The notes beneath the pieces are model-generated. The model ran no database searches. It had not been told where the DNA came from and saw only the letters and a program-made list of their open reading frames with translations. This document shows positions 1 to 64,000 of a stretch of DNA of 64,000 nt, in pieces. Both the position numbers and the translations under genes were made by a program. Position 1 is the first letter of the stretch, and every line of letters starts with the position of its first letter. The DNA comes from Ectothiorhodospiraceae bacterium 2226 (GTDB lineage: Bacteria > Pseudomonadota > Gammaproteobacteria > GCA-013348725): the NCBI GenBank assembly GCA_013348725.1, contig CP054689.1, forward strand, positions 298,501-362,500, given 5' to 3'.

Positions 1-118
1 AGGTCACCCCACGGTTGGTGTCGGACAGGAAGAGGTCCACGACGAGGATCAAGCACACCATCGCCAGAACGAAGATTTCCGGCGCCAGCGGCAGCAAATG
101 GGCGGTCGCGAAGGTCAT
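1..118 (-). CDS. nuoN: NADH-quinone oxidoreductase subunit N (5' end only)
   Basis: Only the first 39 codons lie inside the window; the gene continues beyond base 1. The visible peptide begins MTFATAHLLPLAPEIF and runs into a hydrophobic helix, as in NuoN, an antiporter-like proton-pumping subunit of the membrane arm of complex I. The ATG is at 118-116, 12 bases after the end of nuoM, and it is the expected last gene of a nuoA-N operon. The assignment rests on position plus the N-terminal motif, since most of the protein is not visible. Confidence 0.9.
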   Translation of the reverse strand, partial: MTFATAHLLPLAPEIFVLAMVCLILVVDLFLSDTNRGVT

Positions 119-130
119 GTTCTTTCAGTC

Positions 131-1642
131 CTACAGCTTGGATTCGACGATGTGGGCGAGCAGGTTGTCCACAGTGACCTGCATCACGGCCAGCAGCGGT
201 TCGGGCCACACGCCAAGGAGCAGCACGAAGAACGCCAGCACCGCGAGCACCAGGAACTCGCGCCCGTTCACATCCTGCAGCGCAGCGACTTCGGCACTAC
301 GCACCTTGCCGTACACCACGCGTTTGACCATCCACAGGGTGTAGGCCGCACCGAGAATCAGCGTGGTCGCCGCCAGGAAGGCGTACCAGAAGTTGGCCTG
401 GAAGGCGCTCAGGATAACCATGAACTCGCCGACGAAGCCGGACGTGCCCGGCAGGCCGGCGTTGGCCATCGCGAACAGCACCATGAAGGCGGAGAAGATC
501 GGCATACTGGCGGCGACACCGCCATAGGTGCTGATCTCGCGGCTGTGCAGGCGGTCGTACAGCACGCCGACGCACAGGAACAGCGCGCCGGAGACGAAGC
601 CGTGCGAGATCATCTGCACCATACCGCCCTGCACGCCGAGCGCTGCCCCCTGGGGGCCGGTATTCAGCATCACCGCAAAGGCGATGAAGAAACCGAGCGT
701 GACAAAACCCATGTGCGAGATCGACGAATAGGCGATCAGTTTCTTCATATCGCGCTGCGCCAGCGCCACGAAGCCGATGTACACCACCGCGATCAACGAC
801 AGCACGATCATCAGGATATCGAGCTCGCGACTGGCGTCCGGCGTGATGGGCAGACTAAAACGCAGGAAGCCGTACCCGCCCAGTTTGAGCATGATCGCGG
901 CCAGCACCACCGAGCCCCCGGTCGGCGCCTCCACGTGGGCGTCGGGCAACCAGGTGTGTACCGGCCACATCGGCACCTTCACCGCGAACGCAATCAAGAA
1001 GGCGAGGAAGATCAGGATCTGTGCCGTCAGGCCGATCTGGACCGCATGCATGTCCAGGATCGCGAAGCTGTCCGCCTGCATGGCCAGGTAGATCAGCGCG
1101 ACCAGCATGAACACCGAGCCGAAGAAGGTGTACAGGAAGAACTTGATCGTGGCGTAGACGCGCCGCGGGCCGCCCCAGATACCGATAACCAGGAACATCG
1201 GGATCAGCAGCGCTTCCCAGAAGACGTAGAACAACGCCGCGTCGAGCGCGGCAAACACGCCCACCATCAGGCCTTCGAGGATCAGGAACGCCGCCATGTA
1301 CTGCGAGGGGCGGTACCGAATCACCTCCCACCCGGCGATGACCACCAGGATGGTGATCAGCGTGGTGAGCAGGATGAGCGGCATCGAGATGCCGTCCACC
1401 CCCAAGTGGTAGTTAATCCCGAAGGTCTCGATCCACGGCCGGAACTCGACGAACTGCATCTGCGCCGTGGTGATATCGAACTGGAAGTACAGCGGCAGCG
1501 AGAGCCCGAAGGTGACCAGCGACACCACCAAGGCCAGCACCTTGGCCTCCAACGCGTGGCGGTCGCCGGCCGCGAGCACGAGCAGGCCGCCGAGGATCGG
1601 CGTCCAGATAACGAGGCTCAGCAATGGCAAATCGGAAAACAT
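131..1642 (-). CDS. nuoM: NADH-quinone oxidoreductase subunit M
   Basis: 503 residues, the usual NuoM length, almost entirely transmembrane helices. It is one of the three antiporter-like subunits that move protons through the membrane arm of complex I. The proton-channel signature FAVKVPMWPVHTWLPDAH (about residues 220-237), with the key lysine and the HTWLPDAHVEAP stretch, is intact. So is LAQRDMKKLIAYSSISHMG further on, typical of Mrp/Nuo antiporter modules. The start ATG at 1642 gives MFSDLPLLSLVIW. It sits between nuoL (26-base gap) and nuoN (12-base gap), so it is cotranscribed with them. Nothing is missing. Confidence 0.98.
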   Translation of the reverse strand: MFSDLPLLSLVIWTPILGGLLVLAAGDRHALEAKVLALVVSLVTFGLSLPLYFQFDITTAQMQFVEFRPWIETFGINYHLGVDGISMPLILLTTLITILVVIAGWEVIRYRPSQYMAAFLILEGLMVGVFAALDAALFYVFWEALLIPMFLVIGIWGGPRRVYATIKFFLYTFFGSVFMLVALIYLAMQADSFAILDMHAVQIGLTAQILIFLAFLIAFAVKVPMWPVHTWLPDAHVEAPTGGSVVLAAIMLKLGGYGFLRFSLPITPDASRELDILMIVLSLIAVVYIGFVALAQRDMKKLIAYSSISHMGFVTLGFFIAFAVMLNTGPQGAALGVQGGMVQMISHGFVSGALFLCVGVLYDRLHSREISTYGGVAASMPIFSAFMVLFAMANAGLPGTSGFVGEFMVILSAFQANFWYAFLAATTLILGAAYTLWMVKRVVYGKVRSAEVAALQDVNGREFLVLAVLAFFVLLLGVWPEPLLAVMQVTVDNLLAHIVESKL

Positions 1643-1668
1643 CGAAATGTCACCTTTTTCTTATGGGC

Positions 1669-3633
1669 TCAGGCGAGCACGAAGCCGATCAGTAGCAGCA
1701 GCAGGCCGATGATCATCGCAAACGCGTAGTGGTACAGGTAACCCGACTGCACCTGACGGGCGACGCCCGACACCCAGCCGACCACGCGCGCACTGCCGTT
1801 GACGATCAGCCCGTCGATCAGCCGCACATCGCCGACCTGCCATAGGGTGCGGCCCAGCCCGCGGCTACCGCCGGCGAAGAACCAGTCGTTGAAGGCATCG
1901 AAGCCGTACTTGTTCTCCATCACGCGGTGCACCAGCGAGAAGCGCTCCTTGATGGCCGCCGGGATGTCCGGCCGCTTGAGGTACAGATACCAAGCGGTCA
2001 GCACGCCGGCGACGGCCAGCCACACCGGCAGCGAGACGAAACCATGCAGGAACATCGCCCACGCCGTCGGGTAGGCCGCACCCACCGCGGCCAGCACGTC
2101 GTGCTGCGGCAGCACGAAGATGGCGTCGCCGAAGAAATCACCGAAGGCCATGCTGCTCACATAGGGCCAGCCGATGATCACCGACGGGATTGCCAGCAGG
2201 ATCAACGGGACGGTGACCACCCATGGTGACTCGTGCAGGTGGTGGCGCGTGTGCTCGTCCATGCGCTCCTTGCCGTGGAACACCAGGAAAAACATGCGGA
2301 AGCTGTATAGCGCGGTGATGAAGACGCCGAGCACCACCGCAAAGTACGCGAAACCCGAACCCGGGGTCTCAGAGGCCCCCACCGCGAGGATGATGGCGTC
2401 CTTGGAGAAGTAGCCCGCGAAGCCCGGTGCGCCGATCAGCGCCAGGGTGCCGAGCAGCGAACACCAGTACGTGATGGGCAGGTACTTCTTCAGGCCGCCC
2501 ATCTTACGGATGTCCTGCTCGTGATGCATGGCAATAATGACCGAGCCGGCGGCCAGGAACAGCAGCGCCTTGAAGAAGGCATGCGTCATCAAGTGGAAGA
2601 TACCCGCGGCGTAGGCCGAAGCGCCGAGCGCGACCGTCATATAGCCGAGCTGCGACAGCGTCGAATACGCCACTACCCGCTTGATGTCGTTCTGGATGAT
2701 GCCGAGGAAGCCCATGAACAGTGCGGTGATCGCCCCGATCACGAGTACCACGCTGAGCGCCGTCACCGACAGCTCGTACAGCGGCGACATACGCGCCACC
2801 AGGAAGATGCCGGCGGTGACCATCGTGGCCGCGTGGATCAGGGCCGAGATGGGCGTGGGGCCCTCCATGGAATCGGGCAGCCAGACGTGCAGCGGGACCT
2901 GTGCCGATTTACCCATGGCTCCGATGAACAGCAGGATGCAGATCACCGTCATCAGCGACCATTCCACGCCCGGAATGATCTGGATGGTGACGTGCTCGAA
3001 CATCGGCGCGGCGGCGAATACCTCGGCGTAGTCGAGGGTGTTGAAGTACATCAGGACGGCGGCGATGCCGAGCAGGAAACCGAAGTCGCCGACCCGGTTG
3101 ACCAGGAAGGCCTTCAGGTTCGCGTAGATCGCGCTCTCCCGGGTGTACCAGAATCCGATCAGCAGGTAAGACACCAGCCCCACCGCTTCCCAGCCGAAGA
3201 ACAGCTGCAGGAAGTTGTTCGCCATCACCAGCATGAGCATGGAGAAGGTGAACAGCGAGATGTAGCTGAAGAAGCGCTGGTAGCCCGGGTCATCCTTCAT
3301 GTAGCCGATGGTGTAGATGTGCACCATCAACGAGACGAAGGTCACCACCACCATCATCATGGCGGTGAGGCGATCGACCAGGAAACCGATCTCCAGGGTG
3401 ATGCCGGCCACGGTCATCCACGTATAGACCGACTCGTTATACGTCGGCGCGCCGTCAAACACGAAGTGCTTGAACACCAGCAGCGACAGCACGGTCGAAA
3501 TCGCGACCCCGATGATCGTGGCCCAGTGGGCCCCGGCCCGACCGATCTGCTTACCGAAGAGTCCTGCCAGCGCCGCCCCGATCAGCGGGGCCAGAACGAT
3601 CGCGAGGAGTATGTTCTGCATGTTCTCGGTCAC
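1669..3633 (-). CDS. nuoL: NADH-quinone oxidoreductase subunit L
   Basis: 654 residues, the largest membrane-arm subunit and the distal proton pump of complex I. The antiporter motif GKSAQVPLHVWLPDSMEGP and the following ALIHAATMVTAGIFL are intact, as is QNDIKRVVAYSTLSQLG. The C-terminal part carries the lateral-helix extension that distinguishes NuoL from NuoM and NuoN. The ATG at 3633 gives MTENMQNILLAIVLAPLIG, and only 4 bases separate it from the nuoK stop, which implies translational coupling. Length and motifs are normal. Confidence 0.98.
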   Translation of the reverse strand: MTENMQNILLAIVLAPLIGAALAGLFGKQIGRAGAHWATIIGVAISTVLSLLVFKHFVFDGAPTYNESVYTWMTVAGITLEIGFLVDRLTAMMMVVVTFVSLMVHIYTIGYMKDDPGYQRFFSYISLFTFSMLMLVMANNFLQLFFGWEAVGLVSYLLIGFWYTRESAIYANLKAFLVNRVGDFGFLLGIAAVLMYFNTLDYAEVFAAAPMFEHVTIQIIPGVEWSLMTVICILLFIGAMGKSAQVPLHVWLPDSMEGPTPISALIHAATMVTAGIFLVARMSPLYELSVTALSVVLVIGAITALFMGFLGIIQNDIKRVVAYSTLSQLGYMTVALGASAYAAGIFHLMTHAFFKALLFLAAGSVIIAMHHEQDIRKMGGLKKYLPITYWCSLLGTLALIGAPGFAGYFSKDAIILAVGASETPGSGFAYFAVVLGVFITALYSFRMFFLVFHGKERMDEHTRHHLHESPWVVTVPLILLAIPSVIIGWPYVSSMAFGDFFGDAIFVLPQHDVLAAVGAAYPTAWAMFLHGFVSLPVWLAVAGVLTAWYLYLKRPDIPAAIKERFSLVHRVMENKYGFDAFNDWFFAGGSRGLGRTLWQVGDVRLIDGLIVNGSARVVGWVSGVARQVQSGYLYHYAFAMIIGLLLLLIGFVLA

Positions 3634-3637
3634 GGCG

Positions 3638-3943
3638 CTATCCCTTCAGACTCTCGAGGTCGTCGACGTTGATGGTGTTCTTATTGCGGAACAGCACGAC
3701 CAGAATCGCGAGGCCGATCGCCGCCTCCGCCGCAGCCACCGTGAGGATGAAGAACACGAATACCTGCCCGGTGATGTCCTGGAGAAAGTGCGCAAAGGCG
3801 ATGAAATTCATATTCACCGCGAGCAGCATCAGCTCGATGCACATGAGCAGGATCAGCATGTTCTTTCGGTTCAAGAAGATGCCGGCCACGCTCAGGCTGA
3901 ACAGGATGGCCCCCAAGATCAGGAAATCGGATAAGGCAAGCAT
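3638..3943 (-). CDS. nuoK: NADH-quinone oxidoreductase subunit K
   Basis: 101 residues with three predicted transmembrane helices. It is the small membrane-arm subunit carrying the conserved glutamates of the proton path ([13 protein letters not shown] and [12 protein letters not shown] are both visible). The ATG at 3943 is preceded on the minus strand by a GAGGA ribosome-binding site. An 82-base gap separates it from nuoJ, longer than most nuo gaps, and it contains a small hairpin (arms 3958-3963 and 3968-3973, loop 3964-3967) just before the ribosome-binding site. That hairpin may be a processing or translational element, but this is only inference. Confidence 0.97.
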
Positions 3944-4025
3944 TGTCGTTCCTCAGTCCGCGCCGCAGCGCGGCCCACGTCGAGTTTTCGCTCGTGTAGT
4001 TGGTTAGCCTTCGTTGCTGCAATCG

Positions 4026-4631
4026 TTAGCGGCGCTTCTCGGATGCCATCTTCACCAAGCGCACGCGATCGGCGCGGCGCACCCTCACCTGATCCTCCGG
4101 GCGCTGGTACTTGGTGTCCGGGCGACGGCGCAGGGTCAGCGCAATCGCCGCCACAATGGCGACCAGCAGAATGACCGCGGCGATCTCAAACGGATACAGG
4201 TAGGCGGTGTAGAGCACGGTGCCCAAGTGCTCGGTATTGCTGTAATCCGGCCCCTGCCTGGGGGGTGCCTCGACCAGATCGAGGCCGAAATGCTGCGGCC
4301 CCACCATCAGAATGAGTACCGCCACCATGCCAATGGCGACCACTGCCCCGACCGGCAAGTGACGGATGAACCCCTCGCGCAGCGGCGCCACATTGATGTC
4401 CAACATCATCACCACGAACAAGAACAGCACCATCACCGCGCCCACGTACACCAGCACCAGCGTGATGGCGAGGAACTCCGCCTCGAGCAACAACCAGACG
4501 CCGGCGCTGGTGAAGAACGCAAGCACCAGAAACAAAGCCGCGCGCACCGGGTTGCGCACCGTGATCACCATGACGGCCGAGGCCACCAGGATGAACGAGA
4601 AGATGTAAAAAATCGCCTTTTCCACGCCCAT
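4026..4631 (-). CDS. nuoJ: NADH-quinone oxidoreductase subunit J
   Basis: 201 residues. NuoJ is the ND6-type membrane subunit of complex I, with five helices and a charged cytoplasmic C-terminus (here rich in R/K, ending SEKRR). The visible motifs NPVRAALFLVLAFFTSAGVW and LVYVGAVMVLFLFVVMMLD match the family, including the glycine-rich helix that forms a pi-bulge. The ATG at 4631 gives MGVEKAIFYIFSF. The gene follows nuoI after a 14-base gap. Length is normal for the family. Confidence 0.97.
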   Translation of the reverse strand: MGVEKAIFYIFSFILVASAVMVITVRNPVRAALFLVLAFFTSAGVWLLLEAEFLAITLVLVYVGAVMVLFLFVVMMLDINVAPLREGFIRHLPVGAVVAIGMVAVLILMVGPQHFGLDLVEAPPRQGPDYSNTEHLGTVLYTAYLYPFEIAAVILLVAIVAAIALTLRRRPDTKYQRPEDQVRVRRADRVRLVKMASEKRR

Positions 4632-4645
4632 GTCGTCGTCGACTC

Positions 4646-5134
4646 CTAGCGGTAACGCGCGTCGACCGCGCGGTCTGCGGCAATCTGCTTTTCATATTGC
4701 TCGCCAATGGCGAGCAGCTTGTCTTTGGTCATGTACAGATCGCCGCGTTTATCGCCGTGGTACTCGAAAATGCGTGTCTCGATGATCGAGTCGACCGGGC
4801 AGGATTCCTCGCAGAAGCCGCAAAAGATGCACTTGGTCAGGTCGATGTCGTAGCGCGTGGTACGACGCGTGCCATCGGCCCGCTGCTCGGAATCGATCTT
4901 GATGGCGAGCGCCGGACAGACCGCCTCGCACAGCTTGCAGGCGATGCAGCGCTCCTCGCCGTTCGGATAGCGGCGCAGGGCATGCAGGCCACGGAAGCGC
5001 GGCGACTGCGGCGTGCGCTCCTCCGGATACTGCACCGTCACCTTGGGCCGGAACAGATACCGACCGGTGAGGCGCATGCCGCGCAGCAGCTCGATCAGAA
5101 ACAGGCTTTTGATCTTGCCAGAGAATCCACTCAT
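4646..5134 (-). CDS. nuoI: NADH-quinone oxidoreductase subunit I (2x[4Fe-4S])
   Basis: 162 residues. NuoI binds clusters N6a and N6b, which carry electrons from the peripheral arm toward the quinone site. Both ferredoxin motifs are complete: [12 protein letters not shown] and [14 protein letters not shown]. The N-terminal amphipathic region anchors it to NuoH. The ATG at 5134 gives [17 protein letters not shown] and lies 10 bases after the nuoH stop. No anomaly is seen. Confidence 0.98.
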
Positions 5135-5144
5135 GCGTTGTCTC

Positions 5145-6209
5145 CTAGCCGCGCGAGAACCAGGGCCCGACCTCGGCCAGGATGGCCACGCCCAGCACGA
5201 ACAGCCAGACGATGGTCAGCGGAATGAACACCTTCCAGCCAAGCCGCATGATCTGGTCATAGCGATAGCGCGGGAAGGTGGCGCGGAACCACAGGAACAG
5301 GAACAGGAAGAAGGCGATCTTGAGCATGAGCCACAAAATGCCCGGCACCCATGCGAACACCGCTTCGAGGAATGGAATACCCTCGAACGGGGACAGCCAG
5401 CCGCCCATGAACAGCAGCGCCGCCAGCGTCGAAATCAGGATGATGTTGGCGTACTCGGCCAGGAAGAACACCGCGAAGGCCATACCCGAGTACTCGACGT
5501 GGAAACCGGCCACGATCTCCGACTCGCCCTCCGCCACGTCGAACGGCGCGCGGTTGGTCTCCGCCACGCCGGAGATGAAATAGATGAGGAACAGTGGCAG
5601 CAGCGGCAGCCAATACCAGTGCAGGATGCTGCCCGACTGCGCCAGCACGATGTTGCTGAGGTTGAGACTGCCCGCGGCCATCAGCACGCCGACGAGCGCG
5701 AAGCCCATCGCGATCTCATAGGAGACGATCTGCGCCGCCGAGCGCATCGCGCCCAGGAATGCGTACTTCGAGTTGGACGCCCAACCGGCAATGATCACGC
5801 CGTAAACGCCCATCGAGGTGATGGCGAGCACATACAACAGGCCGGCGTCGATGTCCGCCAGCACCCAACCCTCGTTGAACGGAATCACCGCCCACGCGGC
5901 CAGCGCCGGACCCATGGCGAGAATCGGGCTCAGAATGAAGAGATAGCGGTTGGCACCGCTCGGCACGATGATCTCTTTGAACATCAGCTTGAGCGCGTCC
6001 GCGATGGGCTGGAGCCAACCGCGCGGACCCACCCGGTTCGGGCCGATGCGCACCTGCATGTAGCCGATGACCTTGCGCTCGGCGAAGGTCAAATAGGCGA
6101 CCGCCAGCATCAACGGGCCGAGGATCAGGCTCATCTTGAACAAAATGAGGGCCACCGTCTGCAGGCCGTCCGGCATCCAGGCGGTCAGGGTCACCATGAA
6201 CTCTATCAT
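5145..6209 (-). CDS. nuoH: NADH-quinone oxidoreductase subunit H
   Basis: 354 residues with about eight or nine transmembrane helices. NuoH (ND1) forms the quinone chamber at the foot of the peripheral arm. Conserved stretches seen: [33 protein letters not shown] and the acidic loop [20 protein letters not shown]. The ATG at 6209 gives [14 protein letters not shown] 64-base gap separates it from nuoG. All motifs are intact. Confidence 0.98.
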
Positions 6210-6273
6210 TCAGCTATTCTCGCCAAGCGTCTGTCTGTGCCGATTGTTGTTCTGCAAGCGCCGCGCAGCGCCG

Positions 6274-8634
6274 TCATGCTCCGGGGCTGACCTCCACATC
6301 CAGTACCCCGATGTAGCCGGCGCCCTGCGGAAGCGTCGGCACCCACACGCAGTCGTCGGGCACGCGCGCGTCGATCACCAGCGGCAAGGTCACGCTGTAA
6401 TCGCCGCCGCGCAGCACCACCGAGCCCGCACCGGAGACGTGCGCCTTGGCGGCCGTCGCTTCGTTCACGAGCGCGCGCACACTCTGGGCATCTTCGGTTT
6501 GCTGCAGTGCCCCGGCACGACGCACAAGCGGATCGACGGCATAGATGGATGCCTCCGCCATCAGCGACGCACCCGCCGAACTCGATGCCGCGGGCTCCAC
6601 CCACTGCCAAGCCGGCGTCTCCAACTGCGTGGGAACCTGAGCCCGCAATTCGTCGCGCACCTCTTCCGAACTCAGATACTCAAAGCCAGGGAGGTTGAGC
6701 AGGTTGCCCAACACGCGCAGCACTTTCCAGGCGGGACGTGCGTCGCCGAGCGGCGCCCCCGCGCCACCGAAACTCTGCCAGCGGCCTTCGGCGTTGACGA
6801 AGGTACCCGAGGTCTCGGCGAAGGCACCGATAGGCAGCAGCACGTCGGCGTAACTGCGCATGGTATCCGTGACGTACGCGCTGAGCGCGACTACGAACTC
6901 GGCCGCCAGCAAGGTCTCCAGCGTGCGCCGCGGGGCCGCGCAGTCGTACTCTGGCTCGATGCCCATCAGCACGTACCCCTTGAGACCGTCGGCGACCATC
7001 GCCGCGGTGTCCCGGCCCGCCTTGGGCGCGGCGGCGCCGCCGGCCACGCGATGCGGAACCGCGCCGGCTAGCCAGGCACCCGCCGCATTGCCGCCTTCGG
7101 TCAACTGGCCGAAGGTCGCCCCACTCATGCGCGCCACCGCGTCGGCAAGCATGCGCAGTTCCGCGTACCGCGGATGGGCGTGGGCCACATTGCCCAGCAG
7201 CACCACGGCCTTGGCGCCCTCGCTGAGTTGCTCGGCGACCGCGCGCTGCGCGGCGTCGGCCTGCACGCCGTCCAGGTGCTTGGCCAGACCCTCGGGGGCC
7301 GCACGACCGGCATCGAGCAGCGCCTTGGCCACGCCCGCCAAAGCGTCGACCATCTGATGCGGATGGACGACCAACTTATGGGCCAACGGAAAGCGGAAGT
7401 CATAGTCGACCGGGTTGAGCACGCTGATCCGCGCGCCTTGATTGACCGCGGCCTTGCGCAGGCGATGCGCGGCAATGGGCTGGTCCTTGCGGATGTTCGA
7501 GCCCACCAGCAGCACCGTGTCGGCGCTCTCGAGGTCCTCGATGCTCACACCCAAACCGGGGTAAGCCGGCATCTGCCCCTGCGCACGGAAGTCGCTCTGA
7601 CGCAGACGATGGTCGATGTTATGGCTGCCCAGCGCACGCATGACGCGCTGGAGCAGGTACATCTCTTCAGTGGTGGCGCAAGGCGACATCAAGGCACCGA
7701 GCTGATCGGCCCCGTGCTCCTTGCGCACCCCCTCGAGCCCTTCCACCACGCGCTTGAGCGCGGTCTCCCAGTCCGTCTCCTGCCACTGGCCTGCCACCCT
7801 GACCATCGGCGTCTGCAAACGGTCTTCGGCGTACAGGCCGAGGTAGCTGAACCGGTCGCGATCGGAGATCCAGGTCTCATTGATGGACTCGTTCTCGCGC
7901 GGCAGCACGCGCATAACGCGCTGACCGCGGGTCTCGATGTGCAGATTCGAGCCAATGCAGTCGTGCGGCGCCACGCCGTCGTGACGGACCAACTCCCACG
8001 CGCGGGCCGAATACCGGAACGGTTTGGAGGTCAGTGCGCCGACCGGGCACAGGTCGATGACGTTACCGGACAGCTCCGAGGTGACACTCTTCTCAATGTA
8101 GGTGCCGATCTCCATGTGCTCGCCGCGCCCCGTGGCGCCGAGCTCCATGACGCCGGCGATCTCCTGCCCGAAGCGCACGCAGCGCGTGCAATGAATGCAG
8201 CGCGTCATGTCGGTGGAGATCAGCGGCCCGATGTTCTTGTCTTTGACGACGCGCTTCTTCTCTTGATAGCGCGAGATGTCCTCGCCGAAGCCCATGGCGA
8301 TGTCCTGCAGATCGCACTCGCCGCCCTGATCGCAGATCGGGCAGTCCAAGGGATGGTTGATCAGCAGGAACTCCATCACGCCGCGCTGGGCATCGAGCGC
8401 CTTGGGCGAGCGCGTAAAGATGCGCATGCCTTCGGTCACCGGCGTGGCACACGCCGGCAGCGGCTTGGCCGCCTTCTCGACTTCGACCAGGCACATACGA
8501 CAGTTCGCCGCCACGGACAGCTTCTTGTGGTAACAGAAGCGCGGGATGACGATACCGGCTTCGTCCGCCGCCTCGATGACCATTGCGCCATCGCGGGCTT
8601 GAATCGTTACGCCATTGATCTCGATGTTTACCAT
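6274..8634 (-). CDS. nuoG: NADH-quinone oxidoreductase subunit G
   Basis: 786 residues from the ATG at 8634 (MVNIEINGVTIQAR). The reading frame is open further upstream, but that stretch overlaps nuoF and has no family similarity. The N-terminus has the [2Fe-2S] cysteines C34, C45, C48 and C62. Next come the H/C cluster in NHPLDCPICDQGGECD and a [4Fe-4S] region with RCIHCTRCVRFG and LCPVGALTSK. The rest is the molybdopterin-oxidoreductase fold (EDRLQTPMVR onward), which in complex I is structural. It conducts electrons along the peripheral arm. It follows nuoF with a 40-base gap. Confidence 0.97.
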   Translation of the reverse strand: MVNIEINGVTIQARDGAMVIEAADEAGIVIPRFCYHKKLSVAANCRMCLVEVEKAAKPLPACATPVTEGMRIFTRSPKALDAQRGVMEFLLINHPLDCPICDQGGECDLQDIAMGFGEDISRYQEKKRVVKDKNIGPLISTDMTRCIHCTRCVRFGQEIAGVMELGATGRGEHMEIGTYIEKSVTSELSGNVIDLCPVGALTSKPFRYSARAWELVRHDGVAPHDCIGSNLHIETRGQRVMRVLPRENESINETWISDRDRFSYLGLYAEDRLQTPMVRVAGQWQETDWETALKRVVEGLEGVRKEHGADQLGALMSPCATTEEMYLLQRVMRALGSHNIDHRLRQSDFRAQGQMPAYPGLGVSIEDLESADTVLLVGSNIRKDQPIAAHRLRKAAVNQGARISVLNPVDYDFRFPLAHKLVVHPHQMVDALAGVAKALLDAGRAAPEGLAKHLDGVQADAAQRAVAEQLSEGAKAVVLLGNVAHAHPRYAELRMLADAVARMSGATFGQLTEGGNAAGAWLAGAVPHRVAGGAAAPKAGRDTAAMVADGLKGYVLMGIEPEYDCAAPRRTLETLLAAEFVVALSAYVTDTMRSYADVLLPIGAFAETSGTFVNAEGRWQSFGGAGAPLGDARPAWKVLRVLGNLLNLPGFEYLSSEEVRDELRAQVPTQLETPAWQWVEPAASSSAGASLMAEASIYAVDPLVRRAGALQQTEDAQSVRALVNEATAAKAHVSGAGSVVLRGGDYSVTLPLVIDARVPDDCVWVPTLPQGAGYIGVLDVEVSPGA

Positions 8635-8674
8635 CGTGCGGTCCGTAGTTTGCTGAACTTCAAGGTGCGAGGGC

Positions 8675-9952
8675 TCACGCGCCTGCGCCGACCATGCACC
8701 GCTTGTGCTCGATGTGATACTCGAACTCGTCGCGGAAATGCTTGATGAAGCTGCGTACCGGCATCGCGGCCGCGTCGCCCAGGGCGCAGATCGTGCGCCC
8801 TTCGATCTTGCGCGCGACGTCGTCGAGCAGCTCGAGGTCGTTGGGCTGGCCGCGACCATGCTCGATGCGGTGGATCATGCGCGAAAGCCAGCCGGTGCCT
8901 TCCCGGCACGGCGTGCACTGCCCGCACGATTCCTCGTAATAGAAGTGCGAAATGCGCTGCAGCACCTGCACCATACAGGTGGTGTCGTCCATCACGATCA
9001 CCGAGCCGGCGCCCAACATGGAGCCGGCCTTGGCGATGCCGTCATAATCCATGGTCACGTCCATCATGACGTCGCCGGGCAGCACCGGCACGGAGGAACC
9101 ACCCGGGATCACCGCCTTCAGTTTGCGCCCGCCGCGCACGCCGCCCGCCATCTCCAGCAACTCCGCGAACGGCGTGCCCATCGGCACCTCGTAGTTGCCG
9201 GGCCGCTCGACGTGGCCGCTCATGCAAAAGATTTTGCTGCCGCCGTTGTTGGGCTTGCCGATGTCCAGGAACCACTGGCCACCCTTGCGGATGATCTCCG
9301 GAACGGAGGCCAGCGTCTCGGTGTTGTTGATGGTCGTCGAGCGCCCATACAGACCGTAGCTCGCCGGGAACGGCGGCTTGAAGCGCGGCTGACCCTTCTT
9401 GCCCTCGAGCGATTCGAGCAGCGCGGTTTCTTCGCCGCAGATATAGGCGCCGGCCCCCAGGTGCGTATACAGGTCGAAATCGACCCCGGAGCCCAGCACG
9501 TTCTTGCCGATCAGGCCGGCCGCGTAAGCCTCGGCGAGCGCGGCTTCGAAGCGCTCAAAGGGCTCCCAGAACTCGCCGCGGATGTAGTTGTACCCCACGG
9601 AGGCGCCGATGGTGTAACCGGCGATCGCCATGCCCTCGATCAGCGCATGGGGGTTATAACGCAGGATGTCGCGGTCCTTGCAGGTACCCGGCTCGCCCTC
9701 ATCCGAATTGCAGACGATGTACTTCTGCCCCGGCGCATTGCGCGGCATGAAGCTCCACTTGAGGCCGGTCGGAAAGCCCGCGCCACCGCGCCCGCGCAGT
9801 GCCGAGGTCTTGAGCTCCGCGATAATGGTCTCGGGCGGCGTCTTCTCGGCGAGGATCTTACGCCACGCCTCATAGCCCCCATGACGCTGGTAGGTTCCCA
9901 GCGTCCACGGCTCGGGCTCGTGCAGGGTTCGGAAGCAGACTTCGTTCGCCAT
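8675..9952 (-). CDS. nuoF: NADH-quinone oxidoreductase subunit F (NADH/FMN-binding)
   Basis: 425 residues. NuoF oxidises NADH on FMN and holds cluster N3. The glycine-rich nucleotide loop [14 protein letters not shown], the FMN motif [19 protein letters not shown] and the N3 cysteines in [14 protein letters not shown] are all present. The ATG at 9952 gives [16 protein letters not shown]. The gap to nuoE is 36 bases. With nuoE and nuoG it forms the NADH-dehydrogenase module of the complex. Confidence 0.98.
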
Positions 9953-9988
9953 CGGTCCTCCGCTGGAGCGAGTCGCGCGCCGCGCGAC

Positions 9989-10501
9989 TCAGTCCAGGTT
10001 GTCGAGAATCTCGTCGATCTTGGCCGGGGTCAGCTGGCCATAGTACGTGCGGCCGATCTGGAACATCGGTGCATCGACGCACGCGCCCAGGCACTCCACC
10101 TCTTTAATGGTGTAGCGACCATCGGCGGTGGTCTCGCCGAGGCCGATACCGAGGCGCTGCTTGAGGTGCGCGAGCACGTCGTTCGAGCCGCACAACATAC
10201 AGGAGACGTTGGTGCATACGCAGATCTTGTGCTTACCGACCGGCTTCAACTCGTACATGGAATAGAACGTCGCGACTTCGTACACGGCGATGGGCTCCAT
10301 CTCCAGGTACTCGGCCACCGCGTCCATCAGTTCGGTGGTGAGCCAACCGCCGTTCTGGTCCTGCACGATGCGTAGCGCCGGCATCACCGCCGAGCGCTTC
10401 TCCTCGGGCGGATACTTCGCGACCCAATGGTCGATTTCGGCGCGGGAGGCGGCGTTGATCAGGTCCACGCGGCTCTCGTGAGCGGACTTGGGCTGGCTCA
10501 T
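9989..10501 (-). CDS. nuoE: NADH-quinone oxidoreductase subunit E ([2Fe-2S])
   Basis: 170 residues from the ATG at 10501 ([14 protein letters not shown]), which overlaps the nuoD stop in a TGATG junction. A longer open frame upstream runs inside nuoD and is not the gene. The thioredoxin-like [2Fe-2S] domain binds cluster N1a; its cysteines are in CTNVSCMLCGS and CLGACVDAP. ATFYSMYELKPVGKH is also typical. It pairs with NuoF. The stop-start overlap implies translational coupling to nuoD. Confidence 0.97.
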   Translation of the reverse strand: MSQPKSAHESRVDLINAASRAEIDHWVAKYPPEEKRSAVMPALRIVQDQNGGWLTTELMDAVAEYLEMEPIAVYEVATFYSMYELKPVGKHKICVCTNVSCMLCGSNDVLAHLKQRLGIGLGETTADGRYTIKEVECLGACVDAPMFQIGRTYYGQLTPAKIDEILDNLD

Positions 10502-11754
10502 CAGCGGTCGATCTCCCCGAATACGATGTCCTGCGTGCCGATGATCGCCACCACATCGGCGAGCATGTGCCCGCGGGCCATCTCGTCCAAGGCCGACAGA
10601 TGGGCAAAGCCGGGCGCACGCACCTTGACCCGATAGGGCTTGTTGGCCCCGTCGGAAATCAGGTACACGCCGAACTCGCCCTTGGGGTGCTCGACGGCGG
10701 CGTAGGCCTCGCCTTCCGGCACGGTGTAGCCCTCGGTGAAGAGCTTGAAGTGATGAATGAGAGCTTCCATGTCGTCCTTCATCTCTTCGCGGCGCGGCGG
10801 GGCGAGCTTGTAATCCTGCAGCATCACCGGACCGGGATTGGCGCGCAGCCACCGCACACACTGCTTGATAATGCGATTCGCCTGGCGCATCTCTTCCACA
10901 CGCACCAGGTAACGGTCGTAACTGTCCCCGTTCACGCCCACCGGAATGTCGAACTCGAGCTGGTCGTATACCTCGTAGGGCTGCTTCCTACGCAGGTCCC
11001 ACTCTATCCCCGAACCGCGCAACATGGGGCCGCTGAAGCCGAGCTGCAGCGCGCGCTCGGGCGACACCACACCAATACCGACCGTGCGCTGCTTCCAGAT
11101 CCGGTTGTCGGTTAGCAGCGTTTCGTATTCATCCACGTAGCCATCGAAGCGCTGCGTGAAGTCGTCGATGAAGTCGAGCAGCGAGCCCTGACGATTCTCG
11201 TTCAGGCGCGCGACCTCTTCCTTGCTGTGCCACTTGGAGGGCTGGTACTGCGGCATGGTCTCCGGCAGATCGCGGTACACGCCGCCCGGCCGGTAATAGG
11301 TCGCATGCATACGCGTCCCGGACACGGCCTCATAGCAGTCCATCAGATCTTCGCGCTCGCGGAACGCATACAGGAAGATCGTCATGGCGCCGATATCCAG
11401 GCCATGCGCGCCTAGCCACATCAGGTGATTCAGGATGCGGGTGATCTCGTCGAACATCACGCGGATGTACTGCGCGCGCGGCGGCGGCGTGATCCCGAGC
11501 AGTTTCTCGATGGCCAGCACATAGCCGTGCTCGTTGCACATCATGGACACGTAGTCGAGCCGGTCCATGTAGCCTATGCTTTGATTGAAAGGCTTTGTCT
11601 CGGCCAGTTTTTCGGTCGCGCGATGCAACAGGCCGATATGTGGGTCGGCACGCTGCACCACCTCCCCATCCATCTCCAGCACCAGGCGCAGCACGCCATG
11701 CGCGGCGGGATGCTGCGGCCCGAAGTTCATCGTGTAATTGCGAATCTCGGGCAT
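10501..11754 (-). CDS. nuoD: NADH-quinone oxidoreductase subunit D
   Basis: 417 residues from the ATG at 11754 ([20 protein letters not shown]). The family motif [15 protein letters not shown] at the very N-terminus fixes the start, and the upstream extension of the frame lies inside nuoC. NuoD is the 49-kDa subunit, derived from the hydrogenase large subunit, and forms part of the quinone pocket next to Nuo[19 protein letters not shown] and [18 protein letters not shown] are intact. Here nuoC and nuoD are separate genes, not fused as in Escherichia coli; only 2 bases separate them. Confidence 0.98.
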
Positions 11755-11756
11755 TG

Positions 11757-12371
11757 TCAGTTCCCCTTCGCCTGCTCGGGCTCGAGATAGCGATGGTCGC
11801 GGCGGATGACGCGCGGGACCAACACGCGCGGCTCGATCGATACCGGCTGATAGACCACGCGCTGGCGTTCCGGGTCGTAACGCATTTCGACGTGACCGAT
11901 AAGCGGAAAGTCCTTGCGAAACGGGTGACCCACGAACCCGTAATCGGTCAAAATGCGGCGCAGATCCGGGTGTCCTTCGAACACGATGCCGTACAGATCG
12001 AAGGCCTCGCGCTCGTACCAGTTGGCGGAGTTCCAGATATCCACCACCGACGGCAGGATGGCCGGATCGCCTTCTGCAAAACACCGCACGCGCAGGCGCT
12101 GGTTATGCGTCACCGACAGCAGGTGGTAGACGGCGGCGAAGCGCTCGCCCTGCCAGGCACCCATGCCGTACTCGCTGTAGTCGACCCCGCACAGGTCCAT
12201 CAGCTGCGCGAAGCCGAACGCCTCTTCATCACGCAGCGCGCGACACACATCCAAGAGATGTTCGCGGCGCACCACGGCCGTGACCTCGTCGCCCGCCACA
12301 TCGCAGGAAATCAGCGCATCGCCGAAGCGCGCCGCGATCTCATCTGCCAGTTTGCGATAGAACTCCGACAT
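11757..12371 (-). CDS. nuoC: NADH-quinone oxidoreductase subunit C
   Basis: 204 residues from the ATG at 12371 ([17 protein letters not shown]). NuoC is the 30-kDa peripheral-arm subunit that packs against NuoD. The signature [20 protein letters not shown] and [20 protein letters not shown] is complete. The frame is open upstream into nuoB, but the family start and the 11-base gap to nuoB support this ATG. No cofactor ligands are expected. Confidence 0.97.
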
Positions 12372-12382
12372 GCTCTCGCCTC

Positions 12383-12859
12383 TCAACGCGCGATGGTGTT
12401 GGTGCGCCGAATCTTGTTCTGCAGCTGCAGAATGCCGTAGAGCAGGGCTTCGGCAGTGGGCGGGCACCCCGGCACGTAGATGTCCACCGGGACGATGCGG
12501 TCGCAGCCGCGCACCACCGCATAGGAATAGTGGTAATAGCCGCCGCCGTTGGCGCACGAACCCATGGAGATCACCCAGCGCGGTTCGGCCATCTGGTCGT
12601 AGACCTTGCGCAGCGCGGGCGCCATCTTGTTCACCAGCGTGCCGGCCACGATCATCACGTCCGATTGGCGCGGACTGGGGCGGAAGACGATGCCGAAGCG
12701 GTCGAGGTCGTAGCGCGAGGCACCGGCCTGCATCATCTCGACGGCGCAGCAGGCCAAGCCGAAGGTCATGGGCCACAGGGAGCCGGTGCGGGCCCAGTTG
12801 ATGAGCTTGTCGGCCGTGGTGGTGACCACGCCCTTCTCAAGTACGCCTTCTATTCCCAT
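12383..12859 (-). CDS. nuoB: NADH-quinone oxidoreductase subunit B (cluster N2)
   Basis: 158 residues from the ATG at 12859 ([19 protein letters not shown]), the standard NuoB start; an earlier in-frame ATG would add seven residues. NuoB carries cluster N2, the last electron carrier before quinone. Its ligands are visible in [12 protein letters not shown] (tandem cysteines), [10 protein letters not shown] and [14 protein letters not shown]. The gene begins 10 bases inside the end of nuoA, so the two are translationally coupled. Confidence 0.97.
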
Positions 12860-13206
12860 TCGAGGGCTCCCTTCTTCCACTCGTAGATGAAGCCGATCAC
12901 GAGGATACCCAAGAACACCGCCATGGCGGCGAAGCCGATGACCCCGATGTTGTCGAGCGACACCGCCCAGGGAAAGAGAAATGCGATCTCGAGGTCGAAG
13001 ATGATGAATAGGATCGCGACGAGGTAATAACGCACATCGAACTTCATGCGCGAATCCTCAAACGCCTCGAAGCCGCACTCGTACGGCGACAGCTTCTCGG
13101 TATCCGGGCGTTGCGGGGCCAAAACCCACCCGAGGCCGATCGCGACGGCCCCGAAGACCAGGCCCACCACGATAAAGATTAGTATCGGCAAATAGCTCTC
13201 AAGCAT
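12850..13206 (-). CDS. nuoA: NADH-quinone oxidoreductase subunit A
   Basis: 118 residues with three transmembrane helices and the conserved acidic loop [20 protein letters not shown] between helices 1 and 2. [15 protein letters not shown] is the second hallmark. NuoA is the small ND3-type membrane subunit near the quinone channel. It is the first gene of the operon; the promoter proposed at 13288-13317 lies about 80 bases upstream of its ATG (13206). Confidence 0.97.
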
Positions 13207-13287
13207 CAGTTGCTCCGCCCCCGGGCTTAATCAACTTTCCCAGCTTTTTCAACGCGTTATGTGCGCTGGCCAACTGAAAGATGAGTG

Positions 13288-13317
13288 AGTCTAGGTCACT
13301 CGGCGACGCCGTGTCAA
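13288..13317 (-). promoter_or_regulatory. Candidate sigma70 promoter of the nuo operon
   Basis: On the minus strand a perfect -35 box TTGACA (13317-13312) is followed after 18 bases by TAGACT (13293-13288), a 4-of-6 match to the -10 box. Predicted transcription starts near 13280, leaving a leader of roughly 75 bases before nuoA. This is the only good promoter-like pair seen between tRNA-Leu and nuoA. No regulator site was recognised. Confidence 0.6.
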
Positions 13318-13372
13318 GCGCGTCTGACAGCGAGTTCTATTTATCTATCAGCCACTTAGATTAATGAGCGTG

Positions 13373-13392
13373 GGCTCCGCCGAGGCGGAGCC
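13373..13392 (-). terminator. GC-rich hairpin downstream of tRNA-Leu
   Basis: GGCTCCGCC (13373-13381) and its complement GGCGGAGCC (13384-13392) form a 9-bp stem with a 2-base gap, in practice an 8-bp stem with a tetraloop. It lies 14 bases beyond the 3' CCA of the tRNA on the minus strand. There is no T run after it, so it may be a weak or factor-assisted terminator, or a processing hairpin. Confidence 0.4.
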
Positions 13393-13405
13393 GTGCTCCA
13401 GATAA

Positions 13406-13490
13406 TGGTGCCGAAGGCCGGACTCGAACCGGCACGGCTTGCGCCACCGCCCCCTCAAGACGGCGTGTCTACCAGTTCCACCACTTCGGC
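13406..13490 (-). tRNA. tRNA-Leu (anticodon GAG)
   Basis: 85-base class II tRNA read on the minus strand from GCCGAAG (13490-13484) to an encoded CCA (13408-13406). The acceptor arm pairs GCCGAAG with CTTCGGC; the D-arm region TGGTGGAACTGGTAGACAC, the loop TTGAGGG with anticodon GAG, a long variable arm and the T-loop GGTTCGAGTCC are all visible. It follows secG by 17 bases and may be cotranscribed with it. A tRNA-Leu after secG is a recurrent gammaproteobacterial arrangement. Confidence 0.96.
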
Positions 13491-13507
13491 ATAGACTGCT
13501 ACTGCTC

Positions 13508-13855
13508 CTATCGAGAGTCTTCGGCCGGGGCACGGGGTGCCGTGGGCACATCGGACGCCGGACGCTCAGGAGCCGCGGGAACCGACCGCGTGGGCAGGTC
13601 GGTCACGCTGCGGGTTTCAGCCCGTTGGCCCGAGAGATAGGCCAGCGACAGGCTGGTGATAAAGAACACGACCGCCAACATGGCCGTGGAACGACTCAAA
13701 AACGACGCTGAACCGCGGCTGCCGAAGACCGTGGACGACGCACCGCTGCCGAAGGCAGCACCCGCGTCCGCGCCCTTTCCGTGCTGCAGCAGAACCAGCA
13801 CCACAAGGCTGGCGGCCACGATCACATGCAGAATCAAGAGAACCGTTTGCATCAA
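13508..13855 (-). CDS. secG: Protein-export membrane protein SecG
   Basis: 115 residues: an N-terminal helix ([20 protein letters not shown]), the typical cytoplasmic loop [21 protein letters not shown], then a second helix ([17 protein letters not shown]) and a proline/alanine-rich tail. SecG assists the SecYEG translocon in the inner membrane. The start is taken at 13855; the next codon is also ATG. Five bases separate it from the tpiA stop. The tail after helix 2 is low in complexity, as in many relatives. Confidence 0.95.
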
Positions 13856-13860
13856 GCGCC

Positions 13861-14616
13861 CTAACCTGCCGCACGGCAGATGGTCATGAATTCGTCCGCC
13901 TTGAGGGAGGCGCCACCCACCAAACCGCCGTCGATGTCCGGCTGACGCAGCAGATCGGCGGCATTATCGCCCTTCATGCTGCCGCCGTACAGGATTCGCA
14001 AGCGCTGCGCGATGTCGGCGTCGTGCCCCGCGATCCGGCCGCGAATGAAGGCATGCACCTCCTGCGCCTGCTCGGGCGTGGCGGTACGGCCGGTACCGAT
14101 GGCCCACACCGGCTCGTAAGCCACCACGGCGCCGTCCAGCGCATTGACGCCCTGCGCAGCGATTACGGCATCCAACTGGCGCGCCACCACTTGCTCGGTC
14201 ACGCCTTGCTCACGCTCGTCCAGCGTCTCGCCCACGCACAGGATGGGCGTCACGCCGGCCGCACGCGCCACAGCGAACTTGCGCGCAACCAGCTCATCGC
14301 TTTCGCCATAGAGGGCGCGACGCTCCGAGTGGCCGACGATCACGTACGTGCAGCCGAAATCCTTGAGCATCTCGACCGAGATTTCGCCCGTGTAGGCGCC
14401 GCTCTGCTCGGTGCTGAGATTCTGCGCTCCCCAGCGCACCCGCTGCTCGCCCTGGAGCACCGTTTCGACCTGGCCCAGGTAGACGAACGGCGGACAGACC
14501 GCCACTTCGGCTACCTTGACCTCGTCGAGGCCGGCCTTGATGCCGTCCAGGAGCGTCCGGACGCTCGCCTTGGAACCGTTCATTTTCCAGTTCCCGGCCA
14601 CTAGCGGCTGACGCAT
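13861..14616 (-). CDS. tpiA: Triose-phosphate isomerase
   Basis: 251 residues from the ATG at 14616 ([14 protein letters not shown]), preceded by an AAGGAG ribosome-binding site. The frame is open upstream, but that part has no family similarity. The enzyme interconverts dihydroxyacetone phosphate and glyceraldehyde-3-phosphate. Catalytic elements are intact: the lysine in AGNWKMNG, the histidine in VIVGHSERR and the glutamate in [11 protein letters not shown], followed by the phosphate-binding [11 protein letters not shown]. It is followed by secG. A weak promoter candidate lies upstream. Confidence 0.98.
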
Positions 14617-14805
14617 CACAACTCCTTCCGAATCAGAAAAGTGAAGGCCGCAACTCGTCCTGTCCGTTGCGGCCGTCTCTACGCGTGCTGGACCTGCGTC
14701 CCGCCCGGCGAGTCGCGGCGGCGGGGCCTCCTCCTTTGAGTACGCGGCAGCGCGTCCTGTTGGCGGCTCCATGCGCCGAGCGCGAGCCTGCCGAGAGAGC
14801 GGGCA

Positions 14806-14834
14806 AGCTTACCGCCGCGTGCCCCATAAATCAA
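14806..14834 (-). promoter_or_regulatory. Weak promoter candidate upstream of tpiA
   Basis: On the minus strand TTGATT (14834-14829), a 17-base spacer and TAAGCT (14811-14806, 3 of 6 matches) sit in the 280-base glmM-tpiA gap. It would leave a leader of about 180 bases. The gap otherwise holds no gene that I can support. Confidence 0.3.
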
Positions 14835-14896
14835 CGCGGTTCACAGCGGAAAACGCTATGCCTTCGCGTGACAAGCACTTAGCTCAAAGGGACGAC

Positions 14897-16243
14897 TCAA
14901 GCGTGCGCCGCGGCAGCCTCACGCACCACCGCCGCCAGCTGCTGCGCCGCGGCCTCGACCTGCGGACCGTCCTCGCCCTCCACCATGACGCGGATGAGGG
15001 CCTCGGTGCCCGAGGCGCGCAGCAGCACCCGTCCACGCCCCCCGAGTTGTGCCTCGGTTTCGGTCACCGCGGCGCTCACGCGCGGATCCTCACCCGGTTC
15101 GAAACGGCGCACGACGGGGACATTGAGCAACACCTGGGGGCATTTGTTCATGCCCGCCTTGAGGGCATGTAAGCTGACGCCGGTGCGCACCACCGCCGCC
15201 AGGACCTGCAGCGCCGACACAATGCCGTCCCCGGTGGATGCGCGATCGAGACACAGGATGTGGCCCGAGGACTCGCCGCCCAACACCCAGCCGTCCTGCT
15301 GGAGCCGTTCGAGGACATGGCGGTCGCCCACAGGCGCCCGGGCGAATGGGATGCCCATTGCGTCCAACGCATGCTCCAGCCCGAGATTGCTCATCACGGT
15401 ACCGACTACGCCACCGCTCAGGCGGTCGGTCTGGTGCCGGTCGCGCGCGATAATGAACAGCAACTCGTCGCCGTCCACCAACTCGCCCTTGTGGTCTACC
15501 ATGATCACCCGATCGCCGTCGCCGTCGAGCGCGATGCCGAGATCGGCCCCGTGGGCGAGCACCGCCGCCTGCAGAGCCTGGGGCGCGGTGGAGCCGCAGC
15601 CGTCGTTGATATTCAGGCCGTTGGGCTCCACGCCGAGCGGAATCACGCGCGCGCCGCGCTCGGCGAACACGCTCGGCGCGACGTGATAACTGGCGCCGTT
15701 CGCGCAGTCGACCACGATCGTCATACCGCTGAAATCGAGGTCCCGCGGCAGGGTGTTCTTGCAAAATTCGATGTAGCGGCCGGGCGCGTCCGGGACGCGG
15801 GAGGCCTTGCCGAGTGCGGCCGAGTCGACCGTCGTGAGCGGTGCATCCAGGGCCGCCTCGATCGCCAATTCGGATTCGTCCGACAGCTTCTCCCCGGCTG
15901 CCGAAAAGAACTTGATGCCGTTGTCCGAGTACGGATTGTGCGAAGCGCTGATCACGATGCCGCCGCGGGCGCCCAGCGTGCGGGTGAGATAAGCGATGGC
16001 GGGCGTCGGCATCGGGCCGAGCAGACGGATGTCCACCCCGGCGGCGGACAGCCCCGCCTCCAGGGCCGATTCGAACATATAGCCCGAGATGCGCGTGTCC
16101 TTGCCGATGAGCACGCTGCCGCCGCCCTTCGGGCTCAGCACACGACCGGCCGCCCAACCCAGCTTCAACACGAACTCGGGCGTCACCGGGGGCTCGCCCA
16201 CCCGTCCGCGGATGCCGTCGGTACCAAAGAATCTCTTGTTCAT
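14897..16243 (-). CDS. glmM: Phosphoglucosamine mutase
   Basis: 448 residues. GlmM converts glucosamine-6-phosphate to glucosamine-1-phosphate for UDP-GlcNAc synthesis. The N-terminus [21 protein letters not shown] is diagnostic. The phosphoserine loop [16 protein letters not shown] places the active serine at about residue 101. The metal loop [13 protein letters not shown], the sugar-binding GGESSGHI and the C-terminal phosphate loop [18 protein letters not shown] are all present. It is 39 bases after folP, in the common order ftsH-folP-glmM. Confidence 0.98.
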
Positions 16244-16282
16244 GTTCCCCCAAGACTCCGTCCCGCTATACCTGCGGGTCTG

Positions 16283-17125
16283 TTATCGCTCGATCTGCGC
16301 CACCGCCGCGGCGACGCGCACGGCATCCCAGGTCGCCGCAACATCGTGCGTGCGCACGATGCGCGCGCCAAAATAAACGGCCAATGCCGCGGCCGCGGTA
16401 CCCGCATGTAAGCGCGCATCCACCGGCGCATCGCCGAGCAACTGCCCGAGCATGGACTTACGCGACATGCCCACCAGCACGGGCAGGCCGTCCGCCAGCA
16501 GCGCCGGCAAACCGCGCAGCAGCGCGAGGTTGTGCGACAGCCGCTTGCCGAAGCCGAAGCCCGGATCGAGGATCAGGCGTTCGCGGGCGATGCCCGCCTC
16601 TTCGCAAGCCCGCACGCGCTCCCGCAGGAAGGCGCGCACCTCGCCCACGACATCAGCATAGCGGGGCGCCTGCTGCATGGTGCGCGGCTGCCCCTGCATG
16701 TGCATCAGGCAGACCGGGACCTGCAGTTCGGCGGCCGTTTCCAGCGCGCCATCCGCCCCCAGCGCACGTACGTCGTTGATCAACCCCGCGCCGGCCGCCA
16801 CGGCTGCGCGCATCACCGCGGGTTTGCTGGTGTCCACCGAGATCACCGCGGGCAGGCCTTCACGCCGCAGCGCATCGATCACCGGCACGACCCGGGCGAG
16901 CTCCTCCTCCACCGAGACGGCGGCAGCACCGGGGCGGGTCGACTCGCCGCCGACGTCGAGCAGCGTGGCCCCGGCCGCCACCATGGCATGGGCGTGCTCG
17001 ACGGCACGGCGAAGGTTGCTCGAGGCATAAAAAACACCCCCGTCCGAGAACGAATCGGGGGTGATATTGAGTATCCCCATGACCTGGGGACGGGTTAGGT
17101 CCAGGGCCCGGCCCGCAAACTCCAC
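16283..17125 (-). CDS. folP: Dihydropteroate synthase
   Basis: 280 residues. It condenses 4-aminobenzoate with the pterin pyrophosphate in folate synthesis. Family motifs in order: MGILNITPDSFSDGG near the N-terminus, DVGGESTRPGAAAVS, VISVDTSKPAVMRAA, LINDVRAL, LMHMQGQPRTMQ, LDPGFGFGKRLSHN and VLVGMSRKSMLGQ. The start at 17125 gives MEFAGRALDLTRPQ. Only 12 bases separate it from the ftsH stop, so the two share an operon. Confidence 0.97.
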   Translation of the reverse strand: MEFAGRALDLTRPQVMGILNITPDSFSDGGVFYASSNLRRAVEHAHAMVAAGATLLDVGGESTRPGAAAVSVEEELARVVPVIDALRREGLPAVISVDTSKPAVMRAAVAAGAGLINDVRALGADGALETAAELQVPVCLMHMQGQPRTMQQAPRYADVVGEVRAFLRERVRACEEAGIARERLILDPGFGFGKRLSHNLALLRGLPALLADGLPVLVGMSRKSMLGQLLGDAPVDARLHAGTAAAALAVYFGARIVRTHDVAATWDAVRVAAAVAQIER

Positions 17126-17137
17126 AGCGTGGGGCGC

Positions 17138-19063
<1,926 letters not shown>

Positions 19064-19213
19064 AATCCATGCCTCGTGTGAGAATCAGGGCGGGACGTTC
19101 GGCGACGCAGCGTGGCTGCGTCCGTCGCCACCCCGCAGGTTTGACGCGGCGCCTGACGGCGCCACCGGCCGCCGCAGCGCCGGTTCGGCATCTAGCGTGA
19201 TGTTAGAACTCTA

Positions 19214-19834
19214 CTATAAACGGGAGTTCCGGGCCACCAGGTACACCTCCGGCGAGCGCGGCCGTGAGGCCGCCGGTTTGCGCACGTCCACGCGCTCGAA
19301 GCCTTGCCGTAGCTCCCGAACCAGCGCGTCGAAACCCTCGCCCTGAAACGTTTTCGCGACCCAGTCGCCCCCGGGACGGAGCACCTCGCGCGCCAACTCC
19401 AGCGCGAGTTCCGCCAGGGCGATGGCGCGTGGCTGGTCGACCGCTTTGGTCCCGCTGATGTTAGGCGCCATATCCGACAGCACAAGGTCGACCGGCCGTC
19501 CCTCGAGGGCATCGAGCAGCGCCCGATAGGGTTCTTCCTCGCGGAAGTCGCCTTGCACCACCGTCACGCCGGCGATGGGCTCGATCGGCAACAAGTCGAG
19601 CGCAATCACCCTTCCCTGCGGCGCCACCCGGCGCGCCGCGTATTGCGCCCAGCCACCGGGCGCGGCGCCCAGATCGACCACCGTCATACCCGGGCGTAGC
19701 AGGCCGTAGCGCTCGTCCAGCTCCTGCAGCTTGTAGACCGCGCGGGCACGCCAACCCTCCTGCTGGGCCCGCTTGACGTATGGGTCATCGAAATGCTCGC
19801 GTAGCCAGCGATGGCTGCTCTTACTGCGTCCCAT
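19214..19834 (-). CDS. rlmE: 23S rRNA (uridine-2'-O)-methyltransferase RlmE
   Basis: 206 residues from the ATG at 19834 ([20 protein letters not shown]), matching the family length of about 208. RlmE (FtsJ/RrmJ) methylates U2552 of 23S rRNA. The SAM-binding motif [14 protein letters not shown], the acidic [12 protein letters not shown] and the K-D-K-E tetrad region [15 protein letters not shown] are present. Its 5' end overlaps the 3' end of the upstream small membrane-protein gene by 14 bases. It is upstream of ftsH as in most gammaproteobacteria. Confidence 0.97.
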
Positions 19835-20132
19835 GGCCCTGTCCCGCCGCACCCCGCGCCAGCGCCCGACGCATCGCCCGGCGCGTGCGCCAAATGAGCC
19901 ACAGCGCCGCACCGCCGCCAAAGGCCGCCAACAGCGCGAGATGCTCCGCCGGGCCCGGCACGAGCCGGCCGCCGACCAACCACACCAGGGGCGCTACCAG
20001 GAGAATCACCCCCAGCTCGAACTTCACCCCGTTCAAAGGGCTTGCCGACACTGCCCAGGTGCCGCGCCGCTCGGTTACACTATGCGATTCCGTCGGTTCC
20101 GGCCGTTCCACGTTAGAGGTTTCCGGTTTCAT
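19821..20132 (-). CDS. Small two-helix membrane protein, function unknown
   Basis: 103 residues if it begins at the ATG at 20132 ([18 protein letters not shown]). A polar N-terminal tail of about 35 residues is followed by two hydrophobic stretches ([15 protein letters not shown] and [17 protein letters not shown]) and a basic C-terminus. I do not recognise a named family. It overlaps rlmE by 14 bases, which argues that it is a real gene translated ahead of rlmE. Its ATG shares a CATG palindrome with the divergent yhbY start, and no ribosome-binding site is evident. An alternative start 54 bases upstream would lie inside yhbY. Confidence 0.6.
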
Positions 20133-20421
20133 GGCATTGAATGAAAAACAGCGGCAGTTTTTGCGAGGACTCGCCCACAGCCGCAAGCCGGTGGTGATCG
20201 TCGGGCAGGCGGGCGTGAGCGATACGGTAGTGGCGGAGATCGACGCGGCGCTGAACCATCACGAGCTCATCAAGGTACGCGTGAACGCATCCGACCGGGA
20301 GGCGCGCCGCGCCATGACGGAGGACATCGCACAGCGCACGGGCGCGGAACTGGTGCAGAGCATCGGCCACGTGGCCTCTTTCTACCGGTCGTCCGAGCGG
20401 GCCCGCATCACGCTGCCCTGA
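20131..20421 (+). CDS. yhbY: Ribosome assembly RNA-binding protein YhbY
   Basis: 96 residues from the ATG at 20131 ([16 protein letters not shown]), a CRM-domain protein that binds pre-50S particles. The family features RKPVVIVGQAGVSD (GxxG-type loop) and LIKVRVNASDRE are clear. The frame is open upstream without family similarity. A GAGGT at 20115-20119 is a somewhat distant ribosome-binding site. It is divergent from the rlmE-ftsH operon and convergent with greA, the standard gammaproteobacterial layout. Confidence 0.95.
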   Translation: MALNEKQRQFLRGLAHSRKPVVIVGQAGVSDTVVAEIDAALNHHELIKVRVNASDREARRAMTEDIAQRTGAELVQSIGHVASFYRSSERARITLP

Positions 20422-20434
20422 GCGCCTCAGCGGC

Positions 20435-20910
20435 TCACACGTAGCGCACCGCCAGGATCTCGAATTCCTTCTCCCCGCCGGGGGCCTGAACCAGCGCCAC
20501 CTCGCCCTCCTCCTTGCCGATCAGGGCACGGGCGATGGGCGAGTTGACCGAAATCAGGCCGGCCTTGATGTCGGCCTCGTCCTCGCCGACGATCTGATAG
20601 GTCACCTCGGCGCCGGAGGCCTCGTCCGCCAGATCCACGGTGGCGCCGAACACCACCTTGCCGCTGGGGTTCAGCGTGGTGACGTCGATGATCTGCGCGT
20701 TGGCGAGCTTGCCCTCCAACTCGGCGATACGGCCTTCGATGAAGCCTTGCTGCTCGCGCGCGGCGTGATACTCGGCGTTCTCCTTGAGATCGCCGTGTGC
20801 GCGGGCCTCCGCGATCGCCTTGATCACATTTGGCCGATCCACGCTCTTCAAACGCTGCAGCTCTTCGCGCAACTTCTCCGCGCCCCTGGCGGTCAACGGT
20901 ACCTTGCCGT

Positions 20911-20914
<4 letters not shown>
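20435..20914 (-). CDS. greA: Transcription elongation factor GreA
   Basis: 159 residues from the ATG at 20914 ([19 protein letters not shown]). The N-terminal coiled coil has the acidic tip [15 protein letters not shown] that stimulates transcript cleavage in backtracked RNA polymerase. The C-terminal FKBP-like domain ends with [16 protein letters not shown]. The start overlaps the carB stop as ATGA, so translation is coupled to carB. The frame is open upstream inside carB but without GreA similarity. Confidence 0.98.
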
Positions 20915-24132
<3,218 letters not shown>

Positions 24133-24147
24133 AGGTCCTTGCCGGTG

Positions 24148-25278
24148 CTAGCGCGCCGCCTTGCGGATCAAGTCGACGAAGTGATCGAACAGATGCCCCA
24201 CGTCGTGGGGACCCGGACTGGCCTCCGGATGGCCCTGGAAGCTGAACGCGGGGCGATCCGTGCGGTGGATGCCCTGGAGTGTGCCGTCGAACAGCGAACG
24301 GTGCGTGGCGCGCAGGTTCGCCGGCAGGGTCGCCTCGTCGACCGCGAAGCCATGGTTCTGGCTGGTAATGAGCACGCGCCCGGTGTCGACCTCCTGCACC
24401 GGGTGATTGGCCCCGTGGTGCCCGGTCTTCATCTTCACCGTACGCGCCCCGCACGCCAGGCCGAGGATCTGGTGCCCGAGGCAGATACCGAAGGTGGGCA
24501 GGCCGCGGTCCACGACCTCGGCGCACGCCTCGATGGCGTAGGTGCAGGGCTCGGGATCGCCGGGGCCGTTGGAGAAGAACACGCCCGCGGGGTCGAGCTT
24601 GAGCACGTCGGCAACGGGTGTCTTGGCCGGCACGACCGTGACGCGGCAACCGCGATCGGCCAGCATGCGCAGGATGTTTCGCTTGATGCCGTAGTCGTAA
24701 GCCACCACGTGATGAGGAAAGTCCCGGGGCTGGTGCACCCCCTCCTCCAGCGACCACGTGCCTTCGGTCCACGGGTAGGGTTCCTGGCAACAGACTTGCT
24801 GCGCGAGGTCCATCCCCTTCAACCCCGGGAAGGCGCGCGCCGCCGCCAGCGCGGCATCGGCATCCACCGCCTCGCCCGCCACGATGCAGCCGTTCTGCGC
24901 GCCCTTCTCGCGCAGCAGACGCGTCAACTTGCGGGTGTCGATGTCGGCGATGCCGACCACGCCCTGCGCCCGCAGATACTCCGGCAGCGAATAGTCCGCC
25001 CGCCAGTTGCTCGCGAGCGGCGGCAGATCACGGATCACCAGACCGGCCGCCATGACGTTGGGGGCCTCGCAATCCTGCTCGTTGGCACCGGTGTTGCCGA
25101 TATGAGGATAGGTCAGGGTGACGATCTGCTTGCTGTAGGAAGGATCGGTCAGAATCTCCTGGTAACCCGTCATGGCGGTGTTGAACACCACCTCGCCGAC
25201 GGTCTGCCCATCGATGCCGATCGACACGCCCCGAAACAGCGTGCCATCCTCTAGCGCTAACAGGGCGGGCTTGCTCAA
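24148..25278 (-). CDS. carA: Carbamoyl-phosphate synthase small subunit (UUG start)
   Basis: 376 residues. The glutamine amidotransferase supplies ammonia to CarB. The N-terminal domain begins [16 protein letters not shown]. The class I amidotransferase triad is present: the cysteine in [15 protein letters not shown] and the His/Glu in [15 protein letters not shown]. The start codon is TTG (25278-25276), fixed by a GGGAGG ribosome-binding site 5 bases upstream (25289-25284) and by the family N-terminus; no ATG fits. The 5' leader carries the alternative-hairpin element described separately. Confidence 0.97.
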
Positions 25279-25283
25279 GAATA

Positions 25284-25336
25284 CCTCCCGTCAGATGTGC
25301 AAAGCGGGAGGTCGTCTTGCGACTCCTCCCGCTTTG
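25284..25336 (-). promoter_or_regulatory. carA leader: perfect 12-bp hairpin competing with ribosome-binding-site pairing
   Basis: Read on the minus strand, CAAAGCGGGAGG (25336-25325) pairs perfectly with CCTCCCGCTTTG (25311-25300). Three more base pairs are possible inside the 13-base loop. The 3' arm also carries CCTCCCG, the complement of the carA ribosome-binding region CGGGAGG (25290-25284). The 3' arm can therefore pair either with the 5' arm, leaving the ribosome-binding site free, or with the ribosome-binding site itself. No T run follows, so an intrinsic terminator is unlikely. The function is inferred from pairing only. Confidence 0.55.
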
Positions 25337-25490
25337 TAGGAACGCCTGGGCGTCCCGGATCGGCGCCGACCGCTCCGCGCTTCGGTCGACGCCGTGATTC
25401 ATGCTCCGCGTGTCCGCGCCCCACCTTGGGCGCCCGGAAACCGAGGCCGCCACAAGCCCCGGTGCGCCAGACATTATACCGGCAGCGCCC

Positions 25491-26327
<837 letters not shown>

Positions 26328-26338
26328 CTAGGCAGCGC

Positions 26339-27484
26339 CTAAGGCTTCATGTCCTCGAAGAACTTTTTGACGCCTTCGACCCAGGAGCGCGCGCGCGGGT
26401 AACTCCCCTCGTCCTCGCCCAGGGAACGCTCGAACTCCTCCAGCAATGCCTTCTGCTTGCGCGTCAGGTTCACCGGCGTCTCCACCATCACCTTGCAGTA
26501 CAAGTCGCCCATGTGCGCGCCACGCACCGAACGCACCCCCTTCCCGCGCAAGCGAAACACCTTGCCGGACTGCGTGCCCGCGGGCACCTTAAGGTTGACG
26601 GCACCATCCAGCGTGGGCACTTCCAGCTCGCCGCCGAGGACCGCCGCGCCGAAGCTGATCGGCACCTCGCAGTACAGGCTGGTGTCCTCGCGCGTGAAGA
26701 TCGGGTGGGGCTTCAGCTGAATGTGTACATACAGATCGCCCGGCGGCCCGCCATTCTCGCCCGCCTCGCCCTCACCCGCCAGGCGGATGCGATCGCCCGT
26801 GTCCACCCCGGGCGGGACCTTGACCGACAGGGTCTTGTGTTCCTGCACCCGGCCGTTGCCGTGGCAGGTCCCGCACGGGTCGGAGATGATCTGGCCGGTG
26901 CCCTGACAGCGCGGGCAGGTCTGCTGCAGCGAGAAGATGCCTTGCTGGATGCGCACCTGACCGTGCCCGCCGCAGGTGGCGCACGGCGTCGGCCGGCTAC
27001 CCGGCTTCGCGCCGCTGCCGCCGCAGATCTCGCACGGCACCATGGTCGGCACGCGGATCTTGATGGTCGTGCCGTGCACCGCCTCTTCGAGGCTGAGCTC
27101 GAGGTTGTAGCGCAGGTCCGCGCCGCGGAACACGCCCGCCCCCCGTGCGCCCGCCGCGCCACCGAAGATATCGCCAAACACGTCACCAAAGATGTCGCTG
27201 AAACCGCCGCGGCCAAACCCGCCGCCGCCGAACCCACCCGGACCCGCACCGGCGGCACCCTCGACACCGGCATGGCCGAACTGGTCGTAAGCCGCCCGGC
27301 GCCGGGGATCGGTCAGCACCTCGTAAGCCTCTTTCGCTTCCTTGAAATGCTCCTCGGCGGCCGCATCACCGGGGTTGCGATCCGGGTGGTGCTTCATCGC
27401 CAGACGCCGGTACGCCTTCTTGAGCTCGGCCTCGCTGGCGTTGCGCGCGACCCCCAAAATCTCGTAGTAGTCTCGTTTACTCAT
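26339..27484 (-). CDS. dnaJ: Chaperone protein DnaJ
   Basis: 381 residues. The J domain has the HPD motif ([11 protein letters not shown]), then a Gly/Phe-rich linker ([11 protein letters not shown]). Four zinc-finger repeats follow ([32 protein letters not shown]), then the C-terminal substrate-binding domains. It stimulates DnaK ATPase and delivers clients. The ATG at 27484 gives [14 protein letters not shown]. The 184-base dnaK-dnaJ spacer has two strong hairpins, which may set the DnaK:DnaJ ratio. Confidence 0.99.
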
Positions 27485-27570
27485 GCCTTGCTCTGCTTGC
27501 TTTACGGCGGGCGTGGCGCGGCGCCGCCCGGGCAGCGGCGCACAACGACTGGATTTCGGACACCCTCAAC

Positions 27571-27606
27571 GGCGGCAGGCGCGGGAGCCACCCCGCGCCT
27601 GCCGCC
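27571..27606 (-). repeat. Perfect 15-bp hairpin in the dnaK-dnaJ spacer
   Basis: Positions 27571-27585 are exactly complementary to 27592-27606 with a 6-base loop (27586-27591). The stem is extremely GC-rich. No T run follows on the minus strand, so it is not a canonical terminator. In other bacteria hairpins between dnaK and dnaJ attenuate or stabilise segments of the transcript; that role here is inference. Confidence 0.6.
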
Positions 27607-27620
27607 GACCCGAGTTGACC

Positions 27621-27648
27621 GGCGCCGCCGCCCCTTGCGGACGGCGCC
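27621..27648 (-). repeat. Second hairpin in the dnaK-dnaJ spacer
   Basis: GGCGCCG (27621-27627) pairs with CGGCGCC (27642-27648). Inside, CCG (28-30) can pair with CGG (38-40), leaving one bulged base. It lies between the dnaK stop and the 15-bp hairpin, so a dnaK transcript meets two successive stems before dnaJ. Confidence 0.5.
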
Positions 27649-27668
27649 CACGGCGCTGAGCAGTGGCC

Positions 27669-29609
27669 TTAGCCGCGCCCTTCCTTTTTGTCGACCTCTT
27701 CGAACTCCGCGTCCACCACGTCGTCCTTGGCGGCCTCGGGCTGCTCCGCACCGCCGGCCTGCTCAGCCCCGGCTTGGGCGCCTTCCTGGCCCTGCGCATA
27801 CATGCGCTCGGCCATTTTACCCGAAGCCTCGCCGAGCGCCTGCGTCTTGGCCTCGATGGCCGCCACGTCGTCGCCCTTCATGGCCTCCTGCAGATCGGCG
27901 ATGGCCGCCTCGATGCCCTGCTTCTCGTCCGCCTCCAGCTTGTCGCCGAGCTCGCCCAGCGACTTCTGCGTGGCGTGAATCAGGTTGTCGGCCTGGTTGC
28001 GCGCATTCACCAGGCTGTGGAACTTGCGGTCTTCCTCGGCGTGCGCCTCGGCATCCTTCACCATGCGCTCGATCTCGTCCTCGTTGAGGCCGGACGAGGC
28101 CTTGATGACGATCGACTGCTGCTTGCCGGTGGCCTTGTCCTTTGCCGACACGTTCAAGATACCGTTCGCGTCGATGTCAAAGCCGACCTCGATCTGCGGC
28201 ACGCCGCGCGGGGCCGGCGGGATGTCGGTCAGGTCGAAGCGTCCCAGCGACTTGTTGGCGGTCGCCATCTCGCGCTCACCCTGCAGCACGTGCACCGTCA
28301 CCGCGGACTGGTTGTCCTCCGCGGTGGAGAACACCTGCGAGGCCTTGGTGGGGATCGTGGTGTTCTTCTCGATCAGCTTGGTCATCACGCCGCCCAGGGT
28401 CTCGATACCCAGCGACAGCGGGGTAACGTCGAGCAGCAGCACGTCCTTCACCTCGCCGCCGAGCACGCCGGCCTGCACCGCGGCGCCCACGGCCACGGCC
28501 TCGTCCGGGTTCACGTCCTTGCGCGGCTCCTTGCCGAAGAAGTCCTTCACCGCCTCCTGCACCTTGGGCATGCGGGTCTGACCACCCACCAGGATGACGT
28601 CGTCGATGTCGCCGGCCGCCAGGCCCGCATCCCGCAGGGCGACCTTGCAAGGCTCGATGGTGCGCGCGATCAGGTCCTCCACCAGGGACTCGAGCTTGGC
28701 GCGCGTGACCTTGATGTTCAGGTGCTTGGGCCCGCTGGCGTCGGCCGTGATGTAGGGCAGGTTGATGTCCGTCTGCTGGCTGGAGGAGAGCTCGATCTTG
28801 GCCTTCTCGGCGCCTTCCTTCAGGCGCTGCATGGCCAGCGGATCGCCCTTCAGGTCGATACCGCTCTCCTTCTTGAACTCCCCGGCGAGGTAGTCGATGA
28901 GGCGCATATCGAAGTCCTCACCGCCCAGGAAGGTGTCGCCGTTGGTGGACAGCACCTCGAACTGGTGTTCGCCGTCGATGTCGGCGATCTCGATGATGGA
29001 GATATCGAAGGTACCGCCGCCGAGGTCGTACACGGCCACCTTGCTGTCGCCGCGCTTCTTGTCCATGCCGTAGGCGAGCGCCGCCGCGGTAGGCTCGTTG
29101 ATGATGCGCTTGACGTCCAGGCCCGCGATCTTGCCCGCGTCCTTGGTCGCCTGGCGCTGGGAGTCGTTAAAGTACGCCGGGACCGTGATCACCGCCTCGG
29201 TAACCGGCTCCCCGAGGTAATCCTCGGCGGTCTTCTTCATCTTCATCAGCACGCGCGCGGAAATCTCGGGCGGGGCCATCTTCTTGCCCTTGGCCTCGAC
29301 CCACGCGTCGCCGTTGTCGGCGCCGACGATCTTGTACGGCACCATCTGGATGTCGCGCTGCACGACATCGTCCTTGAACTTACGGCCGATCAGGCGCTTG
29401 ATGGCGAAGAACGTGTTCTCCGGATTGGTCACCGCCTGCCGCTTTGCGGACTGGCCGACCAGGACCTCCTCGTCGTCCTTCGAGAACGCCACCACCGAGG
29501 GCGTGGTACGGGCGCCCTCCTGATTCTCGATGACGCGCGCCTTGCCGCCCTCCATGACAGCCACGCACGAATTCGTGGTGCCGAGGTCGATTCCGATGAT
29601 CTTGCCCAT
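27669..29609 (-). CDS. dnaK: Chaperone protein DnaK (Hsp70)
   Basis: 646 residues. The ATPase domain starts [19 protein letters not shown], with [14 protein letters not shown] and [13 protein letters not shown] as nucleotide and actin-fold motifs. The substrate-binding domain begins after [17 protein letters not shown], and an alpha-helical lid and acidic tail end in [12 protein letters not shown]. It folds and protects proteins together with DnaJ and GrpE from the same operon. A GGAG ribosome-binding site precedes the ATG at 29609. Regulation by HrcA/CIRCE upstream of hrcA is likely. Confidence 0.99.
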
Positions 29610-29662
29610 ATGCCTGTCTCCGATAGTTGTTTGGCCGCAGCGCCCACGCCGCCCTGGGGGGC

Positions 29663-29694
29663 TAGGTGTGGGCCGCGACCGGGGAATTCAAGGG
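29663..29694 (-). promoter_or_regulatory. Possible sigma32-type promoter before dnaK
   Basis: On the minus strand CCCTTGAA (29694-29687) matches the heat-shock -35 consensus. After 15 bases comes CCACACCTA (29671-29663), only a loose match to CCCCATTTA. It sits in the 102-base grpE-dnaK gap. The weak -10 makes this tentative. Confidence 0.3.
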
Positions 29695-29711
29695 TCCGAG
29701 CGCGATACGCG

Positions 29712-30281
29712 CTACTTGGCCACCACCACCATAGCGGGGCGTACCAGTCGGTCGTGCAGTCGATAGCCCTTCTGCATCACCATGACCACAGTGTTGGCTT
29801 CGTGCCCCGGGGCCTCCTGCATGCTCATCGCTTGGTGCAGCTCGGGATCGAAGCGCTCACCTGCCGGGTCGATCTCCTGCACGCCGAACTTCTCGAGCAC
29901 CGCGACCAGCATCTTAAGGGTCAGGTCGACGCCCTCGATGATCTTGGCGGCGCTGCCCTCGGCCTCCGCGCCGGCCTGCAGACCGAGCTCGAGGCTGTCC
30001 TTCACCGGCAGCAGCTCCTGCACGAAGCGCTCCAGGGCGTATTTGTGCGCGTTCTCCAGCTCACGCGCGGAGCGCCGGCGCACGTTCTCCAGCTCCGCCT
30101 GCACCCGCAGCAGTTGATCCCAATGCTCGTCGGCCTTGGCACGCGCATCGTCCAGCAGCGGTACCAACTCCTCGACCGTGGGCGCCTCGCCCTCGACCTG
30201 GGCAGCCTCCTCCGCCGCGGGACGCTCGGCTTCCATCCGTTCTTCAGCCGCCTCCGCGGGCCGCCTCTCGTGGTTCGACAT
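29712..30281 (-). CDS. grpE: Nucleotide exchange factor GrpE
   Basis: 189 residues from the ATG at 30281 (MSNHERRPAEAAEERM), chosen for a GGAG ribosome-binding site; a GTG 21 bases upstream is less likely. The acidic disordered N-terminus is followed by a long coiled coil (ARAKADEHWDQLLRVQAELENV with RRRSARELE). The C-terminal beta domain includes MVAVLEKFGVQEIDPAGERFDP-type sequence and HQAMSMQEAPG. It releases ADP from DnaK. It lies 70 bases after hrcA and 102 before dnaK. Confidence 0.97.
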   Translation of the reverse strand: MSNHERRPAEAAEERMEAERPAAEEAAQVEGEAPTVEELVPLLDDARAKADEHWDQLLRVQAELENVRRRSARELENAHKYALERFVQELLPVKDSLELGLQAGAEAEGSAAKIIEGVDLTLKMLVAVLEKFGVQEIDPAGERFDPELHQAMSMQEAPGHEANTVVMVMQKGYRLHDRLVRPAMVVVAK

Positions 30282-30351
30282 AGGCTCTCCGTAAGCTCGC
30301 ACTAAAACCGTTCCGCGCCCATTTACCCGGGCGTGCGGATGCTATGGGGGC

Positions 30352-31401
30352 TCAAGACTCGTGATTCAAGGCCGCGCCCAGCAGTCTGGCCGTCACGTCG
30401 ACGATGGGGATGACGCGGTTATAGGCCATGCGGGTGGGGCCGATCACCCCCAGCACGCCCACCACCTCGCCGTTCACGCTGTAGGGAGCGGTGACCACGC
30501 TGCAGGCCTCGAGCACTTCCCGCCCGGCCTCCTCGCCGATGAAGATCTGCAGGCCGTCCGCCGCAAGCGACTGATCCAACAGGTGCAAAATGTCGCGCTT
30601 GCGATTGAAGGCCTCGAACAATTGGCGCAGCGTGTTGATATCCGCCATCTCGGTATAGCTCATCAGGTTCGTTTCGCCCGCCAGCACGAAGTCGTCGCCG
30701 CTGGCCTGCTCCTCGGTAAATACCTGACCCGCCACCTCGACGACGGTGCGCATAATGGAGTTCATGCCTTCGCGGCTTTCACCCATCTCGCGGATGAGGT
30801 CCTCGCGCACCTGCTGCGGGCGACGTCCGGCGAACGCCGCATTCAAATAGTTGGCCGCCTGCTGCAACTCGCCGGCGGAATAGCTGCGGGTGGTGTGGAT
30901 GATCTTGTTCTGCACCTCGCGCTCGTTCACCACCAGGATCACTAGCACGCGGTTGGCCGACAGCGGCAGGAACTCCACCTGGCGGAGGGTTACGTGCTCG
31001 CGGCGCGGCACCATGACCACGCCGGCCAAGCGCGTCACCCCGGACAACAGCGACGAGGCGGCGTTCAGCAGCCGATCCGTGGGCTCCTCGGAGCCGAGTT
31101 GGCTGCGCAGCCGCTTGATCTCCTCGTGGCCGAGCGGCTGGATGGTGAGCAGCGAATCGACGAACAAGCGGTATCCCTGCACCGTCGGCACCCGTCCGGC
31201 GGAGGTGTGGGGCGACTTCACCAGGCCCAAGTCATCGAGGTCGGCGAGTACGTTGCGTATCGTCGCCGGACTCAAGTCCAGACCCGCGTCGCGCGCCAGC
31301 GTGCGGGAGCCCACGGGCTGCCCGTCGCGGATATAACGCTCCACCAGCGCCTTGAGCAGGTGCTGGGCGCGTTCGCCGATGGCAGCGGTCTCCTTTGCCA
31401 C
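30352..31401 (-). CDS. hrcA: Heat-inducible transcription repressor HrcA
   Basis: 349 residues from a GTG at 31401 with AGGA about 7 bases upstream; the frame is open further up but that part lacks family similarity. The winged-helix N-terminus contains ERAQHLLKALVERYIRDGQ, PVGSRTLARDAGLDLSPATI and the recognition-helix end SPHTSAGRVPTVQGYR. The GAF-like body ends LGVIGPTRMAYNRVIPIVD. HrcA binds CIRCE and represses heat-shock operons unless occupied by GroE. It is the first gene of hrcA-grpE-dnaK-dnaJ and is autoregulated through the CIRCE at 31455-31481. Confidence 0.97.
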   Translation of the reverse strand: MAKETAAIGERAQHLLKALVERYIRDGQPVGSRTLARDAGLDLSPATIRNVLADLDDLGLVKSPHTSAGRVPTVQGYRLFVDSLLTIQPLGHEEIKRLRSQLGSEEPTDRLLNAASSLLSGVTRLAGVVMVPRREHVTLRQVEFLPLSANRVLVILVVNEREVQNKIIHTTRSYSAGELQQAANYLNAAFAGRRPQQVREDLIREMGESREGMNSIMRTVVEVAGQVFTEEQASGDDFVLAGETNLMSYTEMADINTLRQLFEAFNRKRDILHLLDQSLAADGLQIFIGEEAGREVLEACSVVTAPYSVNGEVVGVLGVIGPTRMAYNRVIPIVDVTARLLGAALNHES

Positions 31402-31454
31402 GATAGAATCCTGTAAGCTTCTGAGAAGACAGTGAGGAAAAGGCCCGAGCCCCG

Positions 31455-31481
31455 CTAGCACTCCCCCGCATCGAGTGCTAA
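31455..31481 (-). promoter_or_regulatory. CIRCE operator (HrcA binding site)
   Basis: On the minus strand TTAGCACTC (31481-31473), nine bases, then GAGTGCTAG (31463-31455). Against the consensus inverted repeat TTAGCACTC-N9-GAGTGCTAA only the last base differs. It starts 4 bases after the -10 box of the hrcA promoter, so bound HrcA would cover the transcription start. Confidence 0.95.
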
Positions 31482-31485
31482 TGCC

Positions 31486-31514
31486 AAAGTATCAATGCCC
31501 CCCTGTGAAGTCAA
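31486..31514 (-). promoter_or_regulatory. sigma70-type promoter of the hrcA-grpE-dnaK-dnaJ operon
   Basis: On the minus strand TTGACT (31514-31509), an exact 17-base spacer and TACTTT (31491-31486). Transcription would start inside the first CIRCE arm. This is the textbook geometry of a HrcA-repressed vegetative promoter. Confidence 0.75.
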
Positions 31515-31576
31515 GGTGAGCGCCGGTTGGCGGCCCCCGACGGTCATGCTAACTTTGCGCGCAGCCTGGAGGAACG

Positions 31577-32455
31577 ATGCCCACCCACTTCACCACCGTC
31601 GGCCTGATCGGCAAGTACGGCGACGCCAGTGTCGGCGAGATGCTGCAGCGCGTGGCGCAGCACCTGCATGCGCGCGGCCTGCGCGTCCTGATCGACGAGA
31701 ACACCGCCGCATCCGTCAAGGATTGGCCGGCCGAGCTGTGCTCACGCCTGGCCATCGGCGAGCAGGCCGATCTCGCCATCGTGATCGGCGGCGACGGCAC
31801 ACTGTTGAATGCGGCCCGCAGCCTGGCCGACCACGATGTGCCCCTGCTCGGCGTGAATCTCGGCCGTCTGGGGTTTCTGGTGGACGTCTCGCCCCACCGC
31901 GTCACCGAGTGCCTGGACGAGGTCCTGGCCGGGCGTTACCAAGAGGAGTCGCGGCTGTTGCTGCACGCCGTCATCGAGCGCGGCGGCGAACCGATCAGCG
32001 CGAGCGACGCCCTGAACGACGTGGTGGTGCACAAGTGGGAAGTGGCCCGCATGCTCGAACTGGAGGTCTACATCGAGGACCAGTTCGTGTACACCATGCG
32101 CGCCGACGGCCTGATCGTCTCAACCCCGACGGGCTCCACCGCCTATGCCCTCTCGGGCGGCGGGCCCATCCTGCATCCCGCACTGGATGCGTTGGTGCTG
32201 GTGCCCATCTGCCCGCATTCGATGAGCAACCGCCCCATCGTGGTGGCGGCCGACAGCCGCATCGAGATCGTGGTGAAGGACGGCAGTCAGGCCCACGCGC
32301 AGGTGACCTGCGACGGGCAGATCAACCTCGGCCTGCTGGCCGGCGATCGCGTGAAGGTGGCGAAGAAGTCGCACGCGATCCGCCTACTCCACCCCGCGAC
32401 CCACAACCATTACGACATCCTGCGCGCCAAGCTGCGCTGGAGCGAGCGGCTATGA
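31577..32455 (+). CDS. nadK: NAD kinase
   Basis: 292 residues. NadK phosphorylates NAD to NADP. The GGDGT motif (VIGGDGTLLNAARSL) and the second conserved segment VSTPTGSTAYALSGGGPILHP are intact, as is GVNLGRLGFLVDV. A GGAGG ribosome-binding site precedes the ATG at 31577. The stop codon overlaps the ATG of the small frame at 32452 (ATGA), followed by recN. It is divergent from hrcA, a common gammaproteobacterial arrangement. Confidence 0.98.
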   Translation: MPTHFTTVGLIGKYGDASVGEMLQRVAQHLHARGLRVLIDENTAASVKDWPAELCSRLAIGEQADLAIVIGGDGTLLNAARSLADHDVPLLGVNLGRLGFLVDVSPHRVTECLDEVLAGRYQEESRLLLHAVIERGGEPISASDALNDVVVHKWEVARMLELEVYIEDQFVYTMRADGLIVSTPTGSTAYALSGGGPILHPALDALVLVPICPHSMSNRPIVVAADSRIEIVVKDGSQAHAQVTCDGQINLGLLAGDRVKVAKKSHAIRLLHPATHNHYDILRAKLRWSERL

Positions 32456-32574
32456 GCGCCGCGGTAGAACAAGCGGCTTTGAGGGCCGCGATAAAACAAG
32501 CGGCTTTGAGCGCCGCGCAGAAGACGCCACGGGCGACGCCCGCCCCCTGCGAGGCCGCAGCACACGCATGCTGA
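32452..32574 (+). CDS. Possible 40-residue Ala-rich small protein between nadK and recN
   Basis: The frame starts in an ATGA overlap with the nadK stop and ends 7 bases inside recN, so it would bridge the two genes by translational coupling. It begins MSAAVEQAALRAAIKQAAL and contains a 9-residue repeat (xAAxxQAAL) from the 27-bp DNA repeat below. It would form an amphipathic helix followed by a Pro/Ala tail with two cysteines. No known family. It may instead be a non-coding repeat insertion that happens to stay open, hence the low confidence. Confidence 0.35.
   Translation: MSAAVEQAALRAAIKQAALSAAQKTPRATPAPCEAAAHAC
32455..32520 (+). repeat. 27-bp tandem repeat (2.4 copies)
   Basis: Unit 1 (32455-32481) and unit 2 (32482-32508) differ at three positions; both contain ACAAGCGGCTTTG. 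A third partial unit (32509-32520) follows. The period is a multiple of three and keeps the frame open. Confidence 0.85.
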
Positions 32575-34253
32575 CCCACATCCACATCCGCAACATCGCC
32601 ATCGTGGACGCCCTGGAGCTGGAGTTCCACCCGGGCATGACCGTGCTGACCGGCGAAACCGGGGCGGGTAAGTCTATCCTGCTCGACGCGCTCGGCCTGG
32701 CGCTCGGCGACCGGGCCGATGCCGGTTTGGTGCGCCACGGCGCCGAGCGCGCCGAGGTCAGCGTGGGGTTTCGCGTGGACGCGCTGACGGCGGTGCAGAA
32801 CTGGCTCGCCGAGCACGAACTGGACGCCGACGCCGAGTGCCTGCTGCGGCGCACCGTCTCCCGCGACGGCCGCTCGCGCGGCTACATCAACGGCCAGCCG
32901 GTCACCGTGCAGTTACTGCGCGAGGTCGGCGAGATGCTGGTCGACCTGCACGGCCAGCACGAGCACCAGTCCCTGCTGCGCGCCGAGGTGCAGCGTGAGT
33001 TGCTGGACGACTACGCCGAGCACGGCGGCTTGGTCGCCGCGGTAGCACAGGCGGCCGAGGCCGTGCGCGCCGCGGATAGCGCGCTGCAGGAGGCCCGCGC
33101 GGCCCGCGCCAGCCGCGATGACCGCCTTGACCTGCTGCGCTTCCAGGTGGCGGAGCTCGAGGCACTGCAGATGGAAGCGAGCGAGCTCGATAGTCTGGAG
33201 GAAGAGCACGCGCGGCTTGCCCACGCCAACCGCTTGCTGGAGGCCGCCGAAGGTGCCCTGGCGCGCCTGGAGGACAGCGAGGAGGCGAGCGCCGCGGCCC
33301 TGCTCGGGCAGGCACGCCGCGCCCTGGAGGGCGTGCTGGAGTTCGACGCGCGCCTGCGGCCCTGCCTGGAGCTGCTCGACGGCGCCCTGATTCAAGCGCA
33401 GGAGGCCGCGGCCGAGCTGCGCCACTACGCCACGGGTGTCGAGTTCGACCCCGCGCGCCTGGCGCAGGTCGAGCAGCGCCTCGGCGCGATTCACGATCTG
33501 GCGCGCAAACACCGCGCCGAACCCGCAGCGTTGCCCGCACTCCTCGTGTCGCTGCGCACCGGTTTGGACGCGATCGAGAATGCCGAGGCCCACGAGGAGG
33601 TCCTCGCACAGCGCCTCGGCGAGGCCCAGACGCACTATCGCGAGGCCGCCAAACGGCTGAGCGCCAGCCGCGCCCGCGCCGCCAAGCGCATGGGCGCGGC
33701 GGTGAGCGAGCACATGCAGGGGCTCGGCATGGCCGGCGGCGTGTTCGCCGTGCGCCTTGATGCCCGCGAGGATGGCGACTACGCCCCGCACGGGGCCGAG
33801 CGGGTGGTGTTCGATGTCAGCGCCAACGCGGGCCAGCCGCCGCGCCCCCTCGCCAAGGTGGCCTCCGGCGGCGAGCTGTCGCGTATCAGCTTGGCCATCC
33901 AGGTGGTGGCGGCGCACAGCGCACGCATCCCCACCCTGGTGTTCGACGAGGTGGATGTGGGTATCGGCGGCGGCGTGGCGGAGATCGTCGGGCGGCAGCT
34001 GCGCGGCCTGGGATCGGGCCGTCAGGTGCTGTGCGTCACCCACCTGCCGCAGGTGGCGGCGCTCGCCCATCACCACCTGCAGGTACGCAAGCAGACCGCG
34101 GAAGGCCTCACGCTCACGGCCATCGAGGCGCTGGACGAGGACGCGCGAGTGGAGGAAATCGCGCGCATGCTGGGCGGGGTCGCCATCACCGCGCAGACCC
34201 GCGCCCACGCGCGGGAGATGATCGAGCGCGCCGGCGAGCCGCTGCCGGCCTGA
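32568..34253 (+). CDS. recN: DNA repair protein RecN
   Basis: 561 residues, an SMC-like ATPase acting in double-strand-break repair. Walker A is GETGAGKSI near the N-terminus; VDLHGQHEHQSLL is the RecN-specific Q-loop region. Two coiled-coil arms fill the middle. The ABC signature KVASGGELSRISLAIQ and Walker B TLVFDEVDVGIGGGVAE are C-terminal. The ATG at 32568 gives MLTHIHIRNIAIVDALELE, the standard family start. Full length. Confidence 0.98.
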   Translation: MLTHIHIRNIAIVDALELEFHPGMTVLTGETGAGKSILLDALGLALGDRADAGLVRHGAERAEVSVGFRVDALTAVQNWLAEHELDADAECLLRRTVSRDGRSRGYINGQPVTVQLLREVGEMLVDLHGQHEHQSLLRAEVQRELLDDYAEHGGLVAAVAQAAEAVRAADSALQEARAARASRDDRLDLLRFQVAELEALQMEASELDSLEEEHARLAHANRLLEAAEGALARLEDSEEASAAALLGQARRALEGVLEFDARLRPCLELLDGALIQAQEAAAELRHYATGVEFDPARLAQVEQRLGAIHDLARKHRAEPAALPALLVSLRTGLDAIENAEAHEEVLAQRLGEAQTHYREAAKRLSASRARAAKRMGAAVSEHMQGLGMAGGVFAVRLDAREDGDYAPHGAERVVFDVSANAGQPPRPLAKVASGGELSRISLAIQVVAAHSARIPTLVFDEVDVGIGGGVAEIVGRQLRGLGSGRQVLCVTHLPQVAALAHHHLQVRKQTAEGLTLTAIEALDEDARVEEIARMLGGVAITAQTRAHAREMIERAGEPLPA

Positions 34254-34277
34254 CGCCGGCGCCATCAAACACGGTGG

Positions 34278-34304
34278 GGCGCATTAAGCGCAGCGCAATG
34301 CGCC
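34278..34304. terminator. Inverted repeat between convergent recN and fur
   Basis: GGCGCATT (34278-34285) pairs with AATGCGCC (34297-34304) across an 11-base loop that itself contains GCGC repeats. There is no T run on either side. It may serve as a bidirectional stop or be a dispersed intergenic repeat; the rest of the 175-base gap shows no gene. Confidence 0.35.
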
Positions 34305-34428
34305 AGCGGCGCTGATCGCGGCTGGCGCGCCATGTGCGAGCCGGTGGCGCATGCCCCGCGGCGCAGTGCGCAGACCGTAAAGCGGTTGCGGGGCGTTTAT
34401 CGCACCCCAGGCGCCGATCCCCGGCGTG

Positions 34429-34848
34429 TCAGCGGTTGTCGGCCTGGCAGTCGGGGCAGATGCCGTAGATGTACAGGCTGTGGTCGGTCATCGCGTAACC
34501 CGCCTTCTCGGCGATGTGACGCTGGCGCGCCTCGATGGTCTCGTCCATGAACTCATCCACCCGGCCGCACTTCACGCACACGATGTGGTCGTGGTGCTCC
34601 CCCTGGTTGAGCTCGAACACCGAATGGCCGCCTTCGAAGTGCAGGCGGCTGACCAGCCCCGCCGATTCGAACTGCGTCAGCACGCGGTACACGGTGGCCA
34701 GGCCGACCTCCTCGCCCGATTCCAGCAGCGCCTTGTAGATGTCCTCGGCGCTGAGGTGGCGCGTCTCACTGCTCTCCAGCATCTGGAGGATCTTGAGTCG
34801 CGGCAGGGTCGCCTTGAGCCCCGCCTTCTTGAGATCTTGAGTCTGCAT
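34429..34848 (-). CDS. fur: Ferric uptake regulator Fur
   Basis: 139 residues. The winged helix (LKATLPRLKILQMLE and VGLATVYRVLTQFESAGLV) is followed by the metal-binding dimerisation domain with EGGHSVFELNQGEHHDHIVC. The cysteine pairs CVKCG and CPDC are the structural zinc ligands. Fur represses iron-uptake genes when loaded with Fe2+. It is divergent from bamE with a gap of about 120 bases, as in many gammaproteobacteria. The start ATG at 34848 gives MQTQDLKKAGLKAT. Confidence 0.98.
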   Translation of the reverse strand: MQTQDLKKAGLKATLPRLKILQMLESSETRHLSAEDIYKALLESGEEVGLATVYRVLTQFESAGLVSRLHFEGGHSVFELNQGEHHDHIVCVKCGRVDEFMDETIEARQRHIAEKAGYAMTDHSLYIYGICPDCQADNR

Positions 34849-34933
34849 GTCGCGCCTCGCGGGATGCGGCCGTGGGGAAAGAATTGGTCCCGCCTGTGGG
34901 CAGCGCCGATAGCTGCGCGCTCCCCCGATCAGG

Positions 34934-34939
34934 TATGAT
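34934..34939 (+). promoter_or_regulatory. -10 box candidate for bamE
   Basis: TATGAT matches 5 of 6 consensus positions. A convincing -35 box is not seen at the right distance. A start near 34946 would favour translation from the ATG at 34971 over the one at 34950. Confidence 0.35.
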
Positions 34940-34970
34940 GCCAGCGCCTATGTTAACCAACTCCCCGCAG

Positions 34971-35315
34971 ATGCAAAAGCTTCTCATTTATGGCCTGCTC
35001 GTCCTGCTGCCGCTGATGGCCGCCTGCACGCCACATCGCCTCGAAGTCCCGCAGGGCAACATCGTGACGGCCGAGATGGTCGAGCAGCTGCGCCCCGGCA
35101 TGGACGAGCAGCAAGTGCTCTACATCATGGGCAGCCCGCTGTTGGTCGACCCCTTCCGGGGCAGCCGCTGGGATTACCCCTCATATGTCCTCACCCGCGG
35201 CGAGCGCCAGAAGCAGGCGCACGTGGTGCTGTACTTCGAGCAGGGGCGCCTGGCGCGCATCGAGGAGCGCATCGCCCCCGAGCGCCCCCCCGAGCGCCCC
35301 CCCGAGCACCCATAG
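34971..35315 (+). CDS. bamE: Outer membrane assembly lipoprotein BamE
   Basis: 114 residues from the ATG at 34971 (MQKLLIYGLLVLLPLMAAC), a lipoprotein signal with lipobox LMAAC. Another in-frame ATG at 34950 would place extra polar residues before the signal. BamE is a periplasm-facing lipoprotein of the BAM complex that inserts outer-membrane beta barrels. Family motifs: GNIVTAEMVEQLRPGMDEQQV, YIMGSPLLVDPF and RWDYPSYV. The C-terminus carries a short RPPE repeat. No clear ribosome-binding site is visible for either start. Confidence 0.93.
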   Translation: MQKLLIYGLLVLLPLMAACTPHRLEVPQGNIVTAEMVEQLRPGMDEQQVLYIMGSPLLVDPFRGSRWDYPSYVLTRGERQKQAHVVLYFEQGRLARIEERIAPERPPERPPEHP

Positions 35316-35326
35316 CGGCGCGAACG

Positions 35327-35674
35327 TCAGTCCTTCGCGCTGTCCTCCGGCTCGAGATCGCCCCCGCCCTTCTTCATGCGCTTGCCCTCGGCGGCGCGTT
35401 GCGCGCGGACGGCCTTGGGATCGGCGATCAGCGGACGGTAGATCTCCACCCGGTCGCCCGCCCGCACGGGCTTGTCGAGCTTGGTGAGCTTGCCGAAGAT
35501 GCCGACCTTGTTCTTCTTCAAGTCGATGTCGGGATACTGCTCGAGCACCCCCGAGGCGCGTATCGCCGCCTCCACCGACGCCCCGGCCGGCACCGCGAGG
35601 GCGCGCAGGAACTGCTCCTGCGGCAGCGCGTAGGCGACCTCGACCGCGATCTCCTCGACCTCAGCCGCGCTCAT
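35327..35674 (-). CDS. rnfH: RnfH family ubiquitin-like protein
   Basis: 115 residues from the ATG at 35674 ([19 protein letters not shown]). Family marks are the [18 protein letters not shown] and [18 protein letters not shown] segments. It has a beta-grasp (ThiS/MoaD-like) fold without the C-terminal GG used for thiocarboxylation. The role is unsettled; it is also called RatB because it sits beside ratA. It starts 14 bases inside the end of ratA, so the pair is translationally coupled. The C-terminus is a charged extension. Confidence 0.93.
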
Positions 35675-36104
35675 TGCCGTACACCTGGTGCGCGCGACGG
35701 ATGAACACGTCCACCAGGGTGTTCGCGATCTGGCTGAACACCGGCCCGAACACCAGTCCGACCAGCCGGCTGGAGAACTCGAAGCTGATGTCGAAAGAGA
35801 CCTTACAGCCACTGTCGCCCAGCGGGTCGAAGCGCCAGTAGCCCTCCAGGCGCCGGAACGGCCCCTCCACCAGGCGCATCTCGATCATCTTGTCCTTCTG
35901 CGTCCGGTTACGGGTAGTGAACGACTTGCGGATGCCGCTATGCGCGATGCGCAGGGTGGCCCGCACCTCGTCCTCCAGTCGCTCGTGGATCTCGGCGCTC
36001 TCGCACCAGGGAATGAAGGCCGGATAGTCCTCGATCCGGTCCACCATGGCGAACATCTGCGCAGGCGTGTACTGCACCAGCGCCGACTTGCTGATCGTCG
36101 TCAA
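35661..36104 (-). CDS. ratA: Ribosome-associated START/coenzyme Q-binding-like protein RatA
   Basis: 147 residues with the polyketide-cyclase/START fold. Marks: [22 protein letters not shown], then [22 protein letters not shown] and the C-terminal helix [17 protein letters not shown]. Homologues are annotated either as RatA, which binds 50S subunits, or as a COQ10-like ubiquinone-binding protein; sequence alone does not separate these. The ATG at 36104 gives [12 protein letters not shown]. It is upstream of and overlaps rnfH, and divergent smpB lies beyond the transporter. Confidence 0.92.
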
Positions 36105-36143
36105 CTCAAAACCCCTTTCGGACTAGCTGTTCTCCAACAGCCG

Positions 36144-37523
36144 CTAGGCCGGGCGCGCCAGCAGATCCAGCACACCCACCACATGCAGGAACACGATGCC
36201 GACCGCCAGCGGCGTCACATAGCGCACGAAAAAGCGCCAGGCGCGGTAGCCGCGGCCGTCGCCGAGCGCCAGTTCGTCGCGGCTCGCGTCGCGGCCGAGC
36301 ACCCAGCCCGCGAACACCGCGATGAGCAGACCGCCGAGCGGCAACATGATGTTAGACGTCACGAAGTCGATGATCCCGAACAGATTGCGTTCGCCGATCA
36401 GCGGCTCGGACCAGACATTGAACGAGAACACGGTGCCCAGGCCGACGAACCAGCACAAGGTGCCGGTCGCCAGCGCGGCCGTGGAGCGCTTCCACCCCAC
36501 CGTCTCTACCAGCCAGGCGACCGCGGGTTCCAGCAGCGAAATCGCCGAGGTCCACGCGGCGAACGCCAACAGTATAAAGAACAGCGTGCCAAAGAACGCG
36601 CCCCACGGCATCTGGCCGAAGGAGATGGGCAGCGTCAGGAACACCAGCCCCGGCCCTTCCCCGGGCTGCAGCCCGCTGGCGAACACGATCGGGAAGATCG
36701 CCATACCGGCCAGCACGGCCACCAGCGTGTCCAGCGCGGCGATGGTGAAGGTGGTGCGGGCGATGGAGGCCCGGCGCGACAGGTACGAGCCGTACACCAT
36801 GATGGCGCCCATGCCGAGGCTCAAGGTGAAGAAGGCGTGCCCCATGGCTACCAGCACGCCGGTGGCGGTGAGCTCGGCGAAGTTCGGCGAGAACATGAAG
36901 CGGATGCCCTGCTGGAAGGCGCCGCTGTTGAGGGCATAGCCGACCAGCACCAGCAAAAGGACCAGCATCACCGGCATCAGCACCTTCACCGCGCTCTCCA
37001 GCCCGCTGCGCACGCCGCGCGAGACGATCAGGATGGTCAGCGCCATGAAGGTGGTGTGCCAGGCGATAAGCAGTTGCGGGTCGCCCGTCAGGCTCTCGAA
37101 CAGCGCTGCCGCCTGCGCGCTGTCGATGCCGGTGAACGCCCCCGTGCCGGCACGGAAGATGTAAGCCAAGGCCCAGCCTGCCACCACGCTGTAGTAGGAC
37201 AGGATCAATACGCCGGCGAGCACGCCCAGCCAACCGAGGGCCCGCCAGCGCGGGCTGCGACCGGCCTCGGCGGCCAGGCTCTGCATGGTGTTGATCGGGC
37301 TCTGACGCCCGCGCCGCCCGAGCAGGATCTCCGCCATCATGGTCGGCACCCCGATCGCCACGATACAAAGCAGGTACACGAGCACGAAGGCGCCGCCGCC
37401 GTTCTCCCCCGCGATGTAGGGGAACTTCCAGATGTTGCCGAGGCCCACTGCCGAGCCGGTCGCCGCCAGAATGAACGCCCAGCGGGACGACCACTGACCG
37501 TGGATGGAAACGCGCTTTGTCAC
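36144..37523 (-). CDS. Sodium-dependent transporter, NSS (SNF) family
   Basis: 459 residues with about eleven or twelve transmembrane helices. The start is a GTG at 37523, giving [17 protein letters not shown]. The family signature [20 protein letters not shown] in helix 1 with [10 protein letters not shown] is intact and includes the sodium and substrate backbone contacts. Bacterial members carry amino acids or related amines with Na+; the substrate cannot be read from sequence. It lies between ratA and smpB, an unusual insertion in an otherwise conserved neighbourhood. Confidence 0.9.
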
Positions 37524-37614
37524 CTTAGCCCCCGGATTTTTTGGCGCTTATTGTCGGCTATGCTCCATGGCTCCCTCAACACGTCGGAAGCCCCGTCGCA
37601 TTCGGCCGCTGCGG

Positions 37615-37620
37615 TATAAT
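37615..37620 (+). promoter_or_regulatory. Consensus -10 box immediately before smpB
   Basis: A perfect TATAAT ends 6 bases before the smpB ATG (37627). Normal spacing would place the transcription start on or next to the A of the ATG, so the message may be leaderless. No good -35 box is seen. Confidence 0.5.
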
Positions 37621-37626
37621 CCGCGC

Positions 37627-38106
37627 ATGAGCGCAAAAAAGGCAAAAAAAGGCGACGGTTCCAACACCATCGCCCTGAACCGCAAGGCCCGGCACGACTA
37701 CCACATCGAGGAACGCTACGAGGCCGGCATCGCGCTCGAAGGGTGGGAGGTCAAGAGCCTGCGCGCCGGACGGCTGCAGCTCGCCGAAAGCTACGTCATC
37801 GTCAAGGACGGCGAGGCTTGGTTGCTGGGGGCACTGATCACGCCCCTGCCAACGGCCTCCACGCACATCCACCCGGACCCGACGCGCACGCGCAAGCTGT
37901 TGCTGCACAAGGAGGAACTCAGCAAGCTCATCGGCTTGGTGGAGCGGCGCGGCTATACCCTGGTGCCGCTCGCCATGTACTGGAAGCGCGGACGCAGCAA
38001 GCTCGAGATCGGTCTCGCCAAGGGCAAGCAGGCGCACGACAAGCGCGCCGCCGAGCGCGACCGGGACTGGGATCGCGCCCAGCAGCGACTGTTGCGCCAG
38101 CGCTAG
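37627..38106 (+). CDS. smpB: SsrA-binding protein SmpB
   Basis: 159 residues from the ATG at 37627 ([18 protein letters not shown]). SmpB binds tmRNA and brings it to stalled ribosomes. Motifs: [46 protein letters not shown]-type helix ([19 protein letters not shown]) and the basic C-terminal tail [17 protein letters not shown]. The frame also has an upstream ATG at 37567, but the family start and the -10 box at 37615 favour the downstream one. It is 146 bases upstream of ssrA, its functional partner. Confidence 0.97.
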
Positions 38107-38132
38107 GCAGGACGCCGCCCGCAGCACAAGCT

Positions 38133-38188
38133 GCCGGTGCCGCGCGCCCTCCTCGCTTCGCGGAGCCTAGCCGGCTCCTAGCACCGGC
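38133..38188 (+). repeat. Nested inverted repeats between smpB and ssrA
   Basis: GCCGGTGC (38133-38140) pairs with GCACCGGC (38181-38188). Inside, GGAGCC (38162-38167) pairs with GGCTCC (38173-38178). The pairings are perfect and nested. It could end the smpB message or shape the tmRNA precursor leader; no T run follows. Confidence 0.4.
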
Positions 38189-38252
38189 GAACTCTCCGCT
38201 GGCCGGGAACTTGCCGGCGGCGTACACTGTCATAGTCAGCGAGATCGAAACC

Positions 38253-38629
38253 GGGGGCGACATGGTTTCGACGTGGGTATGAAACTTTAGGTGCATGCCG
38301 AGGTGCAGATCACCTCGTAAAACAATCTGCAACCAACATAGTTGCCAACGACGACAACTACGCTCTAGCGGCTTAAGCCCCGCTAGCCCTTGACCGAGGC
38401 CGTGCTTGTGCGCTCGGGGTCTGTGTAAGCAGGCCGCTCAAGGGTCGACTCTCACAAGATCGCGACCGAGGCTCGCCTGGGGCCAAAGCGCTAAAACCCA
38501 ACCGGGATCGCCGTCTGCACGCCCTGCCGGTCGGGCAGCAGCCGGTTAAACACAATAGATCCGGCTAAGCATGTAGATCCGACAGCGTAGGACTCACGGA
38601 CGCGGGTTCGATTCCCGCCGCCTCCACCA
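38253..38629 (+). ncRNA. ssrA: Transfer-messenger RNA (tmRNA)
   Basis: About 377 bases from GGGGGCGACATGG (38253) to an encoded CCA (38627-38629). The acceptor stem pairs GGGGGCG with CGCCTCC. The 5' part has the conserved GTTTCGACG; the 3' part has the T-arm GGGTTCGATTCCC. The tag frame at 38344-38376 reads ANDDNYALAA then TAA, ending in the usual degradation signal ALAA. Pseudoknot-like repeats fill the middle. tmRNA with SmpB rescues stalled ribosomes. The 3' end is a common integration site, and accessory genes follow. Confidence 0.98.
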
Positions 38630-38636
38630 ATACTGA

Positions 38637-38669
38637 AGCCCCAACTGTTATCAGTTGGGGCTTTTTCTT
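38637..38669 (+). terminator. Intrinsic terminator of ssrA
   Basis: AGCCCCAACTG (38637-38647) and CAGTTGGGGCT (38652-38662) form a perfect 11-bp stem with loop TTAT, followed by TTTTTCTT. This is a canonical rho-independent terminator on the plus strand, 8 bases after the CCA. Confidence 0.95.
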
Positions 38670-38981
38670 GTCTGTTTGCGCCAGTTCCCGCGTGTTATTG
38701 GGGGTTCCTGCGAACGCCTGCGGACTTTGCCAGCCGCCCGAATTGGCCGTTCCCGGCCACATTCCACTCTCTCCTGGCCATTCCTCGCTCCGGCCTCGCT
38801 CCCTGGAACTGACCCGAAGTCCGCAAAGGCCGCAACGAGGAGCCATACAGATCCACGGGTTACGCGCGGACAAATCGAGCGGTTGGATTGCAGCATTGGC
38901 AGGCGGAGGGAACAGGATCGTCGGGCAAGGAACTGGACATTTGGCCCGGTCGGGAACTTGCGGGCCGGGTTCCAGGGGTTT
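38670..38981. other. Gene-free stretch between ssrA and the AbiE pair
   Basis: About 310 bases. Short open frames here, including one running back through the tmRNA on the minus strand, look spurious. I see no second copy of the tmRNA 3' end and no integrase gene. It may be the scar of an integrated element. Confidence 0.5.
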
Positions 38982-39833
38982 TCAAGCGGCGGCTCGGTTC
39001 AACGCCGCTCCCAAGGCGACCCGCAGCCGATCCACGATGGTGGGCAAGGGTTCAAGAGCAAGCTCGTTCTTCTTGATGAACGCCTGCCACAGAGCCTGCC
39101 GCGAGGGATCGTGCGCGAACTCATCCGTCAGGCCGACCGGCAACCCGGCGGGCACCGCCATGCCGCGCCGCTCGAAGGTGGCCTTGATCGCTTGGGCCAG
39201 CAGATCGGTGTCCAGGGTTTCGCGATCCAGCAACACGGACAGATCGAGGTAATCCTTCAACCTGCTGTTGGTCATACCCAGCAGCGCGATGGCGTGGAGT
39301 TTCTCCGCGACGACGGTGTAAACGGGATAGGTGCGCAAACGAGGCGCTGGCAGGTCGGCCAGCAGCACCGGATAGGTCGCATCGACGGGGCCAGGCGTCA
39401 CGGCATCTCGGAAGCCGATGTCGATCTGTGTCTTGCAGCGTGCCTTGGCCAGCTCGCCACTGATGAAGATGCGCGCCCCGGCATATCCGGGGTCCTTGCG
39501 GATTTCCTCGGCGGCGACCGAGGCCGGGTCGAACACGATGCCGTCGTCTACCGCGACGCTGGCGATGTCGCGGAAGGTCTGAGCCACGGATTTCAGATCG
39601 CTCGCGCCGAAGCCAAGCAGGTCGGCGTCGCGCGTGGTCCGGTGCGGCATGTCGTACCAGAGCGTGAACAGCAACGCGCCCTTGAGCAGAAAATGATCCG
39701 CGTGCTCGGACTGGCTCAGACGGTAGAGGATTCGCTCCAGCGCGAAACGCACCAACACCTGGTTGAAGTCCACGCCCTGCGCCTTGGCGACGTTGAGCAA
39801 GCGGGCGCGCACGGAGGCCGCGACGTTATTCAT
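38982..39833 (-). CDS. abiEii: AbiEii-type nucleotidyltransferase toxin
   Basis: 283 residues. It is the toxin of a type IV toxin-antitoxin / abortive-infection pair of the AbiEii/AbiGii family, which modifies RNA with nucleotides. Motif I is in LLKGALLFTLWYD with RTTRDADLLGFG (Asp69, Asp71). CKTQIDIGFRD supplies the next acidic residue, VVAEKLHAI the lysine, and NSRLKDYLDLSVLL the fourth motif. All appear intact, so it should be active. The ATG at 39833 overlaps the antitoxin stop by 4 bases (ATGA). It sits next to ssrA in an accessory strip. Confidence 0.9.
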   Translation of the reverse strand: MNNVAASVRARLLNVAKAQGVDFNQVLVRFALERILYRLSQSEHADHFLLKGALLFTLWYDMPHRTTRDADLLGFGASDLKSVAQTFRDIASVAVDDGIVFDPASVAAEEIRKDPGYAGARIFISGELAKARCKTQIDIGFRDAVTPGPVDATYPVLLADLPAPRLRTYPVYTVVAEKLHAIALLGMTNSRLKDYLDLSVLLDRETLDTDLLAQAIKATFERRGMAVPAGLPVGLTDEFAHDPSRQALWQAFIKKNELALEPLPTIVDRLRVALGAALNRAAA

Positions 39834-40435
39834 TCAATGGCCTCCAGGTAGGGGCGCATCACGTTGGCCACGCGGCAGATCTTCGCGTAGCGCCACAGAT
39901 CGTCCGCCGTTGCCTTGCGCTTGGCGCGCGCGTCCTTCAGCGCCTCCAGGGCCACGTCCAGACCGATCTTGTTGCGGTGCTTGAAGCAGTCCACGACCGT
40001 CTTGGCCGCGCCGTACACGCGCAGCGTCACACCGTCGCGCAGGTGCTCCTCGATGCCCGTCGTGTAGACGTCGCCCGTCATCTGAACCATCTTGATCGGC
40101 GGGTAGTCAATGCGCGGTACATGGCTGCCGCGCGCCATGGCGATCCAAATCTGACGCGGCAGCTGGGTAGTCAGTTCGTGGAATTGCAGCGCGGTCAGCA
40201 GGCAGAACACGGCCTGGGGTACTTTGGTGGCGACGGTCGCGAGACCTTCGTGCTCCGACCCCGGATGACTGGGCAGGCGGTAGAGACCGCGACCGACCTT
40301 GTCCAGCAGGCCAGCGGCCGTCAGGCGCGTCAGAACGACCCGGGGTGCGTCGATGGCGTCCAGGTCGCTGGCGCGCAGCAGCCCCTTCTGGCGGGCCAGA
40401 TCGAGGACGCGCTGGGTGTGGGTGTCGGCAGGCAT
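39830..40435 (-). CDS. abiEi: AbiEi-type antitoxin/transcriptional regulator
   Basis: 201 residues. An N-terminal winged helix (QKGLLRASDLDAIDAPRVVL and DKVGRGLYRLPSHPG) is followed by the AbiEi body: PQAVFCLLTALQFHELTTQLP, VTLRVYGAAKTVVDCFKHRN and VALEALKDARAK. Family members neutralise AbiEii without direct contact and repress their own promoter. The start at 40435 gives MPADTHTQRVLD, without a clear ribosome-binding site. A 6-bp inverted repeat lies just upstream. Confidence 0.9.
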   Translation of the reverse strand: MPADTHTQRVLDLARQKGLLRASDLDAIDAPRVVLTRLTAAGLLDKVGRGLYRLPSHPGSEHEGLATVATKVPQAVFCLLTALQFHELTTQLPRQIWIAMARGSHVPRIDYPPIKMVQMTGDVYTTGIEEHLRDGVTLRVYGAAKTVVDCFKHRNKIGLDVALEALKDARAKRKATADDLWRYAKICRVANVMRPYLEAIE

Positions 40436-40456
40436 GGTGGGAGTATGTTCCGTTTA

Positions 40457-40483
40457 TTCGTCGACTGCAATCTTTTTGACGAA
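40457..40483 (-). promoter_or_regulatory. Possible AbiEi operator (inverted repeat)
   Basis: TTCGTC (40457-40462) and GACGAA (40478-40483) are inverted repeats 15 bases apart, centred about 35 bases upstream of the abiEi start. AbiEi proteins bind inverted repeats in their own promoters, which makes this a candidate; it was not compared with a known site. Confidence 0.4.
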
Positions 40484-40568
40484 GAATAGGCACAAGCCTG
40501 TGCCATCTGCGCTGACAGACACCGCTGCGGCGCTTATCGCCCCGAGGTCAGCCTCAACAGATGCCACC

Positions 40569-40982
40569 TCAAAGCCCAGCCCGCTCCCGCTGCTCATCCC
40601 ACAGCGCCGGCGGGTCCACCGCCAAGTCGAAAAGCGTGACGTGATTCGGCAGCGTATCGTCCAGGATCGCGGCCACGTTGTACGGCGCCAGCGTGTGAGG
40701 TTGACCATCCGACTCACGTAGCTGTTGTCGATCCCCTCCCGCGCGGCGATCCCCTTCAGTGACTTCGCTTCCCCAGACTCCCGCATGGCCAGCCAGCGAT
40801 GCCCCTTGCCCGCGCCAACTGGAGCGGCGTCGGTGTCACAACCCACCGGGACCGGTTCCGCCGTTCGGCAGCGTGACCAGCTTGCCCCCGCTGCGTCGTT
40901 TGATCTGGATCGGCACCGACAGGGTCAGCCGGCCTTCGCTCGTCTGCAGAATGTCCGGCTCGCCGGCTTTCTGGACGCGCAT
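40569..40982 (-). pseudogene. Frameshifted recombinase-associated helix-turn-helix gene
   Basis: Three successive frames together resemble one small protein family seen beside site-specific recombinases. Piece 1 (40982-40836, 48 codons) has LTLSVPIQIKRRSGGKLVTL and then stops. Piece 2, in another frame, has HRWLAMRESGEAKSLKGIAA and NSYVSRMVNL. Piece 3, in a third frame, has LAPYNVAAILDDTLPNHVTL and PPALWDEQRERAGL before its stop. At least two frame changes are needed, so the gene is dead. It marks old mobile DNA next to the AbiE pair. The family recognition is from memory of the motifs. Confidence 0.7.
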
Positions 40983-41069
40983 GTCGTTGCGGACTCAATC
41001 CCTGGAGTCCGCCGCTTCGCGGCCAGCGCGGGCATCCCCGTCTGAACCGCCCCGCAACCCTACCGTCCC

Positions 41070-41092
41070 GAACCCGCCCGCGTGGCGGGTTC
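41070..41092 (+). repeat. 9-bp hairpin before the prophage-type gene
   Basis: GAACCCGCC (41070-41078) pairs with GGCGGGTTC (41084-41092) around a 5-base loop, followed by GTCGTTTC. It lies 20 bases before the ATG at 41113 and may be a terminator of whatever preceded this gene. Confidence 0.5.
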
Positions 41093-41112
41093 GTCGTTTC
41101 TGGAGACCGCCG

Positions 41113-41412
41113 ATGATCGAAGTCCCCAAACCCGCCGTCGTCGAGAACATGGTCCTGCTGCGTCGCGAGGACTTCGAGGAGCTGCTCGACTGCGCCGCCG
41201 AACACGGCGCCGAACGCTGTCTCGCCCACCTCGGCCTCGAGAACGGCCACGCCGCCCGCGACATCCGCGAGCTGCGCGACCTCCTCGACGCTTGGCGCGA
41301 CGCCCGTCGCACCGCATGGCAAACCTTCGTGAAGGTACTGACCACGGGCCTGCTGGCCGCGCTGCTGGTCGGCGCCGCGATCAAGCTCAAGCTCATGGGA
41401 GGCGCGCAATGA
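41113..41412 (+). CDS. Small prophage-type membrane protein (DUF6127-like)
   Basis: 99 residues from the ATG at 41113 (MIEVPKPAVVENMVLLRRED). An acidic helical region (FEELLDCAAEHGAERCLAHLG and RELRDLLDAWRDARRTAWQT) precedes one C-terminal membrane helix (TTGLLAALLVGAAIKLKL). I recall this layout from phage-derived genes annotated DUF6127; the function is unknown. The stop overlaps the ATG of the next, broken gene (ATGA). It looks intact but sits in decayed mobile DNA. Confidence 0.65.
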   Translation: MIEVPKPAVVENMVLLRREDFEELLDCAAEHGAERCLAHLGLENGHAARDIRELRDLLDAWRDARRTAWQTFVKVLTTGLLAALLVGAAIKLKLMGGAQ

Positions 41413-41548
41413 TCGAGACCCTGCTCGGTGGCCTCCTGGGCGGGGCCTTACGCCTTGCTCCCGAAGCCTGAAGTGGTTCGACCGCAAGGGCGAGCGCGGC
41501 CACGAACTCGCGATGCAGGACAATGCGCTGGAGTTCGAGAAGCTGCGG
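41409..41548 (+). pseudogene. Frameshifted remnant of a phage-type partner gene
   Basis: Starts MIETLLGGLLGGALRLAPEA, then a stop at 41469-41471. Shifting frame by one base at that point continues LKWFDRKGERGHELAMQDN and ALEFEKLR, after which similarity to phage proteins of this kind ends. A one-base deletion and a 3' truncation would explain it. It is coupled by ATGA to the preceding membrane-protein gene, as expected for a former phage operon. Confidence 0.65.
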
Positions 41549-41602
41549 TATCGCGCACGTTCAACGGTCGTTTGGCGCGGGCTGCCGCCCCACCACCAAT
41601 AC

Positions 41603-41626
41603 AAGGGCTGCCTCGTCAGCCCTTTT
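41603..41626 (+). terminator. Candidate intrinsic terminator
   Basis: AAGGGCTG (41603-41610) pairs with CAGCCCTT (41617-41624) around a 6-base loop, with two more T residues after the stem. It would end transcription from the prophage remnant. Confidence 0.55.
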
Positions 41627-41648
41627 CCATTTCCGGGGGAATCAAGAA

Positions 41649-41743
41649 CCCGCGGAGCGGGGTCGAGCAGGCACCGGAAGGTGCCGCAGAACGCCGTCGC
41701 TCCGCGACGGCCGTCCCCACAGGCGTGAGGCCGCCGCGCGGCC
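41649..41743. repeat. Cluster of four short-loop hairpins
   Basis: Four consecutive perfect inverted repeats with 3-4 base loops: CCCGC/GCGGG (41649-41661), GGCACC/GGTGCC with loop GGAA (41670-41685), an 8-bp stem 41693-41700 with 41704-41711, and GGCCGC/GCGGCC (41729-41743). They lie between the terminator and the secreted-protein gene at 41850. No gene is seen in 41549-41849. Confidence 0.5.
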
Positions 41744-41849
41744 GATGCAGACATCGCCCCCGTTTCGGCGATACTTGGGAGTGGCCGGTGGGGCAAGCCA
41801 CCCCCGGCCGTTGGTGGCTGACAATTCCATGGATGGAGGACCGGCAACC

Positions 41850-43253
41850 ATGTTCAGCATGAGGCGCGCGCAGCACGTTATCTTTGCAGCCCTGCTGGCC
41901 GCAGCGGGCCAGGTTCTGGGGGAGCCGCTCGCGGCGGGCTCGACCGAGACGTTCAAGGACAACCTCGGAGCGGACGGCTTCGTCGTGCGCGAGGGGACGG
42001 CCGGGCGGTTCGACCCGGTGCGGGAGGCCTGCGAGGGCCGGTTTGCGTCCGCGCTGTACCTGAACCAGGCGGCGCCGTACATCACCTTCAACCCACCGCC
42101 GCTGGAAGAGCAGGCGCCGGTCTTCTTTCCGGCAGCGGAGTTCCGCCTGCGGCCGGACGAGGCGGTGGTGGTGATCGGCCGCACGCCGCCCGACACCGAG
42201 TACTTCAGCTATCAGCCCTACCTGTCGCACACCTTTCGCCCGGAGCACCCGGAGGAGCCACTGCGCGGCCTGAACAGCGTGGGCGACACGATCAACATCA
42301 GCACCATAGAGACCGGCGGCGACGAGCCCTTCGAGCGCGAGGTGGTACTGATCTTCACGCCGGACCAGAACACCGAGCAGCGGGTGCGCAGCGCGCTGGA
42401 GGCGGCCGGCTATCCGGGTGAGATCATCAACACGCTGGTCATCCCCGACCCCATGGTGACGCTCGGCGTGGACGAGGCCACCGATTCCTTCGTGCTGCTG
42501 CATCGCATGAAGCAGTTCACCGACCCGGAGGCCGGCGACGCCTTCCTCAACGAGCCACCCATGGCGGTGTTCCGCGTGACGCCCGAGGAGGCGACGGAGT
42601 CCGACCCATTTCCCGTGCCGCGGCTGCGGGTGCGCGGTACGGGCCAGACCGAGTTCGACCTGACCCCCGAGCTCGCCCGCCTGCGCCAAGCGGTGCTGGA
42701 TGCCAACCCGGGCATGGCGGTCACCGAGTACGAGACCCGGTCGATCGGTTATGAGGGCTTCGATCAGCGGCCCGTCAACGCCTGGGGCGACACGCGCGAC
42801 ACTACCCAGCTGGGTATGGGGTTCCTGCCGGACTTCGACATGCAGCACGCGATGACGTTGGCTGAGGACGAGTACCTGATCGCGTACGGGGTGAACCACG
42901 TCGCCACCGGCAAGTCCACCTCGATGAGCATCAACGTCTATGCCAGTGAGACGCTCAAAATGGCGGTCGGGCACGCTTTCGTCGATCAACTGGAGAACAG
43001 CGCCCAGACCCTCGCGGGCTTTACCGGACCGTCCGCCGATCAGATGTACGCCTACAAGATCGCCCGCCAGTGCCACGGGGAGCCCTATTGCCTGGAGCTC
43101 GCCGCGCCCCCCGACTGTCCCGTGCTGCAACTGGACGACGACACGCAGCTCGGCATCGGGATACGCGCCTATCTGGAGGACGAGACCGCGGTGGGACCGG
43201 CGGTGTCGGAGATCCTTTACGATCGGGTGATCAAGTTCTCGCCACGAGACTAG
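41850..43253 (+). CDS. Secreted protein of unknown function, 467 residues
   Basis: Start ATG at 41850 (MFSMRRAQHVIFAALLAAAG) with GGAGG 11 bases upstream. A signal peptide of about 24 residues predicts export. The body has repeated acidic segments and distinctive blocks: TEYFSYQPYLSHTFRP, LNSVGDTINISTIETGG, EIINTLVIPDPMVTLGVDEA, RVRGTGQTEFDL, AWGDTRDTTQLGMG, YLIAYGVNHVATGKSTSMS and the cysteine pair CHGEPYCLEL. I recall similar unnamed proteins in distant bacteria, but no defined family or active site. It is convergent with the ABC exporter operon and next to decayed mobile DNA. Confidence 0.85.
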   Translation: MFSMRRAQHVIFAALLAAAGQVLGEPLAAGSTETFKDNLGADGFVVREGTAGRFDPVREACEGRFASALYLNQAAPYITFNPPPLEEQAPVFFPAAEFRLRPDEAVVVIGRTPPDTEYFSYQPYLSHTFRPEHPEEPLRGLNSVGDTINISTIETGGDEPFEREVVLIFTPDQNTEQRVRSALEAAGYPGEIINTLVIPDPMVTLGVDEATDSFVLLHRMKQFTDPEAGDAFLNEPPMAVFRVTPEEATESDPFPVPRLRVRGTGQTEFDLTPELARLRQAVLDANPGMAVTEYETRSIGYEGFDQRPVNAWGDTRDTTQLGMGFLPDFDMQHAMTLAEDEYLIAYGVNHVATGKSTSMSINVYASETLKMAVGHAFVDQLENSAQTLAGFTGPSADQMYAYKIARQCHGEPYCLELAAPPDCPVLQLDDDTQLGIGIRAYLEDETAVGPAVSEILYDRVIKFSPRD

Positions 43254-43262
43254 GCGCGCGGT

Positions 43263-44423
43263 TCACGCCATGGTGGCCAGCGTGCGGCGAAAGCGTGCCA
43301 GTGACAGTGCGAACAGGACGGCGCCGATCACCACCAGGCTGAGGAACTGGGGCCACACCACGTCCAGCCCGGCGCCGCGGAACAGGATGCCTTGCGCGAG
43401 CGGGACGAAGTGGTTGGTGGGGGCGGCCAGCATGATGACGTCCAGCGGACCGAGCGGGCCCTGCTGGACCGCGAAGCCGCCCGAGATGGCCTGCGCGCGG
43501 ATGAGCCCGCCGGCGCCGGAGAGGATCTGCATGGGCAGCATGACCATGAACAGCAGCAGCCCGAACTGAGGCATCGAACGGGCAATCGTCGCCAGGAAGA
43601 TGCCGAGCGACGTGGTGGCGAACAGATGCAGCGCCGCGCCCACCAGAAACAGCGCGACGGAGCCTTCGATCGGCGCCGCGAGCAGACCGCGCACCATCAC
43701 GTGGAGCGCGGCGGCGGAGCTGACCAGCACCACGAGCGCCATCGCCCACATCTTGCTGGCCATGATCTCGAACGGCGTGACCGGCATGACCAGCAGGTGC
43801 TCTACCGTGCCGTGCTCGCGTTCGCGTATCAGCGCGGCGCCGGTGAGCACGATGGCGAGCATGGTGATGCCGCTGATGACCTCCATCACGGCCCCGAACC
43901 AGACCTTGTTCAGCTCGGGATTGAAGCGGGCGCGCATGGCCAGCTCCGCCGGCCGTTCCACCTCGCCCCGAAAGCGTCGCACGTAATCGTTTACTTCGCT
44001 CAAGACGATCACCTGGATATAGCTGCTGCCGGTAAAGGCCTGCCCCATGCGGGTGGCGTCCACGTTCAGCTGCAAGGTCGGCTCGCGCCCGGCAAGCACG
44101 TCGCGCTCGAAACCCGGCGGAATATGCAGTGCAAAGGTATCCAGGCCCGCGTCCATCCGCGCGTCCGCCTCGGCAGGCGTGATCAGCGCGGGGCGCAGGA
44201 AGTACGGCGGCAGGAAGGCATCGACGAGGCGCGCCGAGAGTGCCGACTGGTCGTGATCGACGATGGCGATGGGCGCCTTGTGCAGCGTCTCCGGCATCGC
44301 GGTCGCCGCGGTGTAGATGTTGACGGTGAAGGCGAAGGCGATCAGCCCCAACAGAATGGGATCGCGCGCGAGGCCACGCAGTTCCTTGATGCCCAGGCGG
44401 TAGATGTTACGCGCCGCGCGCAC
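43263..44423 (-). CDS. yhhJ: ABC-2 type transporter permease (YhhJ-like)
   Basis: 386 residues from a GTG at 44423. One N-terminal membrane helix (ILLGLIAFAFTVNIYTAA) is followed by a periplasmic domain of about 150 residues (VDHDQSALSARLVDAF). Five C-terminal helices begin near GAVMEVISGITMLAIVLTG, with the coupling motif REREHGTVEHLLVMPVTP. It is the second permease of a tripartite drug/export pump of the YhiI-RbbA-YhhJ or YbhGFSR type. It begins 1 base after the rbbA stop. The substrate is unknown. Confidence 0.92.
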   Translation of the reverse strand: MRAARNIYRLGIKELRGLARDPILLGLIAFAFTVNIYTAATAMPETLHKAPIAIVDHDQSALSARLVDAFLPPYFLRPALITPAEADARMDAGLDTFALHIPPGFERDVLAGREPTLQLNVDATRMGQAFTGSSYIQVIVLSEVNDYVRRFRGEVERPAELAMRARFNPELNKVWFGAVMEVISGITMLAIVLTGAALIREREHGTVEHLLVMPVTPFEIMASKMWAMALVVLVSSAAALHVMVRGLLAAPIEGSVALFLVGAALHLFATTSLGIFLATIARSMPQFGLLLFMVMLPMQILSGAGGLIRAQAISGGFAVQQGPLGPLDVIMLAAPTNHFVPLAQGILFRGAGLDVVWPQFLSLVVIGAVLFALSLARFRRTLATMA

Positions 44424-44424
44424 G

Positions 44425-47193
44425 TCACCGCTCCTGCTTTCTCAGCAACAGCGTGCCCAGGCCGATGAGCACGGGGACCGAGAGCGCCAGCGCAAAGAAC
44501 GCCCCCTGCAGATCCGCAAACCCCAGGCCCTTCGAGAAGGTGCCGCGGGCGATCGTCAGGAAATGGGTGGTCGGAAACAGCTCGCCGACGAAACGTCCCG
44601 GGCCTGCCAGCGAGGAGACGGGCTCCACCAGTCCGGAGAACTGAACCGCGGGCAGGATGCTCAGCACGCCCGCGGCGATGAGCCCCGCCACCTGACTGCG
44701 CACAAAGGCGGAGACCAACAGCCCAAAGGCGGTGGTCGCGGTGACGTAGATCAGGGCGGCACTGGCCAACACCAGGAAGCTGCCCTTCAGCGGCACGCCG
44801 AACAGGAACACCGCCAGGCCCGTCAGCAGAAGAAAGTTGATCATGGCGAGCGCGATATAGGGGAGCTGCTTGCCGAGCAGAAACTCCAGGCGCGTGATGG
44901 GGGTGACGTAGAGATTGACGATGGAGCCGAGTTCCTTCTCCCGCACCACCGCCAAGGCGCTGAGGATCGCGGGGATCAGGATCAGCAACAAGGGGATCAC
45001 CGCCGGCACCATCGCCGGCAGGCTCGCCACGTCGGGGTTGTAGCGAAAGCGCGTCTCGATGCTGGTGTGCGGGAGTAGCGGGGCGGCGTGGTTCGCTTCG
45101 CGTGCGCGCGCGGCCAGCCAGTGCTGGTGCATACCCTGCAGGTAGGCGCGCACCGTCTCGGCGCGCGCGGGCATGGAACCGTCGAGCCAGGCGCCGAGTT
45201 GCACGCTGCTCCCGCGCGACAGATCCCGAGCGAACCCCGGCGGGATCTCCAGCGCCAAGCTGAGTTCGCCCGCGCGCATGCGCCGGTCCATCTCGTCGTG
45301 GCTGCGCAGGGGTGGACGCTCGATGAAGTAGCGGGAGCCGGCGAGATTGAGCACGTAGTCGCGACTCGCCGGGGTCTGGTCGTGGTCGAGCACGGCGAAG
45401 GTGATGTCTTCGACATCCATGTTGATGCCATACCCCAGCACCAGCATGAGCAGGACGCTGCCCACCAGCGCCAGCGCGAGCCGAATCGGGTCGCGCCGCA
45501 GTTCCAGGGCTTCGCGCCGCGTATAACTCAGCAGGCGACGCAGCTTGGGGGAGCCCTGCTGCCGGCTGTCGGCGGCTCGAGCGAGCGGCGGCGGCCGGCG
45601 CGGCGGCGGCGCGGCATCGGGTGCCCCGCCCGGCGCCTCGCGTGCCACAGCATCCTGGAGGTGGCTGATGAAGGCCTCTTCCAGGCTGTGCGCGCCCCGC
45701 CCCGCCACGATCGCCGCGGGCGTGTCGCTCACCAGCACGCGGCCGGCGTGCATGAGCGAGATGCGATCGCAGCGCTCGGCCTCGTTCATGAAGTGGGTCG
45801 AGATGAAGATGGTGACATTATCGCGGCGGGCCAACTCGATCATGATGCGCCAGAAGGCGTCGCGCGCGATCGGATCCACGCCGGAGGTCGGCTCGTCCAG
45901 GATCAGCATCTCCGGGCGGTGGATCATGGCCACGGCGAGCGACAGACGCTGACGCGTGCCCAGTGGCAGCGCGAACGGCAGGGCATCCAAGATCGTGGTG
46001 AGGTCGAAGCGCTCCGCCATCTCCCGCACCCGGCCCGCGATCTGCGCCCTGGGCAAACCGAACAGCGCCGCGTGCAGGTGCAGGTTCTGGCGCACCGTCA
46101 GCTCGCCATACAGCGAGAACGATTGACTCATGTAGCCCACGCGGCGACGCGTGTCGATGTCGTGGGGCTCCACCTCGGTGCCGAACAGCCAGGCCTGTCC
46201 TTCGCTCGCGGGCAACAGGCCGGTGAGCAGTTTCATGGTGGTGGTCTTGCCGCAGCCGTTCGAGCCGAGGAAGCCGAAGATCTCGCCGCGCCGGATACGG
46301 AAGCTGACGTGGTCCACCGCCGTGAAGCGACCGAAGCGCATGGTCAGTCCGCGCGCCTCGATGGCCACATCGCTTTCCGCGCCTGCCGCGCGAGGTACGA
46401 CCTCCACAGGCCGATGACCGGCCCGCTGCTCGCGCGGCAGGAGCTTGATGAAGGCCTCCTCCAGGGTGCGGCTCTCGGCCTGCACCAACAGGTCCTGCGG
46501 CGCGCCCGTGGCGAGCACCCGCCCCTTGTTCATGGCGACCAACCAATCGAACCGCGCCGCCTCCTCCATGTAGGCCGTCGCCACCAACACGCTCATGCCG
46601 GGCTGGTCGGTGCGGATCCCATCGATGAGTTCCCAGAACTGGCGCCGGGAGAGCGGATCGACGCCGGTGGTGGGCTCATCGAGGATCAACAGGTCGGGGT
46701 CGTGGATTAGCGCGCAACACAGGCCGAGCTTCTGTTTCATGCCGCCCGACAGCTTGCCCGCGGGACGGCCGGCAAACGGCGCGAGACCGGTGGCCTCCAG
46801 CAGGGCCGCGATGCGCCGTTCGCGCTCCGCGCGGGCGTGGCCGAACAGGCGGCCGAAGAAGTCCACGTTCTCGAACACCGAGAGCGTCGGATAGAGATTC
46901 TTGCCGAGCCCCTGCGGCATGTACGCCACACGCGGACACATCTCGCCGCGGTATCGGCGGTCGGCCATGTCGCCGCCCAGTACCTCGACCCGACCCGTCT
47001 GGATGGCGCGCGCACCGGCCACCAGCGAGAACAGGCTGGATTTGCCCACCCCATCCGGGCCTATCACCCCCACCAGGCGTTGCGCCGGCAGCTCGAGGTC
47101 GATGCCGTCCAGCGCCAAGGTCTTGCCGTAGCGCAGACTGACGTTGTCCAGACGCGCGACCACCGACCGCTTCGCGGGTCCGGCGTCGCTCAT
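44425..47193 (-). CDS. rbbA: Double-ATPase ABC transporter with fused permease (RbbA-like)
   Basis: 922 residues. NBD1: Walker [10 protein letters not shown], signature [11 protein letters not shown], Walker [17 protein letters not shown]2 (about residue 285 onward): Walker [10 protein letters not shown], altered signature [13 protein letters not shown] as usual in this family, Walker [14 protein letters not shown]. From about residue 560 an ABC-2 permease follows, with [19 protein letters not shown]. Escherichia coli RbbA is described as a ribosome-associated ATPase, but the operon setting here indicates export. It overlaps the upstream HlyD gene by 4 bases (ATGA). Confidence 0.93.
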
Positions 47194-48263
47194 TCCGGCA
47201 ACCTCACCTGCAGGCGCGCCGGCCAGGGTTGGGAGGTATCGAGGCGCACATAGGCCACGCCCGGCAGACCGGTTTTGACTTGGTGGATGTGCGCCTGCAG
47301 CAGCTCGGGCGGGATGCGGGCGCGCACGCGGAACATGAGGCGCTCCCGCTCAAGGGCCGTCTCGACCGTCTTTGGGGTGAACTGGGCGACGTCCGCGATA
47401 AACGAGACGTGGGCGGGAAAGACATACTCGGGCGCGGCATCGAGCACGAGGCGCACCTCGCTCCCCATGGCGATGCGCCCGGCGGCGGCGGTTGGCAGGA
47501 AGAAGGTCATGTACACGTCGCTCAGGTCGACCATGTTCATGACGCGTCCGCCTGCACCGACCACCTCGCCCGACTGCGCGACCAGATACTCGATGCGTCC
47601 TGCGCGCGGCGCCCGCAGCTCCGTTTCGGCGAGATCCGCGCGGATCTGTTCGATGCCGGCCTGTGCGGCCTCGACCGCTTGTTCCGCACCCGCGAGTTGG
47701 CTGCGGGCGGTGACGATGGCCGCATCCGCGGCCGCGATCTGCGCGCGCACCGCACTGACCGCGGCCGCGGCACCGGCCACGCGCGCCTCGTCGTCGTCCA
47801 CATCCTGCTGGGATATGGCTCCTTGGCGGGCGAGCCGCGAGGTGCGCGCCAGGCGCGACTCGGCCACCCGATGCTCGGCCTCACGCTGCTCCAGCAGCGC
47901 CTGCGCGGCCGCCTTCTCCGCCTCGCGCTGCCCCACCTGACTGCGCGCGGTCGCCACCGCACTCTCGGCTTGGCGCAGTTGCGCCTCGGCCTGGTGCAAC
48001 TGCGCCGCCAACACGTTGGTATCCATGCGCGCTACCACCTGGCCCGCCGTTACCAACTCGCCCTCCCGCACCAGGATCTCCTGCACCCGCCCGGCCGACC
48101 GCGCGGCAATGCTGATCTCTACGGCCTCGATGCGGCCATTGCCGCTGGCGAGGCCGGCACTGTCGTCTTGGCCGACGTACTGGCGCCAAGCCACCAGCGC
48201 GACGATGAGCAGTCCCGCGAGCGCGAGGGTGCCGATCAAGGGCTTTTTGGTTGCAAGCTTCAC
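47190..48263 (-). CDS. yhiI: HlyD-family periplasmic adaptor (YhiI-like)
   Basis: 357 residues from a GTG at 48263. An N-terminal anchor helix ([18 protein letters not shown]) is followed by lipoyl half-motifs ([18 protein letters not shown] and [20 protein letters not shown]). Between them is a long alanine-rich coiled coil (about residues 75-200). It would bridge the inner-membrane ABC pump to an outer-membrane channel; no TolC-like gene is in the window. It is the first gene of the three-gene operon. The 254 bases upstream hold no gene; a TTGACT there lacks a good -10 partner. Confidence 0.92.
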
Positions 48264-48517
48264 GGCGCGGCCCGCCGGCGACGCGGCAGTAAGACGCGCG
48301 CACCGGCAAGCGCCGCAACGCCGCCGGCGGCGGCGGCCACGCGTGCTTGCCCGAGTCCCCAGTCATGCGCCATGCGGTCCCTCGCGGAAGGCAGCGACCG
48401 CCGCCAACCGGGCGATAGCTGTACTTTGAGACTGAGTGTTAAGGGTGAGAAGTCAAGCGAGTAGACCACGGCGGCCGGTTGCCGCGGGGCACGGCCCGGC
48501 GGCGCCGGGCCGATGAT

Positions 48518-50521
48518 TCACACCATGGAGGAACGGCGGCGGTGTGCCCGCGCGCATGACAGTCGGCCGAGATAGGCCAATCCACCGACGAGCAGCAATA
48601 GCAGGATCGCATCGGGCGCGCCCGGCGCGCCGATGGCGCAGCCCCCGCTACTCGCCAGGCGTTCCTCGCCGCTCGCCGAGGGTTCGGCCGGCGGCGTGAA
48701 ACGGCCCGACTGCAGAATTGCGCCGTGGGGACCCAGCGCAAACAACGCGCCGCCGCTCGCCACCAGCCGATGGACGGACGCGGTGCCGGCGTACACGCTC
48801 GGCTCGCCGAGGTCATCGAACTGCAGCCAGACGGGCGGCTGCTCGGGGCCGGCGGTCGCTGCCGCCAGGTAGCCGTTTCCGGCCGGGGCCAGCGTCACAA
48901 TGAGGTACTCGAGCTCGCTGCGTTCCTCCCAAAGACGGCCATCGGCGGACTCGACAAGCACGCTCGCGGCATCGTCGCGACCGACGGCCAGGAAGCGCGC
49001 GCCCGCGTGCACCAGCTCCACGAACTCGTAACCCTCGCGCAAGGCGCGCGGCTCCCAGGCCTCGCCATCGGGTGAGTAAAGGATGGTGCCCTGGCGCGCC
49101 AACGCCACCCAGCCGGCCGCCCCGGCCCGCACGCGGATCAGGTCCTGCCCGCCGAGGTCATCGGCCACGCGCTCCCATTGCGTGCCGGTGCGCGAGCGCG
49201 CGATCGCGCCATTATCGCCGACCGCCACGAACTCGCCCCCGCGCCACGCTACGCCGTTCAACTCCGGTCGCCCGGGGACGCTATATGCCTCCCATTCACG
49301 CCCGTCGGGCGACAGCAGCACCCTACCCCGGGCCCCTACCGCGAGGAAATGACCCTGCCCGTATGTGACGCCGCGCAGAGCGGTCTCGATGGGGGTTTCC
49401 ACCATCTCCCAGTCGACGCCGTCGGGCGAGAACAGCAGCAACCCATCGGCACCGACGCCGACGAGGCCGGGCGGCCCGCCAACCAGGTCATGCAACGCGC
49501 CCGAGCGCGCGCCGCCCGATTGGCTGCGCAGGGGCGTCCAGGCGTCGCCCGCGCCCCGGTAGAGATCGCCTCCCGCACCTGCGCCGATGAACTCCGGGCC
49601 AAAGGCGGTGACGGCGCGCAGCGCGCGTACGCTGTCGCTGCGTTGCGCGCGCCAGGACCTGCCATCGGCGCTGGTGAGCAGCGCCCCGCCGTCGCCCACC
49701 GCCGCAAAGCCGTCCGGCCCGGCCGCGAGACCCTGCAGATCGCTATCGACCCCCGCCGCGTGCGCGTTCCAGAACAGGCCGTCGGTGGAGGAGACGATGG
49801 TGCCGTTATCGCCGATGGCGACGAAGAGTCCCTCGCGGAATCGCACGTGGCGCAGGTGGGCCGTGGTGCCGGAGAGCGCCCGCAGCCAGCGCTGTTTATT
49901 GGCGGAGACGTAAATCGCGCCGCCGGCGCCCACGATCACGAAACGATCCACGCCGGCGGCCATGCCATGTAACGTCCCCGAGAGCGTGGCATGCACCGTC
50001 CACTCCCCTTCGCCGGTGGTCGACTCGAGGATATGGCTCACGGTCGTACCGTTTCCGGCGGTGCTCGTTCCCACGGCCAGAAAGCGGCCCGCGTGCCACA
50101 CGATGTCGCGCAGCAGAGCGGGCTCACCCACGGCCCGCCAGGTTCGGCCGGCATCATCGGACATGAGCACTTGGTGCGGGTCGTTCCCCGGCGCGTTGAC
50201 CGCCATCAACCAGCGGCCATTGCCCCGCGTCAGGGCGTTGCATTGCCAGGACCTATCGAGCGCATTGAGCGCCACCGTCCAATGCGTTCCGTCCTCGCTG
50301 CGCAGCAGCCCGCCATGATCCACCACGCCGAGCAAGCCGTCGTCCTCGCTGCCAGCCAGGCACTGGATGTCCGCGCCCTGCGGCAAGGGGTTACGCCACT
50401 CCCACTCGCGCGCGCTCACGGCCTGCGCCGCCATCAGCAATGCAGCGCCCATCAGCAGAGCAACGACGACGTCGCCTCCCCGGCAGGCCGCCGGCCCCCT
50501 CACCCTTCCATTGGCGTACAT
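48518..50521 (-). CDS. Secreted beta-propeller-like repeat protein with C-terminal sorting tail
   Basis: 667 residues from the ATG at 50521. A signal region (DVVVALLMGAALLMAAQAVSA) precedes about ten or more repeats of the type LRSEDGTHWTV, VLMSDDAGRTW, VSSTDGLFWNAH, LTSADGRSWRA, LLFSPDGVDWEM, VLLSPDGREWEA, LYSPDGEAWEP. Each repeat is preceded by a GxxFxAVGxxG strand, as in photosystem-stability/BNR-like propellers. The C-terminus has SSGGCAIG, a hydrophobic helix (AILLLLLVGGLAYLG) and a basic end AHRRR. That tripartite form is typical of exosortase/CAAX-protease-type CTERM signals. The function is unknown; it is probably surface-anchored. Confidence 0.85.
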   Translation of the reverse strand: MYANGRVRGPAACRGGDVVVALLMGAALLMAAQAVSAREWEWRNPLPQGADIQCLAGSEDDGLLGVVDHGGLLRSEDGTHWTVALNALDRSWQCNALTRGNGRWLMAVNAPGNDPHQVLMSDDAGRTWRAVGEPALLRDIVWHAGRFLAVGTSTAGNGTTVSHILESTTGEGEWTVHATLSGTLHGMAAGVDRFVIVGAGGAIYVSANKQRWLRALSGTTAHLRHVRFREGLFVAIGDNGTIVSSTDGLFWNAHAAGVDSDLQGLAAGPDGFAAVGDGGALLTSADGRSWRAQRSDSVRALRAVTAFGPEFIGAGAGGDLYRGAGDAWTPLRSQSGGARSGALHDLVGGPPGLVGVGADGLLLFSPDGVDWEMVETPIETALRGVTYGQGHFLAVGARGRVLLSPDGREWEAYSVPGRPELNGVAWRGGEFVAVGDNGAIARSRTGTQWERVADDLGGQDLIRVRAGAAGWVALARQGTILYSPDGEAWEPRALREGYEFVELVHAGARFLAVGRDDAASVLVESADGRLWEERSELEYLIVTLAPAGNGYLAAATAGPEQPPVWLQFDDLGEPSVYAGTASVHRLVASGGALFALGPHGAILQSGRFTPPAEPSASGEERLASSGGCAIGAPGAPDAILLLLLVGGLAYLGRLSCARAHRRRSSMV

Positions 50522-50607
50522 GGCATCCCCTGCGTGTGCTGACTATCGTCGGTGCTCCATGCACCTGTGATGTGGCGCGCCGCCCCATCTGACGCGGCTT
50601 GTACAGG

Positions 50608-50636
50608 CCTATAGTCGCGTCCGTATTGCCGGTCAA
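50608..50636 (-). promoter_or_regulatory. sigma70-type promoter of the beta-propeller gene
   Basis: On the minus strand TTGACC (50636-50631), an exact 17-base spacer and TATAGG (50613-50608). Transcription would begin near 50601, giving a leader of about 80 bases before the ATG at 50521. Confidence 0.65.
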
Positions 50637-51107
50637 GCGCGGACACGGCAGCGGCGGGGGCGGCCCCGCACATACCGTGACGAGGTTGGCATTCGCCGGT
50701 ATCTCCCGTGCACACCCGCCCCTAGCCCAACGAGGCCGTCGTTGCTCGCGATGAGGTAATGGCTAAGCTCATCGCTCGGCACCCGCGCGAGCACACCGCG
50801 ATGTCGCAGCACTCGAATCGGTACGGGAAACCAGGACGCGCCCCCCGTCAGTAGAAGCTGCGGTCCTCTGTGAAATAACGCAGGCCATGGAGGCGTCGAA
50901 CGTCGCCGTTGGCGCGGGCTAAGCGCGAAATGCACACTTCGTCGCGGAACTGCGTCCCGCTTTGAAGTTATAGTTAACCGGCGAGTCGACCGGCCCGCGG
51001 TTCACAAGCCCGCCGGCCGCCCCACGATGGAACGGATTCGGTGCGGCCCGTGGGTCGACCGAACGACGCGGCGTCGCGGAACGCGCGCCTTGCAGGGAGC
51101 TGGAGTG
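50637..51107. other. Intergenic stretch without a supported gene
   Basis: About 470 bases between the divergent propeller gene and the hybrid kinase. Short frames on both strands are arginine/proline-rich and unlike proteins. Apart from the ribosome-binding site of the kinase (GGAG before 51108), I see no recognisable element. Confidence 0.5.
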
Positions 51108-55388
<4,281 letters not shown>

Positions 55389-55424
55389 GCGGCCGGCGCC
55401 CCCCCATGGCGCCGTGACCGTTGA

Positions 55425-56303
55425 ATGAGATCGCTTGCTGCCGCCCCGACATCACCACGCCACAATGCAACGCGCGGCTACGGCGCCGCGCTGACGCGCA
55501 TGGCCGCCGGCATACTGATGTGGACCGCCGCCGCGCACGCTCAGCAGCTCCCCGAACCGGAAGCGCCCCCGCCCGACACCGTGCTGCTGCCGACCCAGGA
55601 ACAGGCGCTGTCGGTACACGAGCCGATGTACTTCATACTCGGTGGCCGCGGGGGCGCGAACGCGCGCTTTCAGATCAGCTTCAAGTACCGTCTGTTCGAC
55701 GCCGATACGGCCGTAACGCGCGCCTTCGAAGAACTCGAGGGCGTGCACTTCGCCTTTACCCAGAATGCACTGTGGGATCTCAGCACCACTTCGCGCCCGT
55801 TTCAGGACACGAGCTATCGCCCGAGCTTCTTTTGGCAGGGACGCGGCAGCCGGGAGGGCCTGCTGCCGCAGCTCTGGCGCTTCGGTTATGAGCACGAGTC
55901 CAACGGCCGCGAGGACGAAGCCTCGCGCAGCATCGATCTGCTGTTCGTGCAGCCGGCCTGGTCGACGCGGGTCGCGGATCGTGAACTCATCCTCGGGCCG
56001 CGCGCCTTCGTCTACCTCGACAAGGATGAGAACCCCGACATCCATCACTACCGCGGCAGCGCCGATTGGCTCGTGCGCTACGGCAATGAAGACAGCTGGA
56101 TCGTGTACGGGGTGGGCCGCTATGGCACGACTGGCAAGGGCAGCATCGAGCTGAACTACACCTACCCGCTACGGCGTCCCATCTTCACGCGCGCGGGCGG
56201 GTTCGTCCACGTACAGCTGTTTCATGGCTACGGCCAGAGCCTGATCGACTACGACGTGAAGGAGAACCTTCACCTGCGCGTGGGCTACTCGATCACGCGC
56301 TAG
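55425..56303 (+). CDS. pldA: Outer membrane phospholipase A (PldA)
   Basis: 292 residues if it starts at 55425; another ATG at 55500 gives a shorter signal (MAAGILMWTAAAHAQ). Neither has a good ribosome-binding site. PldA is an outer-membrane beta barrel that hydrolyses misplaced phospholipids. Its catalytic motif YEHESNGR (His157, Ser159 from 55425) is intact, and the barrel ends with alternating aromatic strands and LHLRVGYSITR. NALWDLSTTSRPFQDTSYRP is also family-typical. The last 33 bases and the 3' flank recur at 62566, evidence of a rearrangement. Confidence 0.93.
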   Translation: MRSLAAAPTSPRHNATRGYGAALTRMAAGILMWTAAAHAQQLPEPEAPPPDTVLLPTQEQALSVHEPMYFILGGRGGANARFQISFKYRLFDADTAVTRAFEELEGVHFAFTQNALWDLSTTSRPFQDTSYRPSFFWQGRGSREGLLPQLWRFGYEHESNGREDEASRSIDLLFVQPAWSTRVADRELILGPRAFVYLDKDENPDIHHYRGSADWLVRYGNEDSWIVYGVGRYGTTGKGSIELNYTYPLRRPIFTRAGGFVHVQLFHGYGQSLIDYDVKENLHLRVGYSITR

Positions 56304-56351
56304 CCGCGCGGCGCCGGGTCGGCACGGGCGGGTCAGCCGGGGCATCGGGCG
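56271..56351 (+). repeat. Duplicated pldA-ccoI junction, left copy
   Basis: Bases 56271-56310 are identical to 62566-62605. After one mismatch, 56312-56327 equals 62607-62622, and then similarity continues after an 18-base length difference to about 56351/62664. On the minus strand this copy still encodes, in frame, the last 17 codons of CcoI (DAPADPPVPTRRRAASA, stop at 56293). The right copy has six extra residues. So it is the end of pldA fused to an orphan 3' end of ccoI. Confidence 0.9.
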
Positions 56352-56690
56352 CGATCCGGTGGATTTGCCCGCGTTCAGCCCTCCTTCGGATCAGCAAGCT
56401 GCCGGTGGGTGGCGAGCCCGCACACTACTTCCGCCTCTTGCAGGGCCACGCTCGGCTGCACACAGGCGACCGCCCGGCACACGAAAAGCTGGAGCCCAGC
56501 CGCGTGCACAAGCGCGACCTCGCCCCCCCCTCGCGGATCCGGATGTTGCGGGCACGGATCGGCCGCACTCTTACCAAACCGCGTTCACGATACTGGAATC
56601 GGGCTGTGCCCTTTACGCATAAAGACCGGAGGTAGGGAACGGGGCGCCAGCGGTTCAAAGCGCGTTCAGGCGCCGCATCGCGCATTCTTG
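56352..56690. other. Gene-free stretch at the left edge of the inserted cassette
   Basis: About 340 bases between the left junction repeat and the end of the GGDEF-EAL gene. Short frames exist on both strands but none resembles a protein I know. No terminal inverted repeats or transposase are seen. Confidence 0.45.
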
Positions 56691-59600
56691 CTAACGCGCG
56701 CCAGGTGCGCCGCGTGACGCGCGCTGCAGATACTCCAGCACAGCCGAAGCGGCCAGCGGCCGCGCGAAGTAAAATCCCTGCATGTGGCTACACCCGAGCC
56801 GTCGCAGCAATTCCAACTGCTCGGCGTTCTCGACGCCCTCCGCAACCGCGGTGAGGCCAAGGCTCTCGCACATGTGCAGAACGGCCGCTACGATCGCGTG
56901 ATCGTTCGCATCGTGAACGATGTCCTGCACGAAGGTCCGATCGACCTTGACGCTCCGAATGGGAAACCGCTTCAGGTAGTTCAGCGACGAGTACCCGGTG
57001 CCGAAATCGTCCACCGCAAGCTGAACGCCGAGGGCATGCAGCGCGCCCATGGTTTCCAGCGCCCGCGGCAGGTCGCGCATGAGCAGGCTTTCGGTGATCT
57101 CCAGGTGCACATTGGCGGGCTCGACACCCTGCTCGCCCAAGATGCGTTCGACGGTTGCCGCCAGCGCCTGGCCCTCAAATTGCGCCGCCGAGATATTGAC
57201 CGCAACATCCAACTCATGGAATCCGGCCGCCTCCCAACCCTTCTTAGCCTGACACGCGGTAGCCAGCACCCACTCGCCCACGGGGACGATGAGCCCGGTG
57301 TCCTCGAGCAGCGGGATGAACTCCAGAGGCGCGATTTGCACGCCGTCTGCGCGCCGCCAGCGCAACAGCGCCTCTAAGGCGAGGACCTTGCCGGTGGCAT
57401 CGACGATCGGCTGATACTCGAGTTCGAACTCCTTGTGATCCAGCGCGCGGCGTAGCGCGCCCTCCAGTTCGAGGCGCTGGTGCACTCCTACATCCATCTC
57501 TGGCTCAAAAAATGCATAGCGGTTACGGCCCTGGTTCTTCGCCCGGTACATGGCCGCATCGGCGTTCTTGAGCAGCTCCGCGCTGCCTTGGCCGCCCTGC
57601 GAGGAGCAGCACACGCCCACGCTCACTGTCGCGTAGAACTCCCGCTCCTCCAAGCGAAACGGATGTGTCAGTGACGCCAGCAGCTTGGCCGCGACCGCCT
57701 CGGCATCCGCTTCGCACTTGATGTCTTCGAGCAGAATCACGAACTCGTCTCCGCCGAAGCGGGCTGCAGTGTCGGTCTCGCGCAACGTATCCTGCAGGCG
57801 CAGCGCGAAATCGCGCAACAGGCCGTCGCCGACCGTGTGGCCGAACGAGTCGTTGACCAGCTTGAAGCGGTCCATGTCGAGAAACATCACGCAAACGTTG
57901 CTCTGCGTGCGCCGCGCACGCGCCAGCGCGCGCTCCATCCGGTCCATGAACAAGGCGCGGTTCGGCAGGCCGGTCAGCGGGTCGTAGTGTGCCAGGAAAT
58001 GCAGCCGCTCTTGGGCCTGCATGCGTTCGGTAATGTCCTTGCCGGTAGAGACGAAGTGCGTCACCTCCCCCTGCGAGTTGCGCAGCGGCGTGATGGTCTT
58101 CTCCTCGTAATAGAGCTCGCCACTCTTGCGCCGGTTGATGAACACCTCCCGAAATGGCTCGCCGCGCAGGAGCGTCTCCCAGACATTCACATAGAACTCG
58201 TGACTGTGCTTCCCTGAGCTCACCATACTAGGCTTCCGGCCGATGGCCTCGGCGCGCGTGTAGCCGGTAACGCTCTCGAAGGCCGCGTTCACGTATTCGA
58301 TCCTGCCGCGGTGGTCTGTGATGGACACAATGTCGGCCGTCTGTTCGACCGCGCTGGATAGCTTGCGCATCTGCTCCTGCGCCTCGTGACGCTCGGTCAC
58401 GTCCTGCACCGTGCCCACCACATGGATAGCACGCCTCGACATGGCGCGGGTAATCTCTCCGCGCACGTGAATCCAGCGCACGGTCCCGTCGGACCGCAGT
58501 ATGCGATGGTGTGACTCGTAGAGCGGCCCGCCATCGAGCGCTTGCTGCAGCTTAGCCTCCACCCCCGCGCGGTCCTGCGGGTGCAGCAGCGCGAGATAGG
58601 TGTCGAGGGTCGGCGCGCCAGCATGGCGCTTCAGGCCGAAGATCCGGTACAGCTCGTCCGACCAGTGGAGGTAGCCGGTATCGACATTCCAGTACCAGTT
58701 GCCGAGCCGGGCGATGCGTTGCGCCTCGGCCAGGCGGCGTCGGCTGTGCTGCAGATCCGCCTCGGTGCGCTTGCGCTCCTCGATGTCGCGCAGCGTGCCG
58801 ATGAACCCCGTTCCGTCATCCAGCGCGACTTCGCTCACTGCCAGTTCTAGCGGAAACACCTGTCCGTCCTTGCGCTGGCCCATCAACTCCCGATAGCCCA
58901 TGTTCACGCCGAGCGGCTTGCCGCGCCGGCCGTGGTAATCTGCAAGGTACGCGTCGTGGTTTTCGCGGTGGGGCGAAGGCATCAGCATACTGACGTTCTT
59001 GCCGATCACTTCGTCGGCTTGATACCCGAACATTTTCTCCGCCGCGTGATTGAAGGTTTGAATCGTGCCGAGAGCGTCGATGATGACGATGCCGTCCGGC
59101 GCGAGCGTCACGATGGTCTGGTTGCGTGCCGCAGCCGCTTCGGCCTGCCCGCGCAAGCGCTCACGTTCGGTCACGTCCTCGAGCATCACCACCAGCGCGC
59201 AGGCATCGATGCTGTCGTGCGTGGGGGAAGGGGCCCGCTCCCAGCGCATCAGCCGAGCGTCCAGCCACCTGCCGCCTGGGCCTTCCAGCAGAGGCAAGTC
59301 CGGCACCTCTCCCGAGATATCCAATTGAGTGACCGGCTCCTTCAACGGTGCCAGCGCGGGCAAATCCAGGAGGAGGCGGCCCGCCATGGCCGCATGATCC
59401 AACTGCAGCAACTCCCCCGCCGCGCGATTCGCGTGCAGTACGCGCAGGGAGGAAGAGACCGCGAGCACAGCCACCGGCAGGGTGCAGATGATACCCGCGC
59501 TGAAGTCGGTACCCGCGCGACGCTCGGCAAGCGAATAGGCATCGAGCGCCAAGCCGATATCCATGAACACCGCCCGCGTGAGGGCTTGCAGCGCCCGCAC

Positions 59601-60023
59601 GTCCTCCTCGTTGGCGCTCGGCAGCAAATCGGGAGCGACGTGAGAGAGATATCGCGCGTAGGCGCCGATGTACCACTTGGGGTCCAGCCCGATCTGGTGA
59701 TGCCGTTCGCCCACACGCAGGCGTCCCAACACGTACTCAGGGCCGAAGTCTGCCGCCAGCAGATCGTCGAAGTACTGGACGTGAGCGTGTTTCAGCCGCT
59801 TGCGTACCTCGGGGCGCGCGATCAGCGCACGCACCGGCTCGAAGCGATCGACGTCGCTGTAGAATCGCTCGATAAAATGACGCGTGGGCGGGGCAAGGCG
59901 CTCGCGCAGCGCGCGCAGATGCTGGCGATCCTCGGCACCGAGGCCCACGAAAGCCTCTCGCTCGGCGATCGTATGGTCGTCGCCCCCCTCGGGCGCCCCC
60001 GCGTCCGTCTCAGGCTTGTTCAT
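56691..60023 (-). CDS. Globin-coupled sensor with PAS, GGDEF and EAL domains
   Basis: 1110 residues from the ATG at 60023 (MNKPETDAGAPEGG); an upstream TTG is less likely. Residues 20-165 are a sensor globin: distal Tyr55 in HFIERFYSDV and proximal His108 in RVGERHHQIGLDPKWYIGAY. Several PAS domains follow (about 190-680). The GGDEF domain has ARFGGDEFVILLED and an RETD inhibitory site 5 residues before it. The EAL domain has LALEALLRW, EITESLL and VDDFGTGYSSLNYLKRFP. Both enzymatic motifs look intact, so it may make or degrade c-di-GMP under haem-ligand (O2) control. It lies downstream of the ANTAR regulator on the same strand. Confidence 0.93.
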   Translation of the reverse strand: MNKPETDAGAPEGGDDHTIAEREAFVGLGAEDRQHLRALRERLAPPTRHFIERFYSDVDRFEPVRALIARPEVRKRLKHAHVQYFDDLLAADFGPEYVLGRLRVGERHHQIGLDPKWYIGAYARYLSHVAPDLLPSANEEDVRALQALTRAVFMDIGLALDAYSLAERRAGTDFSAGIICTLPVAVLAVSSSLRVLHANRAAGELLQLDHAAMAGRLLLDLPALAPLKEPVTQLDISGEVPDLPLLEGPGGRWLDARLMRWERAPSPTHDSIDACALVVMLEDVTERERLRGQAEAAAARNQTIVTLAPDGIVIIDALGTIQTFNHAAEKMFGYQADEVIGKNVSMLMPSPHRENHDAYLADYHGRRGKPLGVNMGYRELMGQRKDGQVFPLELAVSEVALDDGTGFIGTLRDIEERKRTEADLQHSRRRLAEAQRIARLGNWYWNVDTGYLHWSDELYRIFGLKRHAGAPTLDTYLALLHPQDRAGVEAKLQQALDGGPLYESHHRILRSDGTVRWIHVRGEITRAMSRRAIHVVGTVQDVTERHEAQEQMRKLSSAVEQTADIVSITDHRGRIEYVNAAFESVTGYTRAEAIGRKPSMVSSGKHSHEFYVNVWETLLRGEPFREVFINRRKSGELYYEEKTITPLRNSQGEVTHFVSTGKDITERMQAQERLHFLAHYDPLTGLPNRALFMDRMERALARARRTQSNVCVMFLDMDRFKLVNDSFGHTVGDGLLRDFALRLQDTLRETDTAARFGGDEFVILLEDIKCEADAEAVAAKLLASLTHPFRLEEREFYATVSVGVCCSSQGGQGSAELLKNADAAMYRAKNQGRNRYAFFEPEMDVGVHQRLELEGALRRALDHKEFELEYQPIVDATGKVLALEALLRWRRADGVQIAPLEFIPLLEDTGLIVPVGEWVLATACQAKKGWEAAGFHELDVAVNISAAQFEGQALAATVERILGEQGVEPANVHLEITESLLMRDLPRALETMGALHALGVQLAVDDFGTGYSSLNYLKRFPIRSVKVDRTFVQDIVHDANDHAIVAAVLHMCESLGLTAVAEGVENAEQLELLRRLGCSHMQGFYFARPLAASAVLEYLQRASRGAPGAR

Positions 60024-60235
60024 TGTCACCCCAATGTCACCGGCCAAAAAGCAACATGCCGCCCTCGTCCAGGGCGGGTACTCGACTACAAGCGGGGATG
60101 GGGCTTAGTGCTCGCGAAGGCGACGCAACGCCGTGCGAGGGACCGGCGTGGCGCGCGGGTTCACGGCGCGCTCGCCCGGATCCGGGTCTTGCGGTTCAGG
60201 CCATGGTAGCGGCAAGCACGGTGCGAACTTTAGCT

Positions 60236-60862
60236 TCAGGCATCGGCACCGGCGCCGCCGCGCCGCAAGGCCTGCGGGGACAGGTTGAGCGCGTCGCTGG
60301 CACTGGCGAGCTCCGCCGCCACCTCTTGAACCTTGCGGCGCTGCGATCGCGCATGCGCGCGCAGCGCCTCGAACGCCCCCGCCTGTGTGAGGCGGTAGCG
60401 TTCCATGATGAGGCCCACCGCCACGCTCACCGCCCGCCCGCTGGCGAGCGCCACAGCGAGGTGCTCGCCTTCGGCGCGCAGGCGGCGCAGCTGCTCCGAG
60501 ACGGACAGCGCCGCGCGCAACGAGGGGACGATCTTGGGGACGTCCACCGGTTTGACTAGGTATCCGACTGCGCCCTCGTCGACCGCCTCGCGCACCGTGT
60601 CGGCATCGTCATAGGCGGACAGAAATAACACCGGAATGCCGGCTCGACCCAGTTGCCGCGCCGCCTCGATACCCCCGATCCCCGGCATGCGCACGTCGAG
60701 CAGCGCGATATCGGGCCTGCGCAGCTCCGCGAGCCGCACCGCCTCCTCCCCCGAGGGAGCGCGCAGGACCTCAAAACCCGCCCGCTCGAGCCCCTGGCCC
60801 AGCGTGGTGAGAATCAGCCGGTCATCGTCGGCAAGCAATACGGAAACCGCCGCTTCGCTCAT
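60236..60862 (-). CDS. ANTAR-domain response regulator (AmiR/NasT type)
   Basis: 208 residues from the ATG at 60862 (MSEAAVSVLLADDDRL), preceded by GGAGGAG. The receiver domain has the acidic DDD cluster at 12-14, phospho-acceptor Asp56 in LLDVRMPG, FLSAYDD and YLVKPVD. A coiled coil (LRRLRAEGEHLAVAL) leads to the ANTAR domain (VGLIMERYRLTQAGAFEALR and ARSQRRKVQEVA), which binds paired RNA hairpins to prevent termination. Its likely partner is the divergent HisKA_2 kinase at 61031, as in EutV-EutW type pairs. A gap of about 210 bases separates it from the GGDEF-EAL gene. Confidence 0.93.
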   Translation of the reverse strand: MSEAAVSVLLADDDRLILTTLGQGLERAGFEVLRAPSGEEAVRLAELRRPDIALLDVRMPGIGGIEAARQLGRAGIPVLFLSAYDDADTVREAVDEGAVGYLVKPVDVPKIVPSLRAALSVSEQLRRLRAEGEHLAVALASGRAVSVAVGLIMERYRLTQAGAFEALRAHARSQRRKVQEVAAELASASDALNLSPQALRRGGAGADA

Positions 60863-61030
60863 GCGCAACGTCTCCTCCACGCCCACGAATATGAAAATGC
60901 AGGAGTTTTCGTTCTGTGCCGCAGTCTAGGCAATCTATCGACTTCGCCTTCGGAGTGCAACCATGGCATGGTGGCAGGCCAGTGGGGCCGGTGATTGGCC
61001 GCCGAAACGCTGGACCGGAGTGACGACGTC

Positions 61031-62473
61031 ATGAACATGCAGGGAAACGAAGCTTCCCCAGAGGACGTGTTGCGGGCCGCGCTTGACCTCATGCCCCTGC
61101 CCGTCGCGCTGCTCGATGCGGACGGCGGCGTGCGGTACACGAATCCTGCGTGGCACGCGCGCGCGGCCGCCGGAGATCCCATTGCCGCGGCGACGGGGCG
61201 AAACATGCTCGCGGTGCTAGATGCCGCGGGCGCCGCCTGGGCTCCCGAAGGGGGCGAGGCTTTACGCAGCGCACTCGCGAGCGGCATCGCAACCTCCGTC
61301 GCCGCCTGCGGCGCGCCAGACGGCGCGGGGCTCGCGCCCAAGCTGCTGCGCTTCAGCCGCCTGGAAACGCCCACGGCCGCCAGCGTGCTGGCTATGCTGG
61401 AGGGCTTGCCGGAGGCGGACGATCCAGACTGCGATACGCGCTGCCAACTGCTCGACGCGCTACGCGACACGGGTGAGAAGTACCGCACCCTGCTGCGCCG
61501 CGCCAGCGACCCCATACTGACGGCCGCCGAGGACGGTCGCCTGATCGACGCGAGCGATCGCGCCGAGTCCCTGCTGGGTTATACCCGGGAAGAGCTCGCC
61601 GAGCTTACTTACCGCGACATTCACCCCTCCGGCGAACTCGCGCGCATCGAGCGGGCCTTCGAGCACCTGCTCGCGCACGGCCACGTCATCGTCATGGATA
61701 CCGCGGTGCGGCGCAAGGACGGCGAAGTCGTACCTGTGGACCTCAGCGCGCGCACGATCACCTACGGCGGGCGGCGCGTGGCGCAAGGCATCTTCCGCGA
61801 CGTGACCGAGCGCCATCACGCGGAGCGCGAGCGGCTCACCCAGTGGGCCGCACAGCGCGATGCCTTGGTGCGCGAGGTGCATCACCGCATCAAGAACAAC
61901 CTGCAGGGCGTCGTGGGCCTGCTGCGCCAGCAGGCGGCCGAGCAACCCGAGGTAGCGCGGCTGCTGGTCTCGGGCCTGGCGCAGCTGCAATCCGTCGCCG
62001 TGGTGCACGGCCTGCAGGCGCGCGGGCAGCACGACGAGGTGCGGCTGTGCGAGATGGTCGAGGCGATTAGCCACACGGCGGCGGAACTCACCGCGGCGCA
62101 CGTACACCTGCCCGTGGAGGTGGATATCCTGCGTCGCATACAGATTGCGCCCGGCGAGTGCGTACCCATGGCGCTGATACTTAACGAACTGGTGATCAAC
62201 GCCATCAAGCACGGCGGCGCGACCGGAGATGGCGTCCGGGTCTCGCTCCACAGAGACGGGAGCAGCGCGGAGGTGCAAGTGCACAACCCGCAGGGCACGC
62301 TCCCGCCCGGATTCGACTTCGACGGGGGTGAACGCTTGGGCACCGGTCTGTCGCTCATCAAATCGCTGTTACCGCCGGAAGGTGCTTGGCTGGACGTCCG
62401 CGCCGACCAAGGCGGTGTCACTGCGCGCCTGCGCTTGGCGCATCCGGTACTCGTGCAGGCACCCGCAAGCTGA
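61031..62473 (+). CDS. HisKA_2-type sensor histidine kinase with PAS domains
   Basis: 480 residues from the ATG at 61031 (MNMQGNEASPEDVLRAAL). An N-terminal PAS (LPVALLDADGGVRYTNPAW) and a second PAS (about 150-265: LLRRASDPILTAAEDGRL, VDLSARTITYGGRRVAQG, IFRDVTERHHAE) precede the dimerisation segment REVHHRIKNNLQG (His284/285). The ATPase has LILNELVINAIKHG and GTGLSLIKSLL. Kinases with this H-box usually pair with ANTAR regulators. No membrane segment is visible, so it is cytosolic. It is divergent from the regulator gene across about 170 bases. Confidence 0.92.
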   Translation: MNMQGNEASPEDVLRAALDLMPLPVALLDADGGVRYTNPAWHARAAAGDPIAAATGRNMLAVLDAAGAAWAPEGGEALRSALASGIATSVAACGAPDGAGLAPKLLRFSRLETPTAASVLAMLEGLPEADDPDCDTRCQLLDALRDTGEKYRTLLRRASDPILTAAEDGRLIDASDRAESLLGYTREELAELTYRDIHPSGELARIERAFEHLLAHGHVIVMDTAVRRKDGEVVPVDLSARTITYGGRRVAQGIFRDVTERHHAERERLTQWAAQRDALVREVHHRIKNNLQGVVGLLRQQAAEQPEVARLLVSGLAQLQSVAVVHGLQARGQHDEVRLCEMVEAISHTAAELTAAHVHLPVEVDILRRIQIAPGECVPMALILNELVINAIKHGGATGDGVRVSLHRDGSSAEVQVHNPQGTLPPGFDFDGGERLGTGLSLIKSLLPPEGAWLDVRADQGGVTARLRLAHPVLVQAPAS

Positions 62474-62565
62474 CCGCCTGCTACAGACTGCAGGAGCCGC
62501 GCGCCTGAGGCCCGCGCCCCGATTCCCACACGGCCAAGGCGACGCCCTTAGCAGAAGGGAACTTC

Positions 62566-62664
62566 CACCTGCGCGTGGGCTACTCGATCACGCGCTAGCC
62601 GCGCGACGCCGGGTCGGCACGGATGGGGCCGCCGGGTCAGGCGGATCAGCCGGCGCATCGGGCG
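62566..62664 (+). repeat. Duplicated pldA-ccoI junction, right copy
   Basis: This copy repeats the last 11 codons and stop of pldA (HLRVGYSITR, TAG at 62596-62598) detached from any pldA gene, fused to the real 3' end of ccoI. It matches 56271-56351 with 40 identical bases, one mismatch and 16 identical bases. It then has 18 extra bases relative to the left copy. Confidence 0.9.
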
Positions 62665-64000
62665 TGGCCTGCTTGGCGCCCGCCGCGCGGCGCAGGCGCA
62701 ACGCATTCCCCACCACCAGCAGCGAGCTCGCGGTCATGCCGATGGCGGCCCCCCACGGCGGGATCAGGCCCGCCGCGGCGAGCGGCAGGGCCGTCACGTT
62801 GTAGCCGGCCGCCCAGGCGAAATTCTGCACGATGATGCGCCGGGTGCGCTGCGCAATGCGCCTCGCCTCGAGCAGCGCCGAGAGGTCGCGTCCGAGCAGC
62901 ACAAAATCGCTGCTCGTCTGCGCCAGTGCGGTCGCCTCGGCGGGCGACACCGACACGTCCGCCGCGGCAAGCGTGGGGGCGTCGTTCATCCCATCGCCCA
63001 CCATCAGCACGCGCGCGCCGCGGCGCTGTTCCGCGCGAATCCGGGCAAGCTTGTCCTGCGGCGTCATGCTCGCCTGCCAATCGGCGATGCCGACCTGCTC
63101 GGCCACGCGGCGCACGCTGCTCGGCGTGTCGCCGCTCAGGATTACGAAGCGGCGCACGCCCGCGGCACGAAGGCCGTGCAACAACGCGGGCACCTCGGGA
63201 CGCACCTCGTCGCGCACCGCGAACACCGCCTGCACGCCGGCCTCATCCGCAAGCACCAACGGCGTATCGCCGCGGGCGGCGCAGGCCTCCAGCGCGGCCT
63301 GGGCGGACGACGATAGGCGTGTCTGCCGCGCGATGTAGGGCGCGCTACCGAGCCACCAACGCCCGCCGTCGATCCGTGCGCTCACGCCCGCGCCGGGCGC
63401 GTGCGTCCAATCCCGCGCGGCGCTGGGGGTAATACATGCATGCCGAAAGGCGTCTGCCAAGGGATGACTGGATGTGGCCTCTAACGCCGCCGCATGACGG
63501 CGTGCCGTGGCGCCGTCCAAGCGCCCGAGGGGCCGCGTCTCCACCACCCGCGGGCGCCCGTGGGTGAGCGTGCCGGTCTTGTCGAACACCACCACCGTGC
63601 TGTGCGCGAGCGCCTCCAGCGCCCCCAGCCGCACCGGCAGGACGCCCGCCCGCGCGAACCGCCCCGCGCCCACCGCCAGCGCCACCGGCGCCGCCAGCGA
63701 GAAGGCGCACGGACAGGTGACGATCAACACCGCCAGGGTCGCGGGCAGCGCCACCGCCGGGTCGACCGACCACCAGTAAACCGCGGTCGCCGCCGCGACG
63801 AGCAACATGCCGGCGATGAACAGGCTTGCCGCGCGGCGCGCGAGGCGCCCTTCGCCGGACCGCGCGCGTAGCGCCTGGCGCAGCAGCGCATGGATCTCGC
63901 TGAGCACGGAGTCGCGCGTGGTACGCGTGACTTCCACCACCACGTCCTGGTCGCCGTTGCAGCTGCCGCCGATGACGCTCTCGCCCGGCCCGCGCAGCAC
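62588..64000 (-). CDS. ccoI: Copper-translocating P-type ATPase, CcoI/FixI type (N-terminus outside window)
   Basis: 470 C-terminal residues are visible; the start lies beyond 64000. The copper motif TCPCAFSLAAPVAL, phosphorylation site VFDKTGTLTHG, TGES-region remnant RGPGES, HP motif SSHPLAD and hinge VLMVGDGMNDAPTLAAADV are intact. The C-terminal helices WAAGYNVTALPLAAAGLIPP and GMTASSLLVVGNALRLRR are characteristic of CcoI, which loads copper for cbb3 oxidase assembly, and differ from CopA. The stop at 62588-62590 lies inside the pldA remnant, showing that the two genes once overlapped convergently. The tail after NALRL is low-complexity. Confidence 0.93.
   Translation of the reverse strand: MLRGPGESVIGGSCNGDQDVVVEVTRTTRDSVLSEIHALLRQALRARSGEGRLARRAASLFIAGMLLVAAATAVYWWSVDPAVALPATLAVLIVTCPCAFSLAAPVALAVGAGRFARAGVLPVRLGALEALAHSTVVVFDKTGTLTHGRPRVVETRPLGRLDGATARRHAAALEATSSHPLADAFRHACITPSAARDWTHAPGAGVSARIDGGRWWLGSAPYIARQTRLSSSAQAALEACAARGDTPLVLADEAGVQAVFAVRDEVRPEVPALLHGLRAAGVRRFVILSGDTPSSVRRVAEQVGIADWQASMTPQDKLARIRAEQRRGARVLMVGDGMNDAPTLAAADVSVSPAEATALAQTSSDFVLLGRDLSALLEARRIAQRTRRIIVQNFAWAAGYNVTALPLAAAGLIPPWGAAIGMTASSLLVVGNALRLRRAAGAKQATPDAPADPPDPAAPSVPTRRRAASA

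Follow-up and report, generated by a model that had tools for sequence, protein, structure and literature searches.

Organization of the island downstream of ssrA

We analyzed the region behind the tmRNA gene ssrA in the window, the whole 64,000-nucleotide stretch of DNA from Ectothiorhodospiraceae bacterium 2226. The gene is intact at 38253-38629 and was the sole copy over the cut-off in a Rfam search of the genome. It is followed by an island of 2,969 bp, whose cargo starts with abiEii 352 bp past ssrA, where the initial annotation had placed an AbiE pair. The features are listed below.

38253-38629, plus strand: ssrA (tmRNA), intact (ARAGORN; Rfam 215 bits); its 3' end is the target site
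38624-38633, plus strand: left attachment core CCACCAATAC, which repeats at 41593-41602
38630-38903, plus strand: conserved mobile-element end, termed S, with a terminator-like hairpin at 38635-38664
38982-39833, minus strand: abiEii, nucleotidyltransferase-type toxin, 283 aa, intact
39830-40435, minus strand: abiEi, intact gene for a 201-aa antitoxin that is a putative autorepressor; overlaps abiEii by ATGA
40436-40505, minus strand: abiE upstream region with nested inverted repeats TGTKCC..GGAACA and TTCGTC..GACGAA, the probable AbiEi operator
40569-40986, minus strand: recombinase accessory pseudogene that lacks its start and carries three indels (1, 1 and 7 nt); the intact protein has 143 aa
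41113-41412, plus strand: phage gene with a DUF6127 domain and a 99-aa open frame, stemming from the far end of a prophage
41409-41547, plus strand: N-terminal part of the following phage gene (PHROG 6637), frameshifted
41559-41602, plus strand: right element end, with the core CCACCAATAC from the ssrA 3' end at 41593-41602
41603-41624, plus strand: terminator-like hairpin, probably the one native to ssrA, now displaced

The island is thus bounded on one side by an intact RNA gene and on the other by a repeat of that gene's 3' end, with a shared core of only 10 nt, which is shorter than usual for tyrosine-integrase islands. The left end S was found behind ssrA in other genomes, with 80% identity over 344 nt in G020 and 76% in L073. 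It had been proposed that no repeat of the tmRNA end was visible and that the far attachment site might have decayed. We rejected the first proposal because a 12/13 match to the ssrA end was encountered once in 38641-42000 (0 of 400 mononucleotide shuffles) and because the right end matches element junctions in another genome, G135. Positions 41570-41601 match one of these junctions at 31 of 32 positions, with an element end following there too, and the right end also matches the second at 80% over 49 nt. Decay of the far site is therefore not supported; the site lies at 41559-41602, ahead of the hairpin that is probably ssrA's own terminator. Searches for a longer ssrA-end repeat with 25-nt and 17-nt patterns (at most three mismatches) returned only ssrA and two unrelated three-mismatch matches in the window, and a 20-nt pattern gave two three-mismatch matches elsewhere in the genome. 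It was noted that the 17-nt pattern at this threshold overlooked the right-end repeat.

The AbiE operon

The AbiE pair is real and intact on the minus strand, as judged from the open reading frames, Pfam and PADLOC, and the ATGA overlap first read from the sequence was borne out by the coordinates. The operon consists of two genes, antitoxin first, with overlapping start and stop. AbiEii matched the Pfam AbiEii model (2.4e-47; AbiEii/DUF1814 nucleotidyltransferase domain, model positions 1-229 of 238 aligned) and the PADLOC AbiEii model (7.1e-99). It also aligned to the solved AbiGII-type chain 9hlo_B (E 2.3e-27), retaining in that alignment the DxD motif expected in AbiEii-type nucleotidyltransferases. 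AbiEi carries an N-terminal AbiEi_4 winged helix (Pfam, 1.1e-9) and matched PADLOC AbiEi at 4.3e-93, while its score against the NCBIfam AbiEi equivalog model was 15.1 bits, far below the cut-off of 150 bits. A plus-strand open reading frame lying over abiEii (38655-39851, 398 aa) was dropped, having no Pfam match.

The first ~60 nt of the abiE upstream region were matched in many loci, and the nested inverted repeats recur 5' of abiEi in relatives, with a weak consensus across 71 sequences. Most likely, AbiEi would repress the operon through these repeats and counteract AbiEii as in type IV toxin-antitoxin systems, and AbiEii would most likely act as a nucleotidyltransferase that stops growth upon phage infection. 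Compared with the AbiE type IV family (AbiEi/AbiEii; DUF1814), the pair differs in nothing essential. Taken alone it is an ordinary AbiE member, and what sets it apart from the family in general is its position as cargo of a prophage relic at ssrA.

A probable twice-deleted prophage relic

Broken mobile-element genes had been noted after the AbiE pair, and these could be named: the accessory pseudogene at 40569-40986 and a phage gene that breaks off at 41547, where phage homology ends. The pseudogene shares 88.5% DNA identity with an intact gene on an IMG/VR contig (L161/L167) and matched PHROG 14161, annotated as 'recombinase', at 3.4e-5. DUF6127 (Pfam 4.5e-28; PHROG 10540, 3.6e-44), with 74% DNA identity to G357, a complete genome with a related prophage, and the one fragment after it are the only phage genes in the window. 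The impression that no integrase was visible needs amending, as a remnant of the integration module is there in the form of the accessory pseudogene, though the recombinase gene itself is gone; a whole-genome search found none. No Phage_integrase match fell on the island, both matches in this genome lying at 1.60 and 2.75 Mb versus 0.30-0.36 Mb for the window. The first gene beyond the island (41847-43253) had no match in 368 other genomes of the class and so gave no anchor for comparing the site with that of relatives.

The IMG/VR contig aligned to 38597-40986 of the window at 94.3% over 2,401 columns with identical gene order, spanning the ssrA end, AbiE and the recombinase accessory gene. 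It carries only an ssrA-like partial end before the S end and no RNA gene. Its 143-aa accessory gene is intact, as is a 476-aa recombinase (Resolvase 8.8e-40, Recombinase 1.9e-14); a Phage-tail_3 protein is present, and its DUF6127 stretch is 75% identical to window positions 41068-41547. In the complete genome G357 the order is ssrA, S end, toxin-antitoxin cargo, accessory gene, recombinase, portal, terminase, tail and lysozyme. DUF6127 there lies 44 kb beyond ssrA versus 2.5 kb in the window. The right end of the G357 prophage was not found within the stretch examined.

On the strength of these sequence comparisons, the island is most likely what two deletions left of a prophage that carried a serine recombinase. 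The earlier suggestions of a decayed island at the ssrA 3' end that kept AbiE, and of a mere remnant having been left, are thereby supported, and the remnant is accounted for by two large deletions. We consider the following history, taken as a whole, quite probable. A prophage would have entered the ssrA 3' end, where most likely a large serine recombinase and a small accessory DNA-binding protein would recombine at the short core CCACCAATAC. Elements at ssrA reportedly often supply its terminator, as Williams is said to have described in 2003. The element would here bring its own, pushing that of ssrA to the far side, and ssrA would therefore stay functional. The AbiE pair would sit in a slot flanked by the ssrA-proximal end on one side and the recombinase module on the other. 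One deletion would have taken out the recombinase together with almost every phage gene before the DUF6127 region, and another would have run from that region to the right attachment site. Because the recombinase was lost, the relic would be unable to move by its own enzyme. The expected island-free site would read ssrA followed by AAGGGCTGCC, and the expected island-free allele across the boundaries is TCCACCAATACAAGGGCTGCC. What had been a decayed island of unknown origin becomes a readable fossil, with nameable ends, donor family and deletions.

The cargo slot and the element family

We assessed the contents of the slot between element end and recombinase, which vary among relatives. AbiE was represented by several kinds and could point either way; elsewhere the slot held an acetyltransferase toxin-antitoxin pair, mercury genes, Thoeris or McrBC-type genes, and it was empty in G199, whose hairpin lies 311 nt from the accessory gene. 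The cargo tables hold 52 open reading frames of at least 130 aa hand-picked from 32 loci; they leave out some frames of those loci and those of the remaining loci, and are not a random sample. AbiEii occupied the slot in 9 of 71 IMG/VR loci as well as in G124 and G171, and an AbiE pair lies beside one element junction in G135. Among 80 AbiE loci from genomes, an RNA gene lay on the abiEii side in nine, all nine facing abiEii, against 1.6 expected from RNA-gene density elsewhere within the same loci (P 5e-5). These nine have mixed neighbours and are not all claimed for the element family; a recombinase-like gene was encoded in only two of the 80 loci. The cargo slot of serine-recombinase prophages is a place to look systematically for defence and toxin-antitoxin genes.

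The S-end hairpin was found in 10 of 369 genomes of the class (reversed-pattern control, 0). Seven of the ten begin 10 nt after the CCA of an intact tmRNA (six, the present genome included) or tRNA-Phe (one), and the recombinase was detected on the examined stretches of six of the nine other hairpin genomes. At E <= 1e-100 the recombinase occurred in 13 of the 369 genomes, seven of which have a facing RNA gene whose 3' end lies towards the cargo (three tmRNA, two tRNA-Phe, two tRNA-Ser). No RNA gene was seen next to it in G025, G171, G312, G331, G250 and G049, among which some contigs end at that point and G250 and G049 were examined to 1.5 kb. In this comparison set, the present genome is the sole member of its order, so the refuting condition set at the outset, AbiE at this position in every relative, could be applied only to more distant genomes. 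Among these, AbiE was found at ssrA in 0 of 29 loci (L009-L037; flanks at most 1.5 kb).

The element family, rather than the AbiE pair, is the interesting part. We favor, with some reserve, a widespread Gammaproteobacteria family of prophages and islands in which a large serine recombinase would enter the 3' ends of tmRNA, tRNA-Phe, tRNA-Ser and perhaps tRNA-Ala through a core of about 10 nt. Such elements would carry their own terminator, and on at least three independent occasions AbiE pairs would have been acquired into their cargo slot on the RNA-gene side. If true, the family would escape island finders that look for tyrosine integrases or for long tRNA fragments. The positions of the elements, at the 3' ends of tmRNA, tRNA-Phe, tRNA-Ser and perhaps tRNA-Ala genes, contrast with a 2014 database paper, in which serine integrases were not known to target tRNA genes.

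Alternative explanations for the integrating enzyme and the intact AbiE pair

At tRNA and tmRNA genes the enzyme is usually a tyrosine integrase (PMC4383910), and an ordinary tyrosine-integrase island at ssrA could have had a serine recombinase only as a bystander, an invertase or resolvase belonging to a prophage inserted within or next to the island. Of the 80 genome loci clustered, 4 have an integrase-like frame (P4-type, judged from its start) close to AbiE, which would agree with this, as would the three of nine other hairpin genomes with no recombinase seen in the stretch examined. We nevertheless regard it as quite improbable, since recombinase and accessory gene adjoin the S end at tmRNA and tRNA-Phe genes, and adjoin tRNA-Ser genes, in genomes of different families, and since the G357 prophage has Resolvase and Recombinase with no Phage_integrase among the matches listed (25 of 32 Pfam families).

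With the serine-recombinase prophage retained as the source, a further question is why abiE stayed intact beside diverged, partly broken neighbours. Retention for phage defence, as first proposed, may be one answer; the pattern fits selection and fits recent cassette exchange too. The abiE genes are 98.3-98.4% identical to L161, against 84.8% for S and 88.5% for the accessory pseudogene, and synonymous change is low (13 of ~374 sites); common ancestry thus seems to lie less far back for the cassette than for its flanks. That abiE is intact only through recent arrival or replacement, and not under selection here, is accordingly possible, although we lean against it: changes per site are fewer at non-synonymous positions (11 of ~1,077 sites) than at synonymous ones, both counts being small, and 1,454 nt of abiE hold no indel versus three in the 418-column accessory stretch. 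Rather unlikely, in our assessment, is that the pair served the element and not the host, stabilising the prophage by addiction or through binding of AbiEi close to the attachment site, and now persists without a role. AbiE and SezAT do stabilise a Streptococcus suis ICE, with AbiEi binding oriT (PMC11062541); in the present island AbiE sits at the element end beside the attachment site, in a slot that also takes acetyltransferase-type toxin-antitoxin pairs. However, a relic with no recombinase cannot excise by itself, yet its AbiE is intact, and the Thoeris and McrBC-type genes of the slot are defence and not addiction genes.

Comparison with known systems and candidate donors

P4-type and CP4-57-like elements use a tyrosine integrase. 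They share the ssrA target with the window island, and CP4-57 excision damages ssrA (PMC10107115). The Dehalococcoides ssrA islands with DsiB have in common with the present family a serine recombinase module beside ssrA, a short ssrA-end repeat and variable cargo (PMC3146451). As described there, they differ in a 20-bp repeat, a second small recombinase (DsiA) and an account naming no phage structural genes, whereas the present family is a tailed prophage that also uses tRNA genes. In Pseudomonas aeruginosa cDHS2, defence cargo accumulates beside ssrA as it does here, but that site is set by host core genes and not by one element, and the term AbiE is absent from the main text (PMC10250203).

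The nearest named recombinase was that of Acidithiobacillus phage AcaML1, at 56% identity. AcaML1 is also the closest reference phage to one cluster in a study describing the Methylococcus prophages Bath-R1 (at ssrA) and KN2-R1 (at tRNA-Phe) beside RNA genes (PMC12924245); these are likened to the present family by description only, and 'serine' does not occur in that main text.

AbiE was found in 16 of 50,697 named-phage records, all at <60% identity, and therefore no named phage is a close donor. Plasmids and phages were also rejected as the source of the element end, their best matches covering only the first 72 nt of the query. In two of those records, the 72-nt stretch lies beside sul1 and ISCR1 or a 'putative' transposase.

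The ssrA locus and its AbiE pair

The host genome is a single contig of 2.96 Mb, in which ssrA was the sole tmRNA over the cut-off in a genome search. The features at this locus were annotated as follows.

38253-38629, ssrA (tmRNA), intact
38982-39833, strand opposite to ssrA and converging on it, abiEii (Pfam AbiEii 2.4e-47; PADLOC AbiEii 7.1e-99)
39830-40435, strand opposite to ssrA and converging on it, abiEi (Pfam AbiEi_4 1.1e-9; PADLOC AbiEi 4.3e-93)
40569-40986, minus strand, broken copy of a 143-aa serine-recombinase accessory protein (PHROG 14161 'recombinase' 3.4e-5)
41113-41412, DUF6127 (Pfam and PHROGs)
41409-41547, start of the next phage gene

The initial annotation had proposed an intact AbiE pair with an ATGA overlap on a decayed island at ssrA. 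Both proposals were upheld: the ATGA is common to abiEi and abiEii, both genes were matched by Pfam and PADLOC, and two element ends were found with the broken accessory gene and phage-gene remnants between them. The window AbiEi fell below the cut-off of the NCBIfam AbiEi equivalog model, and AbiEii searched against its own genome matched only itself. As an AbiE system the pair is unremarkable, and the interest of the case rests on the serine-recombinase element family rather than on the pair. An ORF ending ...VEAAGIEPASV... on the minus strand over the ssrA end (38565-38873) is a false gene of the sort commonly called across the 3' ends of RNA genes.

Ends of the element

The 274 nt behind ssrA, the conserved left end of the element, open with a terminator-like hairpin (38635-38664). 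This end matched the stretch behind ssrA in a genome of another family (G020, locus L011; 80% over 344 nt) and, at 76%, sequence flanking a different AbiE pair (L073). On inspection of the sequence, the genes beyond the end in G020 read as putative mercury genes. The hairpin core CCCAACYGTTNTCRGTTGGG occurred in one copy each in 10 of the 369 class genomes, own included; the control pattern, read backwards, occurred in 0 of 369. In seven of the ten, the hairpin began 10 nt past the 3'-terminal base of an intact RNA gene (six tmRNA, own included, and one tRNA-Phe), and in the remaining three the sequence before it was more or less similar to the 3' end of an RNA gene. Among AbiE-bearing loci of other bacteria, the same hairpin stood behind tRNA-Ala in three (L055, L056, L082) and, with one change, behind tRNA-Phe in L065; close variants lay behind tRNA-Phe in L099 and behind tmRNA in L059.

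It was also noted that 53 nt of the element end (38628-38680) are identical to L132:3999-4051, the sul1/ISCR1 junction in pCTX-M3, where they are preceded by CTCCACCA. The element end was matched by 2,020 of 72,556 plasmid records, 2,005 of these at 90-95% identity; the context was inspected in two records, one being a phage-collection contig. ISCR1 may once have been adjacent to an RNA-gene element of this sort.

The claimed absence of a far end or integration trace did not hold, given the accessory pseudogene and a right end at which CCACCAATAC of the ssrA end recurs (41593-41602), for a core-to-core distance of 2,969 bp. Positions 41570-41601 matched a junction in the complete genome G135 at 31 of 32 positions, and a second G135 junction matched the window right end at 80% over 49 nt. 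Past each of the two G135 junctions comes the hairpin end of the element or a close variant of it, the arrangement that elements in tandem would give. The terminator-like hairpin past the window right end (41603-41624) is a different one and is interpreted as the original ssrA terminator, now displaced. The G135 stretch (L146) carries its two right-end/left-end junctions on the reverse strand at 849-960 and 7583-7677, with an AbiE pair directly past the second, a layout suggestive of such elements arrayed in tandem; no intact tmRNA was found in the 30 kb examined.

A probable prophage that lost its middle

One intact relative was an IMG/VR contig (L161, whole contig L167; IMGVR_UViG_3300020592_000079), which matched window 38597-40986 at 94.3% over 2,401 columns and 41068-41547 at 75% over 481. 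It encodes an intact accessory gene, a 476-aa recombinase (Resolvase 8.8e-40, Recombinase 1.9e-14), DUF2924, Peptidase_M78, a Phage-tail_3 protein and DUF2793. In the complete genome G357, the order runs ssrA, left end, acetyltransferase-type toxin-antitoxin cargo, accessory gene, recombinase and further genes, with DUF6127 44 kb away on the same side; a scan of 45 ORFs of this stretch with Pfam and PHROGs recorded a lambda-type portal, gpA terminase, head protease, tail proteins, tape measure and lysozyme. From the gene order of these two relatives, the window has kept both ends of such a prophage and lost the middle. Homology to two other prophages stops at the identical point, 41547, and the recombinase query, which matched 13 other genomes, had no match in the own genome, whose two Phage_integrase matches both lie >1.2 Mb from the island.

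Compared with L161, abiEii and abiEi were 98.4% and 98.3% identical without indels; the left end was 84.8% identical, and the accessory stretch, interrupted by three indels (1, 1 and 7 nt), 88.5%. In the AbiE genes, about 374 synonymous sites carried 13 changes and about 1,077 non-synonymous sites carried 11. The non-synonymous/synonymous ratio points to probable constraint on abiE, and the synonymous divergence, low beside that of the flanks, suggests that the cassette was exchanged recently; neither amounts to proof of a role in phage defence.

The first gene past the island (41847-43253, 468 aa) matched no NCBIfam or PHROGs family, no Pfam family as part of a longer ORF, and nothing among the 368 other class genomes.

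Recombinase and RNA genes

The recombinase was found at E <= 1e-100 in 13 of 369 class genomes, seven of which had an RNA gene on the cargo side with its 3' end facing the recombinase: tmRNA in G357, G199 and G276, tRNA-Phe in G133 and, for one recombinase copy out of three, in G124, and tRNA-Ser in G236 and G269. A tmRNA lay ~14 kb past the left end in G025; no RNA gene was seen within the stretch fetched for G171, G312 and G331, nor within the 1.5 kb followed in G250 and G049. In the excerpts returned by a literature search covering few subscription papers, this family was undescribed as serine-recombinase elements at tRNA genes; those of a 2026 integrase-bioprospecting paper (PMC12884075) do not decide the point.

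The cargo slot

The distance from the accessory gene to the hairpin was 311 nt (G199, L185) or 318 nt (L189, L190) in loci with no cargo, and 1.1 to 8.6 kb in other loci. AbiEii lay within this slot in 9 of 71 IMG/VR loci encoding the accessory protein, three belonging to the same kind as the window copy (97, 59 and 57% identity) and six to a second kind; the G124 and G171 slots also hold AbiE (about 60%). Relative to the accessory gene, the pair runs in the same direction in the window and in L161, and in the opposite direction in L172 and L177. Counted from kind and orientation, not from a tree, AbiE would have been captured at least three times. Of 52 cargo ORFs picked by hand across 32 loci, Pfam recorded seven AbiEii, six AbiEi_4, three acetyltransferases and one each of ThsA, ThsB and McrBC, and the PADLOC AbiE calls concurred.

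AbiE elsewhere

Eighty genome loci encode close relatives of AbiEii. In nine of them a tRNA or tmRNA lay within 2 kb beyond abiEii, where the remainder of these loci would predict 1.6 (P 5e-5), and its 3' end faced abiEii in all nine. The neighbouring genes at these nine loci were mixed, so AbiE at RNA-gene ends is wider than this prophage family. According to excerpts of published work, the toxins of AbiE systems are proposed to act by nucleotide transfer to tRNA, causing stasis, and several members confer phage resistance (PMC7725324); ICE stabilisation is another capability (PMC11062541). The pair in the window may serve either role. In 11 of the 80 clustered AbiE loci (L074:8917-11107 and about ten more), a second, different ORF that reads as a serine recombinase stood directly behind abiEii, itself preceded by a small protein.
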